A DNA stretch of 64,000 bases. Source: Dyella ginsengisoli LA-4. GTDB taxonomy: Bacteria > Pseudomonadota > Gammaproteobacteria > Xanthomonadales > Rhodanobacteraceae. Each line of letters starts with the position of its first letter. The stretch's first letter is position 1. A program made the translations under genes and the position numbers. Below, one piece after another: positions 1 to 64,000 of this stretch. The notes beneath the pieces were generated by a model. That model was not told where the DNA came from, made no database searches, and saw only the letters and a program-made list of their open reading frames with translations. The stretch is from the NCBI RefSeq assembly GCF_000334915.1, contig NZ_AMSF01000056.1, positions 1 to 64,000 of the forward strand, read 5' to 3'.

Positions 1-267
1 GGGTGGCGGGAGCCGCTGGCCGTCGAACAGCATGCCGACGAGCGGCAGGCGAACGATGCCGCGGAGCAGGCCGAGCGCGCGGCGGCGTTGCGCGCGGCGA
101 TCGCCACGCTGCCGCCGGGCCAGCGCGAGGCGGTCGAGCAACTGGGGCTCCAAGAACACTCGCTGGCCGAGGCGGCGGCGCTGACCGGGCGATCCACCGG
201 CGCCCTGAAGGTCAACCTGCACCGCGCTCTCAAGGCGCTGCGCAACCGACTCCACGGAGAACACTGA
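1..267 (+). CDS. ECF RNA polymerase sigma factor, C-terminal part (5' end outside window)
   Basis: Open from the first base to a TGA at 265-267, giving about 88 residues. It is the region-4 end of an extracytoplasmic-function sigma factor, which recognises the -35 element: the segment around LPPGQREAVEQL followed by the helix-turn-helix stretch SLAEAAALTGRSTGALKVNL is the usual sigma-4 layout. The N-terminal region 2 lies before the window. The next gene starts one base after the stop and encodes an NrsF-type anti-sigma factor, so this is most likely a SigF-type ECF factor held at the membrane by that partner. In Caulobacter such pairs respond to heavy-metal stress (family knowledge); the signal here cannot be read. 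Confidence 0.85.
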   Translation, partial: GWREPLAVEQHADERQANDAAEQAERAAALRAAIATLPPGQREAVEQLGLQEHSLAEAAALTGRSTGALKVNLHRALKALRNRLHGEH

Positions 268-268
268 C

Positions 269-940
269 GTGGCCGACGCGCCCAACCACCAGTCGCTGAT
301 CCACGCGCTGGGCGCCGACCTGGCGCCGGTCCGGCGCCTGCGGCCGCCGCTCTGGCGCGCGCTGGCCTGGACGCTGCTGCTGGCGGCGATGGCTGCGCTG
401 CTGGTCTGGCATTACGGGCTCACGCCGATGCTGACCCGCTGGCGCGGCGCACCCGACCTCGCCTGGGCGGGTGTCGGTGCCGTGCTCACCGCCTTGGTGG
501 CCGGCTGGGCGGCGTTCTCGCTGGGTGTGCCGGGACGCCCGGTGACGCGTGCCTGGCTGGTGCTGCCGCCGGCACTGCTGTGGATCGGTGCCAGCGGTGT
601 GGGGTGTCTGCGCAGTTGGGTGGCGCCGGATACCGTGGTGGCCACGATGGCCGGTGCACGAGGGTGCCTGGAGTTCATCCTTGCCTTCTCGTTGCCGCTG
701 TCGGCGGTGCTGGTGTGGTTGCTGCGGCGTGCGTATCCGCTGCGCCCGGTGCTGACCGCGGCGATGATTGGCGTGGCCAGCGCCGCCGGCTCGGCCAGCC
801 TGCTGGAGATCTGCCACGAGTTCGATGCGGCGGCGACCGACCTGGCGGTGCATGCGCTGGCGGTGGGCCTGGTGATCGGCGTGAATGCGCTTTGCGGCGG
901 GCGGCTGCTGCGTCCGCGCCGTCCGGTCGCCGTGAGGTAA
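269..940 (+). CDS. nrsF: NrsF-family (DUF1109) integral-membrane anti-sigma factor
   Basis: 223 residues from a GTG start that follows the sigma-factor TGA by one base, so the two are probably translationally coupled. After a short cytoplasmic N-terminus there are about six hydrophobic segments, beginning near residues 31-48. Cysteines occur in the GVGCLRSW and RGCLEF segments and near LLEICHEF; paired cysteines are functional in Caulobacter NrsF. The protein would hold the upstream ECF factor at the inner membrane. Its TAA stop lies inside a GTAACC motif that begins the candidate promoter of the next gene. Assignment rests on topology, size and gene context. Confidence 0.8.
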   Translation: MADAPNHQSLIHALGADLAPVRRLRPPLWRALAWTLLLAAMAALLVWHYGLTPMLTRWRGAPDLAWAGVGAVLTALVAGWAAFSLGVPGRPVTRAWLVLPPALLWIGASGVGCLRSWVAPDTVVATMAGARGCLEFILAFSLPLSAVLVWLLRRAYPLRPVLTAAMIGVASAAGSASLLEICHEFDAAATDLAVHALAVGLVIGVNALCGGRLLRPRRPVAVR

Positions 941-962
941 CCGCGGGTGGACTTCTGGCGAA
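937..962 (+). promoter_or_regulatory. Candidate ECF (SigF-type) promoter GTAACC-N16-CGAA
   Basis: GTAACC at 937-942 overlaps the nrsF stop codon and is followed after exactly 16 bases by CGAA at 959-962. This matches, as I recall it, the consensus reported for SigF-dependent promoters in Caulobacter. It sits about 50 bases before the ATG of the Met/Lys/Asp repeat gene. I found no other copy with this spacing in the window. Confidence 0.6.
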
Positions 963-1012
963 AGGCTGGCGTGCGGCATCGGTCGCACATCCATTTTCCA
1001 GGAGAACGTCGC

Positions 1013-1348
1013 ATGAAAATTCTCGCCAAGCTCGCCCTCGGTCTCGCTTTCGCCGGCCTCGCCGGAGGCTTCGCCAGCTCTGCACTCGCGCAGGACAGCA
1101 TGGCTCAGGACAGCGGCATGAAGCACGACGCCATGAAGGGCGACTCGATGAAGCACGATGCCATGAAAGGCGATTCGATGAAGCACGACTCGATGAAGCA
1201 CGACGCCATGAAGGGCGATTCGATGAAGCACGACTCGATGAAGCACGACGCCATGAAGGGCGATTCGATGAAGCACGACTCGATGAAGCATGACGCCATG
1301 AAGGGCGACTCGATGAAGCATGACGACGCGATGAGCGGCGGCATGTGA
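1013..1348 (+). CDS. Exported pentapeptide (MKxDx) repeat protein
   Basis: 111 residues. ATG at 1013 is preceded by GGAG (1001). Residues 1-26 form a signal peptide ending ALA before QDS, so the product is exported. From residue 36 to about 104 it is almost only five-residue units MKHDA, MKGDS and MKHDS, ending in AMSGGM. This belongs to the MxKDx repeat family, whose members are often next to ECF/NrsF pairs. The composition (Met, His, Asp, Lys) would suit binding of soft metal ions such as copper in the periplasm, but that is inference. It lies directly behind the candidate SigF promoter and is probably a main target of that sigma factor. Confidence 0.8.
   Translation: MKILAKLALGLAFAGLAGGFASSALAQDSMAQDSGMKHDAMKGDSMKHDAMKGDSMKHDSMKHDAMKGDSMKHDSMKHDAMKGDSMKHDSMKHDAMKGDSMKHDDAMSGGM
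1118..1324 (+). repeat. In-frame 15-bp-unit tandem repeat coding for MKxDx
   Basis: Fourteen consecutive 15-bp units (about 45 bp as a higher-order MKHDS-MKHDA-MKGDS block) with near-identical codons (ATGAAGCACGACTCG and variants). The nucleotide identity between units suggests recent expansion by slippage or recombination, so copy number could vary between strains. Confidence 0.9.
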
Positions 1349-1488
1349 TGCGTCCGGCCCCGGGCCGGCGCCGACAGGCCGCGCCCCCGGGGCCGACGAT
1401 TCCGGGCAGGAGCCGATCCCGATCGGGGCGGAGCGCTATAATGGCGGCGCGCGATCCCGCGCTGCTCTCCGTACCGAGGCCTCTCCTC

Positions 1489-1878
1489 TTGGCTAATCCC
1501 GCCCGCAACGACACGCCGGTTTCCACCTCCAGGCTGCGCCAGCAAGTGCTGCAGGCGCTGGAGGACCTGAAGGCCAAGGACATCCGCGAGATCGACGTCC
1601 GCGGCCGCACCTCGATCGCCGACCTGCTGGTGGTCGCCTCGGGCACCTCCACCCGGCACGTGAAGTCCATCGCCGACGAGGTGGTGAAGTTCGCCAAGAA
1701 GGCCGGCGTAATGCCGCTGGGCGTGGAAGGCGAGCAGGAGGCCGAGTGGGTGCTGGTGGATCTCGGTGACGTGATCGTCCACGTCATGCTGCCGCGTATC
1801 CGCGAGTTCTACGGGCTCGAACGGCTGTGGACGGTGGGCGACCGCGAGCCCGATGCCGGCGCCGCCAGCGTCGGCTGA
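1489..1878 (+). CDS. rsfS: Ribosomal silencing factor RsfS
   Basis: About 129 residues if translation starts at TTG 1489 (GAGG 11 bases upstream); an in-frame ATG at 1441 overlaps a TATAAT element at 1437-1442 and is less likely. RsfS binds uL14 on the 50S subunit and blocks subunit joining in starvation. Family signatures visible are DIREIDVRG, TSIADLLVVASGTS, GVEGEQEAEWVLVDLGDVIVHV-type core and the REFYGLERLW end. rlmH follows 12 bases later, the usual rsfS-rlmH pairing. Confidence 0.92.
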   Translation: MANPARNDTPVSTSRLRQQVLQALEDLKAKDIREIDVRGRTSIADLLVVASGTSTRHVKSIADEVVKFAKKAGVMPLGVEGEQEAEWVLVDLGDVIVHVMLPRIREFYGLERLWTVGDREPDAGAASVG

Positions 1879-1890
1879 TTCCCCGCATCG

Positions 1891-2361
1891 ATGCGCGCGC
1901 GGCTGATCGCCGTCGGCGAGCGCATGCCCGGCTGGGTGGCCGAGGGCTTCGCCGAATACCGCAAGCGACTCTCGCACGAGCTGCCGCTGGAGCTGGTCGA
2001 ACTGAAGCCCGGGGCGCGCGGCAAGGGCCGCGACGATGCGAAGGCGATCCTCGACGAGGGCGCCGCGATCCTTTCAGCGATCGGTCGCGACACCCACGTG
2101 GTGGCCCTCGACGGCCGAGGCAGGACCTGGTCCAGCGAGGATCTCGCCGCCCAGCTGCAGCAATGGCGCATGGCCGGTCGCGACCTGGCCTTCCTGATCG
2201 GTGGCCCGGACGGCCACGCGCCCGACGTGCTGGCGCGGGCCGACCAGCGCTGGTCGCTGGGGCCGCTGACCCTGCCGCACATGCTGGTACGGCTGGTGCT
2301 GGCCGAGCAGTTGTACCGGGCCACCACCATCGTGGCCGGACATCCCTACCATCGTGCCTAG
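1891..2361 (+). CDS. rlmH: 23S rRNA (pseudouridine-1915 N3)-methyltransferase RlmH
   Basis: 156 residues, full length for this SPOUT methyltransferase, which methylates pseudouridine 1915 in helix 69 of 23S rRNA on assembled ribosomes using SAM. Visible signatures are the N-terminal RLIAVGERMPGWV, the SAM-binding knot FLIGGPDGHAP, and the C-terminal LVRLVLAEQLYRATTI with HPYHRA at the end. It is directly downstream of rsfS and likely co-transcribed. Confidence 0.95.
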   Translation: MRARLIAVGERMPGWVAEGFAEYRKRLSHELPLELVELKPGARGKGRDDAKAILDEGAAILSAIGRDTHVVALDGRGRTWSSEDLAAQLQQWRMAGRDLAFLIGGPDGHAPDVLARADQRWSLGPLTLPHMLVRLVLAEQLYRATTIVAGHPYHRA

Positions 2362-2415
2362 GCCGGCCGGGCGCCCGGCGGCTATGCTGCCGGTTTACTC
2401 GACGACCTTCCGCCG

Positions 2416-2862
2416 ATGACGCTCTCTGTCCGTATCGCCGACACGCACGATCTCGATCGCCTGGCACCGCTGTTCGACGCCTACCGCCAGTTCTACCGCC
2501 AGCCGGCCGATCTGGTGCGGGCGCGCGATTTCCTCGCCGAACGCATGGCCCGGCAGGAGTCGCTGGTACTGCTGGCCGAGCTGGACGGGGAGGCGATCGG
2601 CTTCACCCAGCTCTATCCCCTGTTCTCCTCCGTGCGGACGGTGCGGACCTGGCTGCTCAACGATCTGTTCGTGGCTCCGTCGGCGCGTCGCAGCGGCGCC
2701 GGAAGGGCACTGCTGCAGGCGGCCGCGGAGCAGGCGCGGGCGCGCGGCGCAGCCAGCCTGAGCCTGTCCACCGCGCTGGACAATGCGCCGGCGCAGGCGC
2801 TCTACGAATCGCTTGGCTGGGTGCGCGACACGCAGTTCTGCGAGTACGGCCTCACCCTCTGA
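2416..2862 (+). CDS. GNAT-family N-acetyltransferase
   Basis: 148 residues. Acetyl-CoA-dependent GNAT fold: strand-turn LLNDLFVAPSARRSGAGRALLQ contains the R/Q-x-x-G-x-G/A pyrophosphate loop (about residues 80-100) and the protein ends with the typical NxxAxxLYESLGW-type helix. Substrate unknown; related proteins acetylate small amines or amino acids. It lies between rlmH and maf on the same strand with short spacers, with a possible -10 (TATGCT) near 2384. Confidence 0.85.
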   Translation: MTLSVRIADTHDLDRLAPLFDAYRQFYRQPADLVRARDFLAERMARQESLVLLAELDGEAIGFTQLYPLFSSVRTVRTWLLNDLFVAPSARRSGAGRALLQAAAEQARARGAASLSLSTALDNAPAQALYESLGWVRDTQFCEYGLTL

Positions 2863-2886
2863 ACCCCCAGGCAATCCCGACCGCCC

Positions 2887-3447
2887 ATGCTCTATCTCGC
2901 CTCGCAATCGCCGCGCCGCCGCCAGTTGCTCGAGCAGATCGGCGTCGACTTCGAAGTCGTGCACGTGGACGTACCCGAACAGCGCTCGCCGGAAGAGTCG
3001 CCCCGGCATTACGTCAGCCGGGTCGCGCGCGACAAGGCGCTGGCAGGGCTGGCTCGCGTCGGCGATCCGCAGGCGGTCGTGCTCGGCAGCGACACCGAGG
3101 TGGTGCTCGATGACGAGGTGTTCGGCAAGCCGGTCGATGCCGCCGATGCCGCAGCCATGCTGCGCCGGCTGTCCGGACGCACGCACGAGGTGATCTCGGC
3201 GGTGTGGCTGGTCGGCGAGCGGCACGAGGACAGCGAGCTGTGCGTGTCGCGCGTGCGTTTCGCCGGGCTGGACGAGGCCACCATCGCCGCCTACGTCGCC
3301 ACCGCCGAGCCGTTCGGCAAGGCGGGCGCCTATGCGATACAGGGGCGCGGTGCGACCCTGGTCGAGCATCTGGATGGCAGCTACTCCGGCGTGATGGGGT
3401 TGCCGCTGTTCGAGACCGCCCGGCTGCTGGCGCGCTTCGGCGCCTGA
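2887..3447 (+). CDS. maf: Maf-family nucleoside triphosphate pyrophosphatase (YhdE type)
   Basis: 186 residues. Maf proteins hydrolyse non-canonical or excess NTPs to NMP and pyrophosphate. The N-terminal [18 protein letters not shown] loop, the GSDTEV segment, [19 protein letters not shown] and [11 protein letters not shown] are the substrate-binding motifs of the YhdE (dTTP/UTP) branch rather than the YceF branch. It is the last gene of the rightward rsfS-rlmH-GNAT-maf run and converges on the CPBP protease gene. Confidence 0.9.
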
Positions 3448-3462
3448 GATCTCGCCCTGCGC

Positions 3463-4320
3463 TCAGGCGCCCGGGTGCAGCACGAGAAACCAACCGGCGA
3501 CGGCCAGTGCGTTGTTGACGCCGTGGGCGATCACCGCGGGCCACAGCGAACCGGAGTGCAGACGCAGCCAGGCGCAGCCCAGCCCGAGCAGGGCCAGGTT
3601 GGGCAGGGCGTACCAGCGCCAACCCAGGTCGGGCAGGTGCACCGTGGCGAACAGCGCGGCGCTCAGCAGCATGGCGGCAGCGACGCGTGTGCCACCGAGG
3701 TCGCGCTGGATCGACGTGCGTTGCCGGAAACCCAGCAGCGAGGAGAACAGCACACCGCGGAACATCGTCTCCTCCACCAGCGGGCCGAGCGTCACCGCCA
3801 GCGCGGCCAGGGCGATCCGTCCCGGCAGCGCGGCCTCGTGGCCCATCTGCGAGATGGTCTGGGTGACCGGATGGTCACCGGCCAGCCAGTGGGTAAGCAG
3901 GCCGCCGATCACCGGCACGGCCACGCCCAGCGCCAGTGCCGCGACGTAGAACGCCGGCTGGGCGCTGGGTGCAAAGCCGAAGCCCTGCCAGGCCAGGGCC
4001 AGCCGCCACTGGTTCGGCCAGCGACGATGCACCAGCCACAAGGTGATGCCGGCGGCGAGCAGCAGGGTGATCGCGGTCACCGCCGTGCGCACGTCGGGGT
4101 CCGCCATCGCCGATTGCAGCGGGCTGCCGAAGTGCTCGCCCGGGGCCGTGCCCAGCGCCAGGCCGGCGACGAAAGCGGCACCGAAGCCGATCACCAGTTG
4201 CAGGCAGAAATAGAACACCAGCAGCGCCAGAGCCTCGCCCACGCCCGGGGCGCGCACGGGGCGGGACAGGTGCGGCGGCAACGGCGGCGGAGCTGCCAGT
4301 GCGTCGGCGGCGGCATTCAC
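3463..4320 (-). CDS. CPBP-family intramembrane metalloprotease
   Basis: 285 residues, about eight membrane segments after a proline-rich N-terminus. The three active-site motifs of the CAAX-protease/bacteriocin-processing (ABI) family are present: EETMFR (residues 183-188), FATVH (H228) and HGVNN (H266, N270). These glutamates and histidines hold the catalytic metal in the Rce1-like fold. The natural substrate is unknown. The gene converges on maf, and its start faces the promoter region of the TerC gene. Confidence 0.88.
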   Translation of the reverse strand: MNAAADALAAPPPLPPHLSRPVRAPGVGEALALLVFYFCLQLVIGFGAAFVAGLALGTAPGEHFGSPLQSAMADPDVRTAVTAITLLLAAGITLWLVHRRWPNQWRLALAWQGFGFAPSAQPAFYVAALALGVAVPVIGGLLTHWLAGDHPVTQTISQMGHEAALPGRIALAALAVTLGPLVEETMFRGVLFSSLLGFRQRTSIQRDLGGTRVAAAMLLSAALFATVHLPDLGWRWYALPNLALLGLGCAWLRLHSGSLWPAVIAHGVNNALAVAGWFLVLHPGA

Positions 4321-4470
4321 GAATGGGCTTTCCGGGAGACGATGGACGCGACCAAGCTAGCCGGACGGTTCGGGCTCCGGCAATCCCTGCCATCGGTCAT
4401 GGCCGATCCGGCCCTGCCTGTATAGTGTGGTTTCCTGAGCACGGAGGACCCGGGCGCCCGCGCGCCACCC

Positions 4471-6036
4471 ATGTTCGCATTCGACTGGCTTGCCGACCCC
4501 ACCGCCTGGGCCGGCCTCCTCACCCTGCTGGTGCTGGAGGTGGTGCTTGGCATCGACAACCTCGTCTTCGTGGCGATCCTTGCCGACCGCCTGCCACCGG
4601 GGCAGCGCGACCGGGCGCGGGTGAGTGGCCTGGCGATCGCCCTGGTCATGCGGCTGGTGCTGCTCGGCGCGATGAGCTGGCTGGTCAAGCTGACCGCGCC
4701 GATCGTCCAGTGGCACGGTTTCGCGTTGTCCTGGCGCGACATCATCCTGCTGCTGGGCGGCGCCTTCCTGCTGTTCAAGGCCACACTGGAGCTGCACGAG
4801 CGGCTCGAGTCCGGCGGCATCAGCGAGCACGGTAGCCGCGCACCTTCGCGTTTCTGGCTGGTGGTGGCGCAGATCGTGGCGCTGGACGCGGTGTTTTCCC
4901 TGGACTCGGTGATCACCGCGGTCGGCATGGTCGACCAGTTGTCGGTGATGATGATCGCGGTGGTCGCCGCGATGGTGCTGATGATCAGCGCCAGCAAGCC
5001 GTTGACCGCGTTCGTCAACGCGCGACCGACGGTCATCGTGCTGTGCCTGTCGTTCCTGCTGATGATCGGCTTCAGCCTGGTTGCCGAGGGCTTCGGCTTC
5101 CACATCCCGAAGGGCTACCTGTACGCGGCGATCGGCTTCTCGATCATGATCGAGGCGTTCAACCAGACCATGCGCCGCAACCGCCAGCGGAGCCTTCTCG
5201 GCAGCGCACGGCATCTGCGCGACCGCACCGCGCAGGCGGTACTGCGGCTGCTCGGCGCCGGTGGCGTGGAAGAAGACGGCGAGCCGGCCAAGCCGTCCGC
5301 CGGCATCGACGAGGACGCGCCAGCGGTGGCGGTGTTCGGCAAGGACGAGCTTTCCATGGTTCAGGGCGTGCTCGACCTGGCCCAGCGTCCGGTGCGTTCG
5401 ATCATGACCCCGCGACCGGAGATCCGCTGGATCGATCCGCGTGACGACGTCGCCACCGTGCGCCGCGAACTGGCCGAGGCCGGCCACGACTGGCTGCCGC
5501 TGGCCCACGACGACCTGGACGAACTGCTGGGCGTGGCTTCCACCCGGGACCTGCTCGGCTGCCTGCTCGACCACGGCCGCATCGAGCTGGAACCGGTGGC
5601 GCGCAAGCCGCTGATGGTGCTCGAGTCGCTGAGCGTGCTGCGCCTGATCGAGGAGTTCCGGCGTGCGCCGCTGCAGGTGGCGCTGGTGGTGGACGAATAC
5701 GGCAGCCTGCTCGGCCTGGTCACGCCCAGCGACGTGCTGGAGGTGATCGCGGGCGAGTTCCCGGATGCGTTGGGGGGAGACCCCTCGGCCAGTCAGGACG
5801 AGGACGGTGCCTGGCTGCTCGACGCGGGTCTGGATGTGCGTCGCGCCGAGCAACTGCTTGGCCGGCGCCTGCAGGTGGACGACAGTTTTTCCACCCTGGC
5901 GGGCTTGGTGCTCGAGCGCCTCGGCCGCCTGCCGGAGGTGGGCGACAGCGTGACCGCCGACGGATGGCGCTTCGAGGTGGTGGCGATGGACGGGGCCCGC
6001 ATCGGCCGCCTGCGGGTGGTGCCTGCAGCCGACTAG
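4471..6036 (+). CDS. TerC-family membrane protein with CBS pair and CorC/HlyC C-terminal domain (YoaE-like)
   Basis: 521 residues in three parts. Residues 1-230 are a TerC domain with about seven membrane helices, including [15 protein letters not shown], whose acidic residues probably coordinate a metal ion. About 300-430 is a CBS-domain pair ([31 protein letters not shown]). About 440-521 is a CorC/HlyC-type domain. E. coli YoaE and YegH have the same layout; TerC proteins such as Alx and MntP-linked members export manganese, so a CBS-regulated metal transporter is likely. A weak -10 (TATAGT, 4421) lies upstream. Confidence 0.88.
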
Positions 6037-6050
6037 GCGAGGCCGGCGGC

Positions 6051-6446
6051 TCAGCCGGCCAGCATCGCCCGGACCACGCCGATGCCGGCGAGCACCAGTA
6101 CCGCCAGCCAGGCCAGCATGCCCACGGCGAAGCCGCCCTCGCGCTTGGCCGGGTCGCGCAGATAGCCGGCCATGTACCAGACGCGACCGACGATCCAGAC
6201 CAGTCCGGCGATGCCCGCCCAGCCGGCGAAGCCGTGCGTGGCGGCCAGCCACAGCGCCGGCAGGAACATCACCGTCTGCTCCAGCGTGTTCATCTGCACG
6301 CGGTAGGCGCGCTCGAAGCCCTCGTGGCCGGTCGTGGCAGGTGCCTTGATGCCGTATGTGGCGCGGGCCTTGCCCACCGCGAAGGCGGTGGCGGAGAGCA
6401 GCAGGACGTTGAGCAAGGTCACGAGGGCGGGCAATTGGGCGAGCAT
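6051..6446 (-). CDS. MAPEG-family membrane protein
   Basis: About 131 residues from ATG 6446; an in-frame GTG at 6479 would add 11 residues but has no room for a ribosome site. Four hydrophobic helices and the MAPEG signatures GFERAYRVQMNTLEQTVMFLP (ERAxRxxxNxxE) and VWYMAGYLRDPAKREGG. Eukaryotic MAPEG members are glutathione- and eicosanoid-dependent enzymes; bacterial members are mostly uncharacterised, some with glutathione transferase activity. It converges on the TerC gene, separated by a 7-bp-stem hairpin without a T-run. Confidence 0.85.
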   Translation of the reverse strand: MLAQLPALVTLLNVLLLSATAFAVGKARATYGIKAPATTGHEGFERAYRVQMNTLEQTVMFLPALWLAATHGFAGWAGIAGLVWIVGRVWYMAGYLRDPAKREGGFAVGMLAWLAVLVLAGIGVVRAMLAG

Positions 6447-6557
6447 GCTGGGGTCGCATCCGGTCAGTGGTCTTGTCACCTACATTAGCCGTTGGCGTGG
6501 CGAGTGTGTTGGCAAGCGGCTATCGTCGCCGCCAACGATGCGGGAACGGAGTGGGCG

Positions 6558-7439
6558 ATGGACTGGGGCAAGGGGCGTTCGAGCGACAACGTGGAGCAGG
6601 GCAGCGGTGGCGGCGGCGGGTTCTCCCCGCGCGGCGGTGGCCGGCTCGGCCTCGGCGGGCTGGTGGTGCTGGTCATCCTCAGCCTGGTGTTCAAGCGCGA
6701 CCTGATCACGCCGTTCCTGTCCGGCGATGGCACCGGATCCCAGCAGGCCAGCGGCCAGATCCAGCCCACCACGGCCGTGGACTGCCACAACCCGGCCAAC
6801 CAGCAGATCGATTTTGTCTGCCGGGTGTTCGGCGCCACCGAGGACACCTGGGGCCAGATCTTCGCCGAGCACAACGCCCGGTACGTGCAGCCGAAGCTGC
6901 ACCTGTTCCACGGCAGCGTGCAGACCGCCTGCGGTGCGGCGTCGACTGCGGTCGGGCCGTTCTACTGCCCGGGCGACCAGAAGGTCTACCTCGACCTGGA
7001 CTTCTTCCAGGAGCTGCAGGACCGCTTCCACGCCGCCGGCGATTTCGCCCGCGCCTACGTGATCGCGCACGAGGTCGGGCATCACGTGCAGAAGCTGATC
7101 GGCGTGTTCGACAAGGCCGACCAGGCGCGCCGCCAGGGGGCGGCGATGCAGGGGGCGACCGGTCTGTCGGTGCGCCAGGAACTGCAGGCGGACTGTTTCG
7201 CCGGTGTCTGGGCCAATCGCAGCCAGCAGCGGCTGAACTGGCTGCAGCAGGGCGACATCGAGTCGGCCCTGAACGCCGCCAGCCAGATCGGCGACGACAC
7301 CCTGCAGCGCGAGGCCCGCGGCACGGTGGTGCCCGACTCGTTCACCCACGGCACCTCGGCGCAGCGCGTGAAGTGGTTCAGGACCGGTTTCCAGAGCGGC
7401 GACATGGCCCGTTGCAACACCTTTGCCGGGCCGATCTGA
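6558..7439 (+). CDS. ypfJ: YpfJ-family neutral zinc metallopeptidase
   Basis: 293 residues from ATG 6558, chosen because the conserved start (MDWGKGRSSDNVEQ-like) of the family begins here rather than at an earlier in-frame ATG. One N-terminal membrane anchor (GLGGLVVLVILSLVF) follows a Gly-rich stretch; the periplasmic domain carries the zinc motif HEVGHH inside AYVIAHEVGHHVQ and the downstream ELQADCFAGVWA that supplies the third ligand. Four or more cysteines may form disulfides. E. coli YpfJ (287 aa) is the closest known relative; substrate unknown. Confidence 0.9.
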   Translation: MDWGKGRSSDNVEQGSGGGGGFSPRGGGRLGLGGLVVLVILSLVFKRDLITPFLSGDGTGSQQASGQIQPTTAVDCHNPANQQIDFVCRVFGATEDTWGQIFAEHNARYVQPKLHLFHGSVQTACGAASTAVGPFYCPGDQKVYLDLDFFQELQDRFHAAGDFARAYVIAHEVGHHVQKLIGVFDKADQARRQGAAMQGATGLSVRQELQADCFAGVWANRSQQRLNWLQQGDIESALNAASQIGDDTLQREARGTVVPDSFTHGTSAQRVKWFRTGFQSGDMARCNTFAGPI

Positions 7440-7575
7440 GCGCCTCGGCCCGACGTTCGGCAACGCCGGCTAAAGGGCGCATCCGGCCCCATCGACAAAC
7501 CATGTTCCGGCGGCCGGCGGTCTGGATAGAATCCGCCGGCTGCGCGCCGAGGGGTGCGCCCTCCCGGTCCGCTCC

Positions 7576-7962
7576 ATGGTCCATCCCTGCCTCGCCTGCG
7601 GCGCCTGCTGCGCCTACTTCCGGGTGGCCTTCCACTGGTCCGAGGCCGAGTCGTTCCTCGGCGGCAGCGTGCCGGAAGCGCTCACTACCAAGCTCGATCC
7701 GCACCGCCTGGCCATGCGTGGCACCGAGGCCCGGCCGGTGCGCTGCGTGGCCTTGCAGGGTGAGGTCGGTGTGCAGGCCAGTTGCGGCATCTACCCGCAG
7801 CGTCCCTCGGTGTGCCGCGAGGTGGCGCCGTCGTGGGAGTTCGGTGAGGTCAGCCCGCAATGCGACAAGGCCCGTCTCGCCCATGGGCTGGCGCCGCTGT
7901 CCCCGCAGGACTGGATCGATCCCTCCGGTGCCGGCCTGCCGCCGCTCCCTCGCAGCGCCTGA
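7576..7962 (+). CDS. YkgJ-family cysteine-cluster protein
   Basis: 128 residues with the family's cysteine pattern: PCLACGACC near the N-terminus, CVAL, CGIYPQRPSVCRE in the middle and CDKAR near the end, compatible with a bound zinc or Fe-S centre. The function of the family is unknown. An inverted repeat (7513-7520 with 7533-7540) brackets a possible -10 TAGAAT (7527-7532) just upstream. Confidence 0.85.
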   Translation: MVHPCLACGACCAYFRVAFHWSEAESFLGGSVPEALTTKLDPHRLAMRGTEARPVRCVALQGEVGVQASCGIYPQRPSVCREVAPSWEFGEVSPQCDKARLAHGLAPLSPQDWIDPSGAGLPPLPRSA

Positions 7963-7996
7963 TCGGCGCGCCGGGCGCCGCGCTTGCGTCACATGG

Positions 7997-8034
7997 ATTA
8001 CGCCCGTAATCTCCACGAGGATTACGGGCGTAAT
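7997..8034. promoter_or_regulatory. Tandem palindromic operator ATTAC-N4-GTAAT (two copies), candidate BlaI site
   Basis: ATTACGCCCGTAAT at 7997-8010 and ATTACGGGCGTAAT at 8021-8034, centres 24 bp apart. The second ends six bases before the GGAGG ribosome site of the lipoprotein gene. The same double palindrome, with the same trailing CCTTTG, occurs upstream of blaI at 23363-23401. A repressor dimer bound at each copy would block this gene's promoter or transcript start. Confidence 0.75.
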
Positions 8035-8049
8035 CCTTTGGAGGCATCG

Positions 8050-8607
8050 ATGGTCCGCGGACGGGTGAGCGGGGCGGGACGGCAGCTGGCAGTTGCCCTC
8101 CTTGCGATGGCGCTCGGTGCCTGCGCGCACGAGACGGTACGCCCGGACGCGCACCCTGCCAACCGGGGCGACGCGTCCTGGCAGGCGGTCGAACAGCCGG
8201 ATACGGTGCACTACCAGCTGGCGCTGGGTGAGGTATCCAGCGGCGGCAAGCCGCTGGCGCGGGTGACGCCAGCCTACCCCGCATCGCGGCTGCAGGCCTG
8301 CGTACCGGTGGTGGAAGTCATCGCGAAGCTGATCGTCGATACCTCCGGGAAGGTCACCGAGGTACGCCCCGGCAACTCAGATGCCGCGGCGGCGGATCTG
8401 CGGCCTTTCCTCGCCGCGACCCGGGAGGCGGCACTGCAATGGCGGTTCGATCCGCTGCAGATCAGCCACTGGTCGGCCGACGCCAACGGCGAGAGCCACG
8501 TGGTGGACAGCCGTACCGAGCCCTTCAGCCTGGACTACGTGTTCCGCTTCACCTGCCACAGCGGCCGCGCGCAGGTCAGCGCGGGCGACAAGCTCGCCGC
8601 CGGCTGA
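8050..8607 (+). CDS. Lipoprotein with TonB-type C-terminal domain
   Basis: 185 residues from ATG 8050 with GGAGG at 8040-8044; an earlier in-frame start at 7984 would place the operator inside the gene. The lipobox LGAC (signal peptidase II site) follows a hydrophobic helix. The rest resembles the TonB/TolA C-terminal fold: P-x-YP (TPAYPASRLQ), a VEVIAKLIVDTSGKVTEV strand pair and AALQWRFDP. No proline-rich spacer or ExbB/D partner is nearby, so it is not a classical energy transducer. The BlaR1-like protein at 21718-22962 has a similar C-terminal domain and its operon carries the same operator, suggesting a common envelope-stress function. Confidence 0.75.
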   Translation: MVRGRVSGAGRQLAVALLAMALGACAHETVRPDAHPANRGDASWQAVEQPDTVHYQLALGEVSSGGKPLARVTPAYPASRLQACVPVVEVIAKLIVDTSGKVTEVRPGNSDAAAADLRPFLAATREAALQWRFDPLQISHWSADANGESHVVDSRTEPFSLDYVFRFTCHSGRAQVSAGDKLAAG

Positions 8608-9396
8608 TCAGTCCGCCGTATCGAAGCGGTAGATGTCCATGGCGAGGAAGCCCAGGTCCACGCCGGCATCCAGCCGCTGCGCTCTTGCCCTTTCGCCGGC
8701 GGCTCCCAGGGCCACGAACAGCGGCAGCAGGTGTTCGTCGGTGGGATGGGCGCGTTCGGCGAACGGCGCCTGGCGGCGGTAGTCGAGCAGGGCATCGGTA
8801 TCGCCCTGCGCGAGCCGCTGCTCGACCCACTCGATGAAGGGGCGTACGTAGGGGGCTTCGTGGCCAGCGTCGTAACCAGCGCGGAAATCGTGCAGGTTGT
8901 GGGTGATCGAGCCGGAGCCGATCAGCAGCACGCCCTCGTCGCGAAGACCGGCCAGTGCACGTCCCACGGCGTACTGGTGCGCCGGCCCGAGCAACGGCTG
9001 GATCGACAGCGGTACGACCGGAATGTCGGCCTCGGGGTACATCAGCCGCAGCGGCACCCAGATGCCGTGATCGAGCCCGCGCTGCGGATCGATCCGCGCC
9101 GCGAGTCCTGCCTGATCGAGCCGTTCCGCGATGCGCGCGGCCAGTCCGGGGTTGCCCGGTGCGGGGTAGTGCAGCTCGTACAGCGCGCGGGGAAAACCGC
9201 CGAAATCGTGCACGGTCGGCGGTTGCGCCGCGCCACCGACGAGGGGCTGCCGCGCCAGATAGTGGGCGCTGGCCACGACGATGGCGCGCGGACGCGGGAG
9301 CGCCGCGGCAAGCTCGGTCAGTCGGGTCCCGGTCAGGCCCGGCTGCAGCGCAGTCATCGGCGAGCCGTGCGAGATATAGAGGCTGGGCAGGTTCAT
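8608..9396 (-). CDS. ygiD: LigB-superfamily extradiol dioxygenase (YgiD/DODA type)
   Basis: 262 residues from ATG 9396. Single-domain class III extradiol dioxygenase of the 4,5-DOPA dioxygenase family. Metal-ligand histidines are visible in SLYISHGSPMTAL, VVASAHYLAR, GSGSITHNLHDF and HPTDEHLLPLFVALGAAGE. E. coli YgiD opens the ring of L-DOPA; plant homologues make betalamic acid. The physiological substrate here is unknown. The gene converges on the TonB-domain lipoprotein, with adjacent stop codons. Confidence 0.85.
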   Translation of the reverse strand: MNLPSLYISHGSPMTALQPGLTGTRLTELAAALPRPRAIVVASAHYLARQPLVGGAAQPPTVHDFGGFPRALYELHYPAPGNPGLAARIAERLDQAGLAARIDPQRGLDHGIWVPLRLMYPEADIPVVPLSIQPLLGPAHQYAVGRALAGLRDEGVLLIGSGSITHNLHDFRAGYDAGHEAPYVRPFIEWVEQRLAQGDTDALLDYRRQAPFAERAHPTDEHLLPLFVALGAAGERARAQRLDAGVDLGFLAMDIYRFDTAD

Positions 9397-9481
9397 GCCC
9401 GCATGATGGGGGCGGATCGCGGCGCGTGCGCGGCTGGCGGCGCGCACAGACTGTTGCCCCGCGCGAACACCGGCCTCGGCG

Positions 9482-11065
9482 TCAGGTGGCGGTCGCGGCC
9501 AGTCCCTGGCGCAGCGGATCCAGCAGCGTGCCGTAGTGGCCGGCGCGCGCCGTGTCCCGGCGCAGCGGCTGGCGCACCTGCGAGGCGCTGGGCGTGCGCA
9601 CGCTGCGCATGGCCCGGTGGAAGTCGAGGCAGGCCGGGTCGAATGGCAGGCCGCAGAAGTCGAGCAGGGCGCGGATTTCGTCCTCCGGCCGCTCCAGCAG
9701 CGCCTCGTAGCGCTGCACCCGCACGCGCTGCGGCCGGGCCGCCTGCCAGGCGGCCATCGCCTGCTGGTAGTCGCGCGTGTAGGCGGCGATGTCGGCCAGG
9801 TCGCAGGCGAAGTGCGGCAGTCGGTAGAACTGCTGCTTGAAGCACGACCAGCCCGCTTCCAGTGCGTCGCGCCGCGCGTCGACGATGCGCGCACCCGGCA
9901 GCATCGCGGCCAGCAGGCCGGTGTGCAGCCAGTTCTCCGGCAGCTTGTCGGTGTGCCGCCGGCGACGCGTGCGCCAGCGCGCCGTGCGTTCGAGGTAGCG
10001 CCGGCCCAGCCGTGCCCAGTCCTCGGCACTTGCCGCAGGCAGCCATGCCGGCAGGGGCTGACGGCGCCGGTTCGACTCCTCGGCGATCACCGCGTCGAGA
10101 TCGTCCAGCTCGCTGGCGCCCTCGACCTGCGGGTGCGCGGCGAGGATCTGCTCGAACAGCGTGGAGCCCGAACGCGGCAGCCCGACGATGAAGATCACCT
10201 CTTCGCCCAGCGCCGGATCGACGGGCGCGGGCAGGTGTCCCGTGGCCTCGACCAGCCGCGCCACGTGCGCGCTGAAGGCAGGCGCCTGCCACGGCGCGAG
10301 CCGGTGCATGCGCGCGTTGGCCTCGGCCAGCGCAGCGAACGCCTCGGGATGGCGCCCATGGTCCTCCAGCGCCTTGCCCAGCGCGAAGCCCATCGCGATG
10401 CGGTCGCTGTCGACGAGATCTGGCCGCGCCAGCTGCGCCTGCAGTGCCGCGATGTCCCCGGCGGAGAGCGGCTGTGTCTTGATGTTGCCCAGCCCGCGCC
10501 AGGCGTCGCCGCAGGCCGGGTGCACGGCGAGCGCGGCGCGGTAATGCGCGGCGGCGTCCCCGAAGCGGCCCAGGTGCACCAGCGCGTCGCCGGCCAGGAT
10601 GTGCGCGGGCAGCAGGTCAGGCGCCAGCGCGGCGGCGCGTTCCAGCGCGCGCACGGCTTCCTCGCTGTCGCCGAGTTGCTGCAGGTTGCGGCCGAGGTTG
10701 AACCAGGCCATCGGGAAGTCGGGGGCCGCGATACAGGCCTGGCGCCAGGTGGTCAGCGCGTCGTCCGTGTCGCCGCGCTGGGCGAGCGCACTGGCCAGGT
10801 CGTTCATCGCCAGCGCGTCGTCGGGAACCAGCGCCAGCGCCCTGCGCAGGACGACGACGGCGTCGTCGAAGCGGCCGCGGCGGGTCGCTGCAATGCCCTT
10901 GAGCCGCAGCACCTCGGCCTGCCGGGGGACCAGCCGGTGCAACTGGTCGAGCAGGCGGTCCGCCGCATCGAGCTGGCCGTCGCGGATCGCGCGGGCGGCG
11001 GCGTGCAGGCGTTCGCGCTCGGAAGCCGAGAGGCCGTGCATGCGCGGATCCGGAGCGGCGTTCAT
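9482..11065 (-). CDS. TPR-repeat sulfotransferase
   Basis: 527 residues. Residues about 17-190 consist of five or so tetratricopeptide repeats (e.g. AWFNLGRNLQQLGDSEEAVRALERA), and about 285-525 form a PAPS-dependent sulfotransferase domain with the 5'-phosphosulfate loop IVGLPRSGSTLFEQIL (295-310) and the 3'-phosphate region DARRDALEAGWSCFKQQF. The fusion is common in Xanthomonadales and other proteobacteria, and resembles protein-tyrosine sulfotransferases in overall form, but the acceptor is not known. The gene lies downstream of deaD, separated by that gene's terminator. Confidence 0.85.
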   Translation of the reverse strand: MNAAPDPRMHGLSASERERLHAAARAIRDGQLDAADRLLDQLHRLVPRQAEVLRLKGIAATRRGRFDDAVVVLRRALALVPDDALAMNDLASALAQRGDTDDALTTWRQACIAAPDFPMAWFNLGRNLQQLGDSEEAVRALERAAALAPDLLPAHILAGDALVHLGRFGDAAAHYRAALAVHPACGDAWRGLGNIKTQPLSAGDIAALQAQLARPDLVDSDRIAMGFALGKALEDHGRHPEAFAALAEANARMHRLAPWQAPAFSAHVARLVEATGHLPAPVDPALGEEVIFIVGLPRSGSTLFEQILAAHPQVEGASELDDLDAVIAEESNRRRQPLPAWLPAASAEDWARLGRRYLERTARWRTRRRRHTDKLPENWLHTGLLAAMLPGARIVDARRDALEAGWSCFKQQFYRLPHFACDLADIAAYTRDYQQAMAAWQAARPQRVRVQRYEALLERPEDEIRALLDFCGLPFDPACLDFHRAMRSVRTPSASQVRQPLRRDTARAGHYGTLLDPLRQGLAATAT

Positions 11066-11138
11066 GCGGGATGGCGAGAGCAGGTCATCGCACGATGTTA
11101 CGTGCCGCGTGTCGTTGTCGGCGAGTCCCGTGCCCCAG

Positions 11139-11165
11139 AAAAAGACACCGCGCCAGAGCGCGGTG
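11139..11165 (-). terminator. Intrinsic terminator of deaD
   Basis: Read on the minus strand: CACCGCGC, loop TCTG, GCGCGGTG, then TCTTTTTC. It stands 9 bases after the deaD stop and before the sulfotransferase start. Confidence 0.85.
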
Positions 11166-11173
11166 CCGGAAGC

Positions 11174-13003
<1,830 letters not shown>

Positions 13004-13117
13004 GGGGAACCTCGGGGTGGCACGCGGGTCGGCGTGCGGGAGAATGACGACTATTGTAGCAGTCCGCGGGCCGCCGGCCCGCCCCGTAATGTATTCAGGG
13101 CACAGGAGAATCGAGAC

Positions 13118-13867
13118 ATGGCGAAGCGTCTGGTGGGCAAGGTGGCGCTGGTGACCGGGGCGTCTTCCGGTATCGGCGAGGCGACCGCGGTTGCATTGGC
13201 CGAGGAGGGGGCCCGCGTCGCGGTCACCGCGCGTCGGCGCGACCGGCTGGAGGCACTGGCCGCCCGGTTGACCGAGCTGGGGGCCGAACCGCTGGTGCTG
13301 GAGGCGGACCTGCTCGACGAGGCCGAGGCACAGCGGGTGGTGCACGACGCCGAGGCCCACTTTGGCCGTCTGGACGTCCTGATCAACAATGCCGGCGTGA
13401 TGTATCTGGAGCCGGTGGCCGAAGCCGACCTTGGCCGCTGGCGCCGGATGCTGGAGCTGAACGTGCTCAGCCTGATCGCCTCGACGCAGGCGGCGCTGGC
13501 CGGCATGACCGCGCGGGGCGATGGCCACATCGTCAATATCTCTTCCACCGCCGGGCGCGTCGCCAACCCCAACGCGGCCGCCTACTCGGCGACCAAGTTC
13601 GGCGTGGTGGCGTTTTCCGAGGCGCTGCGGCGCGAGGTCTACAAGCACGGCATCCGGGTCAGCGTGATCGAGCCAGGCGTGGTGGAGACCGAGCTGCGCG
13701 AGCACATCGGCCACGCTGCGACCAGGGACGCGCTGAACGCATGGGCCGACAGCATGCGACAGCTGCAGTCGCGCGACGTGGCCGAGGCGATCGCGTTCTG
13801 CGTCACGCGCCCGCCGCACGTGAACATCAACGAATTGCTGATGCGACCCACCGACCAGGAGCGTTGA
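13118..13867 (+). CDS. SDR-family NADP-dependent oxidoreductase (YdfG-like)
   Basis: 249 residues from ATG 13118 with AGGAGA upstream. Classical short-chain dehydrogenase: TGASSGIG cofactor loop, NNAG, catalytic Ser (NISSTAG), and YSATK catalytic Tyr/Lys. The RRR stretch after the second strand (VTARRRDRLEAL) favours NADP. It most resembles YdfG/clavaldehyde-dehydrogenase-like enzymes that reduce 3-hydroxy or 2-keto acids; the substrate is not determined. Confidence 0.88.
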   Translation: MAKRLVGKVALVTGASSGIGEATAVALAEEGARVAVTARRRDRLEALAARLTELGAEPLVLEADLLDEAEAQRVVHDAEAHFGRLDVLINNAGVMYLEPVAEADLGRWRRMLELNVLSLIASTQAALAGMTARGDGHIVNISSTAGRVANPNAAAYSATKFGVVAFSEALRREVYKHGIRVSVIEPGVVETELREHIGHAATRDALNAWADSMRQLQSRDVAEAIAFCVTRPPHVNINELLMRPTDQER

Positions 13868-13931
13868 CCGCAAGGGGCGGTTCGGGTGGCAGGGGTATGA
13901 TCGGTGTTTGGCCAGGCCTCAGGAGGCAAGG

Positions 13932-14780
13932 ATGAGCGGCTTCGAGACCCTTTCCGAGCAGGCATGCTTCGGCGGCGTGCAGGGCTTCTACCGGCACGAT
14001 TCGGTCGTGTGCGGAGGGCCGATGCGCTTCGCCGTGTACCAACCCCCGCAGGCGGTGCAGGGACGGCGACCGGTGCTGTACTACCTGGCCGGTCTCACCT
14101 GCACCGAGGAAACCGCCACGATCAAGGCCGGCGCGCAACGGTTGGCCGCCCAGTACGGCATGGTGCTGGTGATGCCGGACACCAGTCCGCGCGACACCGG
14201 CATCGAGGGGGCGACCGGCGACTGGGAGTTCGGCGAGGGGGCCGGTTTCTACGTTGACGCCACGCAGGCGCCGTTTGCCGCACGGTTCCGCATGCACAGC
14301 TACGTGGTCGAGGAACTGCCCGCGCTGATCGAGCGGCAATTCCGCGTCGACGCGTCGCACAGCAGCATCTTCGGCCACTCGATGGGCGGCCATGGTGCGC
14401 TCACCATCGCTCTGCGCTATCCGGAACGTTACCGCTCGGTGTCGGCGTTTGCGCCGATCGTGGCGCCCAGCCAGGTGCCGTGGGGGCAAAAAGCGCTGCC
14501 GCGTTATCTGGGCGAGGATCGTGCGGCCTGGGCCGACTACGACGCCTGCGAGCTGGTCGCGCGGCAGACCTTTCCCGGCACGATCCTCATCGACCAGGGC
14601 GAGGCGGACAAATTTCTCGAAGGCCAGCTCAGGCCGGAGCTGTTCGACCAGGCCTGCGCGGAGACGGGGCAGGCGCTGTTGCTGCGCCGGCACCCCGGCT
14701 ACGACCACAGCTACTGGTTCATCAGCACCTTCATGGAAGATCACCTGCGCCACCATGCGCAGGCGCTCGGGCTGGCGTGA
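13932..14780 (+). CDS. fghA: S-formylglutathione hydrolase
   Basis: 282 residues from ATG 13932, AGGAGG at 13921-13926. Esterase-D-type alpha/beta hydrolase that cleaves S-formylglutathione to formate and glutathione in formaldehyde detoxification. Nucleophile Ser in FGHSMGGHGAL, catalytic Asp near LIDQGEADKFL, His in HPGYDHSYWF; LAGLTCTEE and GDWEFGEGAGFYVDAT are diagnostic of FghA. The partner alcohol dehydrogenase gene (adhC) is not adjacent. A GNAT gene overlaps its stop. Confidence 0.93.
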   Translation: MSGFETLSEQACFGGVQGFYRHDSVVCGGPMRFAVYQPPQAVQGRRPVLYYLAGLTCTEETATIKAGAQRLAAQYGMVLVMPDTSPRDTGIEGATGDWEFGEGAGFYVDATQAPFAARFRMHSYVVEELPALIERQFRVDASHSSIFGHSMGGHGALTIALRYPERYRSVSAFAPIVAPSQVPWGQKALPRYLGEDRAAWADYDACELVARQTFPGTILIDQGEADKFLEGQLRPELFDQACAETGQALLLRRHPGYDHSYWFISTFMEDHLRHHAQALGLA

Positions 14781-15328
14781 GCGGGGCGATCGCCTGGCGC
14801 ACGGCGCGGCTGTCGTGCCGCCTCGCCAGACCGGACGACGCCGAGGCGTTGTGGCGTTATCGCACGGCCAATCGCGAACATCTGGCGCCGTGGGAGCCCC
14901 TGCGCGACGAGGCCTATTACACGTCCGCCCACAGTCGGCGAACGCTGGAGGAGTGGATGCTCGGCGTGGCGCAGGATCGTGCCTATCCGATCCTGATGTT
15001 CGATCCGGACGAGCGCGAAATGCTTGGCAGCTTCACCTTCTCGAACGTGGTGCGAGGTCCCTTCCAGGCTTGTCTGCTGGGCTACGGCCTGGCGGCAGGA
15101 CTGCAGGGCAGGGGACTGATGCGCGAGGCGCTGACGCCTGCGCTGGACTGGGCGTTCGGCACGCTGGGCCTGCACCGGGTGATGGCCAACTACCTGCCAC
15201 GCAACGAGCGCAGCGGCCGGTTGCTGGCCGCGCTGGGGTTCGAGCGGGAGGGGCTGGCGCGGCGCTACCTGCAGATCGCCGGCGTGTGGGAAGACCACGT
15301 GCTCACGGCGAAGTTGGCACCGGATTGA
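14777..15328 (+). CDS. RimJ/RimL-like GNAT acetyltransferase
   Basis: 183 residues from a GTG start overlapping the fghA stop (GTGA), which implies translational coupling. The N-terminus (RLSCRLARPDDAEALWRYR) and the GYGLAAGLQGRGLMREAL acetyl-CoA loop followed by HRVMANYLPRNERSGRLLAALGFEREG are typical of the RimJ family that acetylates N-termini of ribosomal proteins. Whether it is the true RimJ is unsure, as several paralogues occur per genome. Confidence 0.82.
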   Translation: MSGAIAWRTARLSCRLARPDDAEALWRYRTANREHLAPWEPLRDEAYYTSAHSRRTLEEWMLGVAQDRAYPILMFDPDEREMLGSFTFSNVVRGPFQACLLGYGLAAGLQGRGLMREALTPALDWAFGTLGLHRVMANYLPRNERSGRLLAALGFEREGLARRYLQIAGVWEDHVLTAKLAPD

Positions 15329-15331
15329 ACG

Positions 15332-15361
15332 GCGTGGCGGCACGTTGCCGTGCCGCCACGC
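15332..15361. other. Perfect 12-bp-stem hairpin between convergent genes
   Basis: GCGTGGCGGCAC (15332-15343), six-base loop, GTGCCGCCACGC (15350-15361). It sits between the ends of the RimJ-like gene and rhlE. There is no T-run on either strand, so it is at best an atypical bidirectional terminator or mRNA 3'-end stabiliser. Confidence 0.6.
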
Positions 15362-15373
15362 GATGGACCGATC

Positions 15374-16708
15374 TCAGGCCTTGGCCGCCGGACGCCCGCG
15401 CCGACGGCGCGAGCGGTTGCCCGCGGCATGTTCGCCGGCGGCTCCGGCCTGCACGTGGCCGTGCGGGCGGTGGCTCGGGTTGGCCTTGCCCTGGCCCGAG
15501 GGTCGGTTGCCTGGCCGGCCCTGACGCTGGCCGCCCTGCGCCGGCTTGGGCGCGCCGGCATCCAGCCGCAGCGGCGCCGACGGTTCGAAGCCGGCGACCG
15601 GATCGATCGCGATCTCCTGCTTGACCAGCCGGAGGATGTCGCGCAGCAGGCCCGATTCGTCGTGGCTCACCAGCGAGACCGCCAGGCCGGTGGAGCCGGC
15701 GCGGCCGGTGCGGCCGATGCGGTGCACGTAGTCCTCGGCGACCATCGGCAGGTCGAAGTTGATCACCATCGGCAGCTGGTCGATGTCGATCCCGCGGGCG
15801 GCGATGTCGGTCGCCACCAGCACGGTGATCCGGCCGCTCTTGAAGTCGCTCAGGGCGCGGGTGCGTGCATTCTGGCTCTTGTTGCCGTGGATCGCCGCGG
15901 CGCGCACGCCGGACACTTCCAGGAACTTCACCAGTTTGTCGGCGCCGTGCTTGGTGCGGCTGAACACGAGGGTCTGGCGACGGCTGTCGCCGGCCAGCAC
16001 GTGCAGCAGCAGGTCGCGCTTGCGCGCCGCGTCCACCGGGTGCACGTGGTGGCTGACCAGCGGCGCCACGGTGTTCGGCGGGGTCACCGAGACTTCCTTC
16101 GGCTCGCGCATGAACTGCATCGCCAGCGCCTTGATCGCCGGGGCGAAGGTGGCCGAGAACAGCAGCGTCTGGCGCTGCTTCGGCAGGGCCGAGAGCACGC
16201 GCTTGAGCGCCGGAAGGAAGCCCATGTCGAGCATGCGGTCGGCCTCGTCCAGCACCAGCGTGTCGATGCCGCCGAGGTCGATCGTGCGCTGCTGCATGTG
16301 GTCGATCAGCCGGCCCGGAGTGGCGATCACCACGTCCACGCCGCGGCGCAGCGCGTTGATCTGCGGGCCCATGCCGACGCCACCGAAGATGGTGGTGGTG
16401 GACACGCGCACGTACTTGGCATAGTCGCGGAAGTTGTCGTTGACCTGGGCGGCCAGTTCGCGGGTCGGCGTCAGCACCAGCACGCGCGGGCGGCGGGTCT
16501 GGGTGGCGCCGGCGCCGATCAGCTTGTGGATCACCGGCAAGGCGAACGCGGCGGTCTTGCCGGTGCCGGTCTGGGCGGCGGCGAGCAGGTCGTGGCCGGC
16601 GATCACCAGCGGGATGGAGCCGGCCTGTACCGGTGTGGGTTCGGCGTAGCCCTGGTCGGTCAACGCACGCAACAACGCGGGCGCAAGGCCCAGCGATTCG
16701 AAGGACAT
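15374..16708 (-). CDS. rhlE: DEAD-box RNA helicase RhlE
   Basis: 444 residues from ATG 16708, with AGGAG just upstream. Core motifs AQTGTGKTAAFALP, PTRELAAQV, ATPGRLIDH, DEADRMLDMGF, SATF, VFSRTKHGADKL, ATDIAARGID and YVHRIGRTGRAG, followed by a basic Gly/Arg/Gln/Pro tail ending RSRRRRGRPAAKA. DEADRMLDMGF and the short tail favour RhlE over DeaD. It acts in rRNA processing and mRNA decay. Two DEAD-box helicases within 6 kb may share cold or ribosome-stress control. Confidence 0.9.
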   Translation of the reverse strand: MSFESLGLAPALLRALTDQGYAEPTPVQAGSIPLVIAGHDLLAAAQTGTGKTAAFALPVIHKLIGAGATQTRRPRVLVLTPTRELAAQVNDNFRDYAKYVRVSTTTIFGGVGMGPQINALRRGVDVVIATPGRLIDHMQQRTIDLGGIDTLVLDEADRMLDMGFLPALKRVLSALPKQRQTLLFSATFAPAIKALAMQFMREPKEVSVTPPNTVAPLVSHHVHPVDAARKRDLLLHVLAGDSRRQTLVFSRTKHGADKLVKFLEVSGVRAAAIHGNKSQNARTRALSDFKSGRITVLVATDIAARGIDIDQLPMVINFDLPMVAEDYVHRIGRTGRAGSTGLAVSLVSHDESGLLRDILRLVKQEIAIDPVAGFEPSAPLRLDAGAPKPAQGGQRQGRPGNRPSGQGKANPSHRPHGHVQAGAAGEHAAGNRSRRRRGRPAAKA

Positions 16709-17084
16709 GGAAACTCCTGAGATGGCCCTCCGCGCTCCCTGATACCGCGCGCCAGGCAATGAAGATCAGCGGCTGCGCACCGGGGAAGGTGGGCTGGCCG
16801 GGTGTCGCGCGCGCTACCGGGGTGGGGAAATTGGCAAGGGTTCGACCCTCGCCACGATCTCCGCTAGGGAGTCGGGGGCGTCTACGAGCCGGCGTAGTGT
16901 AGCCCATCACGGGGGCGGTTGCTCGTGCCGGGGTGCCGGCAGTCGGGGCGTTGGCCTTCCTGTCGGGGTGTGACCATGGCGGGGCGCCGGCGCGGTGGAT
17001 GGGCCAGAATGGCCAGGCATCCGGATCGGGATGCGGGCAGTCCGTCTGAAGATCTTTCCACAGTGACGTGAAAAGGAGGCAACG
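16709..17084. other. Long intergenic region upstream of rhlE and of the EF-hand gene
   Basis: About 375 bp without a convincing gene on either strand. It must hold the divergent promoters and an unusually long rhlE leader if transcription starts near the EF-hand end. A small inverted repeat CTACG-N6-CGTAG lies at 16882-16897. I see no recognisable riboswitch, RNA gene or strong sigma-70 promoter. Confidence 0.5.
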
Positions 17085-17387
17085 ATGAACCATGCCAAAG
17101 CAGGTCTGTTGGTGGCCCTGTGGTGCGCGATGTGCTCGGTCCCCTTGATGGCGGCGCCGACGGTGCAGCCGGGTGTGCGGAACCCCGGCGCCACGGATGC
17201 ACCTTCGTTCGAGGACCTGGACAAGAATCACGACGGCAAACTGGTGCGAAGCGAGATCCCCAGGGATGAGCCTTCCCTCAAGCAGCTTCGCGCGCATTTC
17301 CACGAGGCGGACCTGGACGGCAATGGCTCGTTGTCGAAGGAGGAGTACCAGCGCTACGTGTCCAACATCATTGCCGGGGGCGTCTGA
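17085..17387 (+). CDS. Exported EF-hand domain protein
   Basis: 100 residues, ATG preceded by AAGGAGG. A signal peptide (about residues 1-23, ending LMA-AP) leads to a small domain with two calcium loops, DLDKNHDGKLVRSE and DLDGNGSLSKEE, with the expected acidic residues at positions 1, 3, 5 and 12. Likely a periplasmic or secreted calcium-binding protein. It converges on the M4 protease gene, whose product also binds calcium, but a functional link is only a guess. Confidence 0.85.
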   Translation: MNHAKAGLLVALWCAMCSVPLMAAPTVQPGVRNPGATDAPSFEDLDKNHDGKLVRSEIPRDEPSLKQLRAHFHEADLDGNGSLSKEEYQRYVSNIIAGGV

Positions 17388-17423
17388 TCGGCCATTCCGG
17401 ATCGGCGCGATCGTGCCGGGCGC

Positions 17424-17453
17424 AAAAAAGCCGGCCCGTTCGGGCCGGCTTTT
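17424..17453. terminator. Bidirectional intrinsic terminator
   Basis: A-run, GCCGGCCCG, short TTC loop, GGGCCGGC, T-run. It serves the EF-hand gene on the plus strand and the M4 protease gene on the minus strand. Confidence 0.9.
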
Positions 17454-17472
17454 CCAGTTCGCCGATGTCGTG

Positions 17473-19032
<1,560 letters not shown>

Positions 19033-19150
19033 GAGCAGAACTCTCCCCGTGAAATGATGTTGGTGGCCGTCCCCCCGGAAGGTGCGGGCCACGACGGGCC
19101 GGGTTCGCCGGGTGATCCCCTTCATCCGGCGGCGGCCGCATGAATCTGCG

Positions 19151-19168
19151 CTCGCAATTAATTGCGAG
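19151..19168. promoter_or_regulatory. Perfect 18-bp palindrome, candidate operator
   Basis: CTCGCAATTAATTGCGAG is a perfect dyad in the 228-bp region between the divergent M4 protease and MFS genes. Its AT-rich centre and 9-bp arms look like a site for a homodimeric repressor or activator. No regulator gene is adjacent, so the factor is unknown. Confidence 0.55.
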
Positions 19169-19260
19169 TCAACCGGAAATTCCGAGGGCGCCTAGATCGG
19201 GCCGGCCCCGGCAAGGCCGTGCTAGCCTCAGCGGCTGCATTACGCCGGAGCTGCTGCCGC

Positions 19261-20493
19261 ATGTCCCTGATTGCCGCGTTCCGCCAGCTCGACAGCCGCC
19301 AGCGGCACACGGTGCTGGCCAGCTTCCTGGGCTGGACCCTCGACGCCTTCGACTTCTTCCTGCTGGTCTTCGTGATCGGCAACATTGCCGGGGAGTTCGG
19401 GGTCGCGACGAAAGAGGTCGCCTTCAGCATCCTGCTGACGCTTGCGGCGCGGCCCATCGGGGCACTGCTGTTTGGCCGCCTGGCCGACCGCTTCGGTCGA
19501 CGGCCCGTGCTGATGGTCGACGTACTCCTGTTCTCGGTGCTGGAGCTGGCCTGTGCCTTCGCGCCTTCGCTCACCGTGTTGCTGGTGCTGCGCTTCCTGT
19601 TCGGCATCGCGATGGGTGGCGAATGGGGCATCGGCGCGTCGCTGGTGATGGAGTCGATCCCGGCGTCGTCGCGCGGTGCGGTGTCGGGCCTGCTGCAGAG
19701 CGGCTATCCCTGCGGCTATTTCCTGGGGGCGCTGGCGTACTGGCTGGTGTTCGGGGTGTTCGGGTTCGGCTGGCGGGCGATGTTCGTGGTCGGCGCGCTA
19801 CCTGCGCTGCTGGTGCTCTACCTGCGCGCCAGGGTGCCCGAGTCGCCGGTGTGGGAATCGGGTCGGCAGGCCGGACCGCCGCGCCACGTGCTGCACGCGA
19901 TGCGCGGGCACTGGAAGCGGCTGGTCTACATGATGCTGCTGATGGCGGCGTTCAACATGTTCAGCCACGGCTCGCAGGACATGTATCCGACCTTCCTCAA
20001 GTCGCAGCTGCACCTGGGCACCGGCGAGGTCACCCTGCTGACCATGCTGCTCAACGCCGGCGCGATCGTCGGTGGCCTGTTCTTCGGCGCGTGGTCGGAG
20101 CGGGTGGGGCGGCGCCGGGCGATGGTGGTTGCGGCCCTGCTGGCGCTGCCGTGCATCCCGTTGTGGGCCTTCGGCGGCTCGCTGGTGTTGCTCGGCCTGG
20201 GGGCGTTCCTGATCCAGGTGATGGTGCAGGGGGCCTGGGGCGTGGTGCCGTCCTACCTCAACGAGATGTCTCCGGACGAGGTGCGCGGCACGCTGCCCGG
20301 TTTCGCCTACCAGCTCGGCAACCTGCTGGCGGCCAGTACCGCCTACGCGCAGGCCTGGCTGGCCGAGGCCCATGGCGGCAACTACGCCATGGTGATGGCG
20401 CCGTGGATGGCTGCGGTGGCGGTGCTGCTGGCGCTGCTGGCCTGGCTCGGGCCGGAGGTGCGGGGCGTGCGCTTCGGTGGTGGGCAGGCCTGA
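19261..20493 (+). CDS. MFS transporter, sialate/aromatic-acid:H+ symporter type
   Basis: 410 residues from ATG 19261, twelve membrane helices. The N-terminal LGWTLDAFDFFLLVFVIGNI, the loop 2-3 motif GRLADRFGRRPVLM and RFLFGIAMGGEWGIGASLVME place it in the proton-symporter branch that takes up carboxylates (sialate, aromatic acids, lactate). The substrate cannot be decided from sequence and no catabolic genes are adjacent. The next gene follows closely, with a TACAAT element overlapping this stop. Confidence 0.87.
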   Translation: MSLIAAFRQLDSRQRHTVLASFLGWTLDAFDFFLLVFVIGNIAGEFGVATKEVAFSILLTLAARPIGALLFGRLADRFGRRPVLMVDVLLFSVLELACAFAPSLTVLLVLRFLFGIAMGGEWGIGASLVMESIPASSRGAVSGLLQSGYPCGYFLGALAYWLVFGVFGFGWRAMFVVGALPALLVLYLRARVPESPVWESGRQAGPPRHVLHAMRGHWKRLVYMMLLMAAFNMFSHGSQDMYPTFLKSQLHLGTGEVTLLTMLLNAGAIVGGLFFGAWSERVGRRRAMVVAALLALPCIPLWAFGGSLVLLGLGAFLIQVMVQGAWGVVPSYLNEMSPDEVRGTLPGFAYQLGNLLAASTAYAQAWLAEAHGGNYAMVMAPWMAAVAVLLALLAWLGPEVRGVRFGGGQA

Positions 20494-20531
20494 TACAATC
20501 GCCCGCTTTGCACGACCCGAAAGAGAACGAC

Positions 20532-21017
20532 ATGAAGGCTGGCAAGGACAAGGTGATCTCGCTGCACTACACCCTCACGGTGGACGGCGAGAAGGTGGAA
20601 AGCTCGCTGGACGGCAACGAGCCGCTGTGGGTTCTGCTCGGCCACGGGCAGCTGATTCCGGGGCTGGAGAAGGCGCTGGAAGAGCGCGAGGCGGGCGAGT
20701 CGTTCCAGGTCGAGGTGCCGCCGGCGGAAGCCTACGGCGAGCGCCAGGAGGGCCAGACCCAGCGCGTGCCGAAGAAGTACTTCCAGCAGGCGAACAAGCT
20801 CAAGCCGGGCATGGCCACGACGCTGGCGCTCAAGCAGGGCGGCCACCGCGTGGTGGTGGTGCAGAAGGTGGGCATGACCACGGTGGATGTGGATCTGAAC
20901 CACCCGATGGCCGGCAAGGCGCTCACCTTCGACGTCACCGTCAACGAGGTGCGCGAGGGCACCGAGGAAGAGATCCAGCACGGTCACGCCCATCCGCCGG
21001 GCGGCGCGGCTCACTGA
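20532..21017 (+). CDS. slyD: FKBP-type peptidyl-prolyl isomerase, SlyD family
   Basis: 161 residues. FKBP domain with a SlyD insert-in-flap: VISLHYTLTVDGEKVESS, PLWVLLGHGQLIPGLEKALE, FQVEVPPAEAYGERQ, and NHPMAGKALTFDVTV. It catalyses Pro isomerisation and acts as a chaperone. The C-terminus has only a few histidines (HGHAHPPGGAAH) and lacks the long His/Cys nickel-binding tail of E. coli SlyD. A TACAAT -10 at 20494-20499 suggests its own promoter. Confidence 0.92.
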   Translation: MKAGKDKVISLHYTLTVDGEKVESSLDGNEPLWVLLGHGQLIPGLEKALEEREAGESFQVEVPPAEAYGERQEGQTQRVPKKYFQQANKLKPGMATTLALKQGGHRVVVVQKVGMTTVDVDLNHPMAGKALTFDVTVNEVREGTEEEIQHGHAHPPGGAAH

Positions 21018-21038
21018 GCTCGTCCCATCTGCGGGATG

Positions 21039-21071
21039 AAAAAAACGGCGCCCACGGGCGCCGTTTTTTTT
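21039..21071. terminator. Bidirectional intrinsic terminator
   Basis: A-run, CGGCGCCC, loop ACG, GGGCGCCG, nine Ts. Lies between the convergent slyD and NlpC/P60 genes. Confidence 0.93.
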
Positions 21072-21089
21072 TCAGCGACACGCGTCCGG

Positions 21090-21659
21090 TCAGTCCAGCA
21101 GGCGTTTTCCAAACTCGAAGTGGTCGCGCCAGTACGGGCCATCGATATCGTCCAGCCGCACCGTGCCGCCACTGTTCGGGGCATGCACGAAGCGGCCCTT
21201 GCCGACGTAGACGCCGACGTGGCTCACGCCGCCACGGCTTCCGAAGAACACCAGGTCGCCGCTGGCCAGGTCGGTCATGTGCCGGATCTTGCGTCCGTCC
21301 ATCGCGGCCATCTCGCGCGAACTGTGCGGCAGCAGGATGTCGGCGGCGTGCCGATAGATGTAGTCGACCAGGCCGCTGCAGTCGAAACCGGATTCCGGCG
21401 TGTTGCCGCCCCACTTGTACGGCGTGCCGACCAGTGCCATGGCCCGGAACAGCACATCGTTGGCGACCTGCGCCGTGGCCGCCGAGGGTGCGCGTGCGGG
21501 CAGGTCGGCGAGGTCGGAGTGCGATGCCTTGAAGGTCGGCTCGCGGCGGTGCGGCGCGCTGGAGCAGGCGGCCAGTGCAAGGCATGCGAGCGCGCCGAGC
21601 GCCCAGCGACCGGATGGCCGTGCGGGGTGATTTGGCGAGGCGGTGGTGAGCGGCATCAT
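21090..21659 (-). CDS. NlpC/P60-family lipoprotein endopeptidase
   Basis: 189 residues with a lipobox (LALAACSS, Cys at about 32) and a C40 cysteine-peptidase domain: catalytic Cys in SGFDCSGLVDYIY and His in GGVSHVGVYVG, with the GTPYKWGG lead-in. It would cut peptidoglycan stem peptides (Spr/MepS-like). It is 58 bases downstream of the BlaR1-like gene on the same strand with no visible terminator between, so it may belong to the blaI-blaR transcript. Confidence 0.88.
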   Translation of the reverse strand: MMPLTTASPNHPARPSGRWALGALACLALAACSSAPHRREPTFKASHSDLADLPARAPSAATAQVANDVLFRAMALVGTPYKWGGNTPESGFDCSGLVDYIYRHAADILLPHSSREMAAMDGRKIRHMTDLASGDLVFFGSRGGVSHVGVYVGKGRFVHAPNSGGTVRLDDIDGPYWRDHFEFGKRLLD

Positions 21660-21717
21660 GCGGTAGGCCCTTACCTGGATGGCGTGAGCCTACCAAAGGC
21701 ATCAAAACACTTTCAAA

Positions 21718-22962
21718 TCAGTGCTTTTTTGCATATTCCGAAGCCTTTTTCTCTGCTTCGGCCTTGCTGACGGGCGTGGGTAATTCGTCCAACGAAAAGT
21801 TGACCGGAACCCGGGCGTAGCTCTCGATGGCGTGGCCGCCGCGCATGGCTGGGTTGAAGTGCCATTGCATGGCCGCCTCGCTGGCGGCGGCGATCAGGTT
21901 GCCGGACGTGGTGCTACTGCCCTTGGGGTCGTAATCCACCTGTTTCACCGAGCCATCCGGGTTGACCAGGATCTTGAGCACCACCGTGCCTTGCTCCTTG
22001 TTCGCGATGGAGGCTTTTGGATAGTGCGGCTGCACGCGGGCGTTGAAGGCCAGGTCCTGCGAGGCGCCTGCCGGTGCCTGGGCAGGGGGCATGGTGCGTG
22101 CCGCCAGGGCGAGGCCGGTGCCGGCCAATGCCAGGCCGAGCGTGCCGGCGATGCGAAGCGGGGTGCGGGTGCGGTGGCGTCGGATCATGGTCAGTCGTTC
22201 CTTCAGCTGCGGCTCGGCGAGCCAGGGGATCAGCACCGGCGCAGCGTCCATGCCGGCGCTGGAAAGCAGGGTGCGCGCATAAGCGGGGGCGTCCGCATCG
22301 TGGGTGCGCAGGGTGCGCTCGTCGCAGGCCAGTTCCTGGTCGAGGCGGAAGCGGGGCAGGGCCAGCCAGGCCAGCGGGTGGAACCACAGCAGGGCTACGG
22401 CGATCTCCGCCAGCAGCGTCCACAGCGGATCGAGCCGGCGCAGGTGGGTGCATTCGTGGGCGAGCACCATCCGCATGCGCGCCGGGTCGCTGTCGCGGGC
22501 GAACCCGGCCGGCAGCAGCACGAGGCTGCGCGGTGCCCACAGCACGGCCGGCCCCTGCGGGTGCAGGCGCAGGCGACGCGGATCCAGCCCGGGGGCCACC
22601 TCGGCCACCCGCGCCCGCAGCGACGGCGGTGCCGGCCGGGCCGCGCGACGCAGCCGGGTATAGGCAATGACCAGCCGCAGCAGCGCGAGGGCAGCCCCGG
22701 CGGACCACAGCAGCAGCCAGGCGTCGTGCGTGCGGGGCGCTGCCGCGAGTGCGGCGGCAGCGCTCGCGCGGGCATGCGCCAGCACCGGCGGAAGCGCGTA
22801 CGCCGGCATCGCCCGCATCGGCAGCCACGACACGAGTGCGAGCAGCAGCGGCCACAGCCACAGCGTGAAGGCCGGGCCGGCACCCAGCAGGCGCCGTACC
22901 GGGCGGCGCAGGACGAGCGCGACGGCCAGTCCCAGGGTGACGTCGAGCAGGACTGCGGCCAT
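21718..22962 (-). CDS. BlaR1/MecR1-like M56 membrane metallopeptidase with TonB-type C-terminal domain
   Basis: 414 residues. Membrane helices at about 1-20, 32-50 and 85-100; M56 zinc motif HECTH (169-173) and downstream DQELACDER; last membrane helix about 270-288; then a periplasmic domain (300-395) with PHYPKASI, GTVVLKILVNPDGSV and AAMQWHFNPA, as in TonB C-termini. Classical BlaR1 has a penicillin-binding sensor here, which is missing, so beta-lactam sensing is unlikely. On activation the M56 part would lead to loss of BlaI, encoded one base upstream (TGA-G-ATG). Confidence 0.88.
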   Translation of the reverse strand: MAAVLLDVTLGLAVALVLRRPVRRLLGAGPAFTLWLWPLLLALVSWLPMRAMPAYALPPVLAHARASAAAALAAAPRTHDAWLLLWSAGAALALLRLVIAYTRLRRAARPAPPSLRARVAEVAPGLDPRRLRLHPQGPAVLWAPRSLVLLPAGFARDSDPARMRMVLAHECTHLRRLDPLWTLLAEIAVALLWFHPLAWLALPRFRLDQELACDERTLRTHDADAPAYARTLLSSAGMDAAPVLIPWLAEPQLKERLTMIRRHRTRTPLRIAGTLGLALAGTGLALAARTMPPAQAPAGASQDLAFNARVQPHYPKASIANKEQGTVVLKILVNPDGSVKQVDYDPKGSSTTSGNLIAAASEAAMQWHFNPAMRGGHAIESYARVPVNFSLDELPTPVSKAEAEKKASEYAKKH

Positions 22963-22963
22963 C

Positions 22964-23347
22964 TCAGCGCTCCTTGCGGTCGATGGCGTCGATCAGCGCG
23001 CGAAGTTCGGCGATGTCTTTCTCGCTGAGCTTTTCGTGACGGCTGAAATGCGCCAGCAACGGTGCGACGCGGCCGCCGAATACGCGGTCGAGCAGGCTGC
23101 GGCTCTCCTGCGACTGCCATTGCTCGCGGCTCAACAGCGGCCGGTACAGGTAACGGCGGCCATCGCGGTCGGCGGCCACCGCCTGCTTGCCGAGCAGGCG
23201 GTTGAGCAGGGTGCGGATGGTCTTTTCGTGCCAGCCGGTGTCGGCCAGCGCGGCGACGATCTCTTCCGAGCTGCGCGGGGCCTGGTCCCACAGCACGGTC
23301 ATGACCTGGCTCTCGGCGTCGGTGATGCTGGGGATCGCACTGCCCAT
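22964..23347 (-). CDS. blaI: BlaI/MecI/CopY-family transcriptional repressor
   Basis: 127 residues, AGGAG site six bases before ATG. Winged-helix N-terminus (SITDAESQVMTVLWDQAPRS, VAALADTGWHEKTIRTLLNRLLGKQAV) and dimerisation C-terminus typical of BlaI. A tandem palindrome ATTAC-N4-GTAAT lies 16-54 bp upstream and is probably the operator through which it represses its own operon; the same element stands before the lipoprotein gene at 8050. No beta-lactamase gene is in the window. Confidence 0.9.
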   Translation of the reverse strand: MGSAIPSITDAESQVMTVLWDQAPRSSEEIVAALADTGWHEKTIRTLLNRLLGKQAVAADRDGRRYLYRPLLSREQWQSQESRSLLDRVFGGRVAPLLAHFSRHEKLSEKDIAELRALIDAIDRKER

Positions 23348-23362
23348 CGCGGACTCCTTGGG

Positions 23363-23401
23363 ATTACGTATGTAATTCTATTTGAAGATTACGCTCGTAA
23401 T
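23363..23401. promoter_or_regulatory. Tandem palindromic operator ATTAC-N4-GTAAT upstream of blaI
   Basis: ATTACGTATGTAAT (23363-23376) and ATTACGCTCGTAAT (23388-23401), centres 25 bp apart. The second copy is followed by CCTTTG exactly as at 8035-8040. Known BlaI/MecI operators are TACA-N2/3-TGTA-type dyads; this would be a related but distinct half-site. hutG starts 128 bp away on the other strand and could also be affected. Confidence 0.78.
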
Positions 23402-23528
23402 CCTTTGCCTGCAACCGGCGGGGCTGCTGGCGCTGGCCGATGTCTTCTCAGGGTGGCGATGTGTGTCCTGGACGGACTGCGCGGTCCGCCGGGGCATGGC
23501 TGCGCAAGCGCGCCGTTACACTGCGCCG

Positions 23529-24320
23529 ATGGATACTCCGATCTTCACTCTCGAGCGCGGTACGGCGCCGTTGCTGATCAGCCTGCCGCACGACGGCAGC
23601 ACGATTCCCGACGACATCGCCGCGCGCATGCTCCCCACGGCGCGGGGCTCGGTCGACACCGACTGGCACGTCGGCCAGCTCTACGCCCCGCTGGCCAAAG
23701 TGCTGGGCGCGAGCCTGCTGCGCCCGGCGATGTCGCGCTACGTGGTCGATCTCAACCGTCCGGCCGATGGTCATGCGCTGTACCCGGGCCGTCGCGAGAC
23801 CGGGCTGCTGCCGACCATGGGTTTCGACGGCGCACCGCTGTATCCCGACGGGGCCGAGCCCGATGCGGCCGAGACCGGCCGGCGGGTCGATGCGTTCTGG
23901 CGCCCCTATCACCAGGCGCTGCAGGATGAGCTCGCGCGACTGAAGGCCGAGCATGGTCGTGTCGTGCTGTGGGAGGGTCACTCCATCCGCAGCGTGGTGC
24001 CGATGCTGTTCGACGGACGGCTGCCGGACTTCAACCTGGGCACCGCCGACGGCGCCAGCTGCGGCGCGGCCCTGCAGCAGCGGCTTGCCGCGCGCCTCGC
24101 GGGCCAGGATGGCTACACCTACGTGGTGAACGGGCGCTTCAAGGGCGGCTACATCACGCGGCAGTACGGTTGTCCCGCCGAAGGCGTGCAGGCGGTCCAG
24201 CTCGAGCTGGCGCAATGCAACTACATGGACGAGGACACGCTGGCGTACCGGCCGGAGCTGGCTGCGCCGGTGCAGGCGCTGATCGGCGAACTGTTGCGCG
24301 GCTGCCTCGACGCAGCCTGA
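23529..24320 (+). CDS. hutG: N-formylglutamate deformylase
   Basis: 263 residues from ATG 23529; earlier in-frame codons run back into the operator and are unlikely starts. N-formylglutamate amidohydrolase fold: LLISLPHDGSTIPDD, DTDWHVGQLY, RYVVDLNRP, LWEGHSIRS and FKGGYITRQYG are the conserved zinc and substrate motifs. It releases formate and glutamate in the five-step histidine degradation route. The other hut genes are not adjacent. Confidence 0.9.
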   Translation: MDTPIFTLERGTAPLLISLPHDGSTIPDDIAARMLPTARGSVDTDWHVGQLYAPLAKVLGASLLRPAMSRYVVDLNRPADGHALYPGRRETGLLPTMGFDGAPLYPDGAEPDAAETGRRVDAFWRPYHQALQDELARLKAEHGRVVLWEGHSIRSVVPMLFDGRLPDFNLGTADGASCGAALQQRLAARLAGQDGYTYVVNGRFKGGYITRQYGCPAEGVQAVQLELAQCNYMDEDTLAYRPELAAPVQALIGELLRGCLDAA

Positions 24321-24330
24321 GTGGCCCGGG

Positions 24331-25002
24331 TCAGGCCGGTTCGCCAACCCGGCGGGTCAGCCGCTCAAGCGCCTCGTGGTAGGTAGGCCAGATTGCCCCG
24401 TGATCGCGGATGTGCACACCGAGGTCGTTCATGTGGCCATTGGTGAGGCTGTAGCACCAGGCGTGCACGGCCAGGTTCTGGCCGCGCTCCCATGCGTCCA
24501 TCACCATCGTGGTGTGGCACACGTTCAACACCTGTTCGAGCGCATTGAGCTCACACAGGCGCACATTTCGGTCGACCATGTTCGGAAGGCCAACCAGCAT
24601 CTGGCTGTGTTTGTGCGCGACGTCGCCGACGTGGCGCAACCAGTTGTCGACCAGCCCCATCCGGCGCTGGTCCAGCACCGCCTGCACGCCGCCGCAGCCG
24701 TAGTGGCCCACCACGATGATGTGCTCGACCTTCAGCACGTCGACGGCGAACTGGATCGTGCTCAGGCAGTTCAGGTCGGTGTGCGAGACCACATTGGCCA
24801 CGTTGCGCTGGACGAAGATCTCGCCCGGTGGCAGGTCGACGATCTGGGTGGCCGGCACGCGCGAGTCGGAGCAGCCGATCCACAGGTACTTGGGCGACTG
24901 CTGCCCGGCCAGCCGTTCGAAAAAGGCGGGATCCTCCTTGCGGACGTTGGCCGACCAGCGGCGGTTGCTGTCGATCAGGTCCTGCAGCGGATTGTGACTC
25001 AT
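24331..25002 (-). CDS. can: Beta-class carbonic anhydrase
   Basis: 223 residues. Zinc ligands C44 (WIGCSDSRVPA), H100 and C103 (VVGHYGCGGV), with the Asp/Arg dyad D46-R48. It interconverts CO2 and bicarbonate in the cytoplasm to feed carboxylases. Length and FVQRNVANVV, DLNCLSTIQFAVDVL match E. coli Can. It converges on hutG, separated by ten bases. Confidence 0.95.
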   Translation of the reverse strand: MSHNPLQDLIDSNRRWSANVRKEDPAFFERLAGQQSPKYLWIGCSDSRVPATQIVDLPPGEIFVQRNVANVVSHTDLNCLSTIQFAVDVLKVEHIIVVGHYGCGGVQAVLDQRRMGLVDNWLRHVGDVAHKHSQMLVGLPNMVDRNVRLCELNALEQVLNVCHTTMVMDAWERGQNLAVHAWCYSLTNGHMNDLGVHIRDHGAIWPTYHEALERLTRRVGEPA

Positions 25003-25080
25003 GGAAATTCCTGGGCGGGCGCGCCGGAAGGCGGAACGCCCTGCGCTTGAGGTGTCATGGTAACCCGAGCCGGCGCGTGC

Positions 25081-25872
25081 TCAGCGCTGACAGCGTGGGC
25101 AGGCGTAGAACGGTCGGCTGGCCACCATCGATTTCTCGATCGGGGTGAGGCAGCGCGCGCAGGCCTCGCCGGCGCGCTCGTACGCGCGGAAGCGGAACGG
25201 GGTGTCCTGCAGGTGCCCGGCGCCGCGACGGCCGCGGGTGCGGTACGAGCGGCGCGGCAGGTCGAGGATCGCCTCGGCCAGCAGGGCGCGTTCGGTGTCG
25301 TCGAGATCGCAGGGGCGGCGATCGTGGTCCAGTCCGGCCTCCCACAGGATCTCCACCCGCAGGTAGTTGCCCAGTCCGGCGACGAAGGCCTGGTCCAGCA
25401 GCAGTGCGCCGAGCCGGCGCCGGGCGAAGCGTGGGTCAAACAGCCTTGCCTCGACCGTGCCGACGTCCAGCGAGGGGTCGAGCGCATCCGGCCCCAGCCG
25501 CTGCAGGAACGGATGTTCGTGCACCTGCTCGGTCGGCCACATCTCGATGTCGGTGGCGCTGTACAGCAGGATCGCCTTGCGTGACGTCTCCAGTGCGACT
25601 TTCAGGCTGCGTCCGGTGGCCGGCCGCTCGCCGGCGCCGGCCACGCGCCAGACGCCGTAGAGCTGGTTGTGCGAATAGAGCGTGAGGCCGTTGTCGAAAC
25701 GGGTGAGCAGGGCTTTGCCGTGCGGGGTGATGGCCTCGATGCGGCGCCCGACCAGTTTCTTCTCGTGGCGCTTCAGCGCCGGAGGTGCGAACCAGGCCTG
25801 CACCAGCGGTTCGCCGGCCACGGCCTTGGCCAGTGCATCGGCGGCGCGACGGATCTCGGGGCCTTCAGGCAT
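25081..25872 (-). CDS. nei: Endonuclease VIII (Nei), DNA glycosylase/AP lyase
   Basis: 263 residues. The N-terminal MPEGPEIRRAADAL supplies the catalytic Pro2 and Glu3; Lys52-region (GKALLTRF) and the helix-two-turn-helix follow. The C-terminal zinc finger C-x2-C...C-x2-C (CARCLTPIEKS...YACPRC) is intact. It removes oxidised pyrimidines and nicks the AP site. It lies between can and a divergent SDR gene whose stop is four bases from the nei start; probably co-transcribed with the latter. Confidence 0.92.
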   Translation of the reverse strand: MPEGPEIRRAADALAKAVAGEPLVQAWFAPPALKRHEKKLVGRRIEAITPHGKALLTRFDNGLTLYSHNQLYGVWRVAGAGERPATGRSLKVALETSRKAILLYSATDIEMWPTEQVHEHPFLQRLGPDALDPSLDVGTVEARLFDPRFARRRLGALLLDQAFVAGLGNYLRVEILWEAGLDHDRRPCDLDDTERALLAEAILDLPRRSYRTRGRRGAGHLQDTPFRFRAYERAGEACARCLTPIEKSMVASRPFYACPRCQR

Positions 25873-25876
25873 GGCT

Positions 25877-26665
25877 TCAGTTCAGCGCGCGGGTGCGGCC
25901 GCCATCGACCGGAATGCTGGTGCCGTTGATGTACGCGGCGGCAGGCGTGCAAAGGAAGGCGACCATGGCGGCCACTTCCGAGGCCTCGCCGAAGCGGCGC
26001 GCCGGCACCGACGCGGCCAGTTCGTCGGCGATCTCCTCGAGCGGGCGGCCCGATGCGGCGGCTTTCGCAGCGAGCAGGCTCTCCAGACGTGCCGTGCGGG
26101 TGTAGCCGGGCAGCACGTTGTTCACGGTGATGCCTTCGGCGGCGAGCTCCCCGGCCAGCGTCTTGGCCCAGCCGGCCATGGCCGCGCGGATGGTGTTGGA
26201 CACGCCCAGGCCGGGAATCGGCTCTTTCACCGAAGTGGAGATCACGTTGACCAGGCGGCCGTAGCCTTCCGCGCGCATGCCGGGCAGCACCGCCTGCAAC
26301 AGCGTCTGCGCGGCCAGCACATGCTGCCGGAAAGCGGCCTCGTAGGCGGCGCGGTCGGCTTGATGCGCGCTGCCACCGGGCGGGCCGCCGGTGTTGTTGA
26401 CCAAGATGTGCACCGGACCGGTTGCCACCAGTGCTGCGGCTGCTTCCGCCAGTGCCGCGGTGTCGGCCATGTCCACTGCGTGCCACGCATGCTGCTGGCC
26501 GTGCCGGCAGGGCAGTGATTGTGCCAGGGCTTCGAGCGTGTCGGCCGAGCGTGCCAGCAGGCTCACGCGGGCGCCCAGCTGGGCCAGTTCGACCGCCGTG
26601 GCACGCCCGATACCCTGCGAGGCGCCGCACACCAGTGCGTGTCGTCCTTCCAGGCTGAGATGCAT
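25877..26665 (-). CDS. Divergent SDR-family protein lacking the YxxxK pair
   Basis: 262 residues. SDR fold with cofactor loop CGASQGIG (14-20), NNTGG, Ser143 (VISTSV) and C-terminal IPVDGG. The catalytic tyrosine and lysine expected at 156 and 160 are Ser156 and Arg160 (VSNTIR). This pattern defines a known FabG-like subgroup with an imperfect tetrad, so the normal hydride-transfer chemistry may be absent or altered. Probably in one transcript with nei. Substrate unknown. Confidence 0.85.
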   Translation of the reverse strand: MHLSLEGRHALVCGASQGIGRATAVELAQLGARVSLLARSADTLEALAQSLPCRHGQQHAWHAVDMADTAALAEAAAALVATGPVHILVNNTGGPPGGSAHQADRAAYEAAFRQHVLAAQTLLQAVLPGMRAEGYGRLVNVISTSVKEPIPGLGVSNTIRAAMAGWAKTLAGELAAEGITVNNVLPGYTRTARLESLLAAKAAASGRPLEEIADELAASVPARRFGEASEVAAMVAFLCTPAAAYINGTSIPVDGGRTRALN

Positions 26666-26684
26666 CGGATGCCTCCGGGTCGGG

Positions 26685-27008
26685 TCAGCGAGTGATCCAG
26701 CGCAGCGCGAAAGCGGCGATCAGAAAAGCCCAGGCCAGCAGGGGAAGAATCCGCCACAGCCGCCGCCAGCGGTTGAGCACGGGATCCTCCAGTGCGGGCA
26801 TCACCGGCGAGCGCAGGGCATTCTGCAGCCGCATCCAGCGCATCGGCGGACTGACCGCGAGCCCGCGCTCGTCCTGCGCGATGATTTTCCATTTGTCCGG
26901 GTGCTGCTGGCGCAGGCGGCTGGCCAGCCGGCCCAGTGCCACGTAGTGCAGCAGGAAGCTGGCCACACCGGCCAGCAGCAGACCCAGGTAGAGCAGGCCG
27001 AGCGGCAT
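26685..27008 (-). CDS. Small membrane protein of unknown function
   Basis: 107 residues from ATG 27008, whose A overlaps the stop of the preceding lipoprotein gene (TGATG). Two hydrophobic segments flank a basic cytoplasmic loop: about 4-25 (LLYLGLLLAGVASFLLHYVAL) is trimmed here to the core LLLAGVASFLLH, and about 88-103 (LLAWAFLIAAFAL). I do not recognise a family. Overlap with the lipoprotein gene suggests the two work together in the envelope. Confidence 0.7.
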   Translation of the reverse strand: MPLGLLYLGLLLAGVASFLLHYVALGRLASRLRQQHPDKWKIIAQDERGLAVSPPMRWMRLQNALRSPVMPALEDPVLNRWRRLWRILPLLAWAFLIAAFALRWITR

Positions 27009-27802
27009 CAGGGGGCGCTCCCGGTCCAGTGGCTGGGCAGCGTGCTCAGCGTCTTGAGCAGGCCGTCGCCCTTGGGTGCCTCGCCACAGACGGCCTGGTC
27101 GACAGCGGTCTTGTAGCCATCGTTCATCAGCCCGACCCAGATCGTGCCATCCGGCCCGTGCGGGATCTTGAAGCTGCCCGTCGAGGTCATGTTGACCGGC
27201 GCCTCGGCCGAAAAGGCCGCAGGCGACTGCTCCCAGTAGGTGTTGCCGGATTGCTGGTCGGACGAGGAATAGATCACCAGGTAGCGGGCCTTCGGGTTGT
27301 CGATGGTGGTGCTGCCGAATGCGCCGGTGGTGGACTTGCTCCAGCCCATGTATTCGCACAGCGGGATGTCCTTGCCGTCGATCGGCTGGAACGCCTCGTC
27401 GAGCACGACCGTGGTCGGGGCGAACAGGTAGGCCGAGTGCAGCCAGCGGCCGTTCAATTCCGACTTGATCGCCACCCGGTAGGGCATTTTCAGGTCCGGC
27501 GGCAGCTTGAACGCGAGGAAGTGGCTGCGCACGCCGTTGAGGTTGGCCACCGGGCTGTTCGGGCCAAGCTGGAATTTCTTCGGCCGCCAGGGCAGCAGGG
27601 TGCCGTACGAGAAGTCGGCGAAGCTGGTGCAGCACGGCGTGGCGTCCTGCAGATGCTGCTGGGCCAGCTTCAGCGCATCGCCGGTGTCGGTCGGCGGGCG
27701 CAGGTTGGGCGGCACGAATACCTTGGCGCTGTGGCACGCGCCGAGGGCCAGGCACAGGCCGAGGGCGACGAGCAGGGCGGGAAGCTTGAACAGCAGGCGC
27801 AT
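27008..27802 (-). CDS. Lipoprotein resembling MalM
   Basis: 264 residues, lipobox LALGACHS (Cys at about 23). The segment TPCCTSFADFSYGTLLPW followed by SHFLAFKLP resembles the conserved start of the periplasmic MalM family of the maltose regulon, but no maltose genes are near. Other cysteines occur in LCEYMGW and AVCGEAP. Function unknown. It lies 18 bases after asnS on the same strand and overlaps the next small membrane protein gene. Confidence 0.6.
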   Translation of the reverse strand: MRLLFKLPALLVALGLCLALGACHSAKVFVPPNLRPPTDTGDALKLAQQHLQDATPCCTSFADFSYGTLLPWRPKKFQLGPNSPVANLNGVRSHFLAFKLPPDLKMPYRVAIKSELNGRWLHSAYLFAPTTVVLDEAFQPIDGKDIPLCEYMGWSKSTTGAFGSTTIDNPKARYLVIYSSSDQQSGNTYWEQSPAAFSAEAPVNMTSTGSFKIPHGPDGTIWVGLMNDGYKTAVDQAVCGEAPKGDGLLKTLSTLPSHWTGSAP

Positions 27803-27820
27803 GCTTGGGACTCGTGAGGA

Positions 27821-29236
27821 TCAGAACTCGGCCGAACCGGCCACGCGGGGGTAGGGGATGGCGTCGCGGATGTTGGACAGGCCGCAGACGTAGACCAGCA
27901 GTCGCTCGAAGCCCAGGCCGAAGCCCGCGTGCGGCACCGTGCCGTAGCGGCGCAGGTCGCGGTACCAGCTGTACGTTTCGGCATCCAGGCCGAACTTGGC
28001 CATGCGGGTGTCGAGGTAGTCCAGGCGTTCCTCGCGCTGCGCGCCGCCGATGATCTCGCCGATGCCGGGGGCCAGCACGTCCATCGCCGCCACGGTTTTC
28101 TCGTCGTCGTTCAGGCGCATGTAGAAGGCCTTGATCGCCTCGGGGTAGTTCATCACGACCACGGGGCGGCCGATATGTTTCTCGGCGAGGTAGCGCTCGT
28201 GTTCGGTCTGCAGGTCCACGCCCCAGGCGACCGGGAATTCGAACTTCTGGTCGGCGTTCTTCAGGATCTCGATGGCGTCGGTGTAGTCGATGCGCTCGAA
28301 CGGCTGGGCGATGAAGTTCTCCAGGCGGGTCACTGCTTCCGGCAGCACGCGTTCGGCGAAGAACGCCATGTCGTCGGCACGCTCTTCCAGCACCGCCTTG
28401 AAGATCGCCTTGAGGAAGCCCTCGGCGCAGTCGGCATTGTCATTGAGGTCGGCGAAGGCGATCTCCGGCTCCACCATCCAGAACTCGGCCAGGTGGCGCG
28501 GGGTGTTGGAGTTCTCGGCGCGGAAGGTCGGGCCGAAGGTGTAGACCTTGCTCATCGCCAGGCAGTACGCCTCGACGTTGAGCTGGCCGGAGACGGTGAG
28601 GAAAGCCTCGCGACCGAAGAAGTCCTTGCGGAAGTCGATCTTGCCGTCCGGCAGGCGCGGCAGGTTGGCCAGGTCCAGCGTGGACAGCCGGAACATGTCG
28701 CCGGCGCCCTCGGCGTCGGAGGTGGTGATGATCGGGGTGTTGATCCAGAAGAAGCCCTGTTCGGTGAGCCAGCGGTGGATCGCCGTCATCATCGTGTGGC
28801 GCACGCGGGTCACCGCGCCGAACAGGTTGGTACGCGGCCGCAGGTGGGCGACCTCGCGCAGGAATTCCATGGTGTGCGGCTTGGGCTGGATCGGGTAGGT
28901 CAGCGGGTCGTCGACGAAGCCGGTGACCTCCACCGTCTCGGCCTGGATCTCGAAGCGCTGGCCCTTGCCCTGCGACGGCACCAGGGTGCCGGTGACGATC
29001 AGGCCGGCGCCGGTGGTCAGGCGCTTCACCTCGGTCTCGTAGTTGGCCACCTGGTCGGTGACCACGGCCTGGATCGGGTCGAAGCAGGAGCCGTCGGTGA
29101 CGTTGACGAAGGACAGCCCGCCCTTGGACTCGCGGATGGTCCGCACCCAGCCGCGCACGGTCACCTTCTGACCGGCCTCGACCTGGCCGGAAAGGGCCTG
29201 CTTCACGCTGCACACCGTCGTGCTGACCAACGCCAT
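27821..29236 (-). CDS. asnS: Asparaginyl-tRNA synthetase
   Basis: 471 residues from ATG 29236, GGAG upstream. OB-fold anticodon-binding domain ([19 protein letters not shown]) then a class II catalytic core: motif 2 in [24 protein letters not shown] and motif 3 in [15 protein letters not shown]. The ENSNT..HLAEFWM and NYP segments identify the Asn rather than Asp enzyme. It attaches Asn directly to tRNA-Asn. The minus-strand run asnS, lipoprotein, membrane protein is closely spaced. Confidence 0.95.
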
Positions 29237-29400
29237 GGATTGAAACTCCTGCTGCCGCGCCGCATCTGGACGCATGAACTGTGGGAAGAGATGGCCGGGC
29301 GGGATGCCGAAAGGATCGGAACCGGCCAAACCCGCATGATAATGTAGGTTCCGACGGACCCGCGAGCCTTTGCCGGTCGCCACGTAAACGGTTGCACGCC

Positions 29401-29727
29401 ATGACGATTTCCATCACCCCCGCCGCCAGCCAGCGGATGCGCCACTTCCTCGACCAGACGCCCACGGCGCCTGGCGTGCGCTTCGGTGTGAAGCGCACCG
29501 GCTGTTCCGGCTTTGCCTACGTGGTGGATCTGGCCAACGAGGTCGCCGCCGACGACCAGGTGATCGAGATCGACGGCCTGCCGGTGGTGGTCGACGCCAG
29601 GAGTCTGCCGCTGGTCGACGGCACCGTGATCGACTTCCAGCGCCAGGGGCTCAACGCCAGCTTCGTGTTCCACAACCCCAACGCCACCGGCGAGTGCGGT
29701 TGCGGCGAGAGCTTCACGGTCGGCTGA
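29401..29727 (+). CDS. A-type iron-sulfur cluster carrier (IscA/ErpA family)
   Basis: 108 residues from ATG 29401. The three conserved cysteines that hold an iron or Fe-S cluster are C35 (TGCSGF), C99 and C101 (ECGCGESF). Such proteins pass clusters from assembly scaffolds to apo-enzymes. It is not in an isc or suf operon here (sufE is 25 kb away), so it may be the stand-alone iscA or erpA copy. It is read divergently from asnS. Confidence 0.9.
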
Positions 29728-29772
29728 ACGGTCCCTCGGCGTCTCTGCGCCGATTTCCTGCAAATCAATTGC

Positions 29773-29802
29773 TTGCGGCCGCCGCCCGGTGCGCCGTACA
29801 AT
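29773..29802 (+). promoter_or_regulatory. Sigma-70 promoter for the rpsF operon
   Basis: TTGCGG (29773-29778), 18-base spacer, TACAAT (29797-29802). About 100 bases before rpsF, leaving room for a leader in which S18/S6 could bind for autoregulation. Confidence 0.6.
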
Positions 29803-29910
29803 TCCGCTTCTGTCCACGGCGAACAGGCCGCGGGCGGAACCTTGCCTCACCGCACCGACGGGAGGCTGCCAGGCCTGAAAAAGGCCGCATCCACAAGGAG
29901 TTACCGAACA

Positions 29911-30333
29911 ATGACCCTGCGTCATTACGAAGTTGTGTTCCTGGTCCACCCTGACCAGAGCGAGCAGGTGCCGGCGATGATCGAGCGCTACAAGGCGCTG
30001 ATCGAGGCCGACGGCGGCAAGATCCACCGCCTCGAGGACTGGGGCCGCCGCCAGCTGGCGTACCCGATCGTCGACCTGGCCAAGGCGCACTACGTGCTGC
30101 TGAACATCGAGGTCACCCAGAACGCGCTGAACGAGCTCGAGTCGGGCTTCCGCTTCAACGACGCCGTGCTGCGCCACCTGTGCATCCGCCGCGACGAGGC
30201 CGATACCGAGCCGTCCTTCATCCTGAAGTCGAAGGAAAAGGACGACGCCAAGGGTTCGCGTCGCCGTGACGACGACAACGAAGGCGACGACCGCCGCGGC
30301 AGCCGCGACAACGATCGCGACAGCGACGACTGA
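29911..30333 (+). CDS. rpsF: 30S ribosomal protein bS6
   Basis: 140 residues, AAGGAG before ATG. Core [39 protein letters not shown] is standard bS6. After about residue 105 there is a charged tail rich in Asp and Arg (for example [14 protein letters not shown]), longer than the E. coli acidic end that RimK extends with glutamates. bS6 pairs with bS18 on the platform of the 30S subunit; rpsR follows 17 bases later. priB, between them in E. coli, is absent here. Confidence 0.96.
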
Positions 30334-30350
30334 TCAGGAGCACACAAGCC

Positions 30351-30581
30351 ATGTCCAAGTTCTTCCGCCGCCGCAAGTTCTGCCGCTTCACCGCCGAAAA
30401 GGTGAAGGAGATCGACTACAAGGATCTCAACACGCTGCGCCAGTACGTGACCGAGAACGGCAAGATCGTGCCGAGCCGCATCACCGGCACCAAGGCCCGA
30501 TACCAGCGCCAGCTGGCGACCGCGATCAAGCGCGCCCGCTTCCTGGCCCTGCTGCCGTACACCGACAACCACGACGTCTAA
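30351..30581 (+). CDS. rpsR: 30S ribosomal protein bS18
   Basis: 76 residues. [50 protein letters not shown] and [13 protein letters not shown] are the whole-family signatures. The single cysteine is in the KFCRF segment. Second gene of rpsF-rpsR-rplI. Confidence 0.97.
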
Positions 30582-30688
30582 GTCGTATCCCGCGTGCCGG
30601 GCTCCGGTCCGGCGCGCGGGCGCTCACTCTTCGGACAACCGTCCACGGCTGCGCCGGGCCACACCGGTGCTAACGAAAGGAAAAAACC

Positions 30689-31138
30689 ATGGAACTGATT
30701 CTTCTCGAGAAAGTCCGCAACCTCGGCAACCTGGGCGACAAGGTCAGCGTGAAGCCGGGTTACGGCCGCAACTACCTGCTGCCGCAGGGCAAGGCCGTGC
30801 CGGTCACCGCCGCCAACCTCGAAGCCTTCGAGAAGCGCCGTGCCGAGTACGAAGCCAAGGCTGCCGCGCAGCTGTCGGGCGCCGAGGGCCGCAAGGCCAA
30901 GCTGGAAGGCGCCGAGGTGACCATCGAAGCCAATGCCAGCCCCGAGGGCAAGCTGTACGGCTCGGTCGGTCCGCGCGAGATCGCCGACGCCCTGCAGGCG
31001 GCCGGCCATGACGTGCACAAGAACGAAGTGATCCAGGGCGAAGGCCCGATCCGCAACACCGGCGAGTACGAGGTCGTGGTGTCGCTCCACGCCGACATCC
31101 AGACCACCGTCAAGGTGATCGTGGTCGGCGAGAAGTAA
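30689..31138 (+). CDS. rplI: 50S ribosomal protein bL9
   Basis: 149 residues, full length, AAGGAAA site upstream. N-terminal RNA-binding domain [19 protein letters not shown] with [16 protein letters not shown], long central helix, and C-terminal domain with [12 protein letters not shown]. Last gene of the operon before an intrinsic terminator. Confidence 0.97.
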
Positions 31139-31160
31139 GTCCACCCTTCCCGGGTTTGGA

Positions 31161-31186
31161 AACGGGCGCCGCGAGGCGCCCGTTTT
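31161..31186 (+). terminator. Intrinsic terminator of rpsF-rpsR-rplI
   Basis: AACGGGCGCC, loop GCGA, GGCGCCCGTT followed by TT. 22 bases after the rplI stop. Confidence 0.9.
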
Positions 31187-31225
31187 CGTTGGCGACCATT
31201 GGATGGCGGGCGTTGCCGGACCGGG

Positions 31226-31267
31226 TTATCCACGGCTGGCCACAGCTTATCCACAGGCTGGCCACAG
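31226..31267 (+). promoter_or_regulatory. Two DnaA boxes in a phased tandem repeat upstream of dnaB
   Basis: TTATCCACG (31226-31234) and a consensus TTATCCACA (31247-31255), each followed by GGCTGGCCACAG (31234-31245, 31256-31267). The CCAC cores begin at 31230, 31240, 31251 and 31262, that is 10-11 bp apart on one DNA face. The repeat sits 106-147 bases before the dnaB start and probably lets DnaA control helicase expression or binds DnaA as a reservoir. Confidence 0.7.
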
Positions 31268-31372
31268 ACTTGTTGTCTCGTTCCGCGCGACGCGCCCGCG
31301 TATGCTGGCCCGTCAGTACCCTTCGCCTGCGTGCGTCACCCGCGCGGCTGTTTCCCTGTGAGGTATCGCTCC

Positions 31373-32770
31373 ATGTCCTTCGTTTCCGAGCGCAAAGGCG
31401 AGCGCGCGCCCAGCATCGAGTCGCTGCGCGTGCCGCCGCACTCCATCGACGCCGAACAGGCGGTGCTGGGCGGCCTGATGCTGGCACCCGACGCGCTGGA
31501 CAAGGTTGCCGACCGGCTCTCCGAGGGCGATTTCTACCGCAAGGACCATCGCCTGATCTGGCGCGCGATCACCGAGCTGGCGAACAAGGGCATGCCCTGC
31601 GACGCGGTGACCCTGGGCGACTGGTTCGAGGCCAACGGCCTGGCCGAGATGGTCGGCGGCGCCAGCTACCTGGCCGAGCTGGCCAATACCACGCCGAGTG
31701 CGGCGAACATCGGCGCCTATGCGGACATCGTGCGCGAGAAGTCGATCCTGCGGCAGCTGATCGACGCGGGCGTGGCGATCAGCGAGGACGGCTACCTGCC
31801 GGACGGCAAGAGCGTGCAGGAGGTGCTGGAAAGCGCCGAGCAGCGCGTGTTCAAGATCGCCGAGTCCGGCTCGCGCGGCAAGAAGGACTCGGTGTCCATG
31901 CGCGAGGCGGTGAAGGACGCGTTCCGCCTGCTGCACGAGCGCTACCAGAACCGCGGTCAGCTCACCGGCATCTCCACCGGCTTCAACGACCTGGACGAGC
32001 TGACCTCGGGTCTTCAGCCATCGGACCTGATCATCGTCGCGGCGCGTCCCTCGATGGGCAAGACCGCGTTCTCGGTGAACATCGCCGAGGCCGCCGCGTT
32101 GCGCGGCAAGAAGGCGGTGGTGATCTTCTCGATGGAAATGTCTTCCTCGCAGCTGGCGCTGCGCCTGATCTCCTCGATCGGCCGCATCCATGCGCAGCAC
32201 CTGCGCAACGGCGACCTGGAGGAGGAGGACTGGCCGCGCGTCACCAATGCCATCGCGATTCTCTCCGAGGCGAAGATCTTCATCGACGACACGCCGGGCC
32301 TGTCGCCGGTGGAGCTGCGCTCGCGCGCGCGCCGCCTGCACCGCGAGCACGGCGGGCTGGGCCTGATCGTGATCGACTACCTGCAGCTGATGCAGGTGCC
32401 CGGGAACAAGGAGAACCGCGCCACCGAGATTTCAGAAATCTCGCGTTCACTCAAGGGCCTCGCCAAGGAGCTGAACGTGCCGGTGATCGCCCTTTCCCAG
32501 TTGAACCGCTCGCTGGAGCAGCGCGCGGACAAGCGTCCGATGATGTCCGACCTGCGCGAGTCGGGCGCCATCGAGCAGGACGCCGACGTGATCATGTTCA
32601 TCTACCGCGACGAGTACTACAACAAGGAGTCGCCGGACAAAGGCCTGGCCGAGATCATCATCGGCAAGCAGCGTAATGGCCCTACCGACACGGTGAAGCT
32701 GACCTTCCTCGGCCACTACACCAAGTTCGAGAACTACGCGCCGGATTCGTTCGTCGGCGCGTTCGAGTGA
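31373..32770 (+). CDS. dnaB: Replicative DNA helicase DnaB
   Basis: 465 residues from ATG 31373. N-terminal primase-interacting domain (PPHSIDAEQAVLGGLML) and RecA-like C-terminal domain: Walker A ARPSMGKTAFSVN, Walker B LIVIDYLQLM, ALSQLNRSLEQR, arginine finger region near IEQDADVIMFIYRDE. The hexamer unwinds DNA at the fork. Two DnaA boxes precede it. alr and radA follow in the same direction, a common order in gammaproteobacteria. Confidence 0.97.
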   Translation: MSFVSERKGERAPSIESLRVPPHSIDAEQAVLGGLMLAPDALDKVADRLSEGDFYRKDHRLIWRAITELANKGMPCDAVTLGDWFEANGLAEMVGGASYLAELANTTPSAANIGAYADIVREKSILRQLIDAGVAISEDGYLPDGKSVQEVLESAEQRVFKIAESGSRGKKDSVSMREAVKDAFRLLHERYQNRGQLTGISTGFNDLDELTSGLQPSDLIIVAARPSMGKTAFSVNIAEAAALRGKKAVVIFSMEMSSSQLALRLISSIGRIHAQHLRNGDLEEEDWPRVTNAIAILSEAKIFIDDTPGLSPVELRSRARRLHREHGGLGLIVIDYLQLMQVPGNKENRATEISEISRSLKGLAKELNVPVIALSQLNRSLEQRADKRPMMSDLRESGAIEQDADVIMFIYRDEYYNKESPDKGLAEIIIGKQRNGPTDTVKLTFLGHYTKFENYAPDSFVGAFE

Positions 32771-32846
32771 TTTCCCTCTTTCCGGCGCGGCCGGTCGGGG
32801 CCTCCGTCCCCGGCAGGCAGGCGTCGCTGCCCGTCGATCCACGACC

Positions 32847-33935
<1,089 letters not shown>

Positions 33936-34019
33936 CACGAACCGGGGGTGGGCTCGTCTCGTCGGCTGCGATGCGTGCCGGCTAAGCTTGCCGCTTCGTC
34001 GATCCGGCAGGAACCACCG

Positions 34020-35396
34020 ATGGCCAAGGCCAAGACCGCCTATGTCTGCACCGAATGCGGTGCCGAGCACTCCAAGTGGCAGGGGCAGTGCGTCGAGTGC
34101 GGGGTGTGGAACACGCTGAGCGAGATCGTGCTGCAGCCGGCGGTGAAGTCGGCCGGCGCGGCGCGTGGCGGCTACGCGGGCAAGGCGGCCGGCGCGACGA
34201 AGGTGACGCCGCTGACCGAGGTGGCGGTGACCGCCGAGTCGCGCACGCTCACCGGCATCGGCGAGCTGGACCGGGTGCTCGGCGGCGGCCTGGTCGACGG
34301 CTCGGTGGTGCTGATCGGCGGCGATCCGGGCATCGGCAAGTCCACGCTGCTGCTGCAGATGCTCGGCACGCTGGGCGGGCAACTGCCCAGCGTCTACGTG
34401 TCCGGCGAGGAATCGCTGGCCCAGGTGGCGGCCCGCGCGCAGCGGCTGGACCTGCCCCTGGCGCCGCTGCACGGCCTGGCCGAAACCTGCATCGAGCGCA
34501 TCCTCGAGCAGGCCGTCGCCAGCCGGCCGCGCGTGCTGGTGGTCGACTCGATCCAGACCATCTGGACCGAGCTGCTTACGGCGGCGCCGGGATCGGTCAG
34601 CCAGGTGCGCGAGTCGGCGGCCAAGCTCACCCGCTTCGCCAAGGAGACCGGCACGTCGGTGTTCCTGGTCGGCCACGTGACCAAGGAGGGCGGCATCGCC
34701 GGCCCGCGCGTGCTCGAGCACATGGTCGATGCGGTGCTGTACTTCGAGGGCGAGTCCGGTTCGCGCTTCCGGGTGCTGCGGGCGTTCAAGAACCGCTTCG
34801 GCGCGGTCAACGAGCTGGGCGTGTTCGCGATGAGCGAGAAGGGCCTGCGCGAAGTGCCGAACCCGTCGGCGATCTTCCTCTCCGCACACAGCGGTCCGAC
34901 ACCGGGCAGCGCGGTGATGGTCACCCGCGAGGGCACCCGGCCGCTGCTGGTGGAGGTGCAGGCGCTGGTCGACCAGAGCTCGCTCGGCAACCCGCGTCGC
35001 GTGGCGCTGGGCCTGGAGCAGAACCGGCTGGCGATGCTGCTGGCCGTACTGCATCGGCACGGCGGCGTGGCGGCCTACGACCAGGACGTGTTCGTCAACG
35101 TGGTCGGCGGCATCCGCGTGCAGGAGACCGCCGCCGACCTGCCGGTGCTGCTGGCAGTGCTGTCTTCGCTGCGCGACCGGCCGCTGCCGGACAAGACCAT
35201 CGCCTTCGGCGAGGTTGGCTTGTCCGGTGAGATCCGTCCCGTGCCCAACGGCGAGGAGCGCCTGAAAGAGGCGGCCACGCACGGCTTCCGCCGCGCCATC
35301 GTGCCGAAGGCGAACGCGCCCAAGCGAGGGCGGGTGGGCGAGATGGAGGTGGTCGGCGTGGAGCGCCTGTCCGAGGCAATCGACGCCTGCCGCTGA
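34020..35396 (+). CDS. radA: DNA repair protein RadA (Sms)
   Basis: 458 residues from ATG 34020 (AGGA upstream). Four-cysteine zinc finger (VCTECGAEHSKWQGQCVECG), RecA-like ATPase with Walker A GGDPGIGKST, the RadA-specific KNRFG motif (KNRFGAVNELGVF) and a Lon-protease-like C-terminal domain (FGEVGLSGEIRPV). It processes recombination intermediates by helping branch migration. Confidence 0.96.
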   Translation: MAKAKTAYVCTECGAEHSKWQGQCVECGVWNTLSEIVLQPAVKSAGAARGGYAGKAAGATKVTPLTEVAVTAESRTLTGIGELDRVLGGGLVDGSVVLIGGDPGIGKSTLLLQMLGTLGGQLPSVYVSGEESLAQVAARAQRLDLPLAPLHGLAETCIERILEQAVASRPRVLVVDSIQTIWTELLTAAPGSVSQVRESAAKLTRFAKETGTSVFLVGHVTKEGGIAGPRVLEHMVDAVLYFEGESGSRFRVLRAFKNRFGAVNELGVFAMSEKGLREVPNPSAIFLSAHSGPTPGSAVMVTREGTRPLLVEVQALVDQSSLGNPRRVALGLEQNRLAMLLAVLHRHGGVAAYDQDVFVNVVGGIRVQETAADLPVLLAVLSSLRDRPLPDKTIAFGEVGLSGEIRPVPNGEERLKEAATHGFRRAIVPKANAPKRGRVGEMEVVGVERLSEAIDACR

Positions 35397-35415
35397 GGCC
35401 CGTCGGGCCGCTTCG

Positions 35416-36279
35416 TCAGGAGGCGAATACCACCGTCTTGTGGCCGTCGACCAGCACGCGGTCGTCCAGCACCAGCCGCAGGGTACGCGCCAGCACGCGG
35501 CGCTCGATGTCGCGGCCGATGCGGATCAGGTCCTCGGGGGTGTCGCTGTGGCTGACCCGTTCGATGTCCTGTTCGATGATCGGGCCTTCGTCGAGGTCGG
35601 CGGTGACGAAGTGCGCGGTGGCGCCGATCAGCTTGACCCCGCGGCGGTGCGCCTGATGGTAGGGCCTGGCGCCCTTGAAGCCGGGCAGGAACGAGTGATG
35701 GATGTTGATGCAGCGTCCGGCGAGCTTGCCGGCCAGCTCGTCGGAGAGCACCTGCATGTAGCGGGCGAGCACCACCAGCTCCGCCCCGGACTGCTCGATC
35801 ACTGCCCACACCTGCGCTTCCTGTTCCGCCTTGTTGGCCCGGCCGACCGGCAGGTAGTGGAAGGGGATCCCGTCGAAGTCCAGGTGGCGATAGGTCTCGC
35901 GCGGATGGTTGGCCACGATGCCGACGATGTCCATCGGCAGTTCGCCGATGCGCCAGCGGTAGAGCAGGTCGGCCAGGCAGTGGTCAAACTTCGACACCAT
36001 CAGCAGGACGCGGCGACGCCGGTCGCGCGGGCGCAGCGTCCACTGCATGCCGAATCGCTGGGCGACCACCTTGAAGCCGGCGCGCAGGTCGTCCGCTTCC
36101 ACGTCCGGCGTGCACGGGCGGAACACCAGCCGCATGAAGAACTGCCCGGTCTGGGCATCGCCGAACTGCTGCGCCTCGAGGATGTTGCTGCCCTGGGCGG
36201 CAAGGTGACTGGAGACGGCGCCCACGATGCCGGGGCGGTCGGCGCAGGAGAGGGTCAGGACGAACTGCGCGGCTTCCAT
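35416..36279 (-). CDS. purU: Formyltetrahydrofolate deformylase
   Basis: 287 residues. N-terminal ACT domain (about 5-85, [20 protein letters not shown]) and a C-terminal formyltransferase-like domain with catalytic Asn/His/Asp context ([43 protein letters not shown]). It hydrolyses 10-formyl-THF to formate and THF, balancing one-carbon units. It sits 15 bases downstream of ypjD on the same strand. Confidence 0.93.
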
Positions 36280-36294
36280 CTCCCCTCCACTCCG

Positions 36295-37095
36295 CTACAT
36301 GCTGCGATGAAGAACCAGTTCGAGCACGGCCTTGGTGCCGAAGAACGCCAGCACCAGCAGTGCCGTGCCGGACAGCGTGAGGTTCACCGCGCGACGGCCG
36401 CGCCAGCCGTAGCGCCAGCGGCCGAACAGCAGCGCGCCGAACACCAGCCAGGCGAGGATCGACAGCACCGTCTTGTGCACCAGGTGCTGGCCGAACAGGT
36501 TGTCGACGAACAGCGCGCCGGTAACCAGGGTCAGGGTCAGCAGGGCGAAGCCGGCGCCGATCAGCTGGAACAGCAGCGACTCGGTCAGGGTCAGCGGCGG
36601 CAGGGCGCGCAGCCAGGGACCGAACTGGCGATGGCGCAGGCCGCGTTCCTGCACTGCCAGGCCGATCGCCAGCACCGCGGCGATCGACAGCACGCTGAAG
36701 GCGAGCAGGGCGATCGTCACGTGCAGCTTGATCTGCCAGTCCATCGGTGTAGGCACGGTGGGCGGTGCGATGAAACCGTCGATGGCCACCAGCAGGGCAG
36801 ACAGGGGAAACACCGCCACGCCGAGTATCGCGACCGGCCGGGTCAGGTTCACCAGCAGGGTCAGCGCCGACACCACGCAGGCGACCAGCGAAAGCGCGGC
36901 GAAGAAGTGCAGGTCCAGCGCGCCGCGGTGCATGCTGAGCAGCGCCGTGGCGTGCAGCAGGACGGCGGCAGCGGCCACCACCAGCGGCATGCGCCCCCCG
37001 GGAGGCCGGCCCTCGCCGAGCAGCGGCCAGGCGAGCGCGGCCGTGGCGATCAGGTAGAGGGCGACGGCCAGCAGGTTGAGCGCGGAAAGGATCAT
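36295..37095 (-). CDS. ypjD: CcsA-like cytochrome c assembly family membrane protein (YpjD)
   Basis: 266 residues from ATG 37095, with about eight membrane helices. The C-terminal half contains the family helix ending GQHLVHKTVLSILAWLVF; conserved histidines are at LHVTIALLAF and HLVHK. E. coli YpjD, of unclear function, is likewise transcribed divergently from ffh, as here. It is often grouped with heme-handling CcmC/CcsA proteins but lacks a clear tryptophan-rich WWD motif. Confidence 0.85.
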   Translation of the reverse strand: MILSALNLLAVALYLIATAALAWPLLGEGRPPGGRMPLVVAAAAVLLHATALLSMHRGALDLHFFAALSLVACVVSALTLLVNLTRPVAILGVAVFPLSALLVAIDGFIAPPTVPTPMDWQIKLHVTIALLAFSVLSIAAVLAIGLAVQERGLRHRQFGPWLRALPPLTLTESLLFQLIGAGFALLTLTLVTGALFVDNLFGQHLVHKTVLSILAWLVFGALLFGRWRYGWRGRRAVNLTLSGTALLVLAFFGTKAVLELVLHRSM

Positions 37096-37174
37096 GGCCG
37101 GGCAGTGTCGCACAGCCATCCGCGGCTCGGGCAGGGGTGCGGCGGACGATCCTGTCGGATGCCGGGCGGTTGGC

Positions 37175-37180
37175 TATAAT
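37175..37180 (+). promoter_or_regulatory. TATAAT -10 element of ffh
   Basis: Consensus TATAAT 30 bases before the ffh ATG. No convincing -35 at 17 bases (CTGTCG), so strength is uncertain. Confidence 0.5.
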
Positions 37181-37209
37181 CGAACGCTTTCCACCCTGGT
37201 TTCCCCCGC

Positions 37210-38592
37210 ATGTTCGAGTCGCTCAGCCAACGCCTCTCCACCACCGTCAACCGCCTGCGCGGTCGTGGTCGCCTGACCGAGGAGAACATCCGCGAGTCGC
37301 TGCGCGAGGTGCGCATTGCCCTGCTCGAGGCCGACGTCGCCCTGCCGGTGGTGCAGGCGCTGATCGAGCGCGTGAAGGTGCGCGCGGTCGGCCAGGAGGT
37401 GCTCAAGAGCCTGTCGCCTGGCCAGGCGCTGGTGAAGGTGGTCAGCGACGAGCTGACCGCGGTGATGGGTACGGTGAACACTGAGCTCAACCTCGCCCAG
37501 ACCCCGCCGGCGGTGGTGCTGATGGCCGGCCTGCAGGGCGCGGGCAAGACCACCACGGTGGGCAAGCTGGCCCGCTTCCTGACCGAGCGCAAGAAGAAGC
37601 GGGTGATGGTGGTCAGCTGCGACGTCTACCGTCCGGCGGCGATCGAGCAGCTGCGCACGCTGGCCGAACAGGTCGGCGTGGCCTTCTTCCCCTCCGAGGC
37701 GGGCCAGAACCCGGTCGACATCGCGAAGAAAGCGATTGCCGCCGCCCGCCGCGAGGTCATCGACGTGCTGCTGGTGGACACCGCCGGCCGCCTCAGCGTC
37801 GACCAGGCGATGATGGACGAGATCAAGGCGCTGCATGCCGCGATCACTCCGGTCGAGACCCTGTTCGTGGTCGACGCGATGACCGGCCAGGACGCGGCCA
37901 ACACGGCCAAGGCCTTCGCCGAGGCACTGCCGCTCACCGGCGTGGTGCTGACCAAGACCGATGGCGACGCCCGCGGCGGCGCGGCGCTGTCGGTGCGCTA
38001 TGTCACCGGCCGGCCGATCAAGTTCCTCGGCGCCGGCGAAAAGTCCGATGCGCTGGAACCGTTCCACCCGGACCGCGTGGCCCAGCGCATCCTCGGCATG
38101 GGCGACGTGCTGTCGCTGGTCGAGGAGGTCGAGCGCAAGGTCGACCAGGAAAAGGCGCAGAAGCTCGCCACCAAGGTGATGAAGGGCAAGCGCTTCGACC
38201 TGAACGACATGAAGGATCAGCTCGAGCAGATGTCGAATATGGGCGGCCTGGCCGGCCTGATGGACAAGCTGCCCGGCATGGCCAGCGTGCCGGACAACGT
38301 GAAATCCAAGGTCAACGACGGCGAGCTCAAGAAGATGGTCGCGATCATCCAGTCGATGACCAAGAAGGAGCGTCGCCATCCGGACCTGTTGAACGGTTCG
38401 CGCCGCGCCCGCGTGGCCCGCGGCTCCGGCACCCAGCCGGCCGACGTCAACCGCCTGCTCAAGCAGTACATGCAGATGGAAAAGATGATGTCGAAGCTGG
38501 CCAAGGGTGGTTCCAAGGGCCTGCTGCGGCAGATGCGCGGCGCCATGAAGGGCATGGGCGGGATGGGCGGCGGCATGCCGCCGATGCGCTGA
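37210..38592 (+). CDS. ffh: Signal recognition particle protein Ffh
   Basis: 460 residues. N domain, GTPase G domain with GLQGAGKTTT, DTAGRL and TKTDGDARGG, then a methionine-rich M domain (from about 325) with GSRRARVARGSGT, the SRP-RNA-binding loop, and a Met/Gly-rich end. With 4.5S RNA it targets membrane proteins to FtsY. Downstream is a terminator and then the rpsP operon, the usual order. Confidence 0.97.
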   Translation: MFESLSQRLSTTVNRLRGRGRLTEENIRESLREVRIALLEADVALPVVQALIERVKVRAVGQEVLKSLSPGQALVKVVSDELTAVMGTVNTELNLAQTPPAVVLMAGLQGAGKTTTVGKLARFLTERKKKRVMVVSCDVYRPAAIEQLRTLAEQVGVAFFPSEAGQNPVDIAKKAIAAARREVIDVLLVDTAGRLSVDQAMMDEIKALHAAITPVETLFVVDAMTGQDAANTAKAFAEALPLTGVVLTKTDGDARGGAALSVRYVTGRPIKFLGAGEKSDALEPFHPDRVAQRILGMGDVLSLVEEVERKVDQEKAQKLATKVMKGKRFDLNDMKDQLEQMSNMGGLAGLMDKLPGMASVPDNVKSKVNDGELKKMVAIIQSMTKKERRHPDLLNGSRRARVARGSGTQPADVNRLLKQYMQMEKMMSKLAKGGSKGLLRQMRGAMKGMGGMGGGMPPMR

Positions 38593-38614
38593 CCGCGGGC
38601 GCGAGAGCTTTCGG

Positions 38615-38642
38615 GGAAGACGCTTGACGGGTCTTCCTTTTT
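38615..38642 (+). terminator. Intrinsic terminator of ffh
   Basis: GGAAGAC (38615-38621), nine-base loop, GTCTTCC (38631-38637), five Ts. Confidence 0.85.
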
Positions 38643-38655
38643 CCCTGAAACCGGC

Positions 38656-38661
38656 TAAAAT
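38656..38661 (+). promoter_or_regulatory. Probable -10 element (TAAAAT) of the rpsP operon
   Basis: GGCTAAAATGC just after the ffh terminator and 67 bases before the rpsP ATG. The -35 is not clear. Confidence 0.45.
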
Positions 38662-38727
38662 GCCGCGTTTACCGCGCACGGTCTCGTGCGTGCGGCCGGC
38701 GATTCCGGCATCTCTGGAGCTTTTACT

Positions 38728-38982
38728 ATGGTCAAGATTCGTCTTTCGCGCGGTGGCGCCAAGGGCCGTCCGTTCTACCACATCGTCGTGACCGATCAGC
38801 GCAGCAAGCGCGACGGCCGCAGCATCGAGAATGTGGGCTTCTACAACCCGGTCGCGTCCGGCAAGGACAAGCGCCTCGAGCTCAACGTCGAGCGCGTCAA
38901 CGAGTGGGTGGGCAAGGGTGCGCAGCTGACCGACAAGGTCGCCGCCCTGGTCAAGGAAGCCGGCAAGCAGCAGGCTGCCTGA
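38728..38982 (+). CDS. rpsP: 30S ribosomal protein bS16
   Basis: 84 residues from ATG 38728 (CTGGAG upstream). [20 protein letters not shown] and [17 protein letters not shown] are the family core. First gene of rpsP-rimM-trmD-rplS. Confidence 0.97.
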
Positions 38983-38984
38983 GC

Positions 38985-39500
38985 ATGACGGCAGCCGGTC
39001 GGCGCGTCCTGATGGGACGCATCGTCGGGCTGTACGGGGTGCAGGGCTGGCTCAAGATCGAATCCTGGTCCGAGCCCCGCACGCGGATTTTCGACTACCA
39101 GCCCTGGCAGCTCTCATCGGCGCCGGGCGACATGGTCGAGGTGTCGGGCATCAAGGGGCGTCCACAGGGCAAGGGGCTGATCTGCCACCTGCCCAACGTG
39201 GACACCCGCGAGCAGGCCGCGGCGCTGGTGGGCAAGGACATCCATGTCGCCCGCGAGCTGTTGCCGCCACCCGGCAAGGATGAGTACTACTGGGTCGACC
39301 TCGAAGGGCTTGAGGTCGTCACCACCGAAGGCGTGGCGTTGGGGCGGGTCAGTCACCTGTTCGCGACCGGAGCCAACGACGTGGTGGTGGTGAGGGACGG
39401 CGAGCGCGAGCGGCTGGTTCCCTTCATCCAGGGCAGTTACGTGCGTTCGGTGGATCTGGAAGCCGGGCGCATGGTGGTGGACTGGGATCCCGAGTTCTAG
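38985..39500 (+). CDS. rimM: Ribosome maturation factor RimM
   Basis: 171 residues from ATG 38985, two bases after the rpsP stop. N-terminal RimM domain ([19 protein letters not shown]) and C-terminal PRC-barrel ([33 protein letters not shown]). It binds uS19 and assists 30S head assembly. A second possible start is Met10 (MGRIVG). Confidence 0.95.
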
Positions 39501-39537
39501 AGCCCGCGCCAGGCAGGCCGCCGACCGGAGGATCTTG

Positions 39538-40311
39538 ATGCGCATCGATGTCGTTACGCTGTTTCCCGACTTCATGCGCCAGTGCGCCGCCGTCGGTGTC
39601 GTGGGACGCGCGCAGCAGCGCGAGCTGCTGCAGGTGGAAACCTGGAACCCGCGCGACTTCGCCACCGACAACTACCGGACCGTGGATGGCCGCACCTGCG
39701 GCGGCGGACCGGGGATGGTGATGCTGATCGAGCCCTTGCGTGCCGCCCTTGCGGCGGTGCGGGAGGCGGCACCGGAGCCGGTGCACGTGATTTACCTCAG
39801 CCCGCAGGGAGCGCGGCTGACGCAGGACAGGGTGGCGTCGCTGGCGAAAATGCCGCGGATCGCCCTGCTTTGCGGACGTTATGAAGGAGTGGACGAGCGT
39901 CTGCTGGCGCGCGAGGTCGACGAGGAGCTTTCCATCGGCGATTATGTGCTGTCCGGCGGCGAGCTGGGTGCCGCGGTGGTCATCGACGCGGTGGGCCGCT
40001 TGCAGGACGGCGCGTTGAACGACGCGCAGTCGGCGCAGCAGGATTCGTTCTCGGACGGCCTGCTGGATTGTCCGCACTACACGAAACCGGTGCATGACGC
40101 ACTGGGTGACGTGCCGGCGGTGCTGCTGTCCGGCGATCATGCGGCTATCCGCCGCTGGCGCCTGAAGCAGTCGCTGGGACGGACCTGGTTGCGGCGTCCC
40201 GATCTGCTGGCGCGACGGAACCTCGATGCAGAGTCCGCCGTGCTGTTGGAAGAATTCCGCCGCGACTACCTGCGGCACCACGAAGCGGCCGTCGCAGACC
40301 GCGGTAATTGA
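39538..40311 (+). CDS. trmD: tRNA (guanine-37 N1)-methyltransferase TrmD
   Basis: 257 residues from ATG 39538 (GGAGG nine bases upstream). SPOUT enzyme: [45 protein letters not shown] and [20 protein letters not shown], the SAM trefoil knot. It makes m1G37 in tRNAs that read CNN codons, preventing +1 frameshifts. Confidence 0.97.
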
Positions 40312-40329
40312 ATCGACACAGGTGTTGCC

Positions 40330-40713
40330 ATGAACAAGATCATCGAACAGTTCGAATCCGAGCAGATCACCCGCCAGCTGCCGGAATTCGGCCCCGGCGA
40401 CACGGTGGTGGTCAACGTCAAGGTGAAGGAAGGTAACCGCGAGCGCGTGCAGGCGTTCGAGGGCGTCGTCATCGCCAAGCGCAACCGCGGCCTGCATTCG
40501 GCCTTCACCGTGCGCAAGATCTCGCACGGTACCGGCGTGGAGCGCGTGTTCCAGGCGCACAGCCCGACCATCGAGTCGGTCCAGGTCAAGCGCAAGGGCA
40601 AGGTGCGTGGCGCCAAGCTGTACTACCTGCGCAATCTCGAGGGCAAGGCTGCGCGCATCAAGGAAGACATCGCCGCGGCTGCCGCCGCGAAGGCCGCGAA
40701 GTCCGCCGAGTAA
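40330..40713 (+). CDS. rplS: 50S ribosomal protein bL19
   Basis: 127 residues. [47 protein letters not shown] and [20 protein letters not shown] are typical. The Ala/Lys-rich end ([12 protein letters not shown]) is a short extension. Last gene of the operon. Confidence 0.97.
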
Positions 40714-40736
40714 GTCCGCTCACGCAGGGCAAAACG

Positions 40737-40769
40737 AAAAGCCGCGGAAGCATGCTTCCGCGGCTTTTT
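40737..40769. terminator. Bidirectional terminator between rplS and fimX
   Basis: A perfect dyad: AAAAGCCGCGGAAGCA followed by its complement TGCTTCCGCGGCTTTT, then another T. It serves the rpsP operon and the leftward fimX gene. Confidence 0.93.
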
Positions 40770-40804
40770 CGTGTCTCCCGGAGGGGCGTCGGGGCCGTTG
40801 GGCC

Positions 40805-42850
40805 TCAGTCGACCAGGCGTTGCGGTTCCTGCAGGAAGTTGCCCTGCACGAAGTCCACGCCGCAGGCGAACAGCAGCGACGTGCTGCTGGCATCCTCCAC
40901 CCACTCGGCCACGGTGAGTCGCTTCAGTTCGCGCGCGTGGTGGCAGATCTCGGCGATCTTCTTCTGGTTTTCCGGATGCTGCGGCAGCTGCGCCATGTAC
41001 GAGCGGTCGATCTTCAGGTAATCCGCGTCGACGTGGTTGAGCAGCTGGAACGAGTTGAGCCCGGAGCCGAACTGCTCCAGTGCGAAGCGGCCCCCGAGTT
41101 TCTTCCAGCCGGTAACGAATTCCTGTGCCGGGCGCAGCAGTGTCACCACCTTGCTCTCGGTCATCTCCAGCACGATCTGGCCGTTCTTGAGGCCGGCCTT
41201 GCGCAGCTGCTCGCCGAGCCAGGCCAGCAGGGTGCCGTCCTGGATGGAGTCGGCGGTGAGTTTCACGAAGAACGTGGTCTTGATGCCCTGGCCGTCGCGG
41301 GCGCGGAGCGTCTCGATCGCCTTGGCCAGCACCCAGCGGTCGATCGAGGTGGTCAGGCCGTGCTTCTCCGCGATCGGCATGAAGAAGCCGGGCAGGACCT
41401 CGCCCTGCGGTCCGTTCATGCGCAACAGGATTTCCGAATACTCGCCCTCGGCATCCTGCAGGCTGATGGTGTGCTGGTGGTAAAGCACGAAGCCGTTGTG
41501 GGCGAGGGCATGCTGGAGCAACTGCAGCCAGTAGCGATCGCGCTCGGCGTCGGCCTTTTCGCGGGCGGCCGGATCGTGCAGCTCGACCTTGCCACCGCCC
41601 TGGCTGAGTGCGTTGCGCAGCGCCTGGCCGGCCTGGTTGAGCAGCAGCTCGGCGTTCGCGTTTTTCTCGCCGAGCAGGCTGCCGCCGACGCTGGCCGAGA
41701 CGGCAATCGACTGTGAACCGAGGTCGAAGATCTCGCTGGCGATACGCGCCTGCAGGTCGCTGATCCACTGCTTGACCGATTCGTCATTGCGGTTGCGCAG
41801 GATCACGCCGATGGTGTGCTCGGACAACAGGCCGGCCACGTCGTCCTCTCCGACCTCGGTGCTGACGCGGTTGGCGAAGGACGCCATCAGCTCGTCGGCC
41901 TTGCCCATGCCCACGCTGTCGAGCAGCGACTGCCAGTTGTCCGGCTCGATCAGCAGCAGGCTCTGCCCCTTGGTGCCCTTGGCGGCGGCGGTGACCGCGT
42001 CGTCGATGCTTTCCAGTGTGCGCGCGCGGTTGTACAGGCCGGTGACCGGGTCGCGATGCAGCTGCTGGATCAGCTGCGGATCGATCTGCTGGCGTCGGAA
42101 CACGATCTGCAGGCAGGGTTCGCCCTCGAACGTGGCGTGAGCGAACTCGACTGTTGCCTGGAAGTTGCTGCCGTCGGAGCGGCGCGCCTGAAGATCGATG
42201 TGCGCCGCGGCCTTCTCGTTGCGGGCGTGGCTGCGCAGCAGGTTCTTGAAGGGCTCGGCGTCGGCACTGCTGATCAGGTCGAGTACCGGCAGGCAGAGCA
42301 GGTCGTCGAAATCGTCGTAGCCGAAGGTTTCCAGGTACGCCTTGTTGGCGCGCACGTGCATGCCATCGTGAACGAAGGCGATGGGGTCCGTCGACGAGTC
42401 GAGCAGGGCGTCGGCGCGACGCTCGGACTCCCGTAGCGCGGCCTCCAGCAGGCGCACCTGGCGGCGCGTCTGCAGCGCCTCGTGCTCGCGCTGCAGGACG
42501 GTCATCATCTGCCGGGGCTGGCTGCGGATGGCAATGCCGCGCACGCCGGTATTGAACAGATCGGCGATCGTCTGGTTGTCGGCCTGGGCCACCAGCACGA
42601 CCAGCGACAGGTCGCGGCCATGTGCCTCCAGTTGCTGCGCCACGTCGCGCAGCGGCAGCTTTGCCGGCGCCGGGTCGTACAGCACGATGTCCGGGATCAG
42701 TTCGTCCAGCGCCGCCTGGATTTCCTCCGGGGTGGTCGCTCGTGCCGGTCGCACGGCGATGCCGCCATTGCGGAGCAGACTGATGATCTGTTCGGCGTCC
42801 TCCACCGAGGCCTCGACGAACAGGATCTTGATCACGGAATCTTTTTTCAT
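40805..42850 (-). CDS. fimX: FimX-type c-di-GMP effector (degenerate REC, PAS, degenerate GGDEF and EAL domains)
   Basis: 681 residues. Order: receiver-like domain (1-125, lacking the usual N-terminal acidic pair although D59 remains), PAS (about 140-255), GGDEF-like (265-425) and EAL-like (435-681). The GGDEF signature is replaced by GLLSEH (340-345). The EAL motif is EIL (473-475) and DDFGTG is EQFGSG (592-597), so neither synthesis nor hydrolysis of c-di-GMP is expected. Xanthomonas and Pseudomonas FimX have the same size and defects, bind c-di-GMP and, with PilZ and PilB, control type IV pilus extension. It lies downstream of epmB on the same strand. Confidence 0.88.
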   Translation of the reverse strand: MKKDSVIKILFVEASVEDAEQIISLLRNGGIAVRPARATTPEEIQAALDELIPDIVLYDPAPAKLPLRDVAQQLEAHGRDLSLVVLVAQADNQTIADLFNTGVRGIAIRSQPRQMMTVLQREHEALQTRRQVRLLEAALRESERRADALLDSSTDPIAFVHDGMHVRANKAYLETFGYDDFDDLLCLPVLDLISSADAEPFKNLLRSHARNEKAAAHIDLQARRSDGSNFQATVEFAHATFEGEPCLQIVFRRQQIDPQLIQQLHRDPVTGLYNRARTLESIDDAVTAAAKGTKGQSLLLIEPDNWQSLLDSVGMGKADELMASFANRVSTEVGEDDVAGLLSEHTIGVILRNRNDESVKQWISDLQARIASEIFDLGSQSIAVSASVGGSLLGEKNANAELLLNQAGQALRNALSQGGGKVELHDPAAREKADAERDRYWLQLLQHALAHNGFVLYHQHTISLQDAEGEYSEILLRMNGPQGEVLPGFFMPIAEKHGLTTSIDRWVLAKAIETLRARDGQGIKTTFFVKLTADSIQDGTLLAWLGEQLRKAGLKNGQIVLEMTESKVVTLLRPAQEFVTGWKKLGGRFALEQFGSGLNSFQLLNHVDADYLKIDRSYMAQLPQHPENQKKIAEICHHARELKRLTVAEWVEDASSTSLLFACGVDFVQGNFLQEPQRLVD

Positions 42851-42986
42851 GGACACATCGGTCGGTTCTGGGAGGCGCCGGCCGGCTGCGACCGACGCGC
42901 GCCAATCCTGGCGCACTCCCAACGGTTGTAACGGATTCCCGCGGTGGCCGCCAGCGGGGCGAGGCCATGGTGTGGCGACCGGGGGC

Positions 42987-43994
42987 TCACAACGGAAGCT
43001 TTGAGGGCGCGCCGGGCACCTCGCGGACCAGCCGCGGCACCAGATAGCCGGGGAGGCAGCCGCGCAGCTCTTCCATCAGGGCGAGCGCTTCTGCGTCGTC
43101 CACCTCGAAATGGGCGGCTCCCTGTACCCGATCGAGCTGGTGCAGGTAGTAGGGGAGCACGCCGATGGCGAACAGTGCCTCGGAAAGCTCGGCCAGCGTG
43201 CCGGCGTGATCGTTGATCCCTCGCAGCAGCACGGCCTGGTTGAGCAGGGTGCATCCTGCCCCGCGCAACCGCTGGCAGGCCTCGGCCACGCCGTGGTCGA
43301 TCTCCCGCGCGTGGTTGGCATGCAGCACGACCACCTTCTGGAGCGGCAGGGCGGAGAGCCACTCGACCAGTGGCCCGTCGATCCGGTCGGGTAGCACCAC
43401 CGGCAGGCGGGTGTGCAGGCGCAGGCGGGTGACCTGGGGGAGGTCCGCCAGGCCGTCCGTCAGCTCGATCAGCTTGCGGGTGGACAGTGCCAGCGGATCC
43501 CCGCCGGAGAGAATCAGCTCGGTGATCCCCGGGTCGCGCCGGAGATGGTCCAGCGCCTGGCGCCATTGACCCGCGGCCGCCATTTCCTCGCCGTAGGGAA
43601 AGTGCCGCCGGAAGCAGTAGCGGCAGTTGATCGCGCAGCTGCCGCTGGCGATCAACAGGGCGCGGCCCCGGTATTTGTGCAGTACACCCTGCGCCTCGCG
43701 GGAGGCCAGGTCGCCGACCGCGTCGGTGGCATAGCCGTCCACCTCGTCCAGCTCCGCCATCTGCGGCAGCACCTGGAGCAGCAGCGGGTCACGGGCGTCC
43801 CCCGGCAGCATGCGTGCCACGAATGCCCTGGGCACGCGCAGGGCGAACCCGGCGTCCGTCTCCGGCAGCCGGCCAGCCAGGTGCTCCAGCCCCAGAAGGG
43901 CGAGCAGCTCGCGCGGGTCGGTGACGGCATCGCGCCACTGCTGGCGCCAGTCGCCGGCCGGGGTTATGCGGGTGCCGGGGCTTGCGGTTATCAT
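42987..43994 (-). CDS. epmB: EF-P lysine 2,3-aminomutase EpmB
   Basis: 335 residues. Radical-SAM enzyme with CAINCRYC (Cys120, 124, 127) binding the 4Fe-4S cluster, and LSGGDPLALS and the PLP lysine region typical of lysine 2,3-aminomutases. It makes (R)-beta-lysine, which EpmA attaches to EF-P. It is divergent from efp, its substrate's gene, across an 85-bp promoter region. epmA is not in the window. Confidence 0.93.
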   Translation of the reverse strand: MITASPGTRITPAGDWRQQWRDAVTDPRELLALLGLEHLAGRLPETDAGFALRVPRAFVARMLPGDARDPLLLQVLPQMAELDEVDGYATDAVGDLASREAQGVLHKYRGRALLIASGSCAINCRYCFRRHFPYGEEMAAAGQWRQALDHLRRDPGITELILSGGDPLALSTRKLIELTDGLADLPQVTRLRLHTRLPVVLPDRIDGPLVEWLSALPLQKVVVLHANHAREIDHGVAEACQRLRGAGCTLLNQAVLLRGINDHAGTLAELSEALFAIGVLPYYLHQLDRVQGAAHFEVDDAEALALMEELRGCLPGYLVPRLVREVPGAPSKLPL

Positions 43995-44079
43995 GTACGG
44001 CCTTGTATCGGGCGTGAGCCCGGGTGATTGATCATTTTAGCCGCTCGTACGGGCGGATTCTTCGATTGGAGCGCACTGC

Positions 44080-44649
44080 ATGGCCACCGCTGGTCTGAAC
44101 GACGTCAAGAAGGGGATGAAGATCCTCCACAACAACGACCCGTGGGTCATCACCGACGCCGACTTCATCAAGCCCGGCAAGGGCCAGGCGTTCACCCGCA
44201 TCTTCATCCGCAACCTGAAGACCGGTCGCACCACCGAGCAGACGATGAAGTCGTCCGACTCGTTCGAGGTCGCGGACGTGGTCGACACCGACATGCAGTT
44301 CCTCTACTCCGACGGCGAGTTCTGGCACTTCATGCAGCAGGAGACCTTCGAGCAGCACCAGGCCAACAAGGTCGGCGTCGGCGACGCCGCCAAGTGGCTG
44401 AAGGGCGAAGAGGAGTGCGTGGTGACCCTGTTCAACGGCGAAGTCATCGCCGTGCAGCCGCCGAACTTCGTCGAGCTGAAGATCACCGAGACCGATCCTG
44501 GCGTGCGTGGCGACACCTCCGGCGGCGGCGGCAAGCCGGCCACCCTGGAGACCGGCGCCGTGGTCCGCGTGCCGCTGTTCGTGGGCACCGACGAGGTGAT
44601 CAAGGTCGATACCCGCACCGGCGAGTACGTCAGCCGCGTCGGCAAGTAA
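44080..44649 (+). CDS. efp: Translation elongation factor P
   Basis: 189 residues. Three OB-like domains: KOW-like N-terminus, [17 protein letters not shown] with the modified residue at Lys34, and C-terminal [24 protein letters not shown]. The Lys34 type (rather than Arg32) agrees with the neighbouring epmB. It rescues ribosomes stalled at polyproline. Confidence 0.96.
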
Positions 44650-44676
44650 GCCGTTCGATCCCGCCAGGTGATCGAC

Positions 44677-44718
44677 GAGAGGGGCGGGGGCCGCGAGGTA
44701 CCGCCCTTTCTCGTTTTT
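44677..44718 (+). terminator. Intrinsic terminator of efp
   Basis: GAGAGGGGCGG pairs, with a small bulge, with CCGCCCTTTCTC (44701-44712), followed by GTTTTT. Confidence 0.75.
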
Positions 44719-44786
44719 GCATCGAACCGTTTTGCATCAAGCGCGCAGGCCATGGCCGCCTGCCCATCCCGCACAGTGAGGTGAAG

Positions 44787-46118
44787 ATGAGTGTCACGCC
44801 CCCGCAATCCGTCGACCTGGTGATCGAGGCCCGCTGGGTGGTACCGGTGGAGCCGCACGCGGTCGTGCTGGAGCAGCACGCCGTGGTGGTGGATGCCGAC
44901 CGTATCGTGGCGCTGCTGCCGATCGCCGAGGCGCGTGCCGCCTATGCGCCGCGCGAACGGGTGGAGCTCGGCGAGCACGCGCTGATCCCCGGGCTGGTCA
45001 ACAGCCACACGCACAACCCGATGACCCTGCTGCGCGGCTTGGCCGACGACCTGCCGCTGATGACCTGGCTGCAGGAGCACATCTGGCCGGCCGAAGCCAA
45101 GGTGATCGGACCGGAGTTCGTGCGCGACGGCGTGGAGCTGGCGGTGGCCGAGATGCTGCGCGGCGGCACCACCTGCGCCAACGAGAACTACTTCTTTCCC
45201 GATGCGATCGGCGCCACCTACCGCAAGCTGGGCTTCCGCGCCCTGGTCGGCCTGCCGGTGATCGAGTTCCCCACCGCCTGGGCGAAGACCCAGGACGAGT
45301 ACTTCGAGCGCGCCGCCGAGGTACACGACAGCTTCCTCGGCGATCCACTGGTCGGTACCGCGTTCGCGCCGCATGCGCCATACACCGTGTCCGACGCCAG
45401 CTTCGAGCGCATCCGCGTGCTGGCCGACCAGCTCGACATCCCGGTCCACCTGCACCTGCACGAGACCGCGCACGAGGTGGAGGAAGAGAAGAAGAAGAGC
45501 GGCCTGCGTCCGTTCCAGCGCATGCAGAAGCTGGGGCTGGTCAACGACCGCCTGATCGCCGTGCACATGACCCAGGCGACCGACGGCGAGATCGCCGCCT
45601 GCGCCGAGGCCGGCGTCTCGGTGGTGCACTGCCCGGAGTCGAACCTCAAGCTGGCCTCGGGCTTCTGCCCGGCGGAGAAGTTCCGCCGCGCCGGCGTGAA
45701 CCTGGCGATCGCCACCGACGGCTGCGCCTCGAACAACGACCTGGACATGTTCGGCGAGATGCGCACCGCGGCGATCCTGGCCAAGGCGGTGGCGCAGGAC
45801 GCGGCCGCGTTCGACGCCGCCTCGGCGCTGCGTGCCGGCACGCTCAACGCCGCTCGCGCAATGGGGCTGGAGGAGCTGATCGGCTCGATCGAGCCGGGCA
45901 AGCAGGCCGACCTCGCCGCGGTGCGGCTGAGCGACCTGGAGACCCAGCCGCTGTTCCACGTCGCCTCGCAGCTGGTCTACGCCACCGGTCGCCATCAGGT
46001 CACCGACGTGTGGATCGCCGGCCGCCGCAAGCTGGCCGGGCGCGAGCTGGTCGGAATGGATCTGGAGGCCATGCTGGCCCGTACCCGCCAGTGGCGCGAG
46101 CGGATCGCCGCGGTATGA
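44787..46118 (+). CDS. mtaD: TRZ/ATZ-family amidohydrolase, probable 5-methylthioadenosine/S-adenosylhomocysteine deaminase
   Basis: 443 residues from ATG 44787 (GAGGTG upstream). Metal-dependent amidohydrolase with NSHTHNPMTLLRG, HLHLHETAHEVEEE, HCPESNLKLASG and TDGCASNNDLDMFGEMR, the zinc-ligand set of the MtaD/SsnA branch. It would deaminate MTA or SAH to the inosyl forms. Its stop overlaps the start of a YciI-family gene, and ubiG follows; in Xanthomonadales this neighbourhood is usual. Confidence 0.87.
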   Translation: MSVTPPQSVDLVIEARWVVPVEPHAVVLEQHAVVVDADRIVALLPIAEARAAYAPRERVELGEHALIPGLVNSHTHNPMTLLRGLADDLPLMTWLQEHIWPAEAKVIGPEFVRDGVELAVAEMLRGGTTCANENYFFPDAIGATYRKLGFRALVGLPVIEFPTAWAKTQDEYFERAAEVHDSFLGDPLVGTAFAPHAPYTVSDASFERIRVLADQLDIPVHLHLHETAHEVEEEKKKSGLRPFQRMQKLGLVNDRLIAVHMTQATDGEIAACAEAGVSVVHCPESNLKLASGFCPAEKFRRAGVNLAIATDGCASNNDLDMFGEMRTAAILAKAVAQDAAAFDAASALRAGTLNAARAMGLEELIGSIEPGKQADLAAVRLSDLETQPLFHVASQLVYATGRHQVTDVWIAGRRKLAGRELVGMDLEAMLARTRQWRERIAAV

Positions 46119-46378
46119 GCCCCAAGCCGGTGTATCTCGTCCTGCTCAAGCGCCGTCCGGTGGTCGATCCGGCGGCGATCGAGGCTCACCGGGCGTTCCT
46201 CGAGGCGCTGCGCGCGCAGGGCGTGCTGGAGCGCTCGGGGCCGTTCGCCGACAAGAGTGGCGGCGCCTACCTGATCCATGCCGACGATCACGCCGCCGCG
46301 CAGGCGATCGTCGACCGCGACCCGGCCAGCACCAGTGGCGGCTGGGACGTCACCATCCACGAGTGGCAGGCGCGCTGA
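46115..46378 (+). CDS. YciI-family protein
   Basis: 87 residues from an ATG overlapping the mtaD stop (ATGA). YciI/ferredoxin-like fold: YLVLLKRRP, AHRAFLEALRAQGVLERSGPF, and GGAYLIHADDHAAAQAIVDRDP. Putative active-site His and Asp (H22, D78 region) are present. Family function is unclear; some act as dehydrochlorinases or as catabolic accessory domains. Coupled to mtaD. Confidence 0.8.
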   Translation: MSPKPVYLVLLKRRPVVDPAAIEAHRAFLEALRAQGVLERSGPFADKSGGAYLIHADDHAAAQAIVDRDPASTSGGWDVTIHEWQAR

Positions 46379-46400
46379 GCGCACGCCGGGAGTCATCACC

Positions 46401-47111
46401 ATGCCGACCACGCACGCCAACGTCAGCCCCGAGGAGATCGCCCGCTTCGACAAGCTGGCCGACCGCTGGTGGGATCCGGACGGCGAATCGCGACCGCTGC
46501 ACGACCTCAACCCGGTGCGCACGGCCTATGTCGCCGATCGCGTCGCCCTGAAGGGCGCGAAGGTGGCCGACGTCGGATGCGGCGGCGGCCTGCTCAGCGA
46601 AGCCCTGGCGGCGGCCGGTGCGCAGGTCACCGGCATCGACCTCGGCGAGAAGGTGATCGAGATCGCCCGGCTGCACCTGTACGAATCGAACCTCGCGGTC
46701 GACTACCGTGTGCAGTCCTCGGCGGAGCTGGCGGCGGCCGAGCCGGCCGGCTTCGACGCGGTGTGCTGCATGGAGATGATCGAGCACGTGCCGGACCCGG
46801 AGGCGCTGGTCCACGACCTGGCGGCGATGCTCAAGCCCGGCGGCAGGCTGTTCATGTCCACCCTCAATCGCACCCCGGTCGCCTTTGGCGCGGCGATCCT
46901 CGGGGCGGAATACCTGATGCGCATGCTGCCGCGCGGCACCCACCACTACGCGCAGTTCCTGAAGCCGTCGGAGCTGGCGCGGCTGCTCCGCCACGCCGGA
47001 CTGGAGCTGGAGGACGTCTCCGGGCTCGGCTACAACCCGCTCAGCCGCAAGGCGTGGCTCAGCCGCATCACCGCGGTGAACTACCTGCTGTGCGCACGCA
47101 AGCCGGCATGA
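46401..47111 (+). CDS. ubiG: Ubiquinone biosynthesis O-methyltransferase UbiG
   Basis: 236 residues. SAM-binding DVGCGGGLLSEALAAAGAQVTGID, MEMIEHVPDPEALV and FMSTLNRTPVAF are the UbiG signatures; the N-terminus EEIARFDKLADRWWDPDGESRPLHDLNP is also diagnostic. It catalyses both O-methylations of ubiquinone synthesis. Its stop overlaps the gph start. Confidence 0.96.
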   Translation: MPTTHANVSPEEIARFDKLADRWWDPDGESRPLHDLNPVRTAYVADRVALKGAKVADVGCGGGLLSEALAAAGAQVTGIDLGEKVIEIARLHLYESNLAVDYRVQSSAELAAAEPAGFDAVCCMEMIEHVPDPEALVHDLAAMLKPGGRLFMSTLNRTPVAFGAAILGAEYLMRMLPRGTHHYAQFLKPSELARLLRHAGLELEDVSGLGYNPLSRKAWLSRITAVNYLLCARKPA

Positions 47112-47785
47112 ACGCCTTGCCCGACCGCGTCGATGGCGTGCTGTTCGACCTCGACGGTACCTTGCTGGACAGCGCACCGGATCTCTACACCGCGCTGGTG
47201 CGTCAGTGTGCGGAAGAGGGTGTCGCACCGCCGGATTTCGCGCCCGTGCGCGAGGTGGTCTCGCGCGGTTCGCGGGCGATCCTGCGCTGCGCGTTCGGCG
47301 ATCGCGGCGAGGCTGCAGTCGAGGCACTGGTGCCGCGCTACCTCACGCTGTACGAGCAGGCGGTCGCCGAGGACACCCATGCGTTCGACGGCGTCGAGGC
47401 GCTGCTGGCCGCGCTGGAGCGGCGGGGCATCCGCTGGGGCGTGGTGACCAACAAGCCGGGCTTCCTGACCGATCCGCTGCTGGCCCGCATCGGCTGGGCC
47501 GCGCGTGCTTCGGCGGTGGTCTCCGGCGACACGCTGCCGGTGAAAAAGCCCGATCCAGCGCCGGTGCGGCTGGCCTGCGAGACGGCGGGCATCGATCCGG
47601 CACGCTGCCTGTTCGTCGGCGACGACCGCCGCGACGTGCTGGCCGGGGCCGCCGCCGGCCTCTATACCGTGGCCGTGCGCTGGGGTTACCTCGACGGCGG
47701 CGATCCGGACACATGGCAGGCTGACGCGGTGATCGACCACCCCGGGCAGCTTCTCCGCCTGCTGGCGCCGGAGGTCTCCGCATGA
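47108..47785 (+). CDS. gph: Phosphoglycolate phosphatase
   Basis: 225 residues from ATG 47108, overlapping the ubiG stop. HAD hydrolase with nucleophile motif FDLDGTLLDSAPD, motif II VTNKP, Lys in PVKKPDPAP and motif IV VGDDRRDVLAG. It removes 2-phosphoglycolate formed in DNA repair. In operon with ubiG upstream and a phytoene-synthase-like gene downstream (ATGA overlap). Some annotations in this position call it MupP; substrate not tested here. Confidence 0.88.
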   Translation: MNALPDRVDGVLFDLDGTLLDSAPDLYTALVRQCAEEGVAPPDFAPVREVVSRGSRAILRCAFGDRGEAAVEALVPRYLTLYEQAVAEDTHAFDGVEALLAALERRGIRWGVVTNKPGFLTDPLLARIGWAARASAVVSGDTLPVKKPDPAPVRLACETAGIDPARCLFVGDDRRDVLAGAAAGLYTVAVRWGYLDGGDPDTWQADAVIDHPGQLLRLLAPEVSA

Positions 47786-48630
47786 GCGACGCGCCGCACG
47801 GTCCCTTGCAGAGCTATGTCGACAAGTGGCTGGCGGTGCAGCCGCAGCAGCGCGTGGCGCTGGTGTTCGTCGATCCGCATCGTCATGCCGGGCACATCGC
47901 GCTGGCCGCACTCGAGCAGGAGCTGCTGGCCGCCGCGTATGGCATCCGCGAGCCGCAGGTGGCGGCGGTCAAGCTCAACTGGTGGGCCGAGGAGCTGGCA
48001 GGGGCGGCGCAGGGCGGCGGGCGTCATCCGCTGACCCAGGTGCTGTTCGACGATGCGCGCGCGCGGAAGCTGCCGGCCGAGCTGTGGCTGGCGCCGGTGC
48101 GCGCGGCGATCGCGCAGCTGGAGGCCGGTACCGCGGCCGATTTCGGCGCGCAGCTGGTTACCGCCGAGCCGCTGCACGGCGCCCTGGCCGCACTGGAGAC
48201 CGCATGGTGGTTCGGCATCGATGCCGATCCGCGGCGAGCGGGTCGCGTGGCCGTGCTGGCTCACCTGTGCCACGCCCTGCGCCGCCTGCAGGACGATACC
48301 GAATGCGACCGGCTGCCGCTGCCCATGGCGCGGCTGGCCCGTTTCGGCCTGTCGCGCGCCGATCTGCGCTCGCCAGGCGCGGCGCGCGACCAGGCCCTGC
48401 GCGCCCAGCTCGGCGATCTCGCCGAGGCGTGGCGCGAGGCGATGGCGCTGGCCGGCCCGCTCGGCATGTTCCGCACGCTGGAGGCACGCGAGTCGATGCG
48501 GTTGGCAAAGGCAGCGGCGCGTGCCGGCGACCCGCTGGCGACGCTGCAGCGCGGCCTGCCGGGCAACGGCTTCGGCCTGACCCTGGCGGCATGGCGTGCC
48601 GCACGCCGCTGGCGCCTCGCCGAGGGCTGA
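47782..48630 (+). CDS. Squalene/phytoene synthase-like protein
   Basis: 282 residues, start overlapping the gph stop. All-alpha trans-isoprenyl-diphosphate-synthase fold with YGIREPQVAAVKLNWWAEEL and LQDDTECDRLPLPM. The aspartate-rich motifs DxxxD are only partly kept, as in the NDUFAF6-like branch that has no proven synthase activity. No carotenoid or hopanoid genes are adjacent, so enzymatic function is doubtful. Last gene of the ubiG-gph run. Confidence 0.72.
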   Translation: MSDAPHGPLQSYVDKWLAVQPQQRVALVFVDPHRHAGHIALAALEQELLAAAYGIREPQVAAVKLNWWAEELAGAAQGGGRHPLTQVLFDDARARKLPAELWLAPVRAAIAQLEAGTAADFGAQLVTAEPLHGALAALETAWWFGIDADPRRAGRVAVLAHLCHALRRLQDDTECDRLPLPMARLARFGLSRADLRSPGAARDQALRAQLGDLAEAWREAMALAGPLGMFRTLEARESMRLAKAAARAGDPLATLQRGLPGNGFGLTLAAWRAARRWRLAEG

Positions 48631-48665
48631 GTCGGCGCCGGCCGCAGGACGCAGCGTTTCCCTGG

Positions 48666-48701
48666 CGCAACTGTTGCGACGGGCGATCCCGCCCCTACAT
48701 T
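48666..48701 (+). promoter_or_regulatory. Candidate folE2 promoter with palindrome over the -35
   Basis: TTGCGA (48674-48679), 16-base spacer, TACATT (48696-48701). The -35 overlaps the perfect dyad CGCAAC-T-GTTGCG (48666-48678). It does not look like a canonical Zur box. Confidence 0.45.
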
Positions 48702-48748
48702 GGCAGTTCCAGGCGAGTGCGCTCGCAGCCCGTTCCAGGATGTCTCCC

Positions 48749-49702
48749 ATGCACAGTCACGAAAACACCGCCCGCCTGATGCCCGATGTCGCCCATCAGG
48801 CCCAGCCGCACCTGGCCGGTGCACTCGACTGGGTCGGCATGGACGGGATCGAGGTGCCGGTCCGCTTCGATGCCGGCGATGGCGAGGTGCAGCGTGCCAG
48901 CGCCCAGGTCGGCGCCTTCGTCAACCTTACGCGACCGGACAAGCGCGGCATCCACATGTCGCGCCTGTACCTGCTGGTCGATCGCCATCTCGGCGGCAGC
49001 GAGCCGCTCAGCGCGAAGGGGTTGGAAGGTCTTTTGCAAGCCTTCCTCGAGTCGCACAAGGATCTCTCCGACCGCGCACGCCTGAGCATCCGCTTCGATG
49101 CGCTGGTGCGTCGGGCGGCGCTGCGCAGTGGCAACAGCGGTTGGCGCAGCTATCCGGTGTCGGTCGAGGCCAGCCTCGGGCCGGACGGTTTCGCGCTGGA
49201 GCTGGGCACCGAGGTGGTCTACTCCTCGACCTGTCCGGCCTCGGCGGCACTGTCGCGGCAGTTGATCCAGGAGCGCTTCGCCCAGGACTTCGCCGCCGAC
49301 CGGCCGATCGACCATGCGGCCGTGGTGGCCTGGCTCGGTAGCGAGCAGGGTATCGTCGCCACCCCGCACGCCCAGCGCAGCGTCGCGCGGCTGCTGGTGC
49401 GGCTGAACGACGGCGTGTCGTTCGATCTGCTCGATACCCTCGATCGCGTGGAAGGCGCGCTCGGCACGCCGGTGCAGACCGCGGTGAAGCGCGAAGACGA
49501 ACAGGCTTTCGCGCTCGCCAACGGCGGCAACCTGATGTTCTGCGAGGACGCCGCGCGACGCATCCAGCGGGCCCTCGAGACCGACGATCGCCTGGCGGAC
49601 TTCCACGTGCGGGTGGAGCACCAGGAAAGCCTGCATCCGCACGATGCGGTGGCCTACGCCAGCAAGGGCGTGCCCGGAGGCTTCGGCAGCGGCCCGCGTT
49701 GA
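48749..49702 (+). CDS. folE2: GTP cyclohydrolase IB (FolE2)
   Basis: 317 residues from ATG 48749 (AGGA nine bases upstream; an ATG at 48740 abuts the same AGGA). PDVAHQAQPHLAGALDWVGMDGIEVPV, SRLYLLVDRHL and YSSTCPASAALSRQL (active-site Cys) are FolE2 motifs. It makes dihydroneopterin triphosphate for folate and, unlike FolE1, does not need zinc; in many bacteria it is induced by zinc limitation. A zinc-finger-less DksA lies 1 kb downstream. Confidence 0.92.
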   Translation: MHSHENTARLMPDVAHQAQPHLAGALDWVGMDGIEVPVRFDAGDGEVQRASAQVGAFVNLTRPDKRGIHMSRLYLLVDRHLGGSEPLSAKGLEGLLQAFLESHKDLSDRARLSIRFDALVRRAALRSGNSGWRSYPVSVEASLGPDGFALELGTEVVYSSTCPASAALSRQLIQERFAQDFAADRPIDHAAVVAWLGSEQGIVATPHAQRSVARLLVRLNDGVSFDLLDTLDRVEGALGTPVQTAVKREDEQAFALANGGNLMFCEDAARRIQRALETDDRLADFHVRVEHQESLHPHDAVAYASKGVPGGFGSGPR

Positions 49703-49727
49703 TCTGAACTCGCGATCGCGGCGGGAT

Positions 49728-50267
49728 TCAGGCCGGCATGCCGCCCTGCAGCGCGAACAAGAAGAACACCGCAATCGCAAGCAGGCTGACCAGCACGTAG
49801 TCCCGCCGGTCGCCGAGCATCCCCGCGCGCAGGGACAGGTAGATTGGCGCACCCACGCCACCGAGCAGGATCAGCCACCACCCGGCATGAGGCAGCGGGC
49901 GGCCCGCACGCTGCAGTTGGCGCCGGTCATGCAGCGCCAGCGCGATATAGGCCACCATGCCAATCAGTCCGGAGCCCGGCACTGGCGACAGCAGCAACAG
50001 GGCAAACGGCAGGCAGGCGATCAGCCAGGCCACGGCCGGACTCACTCGAACCGACGCCGGTGCCGATGCCGCGGCCGGTGTGATCCGGAGAGGCACATCG
50101 GCGGCGAACAGTGTCTGTTCGACCGGTGCCCAGCCGGACATGCCCTCGCACCACACGAGGGTGCCGGCCTGCATCCGGCCCTCGCTCAGGCGCCGCCGGA
50201 TGACCTCCTCCTCGACCGGTCCCACGGCACGCTGGCCGTCCTGGTAGTGCCAGGCGGTCGGGGGCAT
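49728..50267 (-). CDS. GYF_2-domain membrane protein
   Basis: 179 residues from ATG 50267. Residues about 5-55 form a GYF_2 (DUF4339) domain (WHYQDGQRAVGPVEEEVIRRRL, VWCEGMSGWAPVE), thought to bind peptides. Then three or four membrane helices (about 80-98, 102-112, 127-143, 157-173). It follows yidD on the same strand with an 86-base gap. No ribosome site is evident. Function unknown. Confidence 0.7.
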   Translation of the reverse strand: MPPTAWHYQDGQRAVGPVEEEVIRRRLSEGRMQAGTLVWCEGMSGWAPVEQTLFAADVPLRITPAAASAPASVRVSPAVAWLIACLPFALLLLSPVPGSGLIGMVAYIALALHDRRQLQRAGRPLPHAGWWLILLGGVGAPIYLSLRAGMLGDRRDYVLVSLLAIAVFFLFALQGGMPA

Positions 50268-50353
50268 CAGCAGCACGGTCCCGGTGATTGCCGGGACGAC
50301 GGGTGGAGGGGCATGGCGGGTGATTCGGGCATCTTCGCGGTACGGATGTTCGC

Positions 50354-50632
50354 TCAGCGGGCAGGGCGGGAGTCGTCGGTGCCCGTGGGGGCCTCGTGGC
50401 GGCATCGGCGCAGCTCGAACGTCTCCGGCACCGGATCCTCGCCACCGCAACACAACGGCTGGCAGCGGGCAATACGCCACGCGGCGAGAATGCTCCCTCG
50501 CAACGGCCCGAAGCGGGCCACCGCAATCCGTGCATAATCCGAGCAACTGGGGTAGAAGCGACAGCGTTGTCCCAGCAAGGGGCTGAGCCAGCGTTTGTAC
50601 AAGCGGAGCAGAAGAAGCAGGAATCGGGTCAA
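50354..50632 (-). CDS. yidD: Membrane protein insertion efficiency factor YidD
   Basis: 92 residues. N-terminal amphipathic helix ([17 protein letters not shown]) and the signature [16 protein letters not shown], then [25 protein letters not shown]. It helps YidC and Sec insert membrane proteins. In most bacteria it lies between rnpA and yidC; here it stands alone, divergent from dksA. Confidence 0.93.
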
Positions 50633-50694
50633 GGCACTTCACGCGGCCGAAGCGGCTGGCGGTTTGTAATGCCCCAGTATTCCAGAAAGCTCGC

Positions 50695-50723
50695 TTGCTG
50701 GTGTAAGGCACATGGGCTATAAC
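50695..50723 (+). promoter_or_regulatory. Sigma-70 promoter of dksA
   Basis: TTGCTG (50695-50700), 17-base spacer, TATAAC (50718-50723). 33 bases from the -10 to the ATG. Confidence 0.75.
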
Positions 50724-50756
50724 ACCCGGCCGCCACGGCCAAAATGGTGAAGGGAA

Positions 50757-51896
50757 ATGGCGAAAACCACGCGTAGTTCGACCGCCAGCAAGGCGCAGAA
50801 GAACAAGCCTGCGGCCACGGCGAAGTCCACCAAGACAGGGAAGGCAAAGCCCGTCGCAGCCACATCGCGTGGTGCGTCCCGGACCATCGCCAAGCCTGCA
50901 GCCGGGAAAACCAAGGTCGCAGCCAAGAAGCCTGTGCCGAAGAAGCCGGTCGCGAAGAAGGCGGCGCCCAAGCCTGCAGCCGCCAAGAAGGCACCCGCCA
51001 AGACGGCGCCTGCGAAGAAGGTGGCCGCCAAGAAGGCTGCGGTGAAGAAGGTCGCGGCAAAGAAGGCCGTCGCGAAGAAGGTACCGGCCAAGGCACCTGC
51101 CAGGAAGGTGGTCGCCAAACCGGCCGTGGCCAAGAAAGCCCCGGCAAAGAAGGCTTTGAAACCCGCGCCGGTGCCGAAGAAGGCGGTCGCGCCGAAGGCT
51201 GCCAAGAAGGCGGTGGCCAAGGCGGCTCCCGTCAAGACGGCTCCGGCCAAGCCTGCGCAGGTGGTCGCCAAGCCGGCTCCGGCTGTGCCAAAGGCAGCGC
51301 CGGCGCCAGCAGGCAAGGTAGCCAGTGCCACCTCGATCGCGACGCCGAAGGTGGCAACCGCTACCATTAGTCACTCTCCTCCCAAGAAACAGAAGTCCCA
51401 GCCGTCCTCAATGAATAAAGCTGCAGCCAACAACGACCATGGCGTGACGAAGGAAGACGGGCGCTACGCGCTGCCTGCCAGCGTCACCATCGACCTGCCC
51501 AAGGGCTACCGTCCCTCCGCCGACGAGGAGTACATGAGCCCGCGGCAGCTGGCGTACTTCCGCAACAAGCTCCGCGACTGGCGCGACCAGCTCGTCGAGG
51601 AGTCGCGCCAGACCATGGAGAACCTCCGCGACGAAGTCCGCGACGTCGGCGACGAGGCCGAGCGCGCCACCCGCGAGACCGAGAACTCGCTGGAACTGCG
51701 CACGCGCGATCGCTACCGCAAGCTGATCTCCAAGATCGACAAGGCGTTGCGCCGGATCGAGGAAGGCCGCTACGGCTACTGCGAGGAAACCGACGAGGAA
51801 ATCGGCGTCGACCGGCTCGATGCCCGCCCGATTGCCACCTTGTCGCTCGATGCGCAGGAGCGTCGCGAGCACCTGCAGAAGCAGATGGGCGACTGA
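50757..51896 (+). CDS. dksA: DksA-family RNA polymerase-binding regulator with H1-like Lys/Ala/Pro-rich N-terminal tail
   Basis: 379 residues. Residues 1-218 are low-complexity, with repeats such as KKAPAKTAPAKKVAAKK, resembling the C-terminal tail of histone H1 and probably binding DNA or RNA. Residues 219-379 are a DksA core: globular part, long coiled coil with the tip motif DEAERA (Asp and Ala of DxA kept), and the zinc-finger region. There CxxC...CxxC is reduced to one Cys (YCEET; SLDA), so zinc is probably not bound. DksA acts with ppGpp in the secondary channel of RNA polymerase. Met219 (51411) has no ribosome site, so the long form is preferred. Confidence 0.9.
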   Translation: MAKTTRSSTASKAQKNKPAATAKSTKTGKAKPVAATSRGASRTIAKPAAGKTKVAAKKPVPKKPVAKKAAPKPAAAKKAPAKTAPAKKVAAKKAAVKKVAAKKAVAKKVPAKAPARKVVAKPAVAKKAPAKKALKPAPVPKKAVAPKAAKKAVAKAAPVKTAPAKPAQVVAKPAPAVPKAAPAPAGKVASATSIATPKVATATISHSPPKKQKSQPSSMNKAAANNDHGVTKEDGRYALPASVTIDLPKGYRPSADEEYMSPRQLAYFRNKLRDWRDQLVEESRQTMENLRDEVRDVGDEAERATRETENSLELRTRDRYRKLISKIDKALRRIEEGRYGYCEETDEEIGVDRLDARPIATLSLDAQERREHLQKQMGD

Positions 51897-51923
51897 CTTC
51901 GAGGCACTGCCTGGAGGTCCGTG

Positions 51924-51950
51924 CGAAGCCCCGCCCCGGCGGGGCTTCGT
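51924..51950 (+). terminator. Intrinsic terminator of dksA
   Basis: CGAAGCCCCGCC paired with GGCGGGGCTTCG, followed by TCGTT. Stem is strong; the T-run is weak. Confidence 0.7.
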
Positions 51951-51976
51951 CGTTCCGGGACTTGCGCGACGATTAA

Positions 51977-51996
51977 ATATCGATAATTCTGGATAT
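51977..51996. promoter_or_regulatory. Candidate ArsR operator
   Basis: ATATC (51977-51981), 10 bases, GATAT (51992-51996), ending at the base before the arsR ATG, in an AT-rich patch unlike its surroundings. Position and sequence fit autorepression by ArsR. Confidence 0.55.
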
Positions 51997-52347
51997 ATGG
52001 AAGAAAGTGTCGCCCTTGCTGCCCTGGCCGCCCTGGCCCAGCCGACCCGGCTGGCGGTGTTCCGCCTGTTGGTCAGCCGCGAGCCGCGCGGCCTGCCCGC
52101 CGGCGACGTGGCCAGCGCGCTGGACGTGCCGCAGAACACCATGTCCGCCCATCTCGCCGTGCTGGCGCGGGCCGGGCTGGTGGCGACCGAGCGGCAGGGG
52201 CGCTCGATCATCTATCGCGCCCATCTCGATGCGCTGCGCGCGTTGATGGTGTTCCTGGCGCGCGACTGCTGCAGCGCCCACCCCGAACTGTGTACCCCGC
52301 TGCTGGCCGACCTGGCCTGCTGCCCACCTGCCAAGGCGAAGCCATGA
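51997..52347 (+). CDS. arsR: ArsR-family arsenic-responsive repressor
   Basis: 116 residues from ATG 51997. Winged helix (LAQPTRLAVFRLLV, VPQNTMSAHLAVLARAGLV, RQGRSIIYRA). A CC pair (ARDCCSAHPELC, and LACCPPAK at the end) rather than the plasmid R773 CVCDL motif probably senses arsenite, as in the C-terminal-cysteine type of ArsR. First gene of arsR-arsC-acr3-arsH; its stop overlaps the next start (ATGA). Confidence 0.9.
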   Translation: MEESVALAALAALAQPTRLAVFRLLVSREPRGLPAGDVASALDVPQNTMSAHLAVLARAGLVATERQGRSIIYRAHLDALRALMVFLARDCCSAHPELCTPLLADLACCPPAKAKP

Positions 52348-53285
52348 CCGATCGCGTCTTCAACGTCCTGTTCCTGTGCACCGGCAACTCGGCGCGGTCG
52401 ATCCTTGCCGAAAGCCTGCTCAACCAGCTTGGCGCGGGTCGCTTCCGCGCGTTTTCCGCTGGCAGCCAGCCGAAGGGCGAAGTGCACCCGCTCGCACTCG
52501 GGCTGCTGCGCAAGCTCGGCCACCCCGTCGAGGGGCTGCGCTCGAAGCACGTCGACGAGTTCGCCGGTGCCGATGCGCCGGTGATGGATTTCGTTTTTAC
52601 CGTCTGCGACAACGCCGCCGGCGAGATCTGCCCGATCTGGCCGGGACATCCGATGACGGCGCACTGGGGTATAGAAGACCCGGCGGCCGTTACCGGTACG
52701 CCCGAGCAGCGCGAGCAGGCTTTCCATACCGCCTTCCGCCTGCTGGCCCATCGCATCCGCGCATTCATCGCGCTGCCATTGGCGGGGCTGGAGCGTGAAT
52801 CGTTGCGTGCGCAGATTCAGCACATCGGACATGCCGAGGGCGCCAGCGCGGCAGCGGCTCCGGTCGACGTGGTGATCTACCACAACCCCGCTTGCGGCAC
52901 CTCGCGCAACACGCTGGCGCTGATCCGCCACTGCGGGTTCGAGCCGCACGTCATCGAGTACCTCAAGACGCCACCCAGCCGTGCGTTGCTGGCCCAGCTG
53001 GCAGCACGCACCGGTGAGCCGCTGCGGGCACTGATCCGCGAAAAGGGCACGCCGTATGCCGAACTCGGGCTGGGCGATGCTGCGCTGTCGGACGACGCGC
53101 TGCTCGATGCGATGATCGCCCACCCGATCCTGATCAACCGCCCGCTCGTTGTGTCGCCGCTGGGCGTGGCGCTGTGCCGCCCCTCCGAGCGCGTGCTGGA
53201 TCTGCTGCCGCTACGTCCACGCGGTGCTTTCGTCAAGGAAGACGGCGAAGCCGTGCTCGATGCCCGGGGCCGCCGCGTCGGCTGA
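52344..53285 (+). CDS. arsC: Fused arsenate reductase: LMW-phosphatase-type plus glutaredoxin-coupled ArsC
   Basis: 313 residues joining two unrelated arsenate reductases. Residues 1-150 are the low-molecular-weight phosphatase type with P-loop CTGNSARS (C12, R18) and the redox cysteines C88 and C96 ([15 protein letters not shown]), thioredoxin-dependent in known cases. After an Ala-rich linker (165-173), residues 174-313 are the R773-type: [12 protein letters not shown] (C184) with LINRPLVV and [11 protein letters not shown] for arsenate-binding arginines, glutaredoxin-dependent. Both active sites look complete. Reduction yields arsenite for export by Acr3, the next gene. No stop or frameshift separates the halves. 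Confidence 0.92.
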
Positions 53286-53310
53286 CCGCTCACCATCTCC
53301 CGAAGGCAAC

Positions 53311-54384
53311 ATGATGACCGCCGCCACCCCGAGTCCGCGACTGCGCCTCTCGTTCCTCGATCGCTACCTGACCCTCTGGATCTTCGCTGCGATGGCGCTG
53401 GGCGTGACGCTCGGCGCCCTGTTTCCCGCCCTGCCGAAGGGCCTGGATCGCCTCAGCGTCGGCAGCACCAACCTGCCGATCGCCATCGGCCTGGTGCTGA
53501 TGATGTATCCGCCGCTGGCGCGGGTCCGCTACGAAGAGCTGCACCGCGTGTTTGCCGACCGTCGGCTGCTGTGGCTGTCGCTGCTGCAGAACTGGGTGAT
53601 CGGCCCGGTGCTGATGTTCTTGCTCGCGGTGGTCTTCCTGCGCGACCGGCCCGAGTACATGACCGGACTGATCCTGATCGGGCTGGCCCGCTGCATCGCG
53701 ATGGTGATCGTGTGGAACCAGCTGGCCGGAGGCGACAACCAGTACGTCGCCGGGCTGGTGGCTTTCAACGCGATCTTCCAGCTGCTCACCTTCGGCGGCT
53801 ACGCCTGGTTTTTCCTGTCGGTGCTGCCGCCGTGGTTCGGGCTGGCCGGGCAGGTGGTGCCGGTGGCTTTCACCACCATCGCCGGGGCGGTGCTGGTCTA
53901 TCTCGGTATTCCGTTCGCGGCCGGCTGGCTCAGTCGTCGCGTGCTGATCCGTACGCGCGGCGAACACTGGTTCAGCGAACGCTTCCTGCCGCGGATCGGC
54001 CCGCTGACGCTGGCTGCGCTGCTGTTCACCATCGTCGCCATGTTCAGCCTGAAGGGCGGCGAGTTGCTGGCCTTGCCCCTCGACGTGTTGCGCGTGGCGT
54101 TGCCGCTGGTGGTCTATTTCGTGGTGATGTTCGGGGTGAGCTTCGCGATGGCGCGCTGGGTCGGCGCGGACTATCCGCGCACCACGGCGGTGGCCTTCAC
54201 CGCGGCCGGCAACAATTTCGAGCTGGCGATCGCGGTGGCGATCGCCGCGTTCGGGCTGGCTTCCAAGGTGGCGTTCGCCGCGGTGATCGGTCCGCTGGTG
54301 GAGGTGCCGGTCCTGCTGTTGCTGGTGCACGCCGCGCGGGCGATGCAGGCACGCTTCGGCGCGTCTGCGGGAGCGCGGGCATGA
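53311..54384 (+). CDS. acr3: Arsenite efflux transporter Acr3
   Basis: 357 residues, ten membrane helices. [17 protein letters not shown] contains the conserved membrane cysteine required for arsenite transport, and [19 protein letters not shown] is the second conserved helix. It exports arsenite from the cytoplasm as an H+ antiporter. Third gene of the ars operon; its stop overlaps the arsH start. Confidence 0.93.
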
Positions 54385-55109
54385 GCCGGTTGCGCACGCT
54401 GGCCGATCCGGATCATCTGCCCGCGCTGGATGTGCGCTTCGCCCATCGCCGACCCGCCGCAGGGTTCGGCCCGGCCGAGCCGCCGCCGCGCATCCTGCTG
54501 CTGTACGGCTCGCTGCGCGAGCGCTCCTTTTCGCGGCTGGCGGTGGAGGAAGCCGCGCGCCTGCTGCGCTTCTTCGGTGCCGAGACGCGCATCTTCGATC
54601 CGTCCGACCTGCCGCTGCCCGATCAGGTTGCCGCCGACGACCATCCCGCGGTGCGGGAGCTGCGCGAGCTGTCGCAGTGGTCGGAAGGGCAGGTGTGGTG
54701 CAGTCCGGAGCGGCACGGCCAGATCACCGGCGTGATGAAGGCACAGATCGACCACCTGCCGTTGTCGATCGGCGCGATCCGCCCGACCCAGGGGCGCACG
54801 CTGGCGGTGATGCAGGTCTCCGGCGGCTCGCAGTCGTTCAACGCGGTGAACACGCTGCGCCTGCTGGGGCGCTGGATGCGCATGTTCACCATCCCCAACC
54901 AGTCCAGCGTGGCCAAGGCGTGGCAGGAGTTCGACGAGGCCGGGCGCATGAAGCCCTCGGCCTACTACGACCGCATCGTCGACGTGATGGAGGAGCTGGT
55001 GCGCTTCACCGTGCTGCTTCGGCCCCATGCGGCACCGCTGGTCGATCGTTACTCGGAACGCCGGGAGACTGACCGGCCCGTGTCCGACACCCTCCTCGCC
55101 AAGCTGTAG
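54381..55109 (+). CDS. arsH: ArsH, NADPH-dependent FMN oxidoreductase
   Basis: 242 residues. Flavodoxin-like fold with [14 protein letters not shown] (FMN phosphate loop), [21 protein letters not shown] and [15 protein letters not shown]. ArsH oxidises trivalent methyl- and aryl-arsenicals. Its TAG stop lies inside the first arm of the REP-type inverted repeat (55106-55186). Confidence 0.92.
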
Positions 55110-55186
55110 GAGCCCGCTCGCGGGCGATGCCTTTTGCTCTGAATCGCCACCGAAGCCAGAAGCATCGCCCGCGAGCGGGCTCCTAC
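55106..55186. repeat. REP doublet (REPIN-like) inverted repeat
   Basis: Two perfect 25-bp inverted arms (55106-55130 and 55162-55186, beginning GTAGGAGCCCGC and ending GCGGGCTCCTAC) separated by 31 bases. Each arm contains its own hairpin GCCCGC-TC-GCGGGC. The GTAGGAGC head is typical of REP sequences mobilised by RAYT transposases in Pseudomonas and Xanthomonadales. It lies between the convergent arsH and sufE and may also stop transcription or protect mRNA ends. No other copy was found in the window. Confidence 0.85.
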
Positions 55187-55192
55187 CGGGGG

Positions 55193-55621
55193 TCAGCCCA
55201 GCGCCGCCGCGGCGTAGCTCTTGATCTTGGCGAGCGTGGCGGCCAGGCCGTTGGAGCGCGTGGGCGACAGGTGCTTGGCCAGGCCGATCGCCTGGATGAA
55301 CTCCGGTTCGGTGGCCACGATGTCCGCCGCGGATCGGTCGGAGTACACCCGCAGCAGCAAGGCGAGCAGGCCGGAGACGATCGCCGAATCGCTGGCCGCG
55401 TCGAAGTGCATCTTCGCCGCATCGCCGCTCGGCACCAGCCAGACCATCGACTGGCAGCCATGCACGCGCCATTCGTCGGTCTTGGAGGCCTCGGGGAACG
55501 CCGGCAGCTGCTTGCCGAGGTCGATCAGGTACTGGTAACGCTCGGTCCAGTCGCTGAAGAAGCCGAATTCCTCGGCGATCTGCTGCTGGGCGTCGTGGGC
55601 GGTCTGGGTCGTATCGGTCAT
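55193..55621 (-). CDS. sufE: Cysteine desulfurase sulfur acceptor SufE
   Basis: 142 residues from ATG 55621. Persulfide-carrying Cys56 in EWRVHGCQSMVWL, and the IVSGLLALLLRVYSDRSAADI segment. It takes sulfur from SufS for Fe-S assembly. The suf partner genes are not here. It lies 48 bases downstream of cysS on the same strand. Confidence 0.92.
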   Translation of the reverse strand: MTDTTQTAHDAQQQIAEEFGFFSDWTERYQYLIDLGKQLPAFPEASKTDEWRVHGCQSMVWLVPSGDAAKMHFDAASDSAIVSGLLALLLRVYSDRSAADIVATEPEFIQAIGLAKHLSPTRSNGLAATLAKIKSYAAAALG

Positions 55622-55669
55622 CGGCACATTATCGCGCGGACGGGCGCGTGCTGCCCGGACCCGCGGCAT

Positions 55670-57037
<1,368 letters not shown>

Positions 57038-57220
57038 CGGCAGGGCATCCACGGGGCGGGCGTCCGGCAGGGCCGCCGGACGGGGATCGGCCGGGCATAT
57101 TAACAAGCGCTAAGCCGGGCCGGGCGCGGGGCGGAGGTTCTAAGCGTCGATTCAGTGTGAATTTGTTCGAATGCGACGGCCCAGCAGTGGGTCCAGAGAA
57201 CCTCTCCGTCCGGAGTTCGT

Positions 57221-57760
57221 ATGAACAAGATGTTGCTCCCCGCATTGGCACTGACCCTGATGTTCGGTGCCGCGCACGCCCAGGATCGTTACGGGCCGCC
57301 GCCGCCCCAGGGGGGCGACGACAATACGCATTACGGTTGGGCGGATGTGCTGCGCGTGGATCCCAACTATTCCATCGTGCGCACCGAGGCGCCGCAGCAG
57401 CAGTGCTACGACCAGCAGGTGGTACGCCGCGAAGGTGGCAACAGCACCGCCGGTACCGTGCTCGGTGCCATCGTCGGCGGCGTGCTGGGCAACACCATCG
57501 GCAAGGGCGATGGCCGCAAGGCGGCGACCGTGGCCGGTGCCGTGGCTGGCGGCGCGATCGGTCACCGGGCGGCGGGCAGCGGTTCGGAATACCAGACCAC
57601 CGAGACCCGTTGCCGCGAGGTCAGCCAGGTCAGCGAGCAGCGCCGCATCACCAGCTACGACGTGGAATACCGCTATCGCGGCGAGGTCTACGTATCGCGC
57701 CTGAGCTACGACCCGGGCGAGCGTCTGCGGGTGCGCGTCAGCGTCGAGCCGGCGGACTGA
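57221..57760 (+). CDS. Exported glycine-zipper 2TM (17-kDa antigen-like) protein
   Basis: 179 residues. Signal peptide 1-20 (ending AHA-QD). A glycine-zipper segment about 75-117 (GTVLGAIVGGVLGNTIGKG, AGAVAGGAIGHRAAG) follows a linker; the C-terminal part is beta-rich (SYDVEYRYRGEVYVSRLSYD). Two cysteines (CYDQQ, TRCREV) bracket the zipper. There is no lipobox. It resembles the rickettsial 17-kDa surface antigen domain; role in the envelope unknown. Followed by an intrinsic terminator. Confidence 0.8.
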   Translation: MNKMLLPALALTLMFGAAHAQDRYGPPPPQGGDDNTHYGWADVLRVDPNYSIVRTEAPQQQCYDQQVVRREGGNSTAGTVLGAIVGGVLGNTIGKGDGRKAATVAGAVAGGAIGHRAAGSGSEYQTTETRCREVSQVSEQRRITSYDVEYRYRGEVYVSRLSYDPGERLRVRVSVEPAD

Positions 57761-57783
57761 ATTTCCGCGGGAAAGACCCCACC

Positions 57784-57815
57784 GACCGCCGCCTTCGGGC
57801 GGCGGTCCCGTTTTT
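57784..57815 (+). terminator. Intrinsic terminator of the glycine-zipper gene
   Basis: GACCGCCGCC, loop TTCG, GGCGGCGGTC, CCGTTTTT. It isolates the arginine leader region downstream. Confidence 0.92.
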
Positions 57816-57847
57816 GGCCCCGCGGTTCCCCGAGTCTTCTTTTTTTG

Positions 57848-57876
57848 TTGCACGGCAGCGGAATTGCCGCCATGAT
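57848..57876 (+). promoter_or_regulatory. Candidate promoter of the argF' leader transcript
   Basis: TTGCAC (57848-57853), 17-base spacer, CATGAT (57871-57876). Both hexamers are imperfect. Transcription would start near 57883, leaving a 5' end of about 19 bases before the leader ATG at 57902. Confidence 0.4.
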
Positions 57877-57901
57877 TCGGTCTCCGCTTCCCGAGTCCTC
57901 C

Positions 57902-58006
57902 ATGTCCACAGCCGTCTATACCGCCAACGTCCTCACCAGCGCCCGCATGGCTGCTGGCATGACGTCGCGTGCGCGCCGACCGCTGGGCGAACATCCGGCC
58001 GGGTAG
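57902..58006 (+). CDS. Putative arginine-rich leader peptide of the argF' operon
   Basis: 34 residues beginning MSTAVYTANVLTSARM and ending EHPAG, TAG at 58004-58006. Arginine codons are clustered at residues 23, 25 and 26 (SRARRP; CGT, CGC, CGA at 57968, 57974 and 57977), with another at residue 15. CGA is normally rare in high-GC genomes. The stop overlaps the last base of the antiterminator arm 57997-58004. There is no good ribosome site, so translation is unproven; an in-frame ATG at 57872 overlaps the proposed -10. I read this as the sensing peptide of an attenuator, on arrangement alone. Confidence 0.5.
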   Translation: MSTAVYTANVLTSARMAAGMTSRARRPLGEHPAG

Positions 58007-58069
58007 GCTGTCGCGCGCTGTTGTCCACGAGCACCGACTGAAAAACCCGGCCTTCGCGCCGGGTTTTTT
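57997..58069 (+). promoter_or_regulatory. Candidate antiterminator/terminator switch (arginine attenuator) before argF'
   Basis: Terminator: AAAAACCCGGC (58041-58051), loop CTTCGC, GCCGGGTTTTT (58058-58068). Antiterminator: GGCCGGGT (57997-58004) is fully complementary to ACCCGGCC (58045-58052), the 5' arm of the terminator, so the two folds exclude each other. A ribosome halted at the Arg codons would leave 57997-58004 free (readthrough); one that reaches the stop would cover it (termination). argF' starts 57 bases later. Confidence 0.65.
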
Positions 58070-58125
58070 CGTTTCCACTCCACGGTTTCCAGCTTTTCCA
58101 CCCCTCGACACAGGATCCCGAACGC

Positions 58126-59133
58126 ATGGCACTTCGACACTTCCTGACCACCCAGGACTACAGCCGCGCCGAGATCGACGCGCTGCTGGAGCAGGCGGCC
58201 GCGTTCAAGCGCTCGCCGCGCGGGCAGCAGCTGGCCGGCAAGTCGGTGGCGCTGCTGTTCTTCAATCCCTCGATGCGCACCCGCACCAGCTTCGAGCTGG
58301 GTGCATTCCACCTGGGCGGCCACGCCATCGTGCTCGCGCCGGGCAAGGACGCGTGGCCGATCGAGTTCGAGGTCGGCAGCGTGATGGACGGCGATACCGA
58401 GGAGCACATCGCCGAAGTGGCGCGCGTGCTCAGCCGCTATGTGGACCTGATCGCGGTGCGCGCCTTTCCGAAGTTCCAGGACTGGCAGGTGGACCGCGAG
58501 GACAAGGTCATCAAGGCCTTCGCCCAGTACGCCACGGTGCCGGTGATCAACATGGAGACGATCACCCATCCCTGCCAGGAACTGGCACACGCGCTGGCCA
58601 TGCGCGAGCACCTGGGCGACCTCACGAAGAAGAAATACGTGCTGACCTGGACCTACCACCCCAAGCCGCTGAACACCGCGGTGGCCAACTCGGCATTGCT
58701 GATCGCCACCAAGATGGGCATGGACGTGACCCTGCTGTGTCCCACGCCCGACTACGTGCTGGACGAGCGCTACATGCAGGCCGGCCAGGAGAACGCGAAG
58801 GCCAATGGCGGCTCGCTGAAGGTCAGCCACGACATCGAGGAGGCCTATTCCGGCGCGCACGTGGTGTACGCCAAGAGCTGGGGCGCGCTGCCGTACTTCG
58901 GCCGCTGGGAGCAGGAAAAGCCGATCCGCGAGGCGAACAAGCACTTCATCGTCGACGAGGCGAAGATGGCGCTGACCGACCACGGCCTGTTCAGCCACTG
59001 CCTGCCGCTGCGCCGCAACGTCAAGGCCACCGACGCGGTGATGGACGCGCCGTACTGCATCGCCATCGACGAAGCCGAGAACCGCCTGCACGTGCAGAAG
59101 GCGGTGATGGCGTCGCTGATCGGGCAGGGTTGA
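58126..59133 (+). CDS. argF': N-acetylornithine carbamoyltransferase (AOTCase)
   Basis: 335 residues. Transcarbamylase with carbamoyl-phosphate motif SMRTRTS (49-55), HPCQELAHALA and HCLPLRRNVKATDAVMD. The substrate-deciding segment MDGDTEEHIAEV has Glu92, as in Xanthomonas AOTCase, and the whole chain follows that enzyme closely; classical ornithine carbamoyltransferases differ here. It makes N-acetyl-L-citrulline from N-acetylornithine and carbamoyl phosphate in the acetylated arginine route. First structural gene after the putative attenuator. Confidence 0.95.
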   Translation: MALRHFLTTQDYSRAEIDALLEQAAAFKRSPRGQQLAGKSVALLFFNPSMRTRTSFELGAFHLGGHAIVLAPGKDAWPIEFEVGSVMDGDTEEHIAEVARVLSRYVDLIAVRAFPKFQDWQVDREDKVIKAFAQYATVPVINMETITHPCQELAHALAMREHLGDLTKKKYVLTWTYHPKPLNTAVANSALLIATKMGMDVTLLCPTPDYVLDERYMQAGQENAKANGGSLKVSHDIEEAYSGAHVVYAKSWGALPYFGRWEQEKPIREANKHFIVDEAKMALTDHGLFSHCLPLRRNVKATDAVMDAPYCIAIDEAENRLHVQKAVMASLIGQG

Positions 59134-59143
59134 GCCGTCACCC

Positions 59144-59767
59144 ATGTACCTCCCCGGACATTTTTCCGAGACCCGTGACCAGGCCCTGCATGGGCTGGTC
59201 GATGCGCATCCGTTCGCCACCGTGCTGGTGCCGGATGCATCGGGTGTCGCCGTGAACCATCTGCCACTGCTGCGGCAGGGCGATGTGCTGCGCGGCCATG
59301 TCGCCGGCGGCAACGAGCTGGCCACAATGGACGGCGCCGCCGTGGTGGCGGTGTTCCACGGCCCGCAGGGCTACGTGAGCCCGAACTGGTACCCGAGCAA
59401 GCACGAGACCGGGCGCGAGGTGCCGACCTGGAACTACGCCGTGGCGCACGTGCACGGGCGCCTGCGCGTAGTCCGCGACGCCGGCTGGCTGCGCGATCTG
59501 CTGGACGCCTTGACCGACCGCTTCGAGGCGACCGAGCCGGCGCCCTGGAAGGTCGCCGATGCCCCGGCCGACCACGTGCAGAAGCTGCTCGGTGCCATCG
59601 CCGGCATCGAGATCGCCATCGAGCGCATCGAGGGCAAGTTCAAGCTCAGCCAGAACCACCCGGCGGCGAACCGTGCCGGCGTGGTCGACGGCCTGACCCG
59701 TCGCGCGCAGGGCGACGACCTGGCGCTGGCCGCGCTGATGCAGGCGCAGGAGGCAGCACGCGCATGA
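59144..59767 (+). CDS. PaiB-family FMN-binding protein
   Basis: 207 residues, ten bases after argF'. FMN-binding split-barrel of the PaiB type: MYLPGHFSETRDQALHGLVDAHPFATV, NHLPLL, GPQGYVSPNWYPSK, VPTWNYAVAHVHG and KLSQNHPAANRAGVV. Bacillus PaiB influences protease genes, hence the name 'negative transcriptional regulator', but no DNA-binding domain is present and the real activity is probably redox or flavin-related. Its stop overlaps the next start (ATGA). Confidence 0.87.
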   Translation: MYLPGHFSETRDQALHGLVDAHPFATVLVPDASGVAVNHLPLLRQGDVLRGHVAGGNELATMDGAAVVAVFHGPQGYVSPNWYPSKHETGREVPTWNYAVAHVHGRLRVVRDAGWLRDLLDALTDRFEATEPAPWKVADAPADHVQKLLGAIAGIEIAIERIEGKFKLSQNHPAANRAGVVDGLTRRAQGDDLALAALMQAQEAARA

Positions 59768-60237
59768 ACCGCCCGCATCGCTACCGCGTCGACGTGGTCT
59801 GGACCGGCAACCGCGGTACCGGCACCGACGGCTACCGCAACTACAGCCGCAACCACGTGATCCGCGTGCCCGGCAAGCCGGAACTGGCCGGATCGGCCGA
59901 CCCCACCTTCCGCGGCGACGCCACGAAGTACAACCCGGAGGACATGCTGGTGGCCGCGCTGTCCACCTGCCACATGCTCTCGTACCTGCACATGGCGACC
60001 GTCGCCGGCGTGGTGGTCACCGACTACTGCGACTCGGCCGAGGGCACGATGGTGACCGAGGGCGACGGCGGCCGCTTCACCGAGGTGGTGCTGCGTCCCG
60101 TCGTCACCATCACCGCCGCCAGCGACCCGGCCAAGGCCGAGGCCGCGCACGAGGCGGCACACCACGCCTGCTTCATCGCCAATTCCGTGAATTTCCCGGT
60201 GCGCTGCGAGCCGCGCACCGTCGTCGCTTCCGACTGA
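59764..60237 (+). CDS. OsmC-family peroxidase-like protein
   Basis: 157 residues, start overlapping the PaiB stop. OsmC/Ohr fold with the two redox cysteines in [14 protein letters not shown] and [14 protein letters not shown]. Members reduce organic or fatty-acid hydroperoxides with lipoyl or thiol donors. Its place within an arginine operon is not explained by known biochemistry. Confidence 0.88.
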
Positions 60238-60268
60238 CCGTCCACCTCCGCCCCAGGATCCCCGCACC

Positions 60269-61462
60269 ATGAGCCAGAAAGACATCGTCCTCGCCTTCTC
60301 CGGCGGCCTCGACACCAGCTTCTGCGTCCCGTACCTGAAAGAGCGCGGCTGGGCCGTGCACACCGTGTTCGCCGACACCGGCGGCGTGGATGCCGAGGAG
60401 CGCGCCTACATCGAGGCGCGCGCGAAAGAGCTCGGCGTCGCCAGCCACGTCACCGTGGACGGCGGCCCGGCGATCTGGAACGGCTTCGTGAAGCCGTTCG
60501 TGTGGGCCGGCGAGGGCTACCAGGGGCAGTACCCGCTGCTGGTGTCCGACCGCTACCTGATCGTCGATGCGGCGATCGCGCGTGCGAAGGAGCTGGGCAC
60601 CAAGGCGATCGCCCACGGCTGCACCGGCATGGGCAACGACCAGGTGCGTTTCGACCTGGCGGTGAAGGCGCTGGGCGACTACCAGATCGTGGCGCCGATC
60701 CGCGAGATCCAGAAGGAGCACACCCAGACCCGCGCCTACGAGCAGGCCTACCTGGAAGAGCGCGGCTTCGAAGTGCGAGCGAAGCAGAAGAGCTACACCA
60801 TCAACGAGAACCTGCTCGGCGTGACCCTGTCCGGCGGCGAGATCGACCACTGGAAGGCGCCGGGCGAGGGCGCCCGCGGCTGGTGCAAGCCGCGCGCGGA
60901 ATGGCCGTCCGACAAGCTGCAGGTCACGCTCGGCTTCGAGAAGGGCGAGGCGGTGTCGCTCGACGGCGAGAAGCTGCCGGGCGCGGCGATCCTGGCGAAG
61001 CTCAACGCGCTGTTCGCGCCGTACGGCGTGGGCCGCGGCATGTATACCGGCGACACCACCATCGGCCTGAAGGGCCGCATCGTGTACGAAGCGCCGGGGC
61101 TGGTCTCGCTGCTGGCCGCGCACCGCGCACTGGAGGAGGCGGTGCTGACCAAGCAGCAGAACCGCTTCAAGCCGGAGGTGGCGCGCAAGTGGGTCGAGGT
61201 GGTCTACGAAGGCTTCTTCCACGACCCGGTGAAGACCGACCTGGAAGCCTTCCTCGCCTCCAGCCAGGCCTGCGTCAACGGCGAGGTGGTGCTGGAAACG
61301 TCCGGCGCCCAGGTCACCGCGGTCGAGGTGCGTTCGCCGCACATCCTCAACGCCAAGGGGGCTATCTACGCACAGTCCGCCGACTGGGGCGTGGAAGAGG
61401 CCGAAGGCTTCATCAAGCTGTTCGGCATGAGCTCGACGCTGTGGGCCGAGGTCAACCGCTGA
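60269..61462 (+). CDS. argG: Argininosuccinate synthase
   Basis: 397 residues. ATP-pyrophosphatase loop [11 protein letters not shown], then [15 protein letters not shown] and the [17 protein letters not shown] segment. It joins citrulline and aspartate. In the Xanthomonas-type pathway the deacetylase ArgE first frees citrulline from acetylcitrulline. 31 bases after the OsmC gene; GNAT and argE genes follow. Confidence 0.96.
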
Positions 61463-61465
61463 CAC

Positions 61466-61909
61466 ATGGACGGCACGCTGCGCATCGATACGTCACGGGA
61501 GGCGCTGGATCGGGACATGATCCACGCCTTCCTCGCCGAGCAGGCCTACTGGAGCCGCGGCATCCCGCGCGAGACGGTGGAGCGTGCCATCGAAGGCTCG
61601 CTGTGCTTCGGCGGCTACCTCGACGGGCACCAGGTCGCGTTCGCGCGGGTGGTCACTGATGGCGCCACCTTCGGCTACCTCGCCGACGTGTTCGTGCTGC
61701 CGGAGCATCGCGGGCGAGGCCATGCCAAGACCCTGATGGCGGCGGTGATGGCGCATCCGCAATTGCAGGGTCTGCGCCGCTTCAGCCTGGCCACCCTTGA
61801 TGCGCACGCGCTGTATGCCGGTTTCGGCTTCACCGCGCCGAGTCGGCCGCAGAACCTGATGGAAAAGCTCGATCCGGACATCTACACCCGACAGCCAGGC
61901 AGGCCATGA
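61466..61909 (+). CDS. GNAT-family acetyltransferase within the arg operon
   Basis: 147 residues, three bases after argG and overlapping argE by ATGA. Acetyl-CoA loop VFVLPEHRGRGHAKTLMAAVM and end-piece HALYAGFGFTAPSRPQNLMEKL. The N-terminus (SREALDRDMIHAFLAEQAYWSRG) is typical of a common uncharacterised bacterial GNAT group. N-acetylglutamate synthesis is probably covered by the fused argB product, so this one is unlikely to be the needed synthase. Confidence 0.83.
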   Translation: MDGTLRIDTSREALDRDMIHAFLAEQAYWSRGIPRETVERAIEGSLCFGGYLDGHQVAFARVVTDGATFGYLADVFVLPEHRGRGHAKTLMAAVMAHPQLQGLRRFSLATLDAHALYAGFGFTAPSRPQNLMEKLDPDIYTRQPGRP

Positions 61910-63006
61910 CACCTCTTCTGCAATACACCCTGGAACACCTCAAGGCCCTGGTCGGCTTCGACACGCGCAATCCGCCGCGCGCCATCGGTACCGGCGGCAT
62001 CTTCGACTACATCCGCGCGCAGTTGCCCGGGTTCGACGTCACCGTCACCGACTACGGTGCCGGTGCGGTTACGCTGCATGCGGTGCGTGGTGCGCCGAAG
62101 CGGCTGTTCAACGTGCACCTGGACACCGTGCCCGACTCGCCGCACTGGAGCGCCGACCCACACCGGCTGCGCATCACCGGTGATCGCGCGATCGGCCTGG
62201 GCGCCTGCGACATCAAGGGCGCCGCGGCGGCGCTGCTCGCCGTGGCGAACGTCACCGACGGCCCGATGGCGATGCTGTTCTCCACCGACGAGGAGGCCAA
62301 CGATGCGCGCTGCATCGCCGGCTTCCTGGGAACGAAGCACGACTACGACGCGATCATCGTGGCCGAGCCGACCAAGGGCGAAGCTGTGCTGGCGCACCGC
62401 GGCATCCACTCGGTGCTGATGCGCTTTGCCGGCCATGCCGGCCACGCCTCGGGCGAGCAGAAGCCCAGCGACAGCGCGCTGCATCAGGCGGTGCGCTGGG
62501 GCGATGCGGCGCTGGATTTCGCCGCGGCGCAGTCGCATGAACGTTTCGGCGGGTTGACCGGCCTGCGCTTCAACATCGGCCGCATCGACGGCGGCATCAA
62601 GGCCAACATGATCGCGCCGACCACCGAGGTGCGCTTCGGCTTCCGTCCGCTGCCGACGATGGATCCGGACCGCATGCTGGAGACCCTGCGCACCCTGGTC
62701 GAGCCGGCGCCCGCCGAGTTCACCGAGACGTTCCGCGGCGACTCGCTGCCGGCCGGCGACACCGCCACCGCCGAGGCTCGCCGGCTGGCCGCGCGCGACC
62801 TCGCCGACGAACTGGATATCCCGGTCGGCAACGCGGTGGACTTCTGGACCGAGGCGGCGCTGTTCTCCGCCGCGGGCTATACCGCGTTCGTCTATGGCCC
62901 CGGCGACATCGCCCAGGCGCACACCGCCGACGAGTGGGTGGCGCTCGACCAGCTGCAGCATTACGCCGCCACCATCCACGGGCTGGTCGCACGCGGCCAC
63001 GCGTGA
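61906..63006 (+). CDS. argE: N-acetylcitrulline/N-acetylornithine deacetylase
   Basis: 366 residues from an ATG overlapping the GNAT stop. M20 metallopeptidase: [58 protein letters not shown] and the dimerisation domain [15 protein letters not shown]. In Xanthomonas the orthologue acts mainly on N-acetyl-L-citrulline, which fits the AOTCase upstream. Confidence 0.92.
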
Positions 63007-63046
63007 GACGACAGCCACGTTCCCCGACCATTCCCCGATCGATGCC

Positions 63047-64000
63047 ATGACCAACGGTTCCCACACCCGCAAGACCATCGTTCGCCTGCTCTCGGCCATG
63101 GGCAGCGCGAAGGAGATCCAGCAGTACCTCAAGCGCTTTTCCCAGCTCGACGCCAGCCGCTTCGCGGTAGTGAAGGTGGGCGGCGCGGTGCTGCGCGACG
63201 AGCTCAATGACCTCACCTCCTCGCTGACCTTCCTGCAGCAGGTCGGCCTCACGCCAATCGTGCTGCACGGCGCCGGCCCGCAGCTGGACGAGGAGCTCGC
63301 CGCGGCCGGCATCGAGAAGCAGACGGTGAACGGCCTACGCGTGACCAGCCCGAAGGCGCTGGGCATCGTGCGCCGCGTGTTCCAGCAGCAGAACCTCAAG
63401 CTGGTCGAGGCGCTGCAGTCGATGGACACGCGCGCCACCTCGGTGCCCTCGGGCGTGTTCATGGCCAGCTTCCTGGACCGCGACACCTACGGCATGGTCG
63501 GCAAGGTCGACAGCATCAACCTGGCGCCGATCGAGGCCAGCCTGCGCGCGGGCTCGATCCCGGTGATCGCCAGCCTGGGCGAGACGGATGAAGGACAGTT
63601 CCTCAACATCAACGCCGACTTCGCCGCCAACGAGCTGGTGCGGGTGCTGCAGCCGTACAAGATCGTGTTCCTCACCGGCACCGGTGGGCTGCTCGACGAC
63701 CAGGGTCGGCTGATCGACTCGATCAACCTGTCCACCGAGTTCGATCACCTGATGGCGCAGCCGTGGATCAACGGCGGCATGCGAGTGAAGATCGAGCAGA
63801 TCGCCGACCTCCTGGACAAGCTGCCGCTGTCGTCCTCGGTGTCGATCACGCGGCCGTCCGAGCTGGCCAAGGAGCTGTTCACCCACAAGGGCTCCGGCAC
63901 CCTGGTCCGGCGCGGCGAGAAGGTGCTGACCTTCGACAGCTGGGCGGGCGTGGACCAGGCGCGGCTGCGCGAACTGATCGAGTCGAGCTTCGGCCGCAAG
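63047..64000 (+). CDS. argB: Acetylglutamate kinase domain of a probable bifunctional NAG kinase/synthase (3' end outside window)
   Basis: Open from ATG 63047 to the window end, 318 codons without a stop. Amino-acid-kinase fold: [55 protein letters not shown] and [13 protein letters not shown]. The long N-terminus ([25 protein letters not shown]) and the continuation [26 protein letters not shown] are typical of the Xanthomonas-type fusion in which a GNAT synthase domain follows the kinase. The synthase part is beyond the edge. Together the two activities make N-acetylglutamyl phosphate. Confidence 0.9.

What the first reader, a model, noticed from the sequence alone, without database searches (positions are those of the whole stretch)
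57848..58125. Possible ribosome-mediated arginine attenuator controlling the argF' operon
Before argF' there is a short ORF (57902-58006) with Arg codons clustered at residues 23, 25 and 26, followed by a strong intrinsic terminator (58041-58068). An 8-base segment GGCCGGGT (57997-58004), ending in the first base of the ORF's stop codon, is exactly complementary to the 5' arm of that terminator (58045-58052). The folds are mutually exclusive. The geometry works: a ribosome stalled at the last Arg codon is 18 bases from the antiterminator arm, while a ribosome at the stop covers it. Leader-peptide attenuation is established for trp, his, leu, ilv, thr and phe operons; I know of no described proteobacterial case for arginine. 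The weak point is the lack of a clear ribosome site.
Basis: partly seen in the sequence, partly recalled or inferred. Interest (0 to 1): 0.85.

Follow-up and report, generated by a model that had tools for sequence, protein, structure and literature searches.

The report
Arginine leader-peptide switch before argF'
A short arginine-rich reading frame and two competing RNA hairpins in front of the arginine-making genes very probably let bacteria of the Xanthomonas group switch these genes on when charged arginine tRNA runs low, and the same RNA was earlier catalogued in Xanthomonas only as a small RNA of unknown job.

Summary
Among relatives chosen by the argF' protein alone, leader ORF, terminator and complementary antiterminator arm are present in 80 of 80 usable Rhodanobacteraceae loci, window included, and in 20 f2 (Xanthomonadaceae) loci: 18 by pattern, one by reading, one by model match. 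Thirty more loci, fetched by RNA model, agree. The antiterminator shows C-G to U-A changes matched in the terminator (15 of 49 rows). The peptide core GMTSRARRP varies almost only at synonymous positions. In deeper families the peptide differs, but arginine runs and an antiterminator mostly remain. All 437 Arg codons counted in the clusters are CGU, CGC or CGA. The repressor ArgR was not found here or in 143 of 151 order genomes. The same RNA in Xanthomonas is 'sRNA-Xoo5', whose 5' end lies about 2 nt before the AUG. My searches found no description of leader-peptide attenuation for arginine biosynthesis; arginine-codon control is known for Salmonella speF. Verdict: very probably an arginine attenuator, a new member of a known kind.

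The parts
57848..57876 (+). Predicted promoter: TTGCAC (57848-57853), 17-base spacer, CATGAT (57871-57876); start of transcription expected about 57882-57884
   Evidence: Read from sequence; TTGCA(C/T)-17-CATGAT/CATCAT recurs at about the same place in most Rhodanobacteraceae loci whose upstream stretch is long enough (read by eye; L053, L075 and the Luteibacter loci differ). The consensus scan listed no promoter.
57902..58006 (+). Leader ORF, 34 codons, MSTAVYTANVLTSARMAAGMTSRARRPLGEHPAG*
   Evidence: core in 110 of 110 usable loci (30 of them fetched by RNA model); GMTSRARRP with 125 third-position and 1 first-position differences from the family consensus
57968..57979 (+). Regulatory codons CGT GCG CGC CGA (Arg23, Ala24, Arg25, Arg26)
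   Evidence: Arg at these three positions in 110 of 110; CGA at Arg26 in 110 of 110 although CGA is 27 of 2022 Arg codons in the argF' genes
57941..57951 (+). Possible protector arm GCCCGCATGGC inside the ORF, able to pair with 57997-58004
   Evidence: 99.3% of cells pair but no two-sided changes; local fold not better than shuffles. Weak.
57997..58004 (+). Antiterminator 5' arm GGCCGGGT
   Evidence: complementary to the terminator 5' arm in 110 of 110 loci; C-G to U-A change in 15 of 49 rows
58041..58069 (+). Intrinsic terminator; its 5' arm 58045-58052 is shared with the antiterminator
58126..59133 (+). argF', N-acetylornithine carbamoyltransferase, first gene under control
   Evidence: NF003384.0, E 1.9e-182, over cut-off
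60269..61462 (+). argG, argininosuccinate synthase, downstream in the same direction
   Evidence: NF003385.0, over cut-off
61906..63006 (+). argE', acetylornithine deacetylase, downstream in the same direction
   Evidence: NF006439.0, over cut-off

Best explanation
This is a ribosome-mediated transcription attenuator that senses charging of the arginine tRNA reading CGU, CGC and CGA. Transcription starts just before the leader ORF and a ribosome begins on it at once. If charged Arg-tRNA is scarce, the ribosome stops at codons 23-26 and leaves 57997-58004 free; that segment pairs with the terminator's 5' arm and RNA polymerase reads on into argF' and the genes behind it (argG, argE'). If arginine is plentiful, the ribosome runs to the stop codon, which lies on the antiterminator arm, so the terminator forms and transcription ends. 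Shown here: the anatomy, its conservation, the coding signature, the codon bias and the compensatory change. Inferred: the start site in this genome, co-transcription, the response to arginine, the stalling and the termination itself.
For: Arg codons in 110 of 110 loci (80 chosen by protein, 30 by RNA model) and, as a sample chosen by protein alone in f2, 20 of 20 loci with a leader (18 by pattern, L227 by reading, G601 by model match only). Purifying selection on the core. Terminator and antiterminator in 110 of 110 and 18 of the 18 patterned f2 loci, with matched substitutions. In 29 argF' loci of families f3-f11, the strict test of Arg-rich ORF, terminator and antiterminator is passed by 16 of 29 against 6 of 480 shuffles, with different peptides but arginine runs. 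0 of 437 cluster Arg codons are CGG/AGG/AGA (107 of them from 26 deep loci with motifs I chose by eye), and 0 of 54. The antiterminator in L107 and L110 keeps its place although the stop codon comes three codons earlier. ArgR not found. The homologous RNA is expressed in Xanthomonas oryzae.
Against: No expression, ribosome or RNA data with and without arginine. The published Xoo5 clone ends before the terminator, and its Northern bands (about 130 and 100 nt) are shorter than the roughly 156 nt that I estimate to the terminator's end. The authors state that their sRNA deletions, Xoo5 among them, did not affect expression of the flanking genes and gave no growth difference in rich or minimal medium (data not seen). 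Two-sided changes occur at only 2 antiterminator pairs, a number that 117 of 500 shuffles reach. The peptide core is more conserved in some families than codon sensing alone needs. Three of 29 deeper loci (L195, L208, L209) show no such leader. No strong Shine-Dalgarno site; the protector helix is not supported by folding.
Confidence: 0.9

Rival explanations
1. Arrest peptide: the nascent chain GMTSRARRP itself senses free arginine or another metabolite in the exit tunnel, as fungal AAP or bacterial TnaC and SpeFL do (recalled), and codon supply is secondary.
For: The core is almost invariant in amino acids while third positions vary; residues such as Met, Thr, Ser and Ala need not be kept for codon sensing. 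The core-to-stop distance is 21 nt in 105 of 110 loci.
Against: In f5 and f7-f11 the peptide is unrelated and only arginine runs remain. In 2 of the 5 loci with another core-to-stop distance (L107, L110: 12 nt) the antiterminator stays at 14 nt; in the other three it moves with the stop; one f2 locus (L238) is like L107. A stall in high arginine at these codons would switch the operon on, the wrong sign.
Confidence: 0.06
2. It is a trans-acting small RNA (sRNA-Xoo5) with its own targets, and its place before argF' is incidental.
For: Detected as a discrete RNA by cloning, 5' RACE and Northern blot in Xanthomonas oryzae; named an sRNA in Rfam; the authors report no effect of its deletion on flanking genes.
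Against: The 30 fetched top Xoo5-model loci all lie just upstream of argF' on the same strand; the RNA contains a coding ORF under purifying selection. A terminated leader would itself look like an sRNA, so a trans role could be additional.
Confidence: 0.02
3. The terminator is an ordinary one and the ORF a chance reading frame in GC-rich DNA.
For: Arg-rich ORFs before the terminator arise in 101 of 500 shuffles of such upstream regions, against 25 of 29 real ones; the 8-base complement alone arises in 36 of 5000.
Against: Conservation across loci chosen by protein, third-position pattern and matched substitutions.
Confidence: 0.01
4. An arginine-binding RNA (riboswitch) or an unknown protein acts on the same two hairpins.
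For: Two exclusive hairpins would suit either; the promoter spacer is conserved.
Against: No Rfam family reaches its gathering score in the stretches searched; the part between the two antiterminator arms differs between the two main families, while a coding frame is kept.
Confidence: 0.01

Closest known systems
trp, his, leu, ilv, thr and phe leader-peptide attenuators of Gammaproteobacteria (recalled)
   Same: Short ORF with codons for the end product, intrinsic terminator, exclusive antiterminator, stop codon over the antiterminator
   Different: Arginine specificity; in Xanthomonadaceae the leader mRNA appears almost leaderless; codons are scattered (R-A-R-R) in f1-f4; a protector hairpin is not established
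sRNA-Xoo5, Rfam RF02242
   Same: Homologous position upstream of argF', same ORF core and antiterminator in Xanthomonadaceae
   Different: Rfam and the paper treat it as an sRNA gene; in the passages seen no ORF, attenuator or link to argF' is drawn; the window scores 32 bits against the cut-off of 50
Salmonella speF leader orf34 (PMC6386406; abstract and passages seen)
   Same: Leader ORF with consecutive Arg codons; ribosome pausing at them in low arginine raises expression
   Different: Polyamine gene; acts by Rho, ribosome-site masking and RNase G rather than an intrinsic terminator; its consecutive Arg codons are AGG and CGG
Fungal arginine attenuator peptide (recalled)
   Same: Arginine-related uORF upstream of an arginine gene
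   Different: Acts on translation through nascent-peptide arrest in high arginine

Membership tests
Ribosome-mediated leader-peptide transcription attenuator | Short coding ORF between promoter and first gene | tested here: met
   conserved ORF, synonymous pattern; the promoter itself is only predicted
Ribosome-mediated leader-peptide transcription attenuator | Cluster of codons for the pathway's end product | tested here: met
Ribosome-mediated leader-peptide transcription attenuator | Intrinsic terminator before the first gene | tested here: met
   (by sequence and folding)
Ribosome-mediated leader-peptide transcription attenuator | Antiterminator exclusive with the terminator, supported by covariation | tested here: met
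   97.6% of cells paired and 16 cells changed on both sides, neither reached in 500 shuffles; slid versions at most 55.1%. But 2 pairs with two-sided change and 6 further pair types are reached by 117 of 500 shuffles.
Ribosome-mediated leader-peptide transcription attenuator | Geometry: stalled ribosome frees, terminating ribosome covers the antiterminator arm | tested here: met
   12-17 nt from the end of the core (Pro codon) to the antiterminator; stop codon on or beside that arm. Footprint sizes are recalled.
Ribosome-mediated leader-peptide transcription attenuator | Protector (1:2) hairpin | tested here: inconclusive
   99.3% paired, no two-sided change; z +1.46
Ribosome-mediated leader-peptide transcription attenuator | Expression rises when the amino acid is limiting | not testable with these tools
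   No expression data
Rfam RF02242 Xoo5 | Score at or over the gathering cut-off | tested here: not met
   Window 32 bits against 50; 28 of 200 order genomes pass
Rfam RF02242 Xoo5 | Located upstream of argF' on the same strand | tested here: met
   30 of 30 best-scoring loci and the window; two weaker matches elsewhere (G136 C73, G041 C19) have no argF' in the 2.1-2.5 kb fetched
Nascent-chain arrest peptide (AAP, TnaC, SpeFL type) | Peptide sequence conserved independently of codons | tested here: inconclusive
   Met in f1 and f2, looser in f3 and f4, not met in f5 and f7-f11
Nascent-chain arrest peptide (AAP, TnaC, SpeFL type) | Ligand-dependent ribosome arrest | not testable with these tools
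   Needs toeprinting

The most novel reading that the evidence does not exclude
In Rhodanobacteraceae and Xanthomonadaceae, and in looser form in two neighbouring families, the leader has gained a second layer: the nascent peptide GMTSRARRP, with the fixed CGA-CCG step at its end, slows the ribosome and so sharpens or re-tunes an older, plain arginine-codon attenuator that stands in for ArgR across most of the order, giving a hybrid of codon sensing and nascent-chain arrest.
Probability: 0.2. Interest if true: 0.78.

Novelty: new member of a known kind. Interest (0 to 1): 0.62.

Why it matters
If true, it adds arginine biosynthesis to the amino-acid pathways run by leader-peptide attenuation, and does so for an order in which ArgR was mostly not found (143 of 151 genomes), so it offers an answer to how these bacteria control arginine synthesis. 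It gives a cis-acting function to an Rfam sRNA family, shows that an entry in an sRNA catalogue can be an attenuated leader, and suggests that the sensed species is one tRNA isoacceptor, since only CGU, CGC and CGA codons were seen in the clusters.

Tried and rejected
Considered and set aside: a promoter by the simple consensus scan (none listed); Rfam families rnk_pseudo, STnc450 and RsmY, all well below their cut-offs and each covering at least part of the terminator; weaker second R1 matches in G061, G720 and G748, which on reading are gene ends with terminators (the other weak second matches were not read); Xoo5-model matches in G136 (C73) and G041 (C19) with no argF' nearby, so the 49 of 200 includes false ones; the inner hairpin TCGCG/CGNCGA as the reason for the fixed TCG and CGA codons: its columns are invariant, so no covariation, L188 and L190 have CGT in place of CGA, and one f2 locus has TCT in place of TCG; the 1:2 protector helix as proven. 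A relaxed test of the deeper families gave 20 of 29 against 26 of 500 shuffles, less sharp than the strict one. A plasmid search with the leader found nothing. The core pattern was found in 5 of 369 class genomes, all in f1 and f2 of this order; the backward control pattern rang once, in G023; that exact pattern would miss diverged leaders. R1 matched 289 of 398 order genomes at E 0.001, but its weakest matches include false ones.

Selection to bear in mind: the 30 loci L083-L112 were fetched because they match the Xoo5 model, so their having the leader is no evidence by itself. Of the two misses, L227 has MASRARR with the switch intact and G601 has its R1 match about 310 nt upstream of argF', just outside the stretch taken (not read further). 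L045 was left out of all leader counts because only 66 nt lie upstream of its gene. Near-identical rows were dropped before A1 (49 of 110 kept) and A2 (40 kept). The 29 deeper loci are argF' hits of 30 genomes that I picked by family, not at random. The scripts located the core with a pattern that already requires TCG, CGA and CCG; the codon counts rest, whose pattern left the Ser codon free and allowed AGN or CGN at the Arg positions.

Full report
What is there. The window carries, in order and on the + strand, a predicted promoter, a 34-codon ORF (57902-58006), a terminator (58041-58069) and argF' (58126-59133), with argG and argE' further down. Every coordinate in the finding is right. The terminator folds at -16.8 kcal/mol (z -3.7), and the antiterminator from 57997 to 58055 at -26.8 (z -2.6). 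The whole leader folded at once shows the terminator, not the antiterminator, and is not unusually stable (z -1.27; 21 of 200 shuffles fold as well).

Relatives. The first 80 plus the window are called Rhodanobacteraceae here by their record titles (a few titles name only a phylum or an unlikely group); the 30 are family f2, taken to be Xanthomonadaceae from the Rfam family name. L045 has only 66 nt upstream and was dropped, leaving 80 and 30. With a pattern that left the Ser codon free and allowed CGN or AGN for Arg, Met-Thr-Ser-Arg-Ala-Arg-Arg-Pro is found in all 110, with TCG, CGA and CCG fixed. Across the nine core codons there are 125 third-position differences from the family consensus and one first-position difference; the seven codons just after the core differ in all three positions. 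That is the mark of a translated, selected peptide.

A sample not chosen by RNA. Because the 30 f2 loci were fetched by their RNA, I also read 20 f2 loci picked from protein hits in other genomes. Eighteen have the MTSRARR core with an antiterminator. L227 has MASRARR and the same switch. In G601 the model's match begins about 450 and ends about 310 nt before argF', outside the stretch I took. In this sample one Ser codon is TCT; all 18 last Arg codons are CGA.

Antiterminator. A segment at the end of the ORF is complementary to the terminator's 5' arm over 6-10 bases in 110 of 110 loci, 12-17 nt after the core. On 49 non-redundant rows 97.6% of cells pair; sliding the partner drops this to 55.1% or less; the pair at alignment columns 8 and 64 is C-G in 33 rows and U-A in 15, and the terminator's own pair at column 64 changes with it. 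Only two antiterminator pairs have two-sided changes, a number reached by 117 of 500 shuffles, so the covariation is concentrated and may be few events. In L107 and L110 the stop codon comes three codons earlier, yet the complementary segment stays in place, and L238 is alike: the RNA element, not the peptide end, is kept there.

Deeper families. In 29 argF' loci from families f3 to f11 the leader is usually present but the peptide changes: TSRARR in f3 and f4, NPRRRRV in f7, NTRRLRRP in one f8 locus, ALRRRRR in f5 (two of three loci), VVRRRPRPR in f11, VVVRRRRP in two of three f9 loci. A strict test (terminator, at least six Watson-Crick pairs of antiterminator, Arg cluster in the right place) is passed by 16 of 29, and by 6 of 480 shuffles. 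In those two f9 loci the antiterminator, read by eye as GCTCTTTGG, pairs with CCAAAGAGC in the terminator's loop and stem, a different sequence that still fits. L195, L208 and L209 show no such leader; some others miss the strict test by a mismatch, a G-U pair or a weak terminator. So what lasts over the order is the run of arginine codons and the switch.

Which tRNA. Of 437 arginine codons in the clusters (330 in the 110 loci, 107 in 26 deeper loci with hand-chosen motifs) none is CGG, AGG or AGA, nor of 54 in the 18 f2 loci, against 259 of 2022 in the argF' genes. CGA makes up 144 of the 437, against 27 of 2022. CGU, CGC and CGA are read by the tRNA-Arg with inosine in the anticodon (established knowledge, not tested in this genome). 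This points to one isoacceptor as the sensed species and to the slow CGA codon as the most sensitive step (inference). Related loci are not independent, so I give no probability.

Start of the RNA. The window matches RF02242 Xoo5 with 32 bits, under the cut-off of 50. In the 30 best Xoo5-model loci argF' follows on the same strand every time; two weak matches elsewhere have no argF' nearby. In the paper behind Xoo5 (PMC3039613; abstract, passages and section 8 part 1 seen), sRNA-Xoo5 lies between PXO_00354 and PXO_00353, and a table names PXO_00353 as N-acetylornithine carbamoyltransferase; its 5' end was mapped by RACE (124 nt to the cloned 3' end), and Northern blots show about 130 and 100 nt, with only the short form in later growth. 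The 124-position Rfam consensus begins two bases before the AUG, so I infer that the ORF is almost leaderless in Xanthomonadaceae, in line with a -10-like box 6-9 nt before the ATG, read by eye. In most Rhodanobacteraceae the like box lies about 25 nt before the ATG and a CCGGAA-like stretch stands near it. Against the model: the clones stop before the terminator hairpin; the bands are shorter than the roughly 156 nt I estimate to the terminator's end (positions of L083); and the authors say that their deletions neither affected flanking genes nor growth.

Regulators. The arginine repressor's N-terminal domain was found in 8 of 151 genomes of the order, all in family f12 (controls 9 of 14); its C-terminal domain in 1 of 40 relatives, again f12 (controls 8 of 14); neither in this genome. 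The f12 genome tested has no close argF', and the four f12 genomes shown have no R1 match. My covariance model R1 matches 289 of 398 genomes of the order; none of the 20 listed negatives is from f1 or f2, but 89 negatives are not listed.

What remains open. A protector helix between 57941-57951 and 57997-58004 pairs in 99.3% of cells but shows no two-sided change, and its local fold is no better than shuffled sequence. The fixed peptide in f1 and f2 is more than codon sensing needs; a nascent-chain effect is possible and is my novel case.

Literature. In ten searches of open-access full text I found no paper that describes leader-peptide attenuation of arginine biosynthesis in bacteria; most papers were judged from the search listing only, lists were capped, and subscription papers are not held. 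Passages seen in PMC2965389 (the words arginine and argF do not occur), PMC8632094, PMC4997734 (pyrimidine attenuation of carA, leader peptide in P. aeruginosa) and PMC5343134 do not describe it.

Verdict. It works like a classical attenuator and meets five tested defining features; one is inconclusive and the response to arginine is untested.

Noticed in passing
window 57854-57870: The promoter spacer GGCAGCGGAATTGCCGC is well conserved in many Rhodanobacteraceae (often GGCAGCGAAAATCCCGT or GGCAGCGAAATTnnCGCC), more than a spacer needs; it may hold a protein site (read by eye).
   Followed up: no
window 57965-57979 (TCGCGTGCGCGCCGA): The nearly fixed TCG and CGA codons could pair as a small hairpin (TCGCG with CG-CGA) around the regulatory codons; in alignment A2 the variable bases of this stretch fall in loop or bulge.
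   Followed up: partly
window 59144-59767: A 207-codon ORF between argF' and an OsmC-like gene has no NCBIfam match.
   Followed up: no
L195 (G005, f6), L208 and L209 (f10): argF' without a recognisable leader ORF and switch in the 320 nt upstream, in an order that mostly lacks ArgR; how arginine genes are controlled there is open.
   Followed up: no
PMC3039613, table 4: sRNA-Xoo1, next to thiC and said to have been annotated as a riboswitch before, may likewise be a leader RNA; its deletion lowered ArgF' and ArgG protein spots.
   Followed up: no
window 57784-57807: Strong terminator at the end of the upstream gene, so argF' transcription probably starts anew after it.
   Followed up: no
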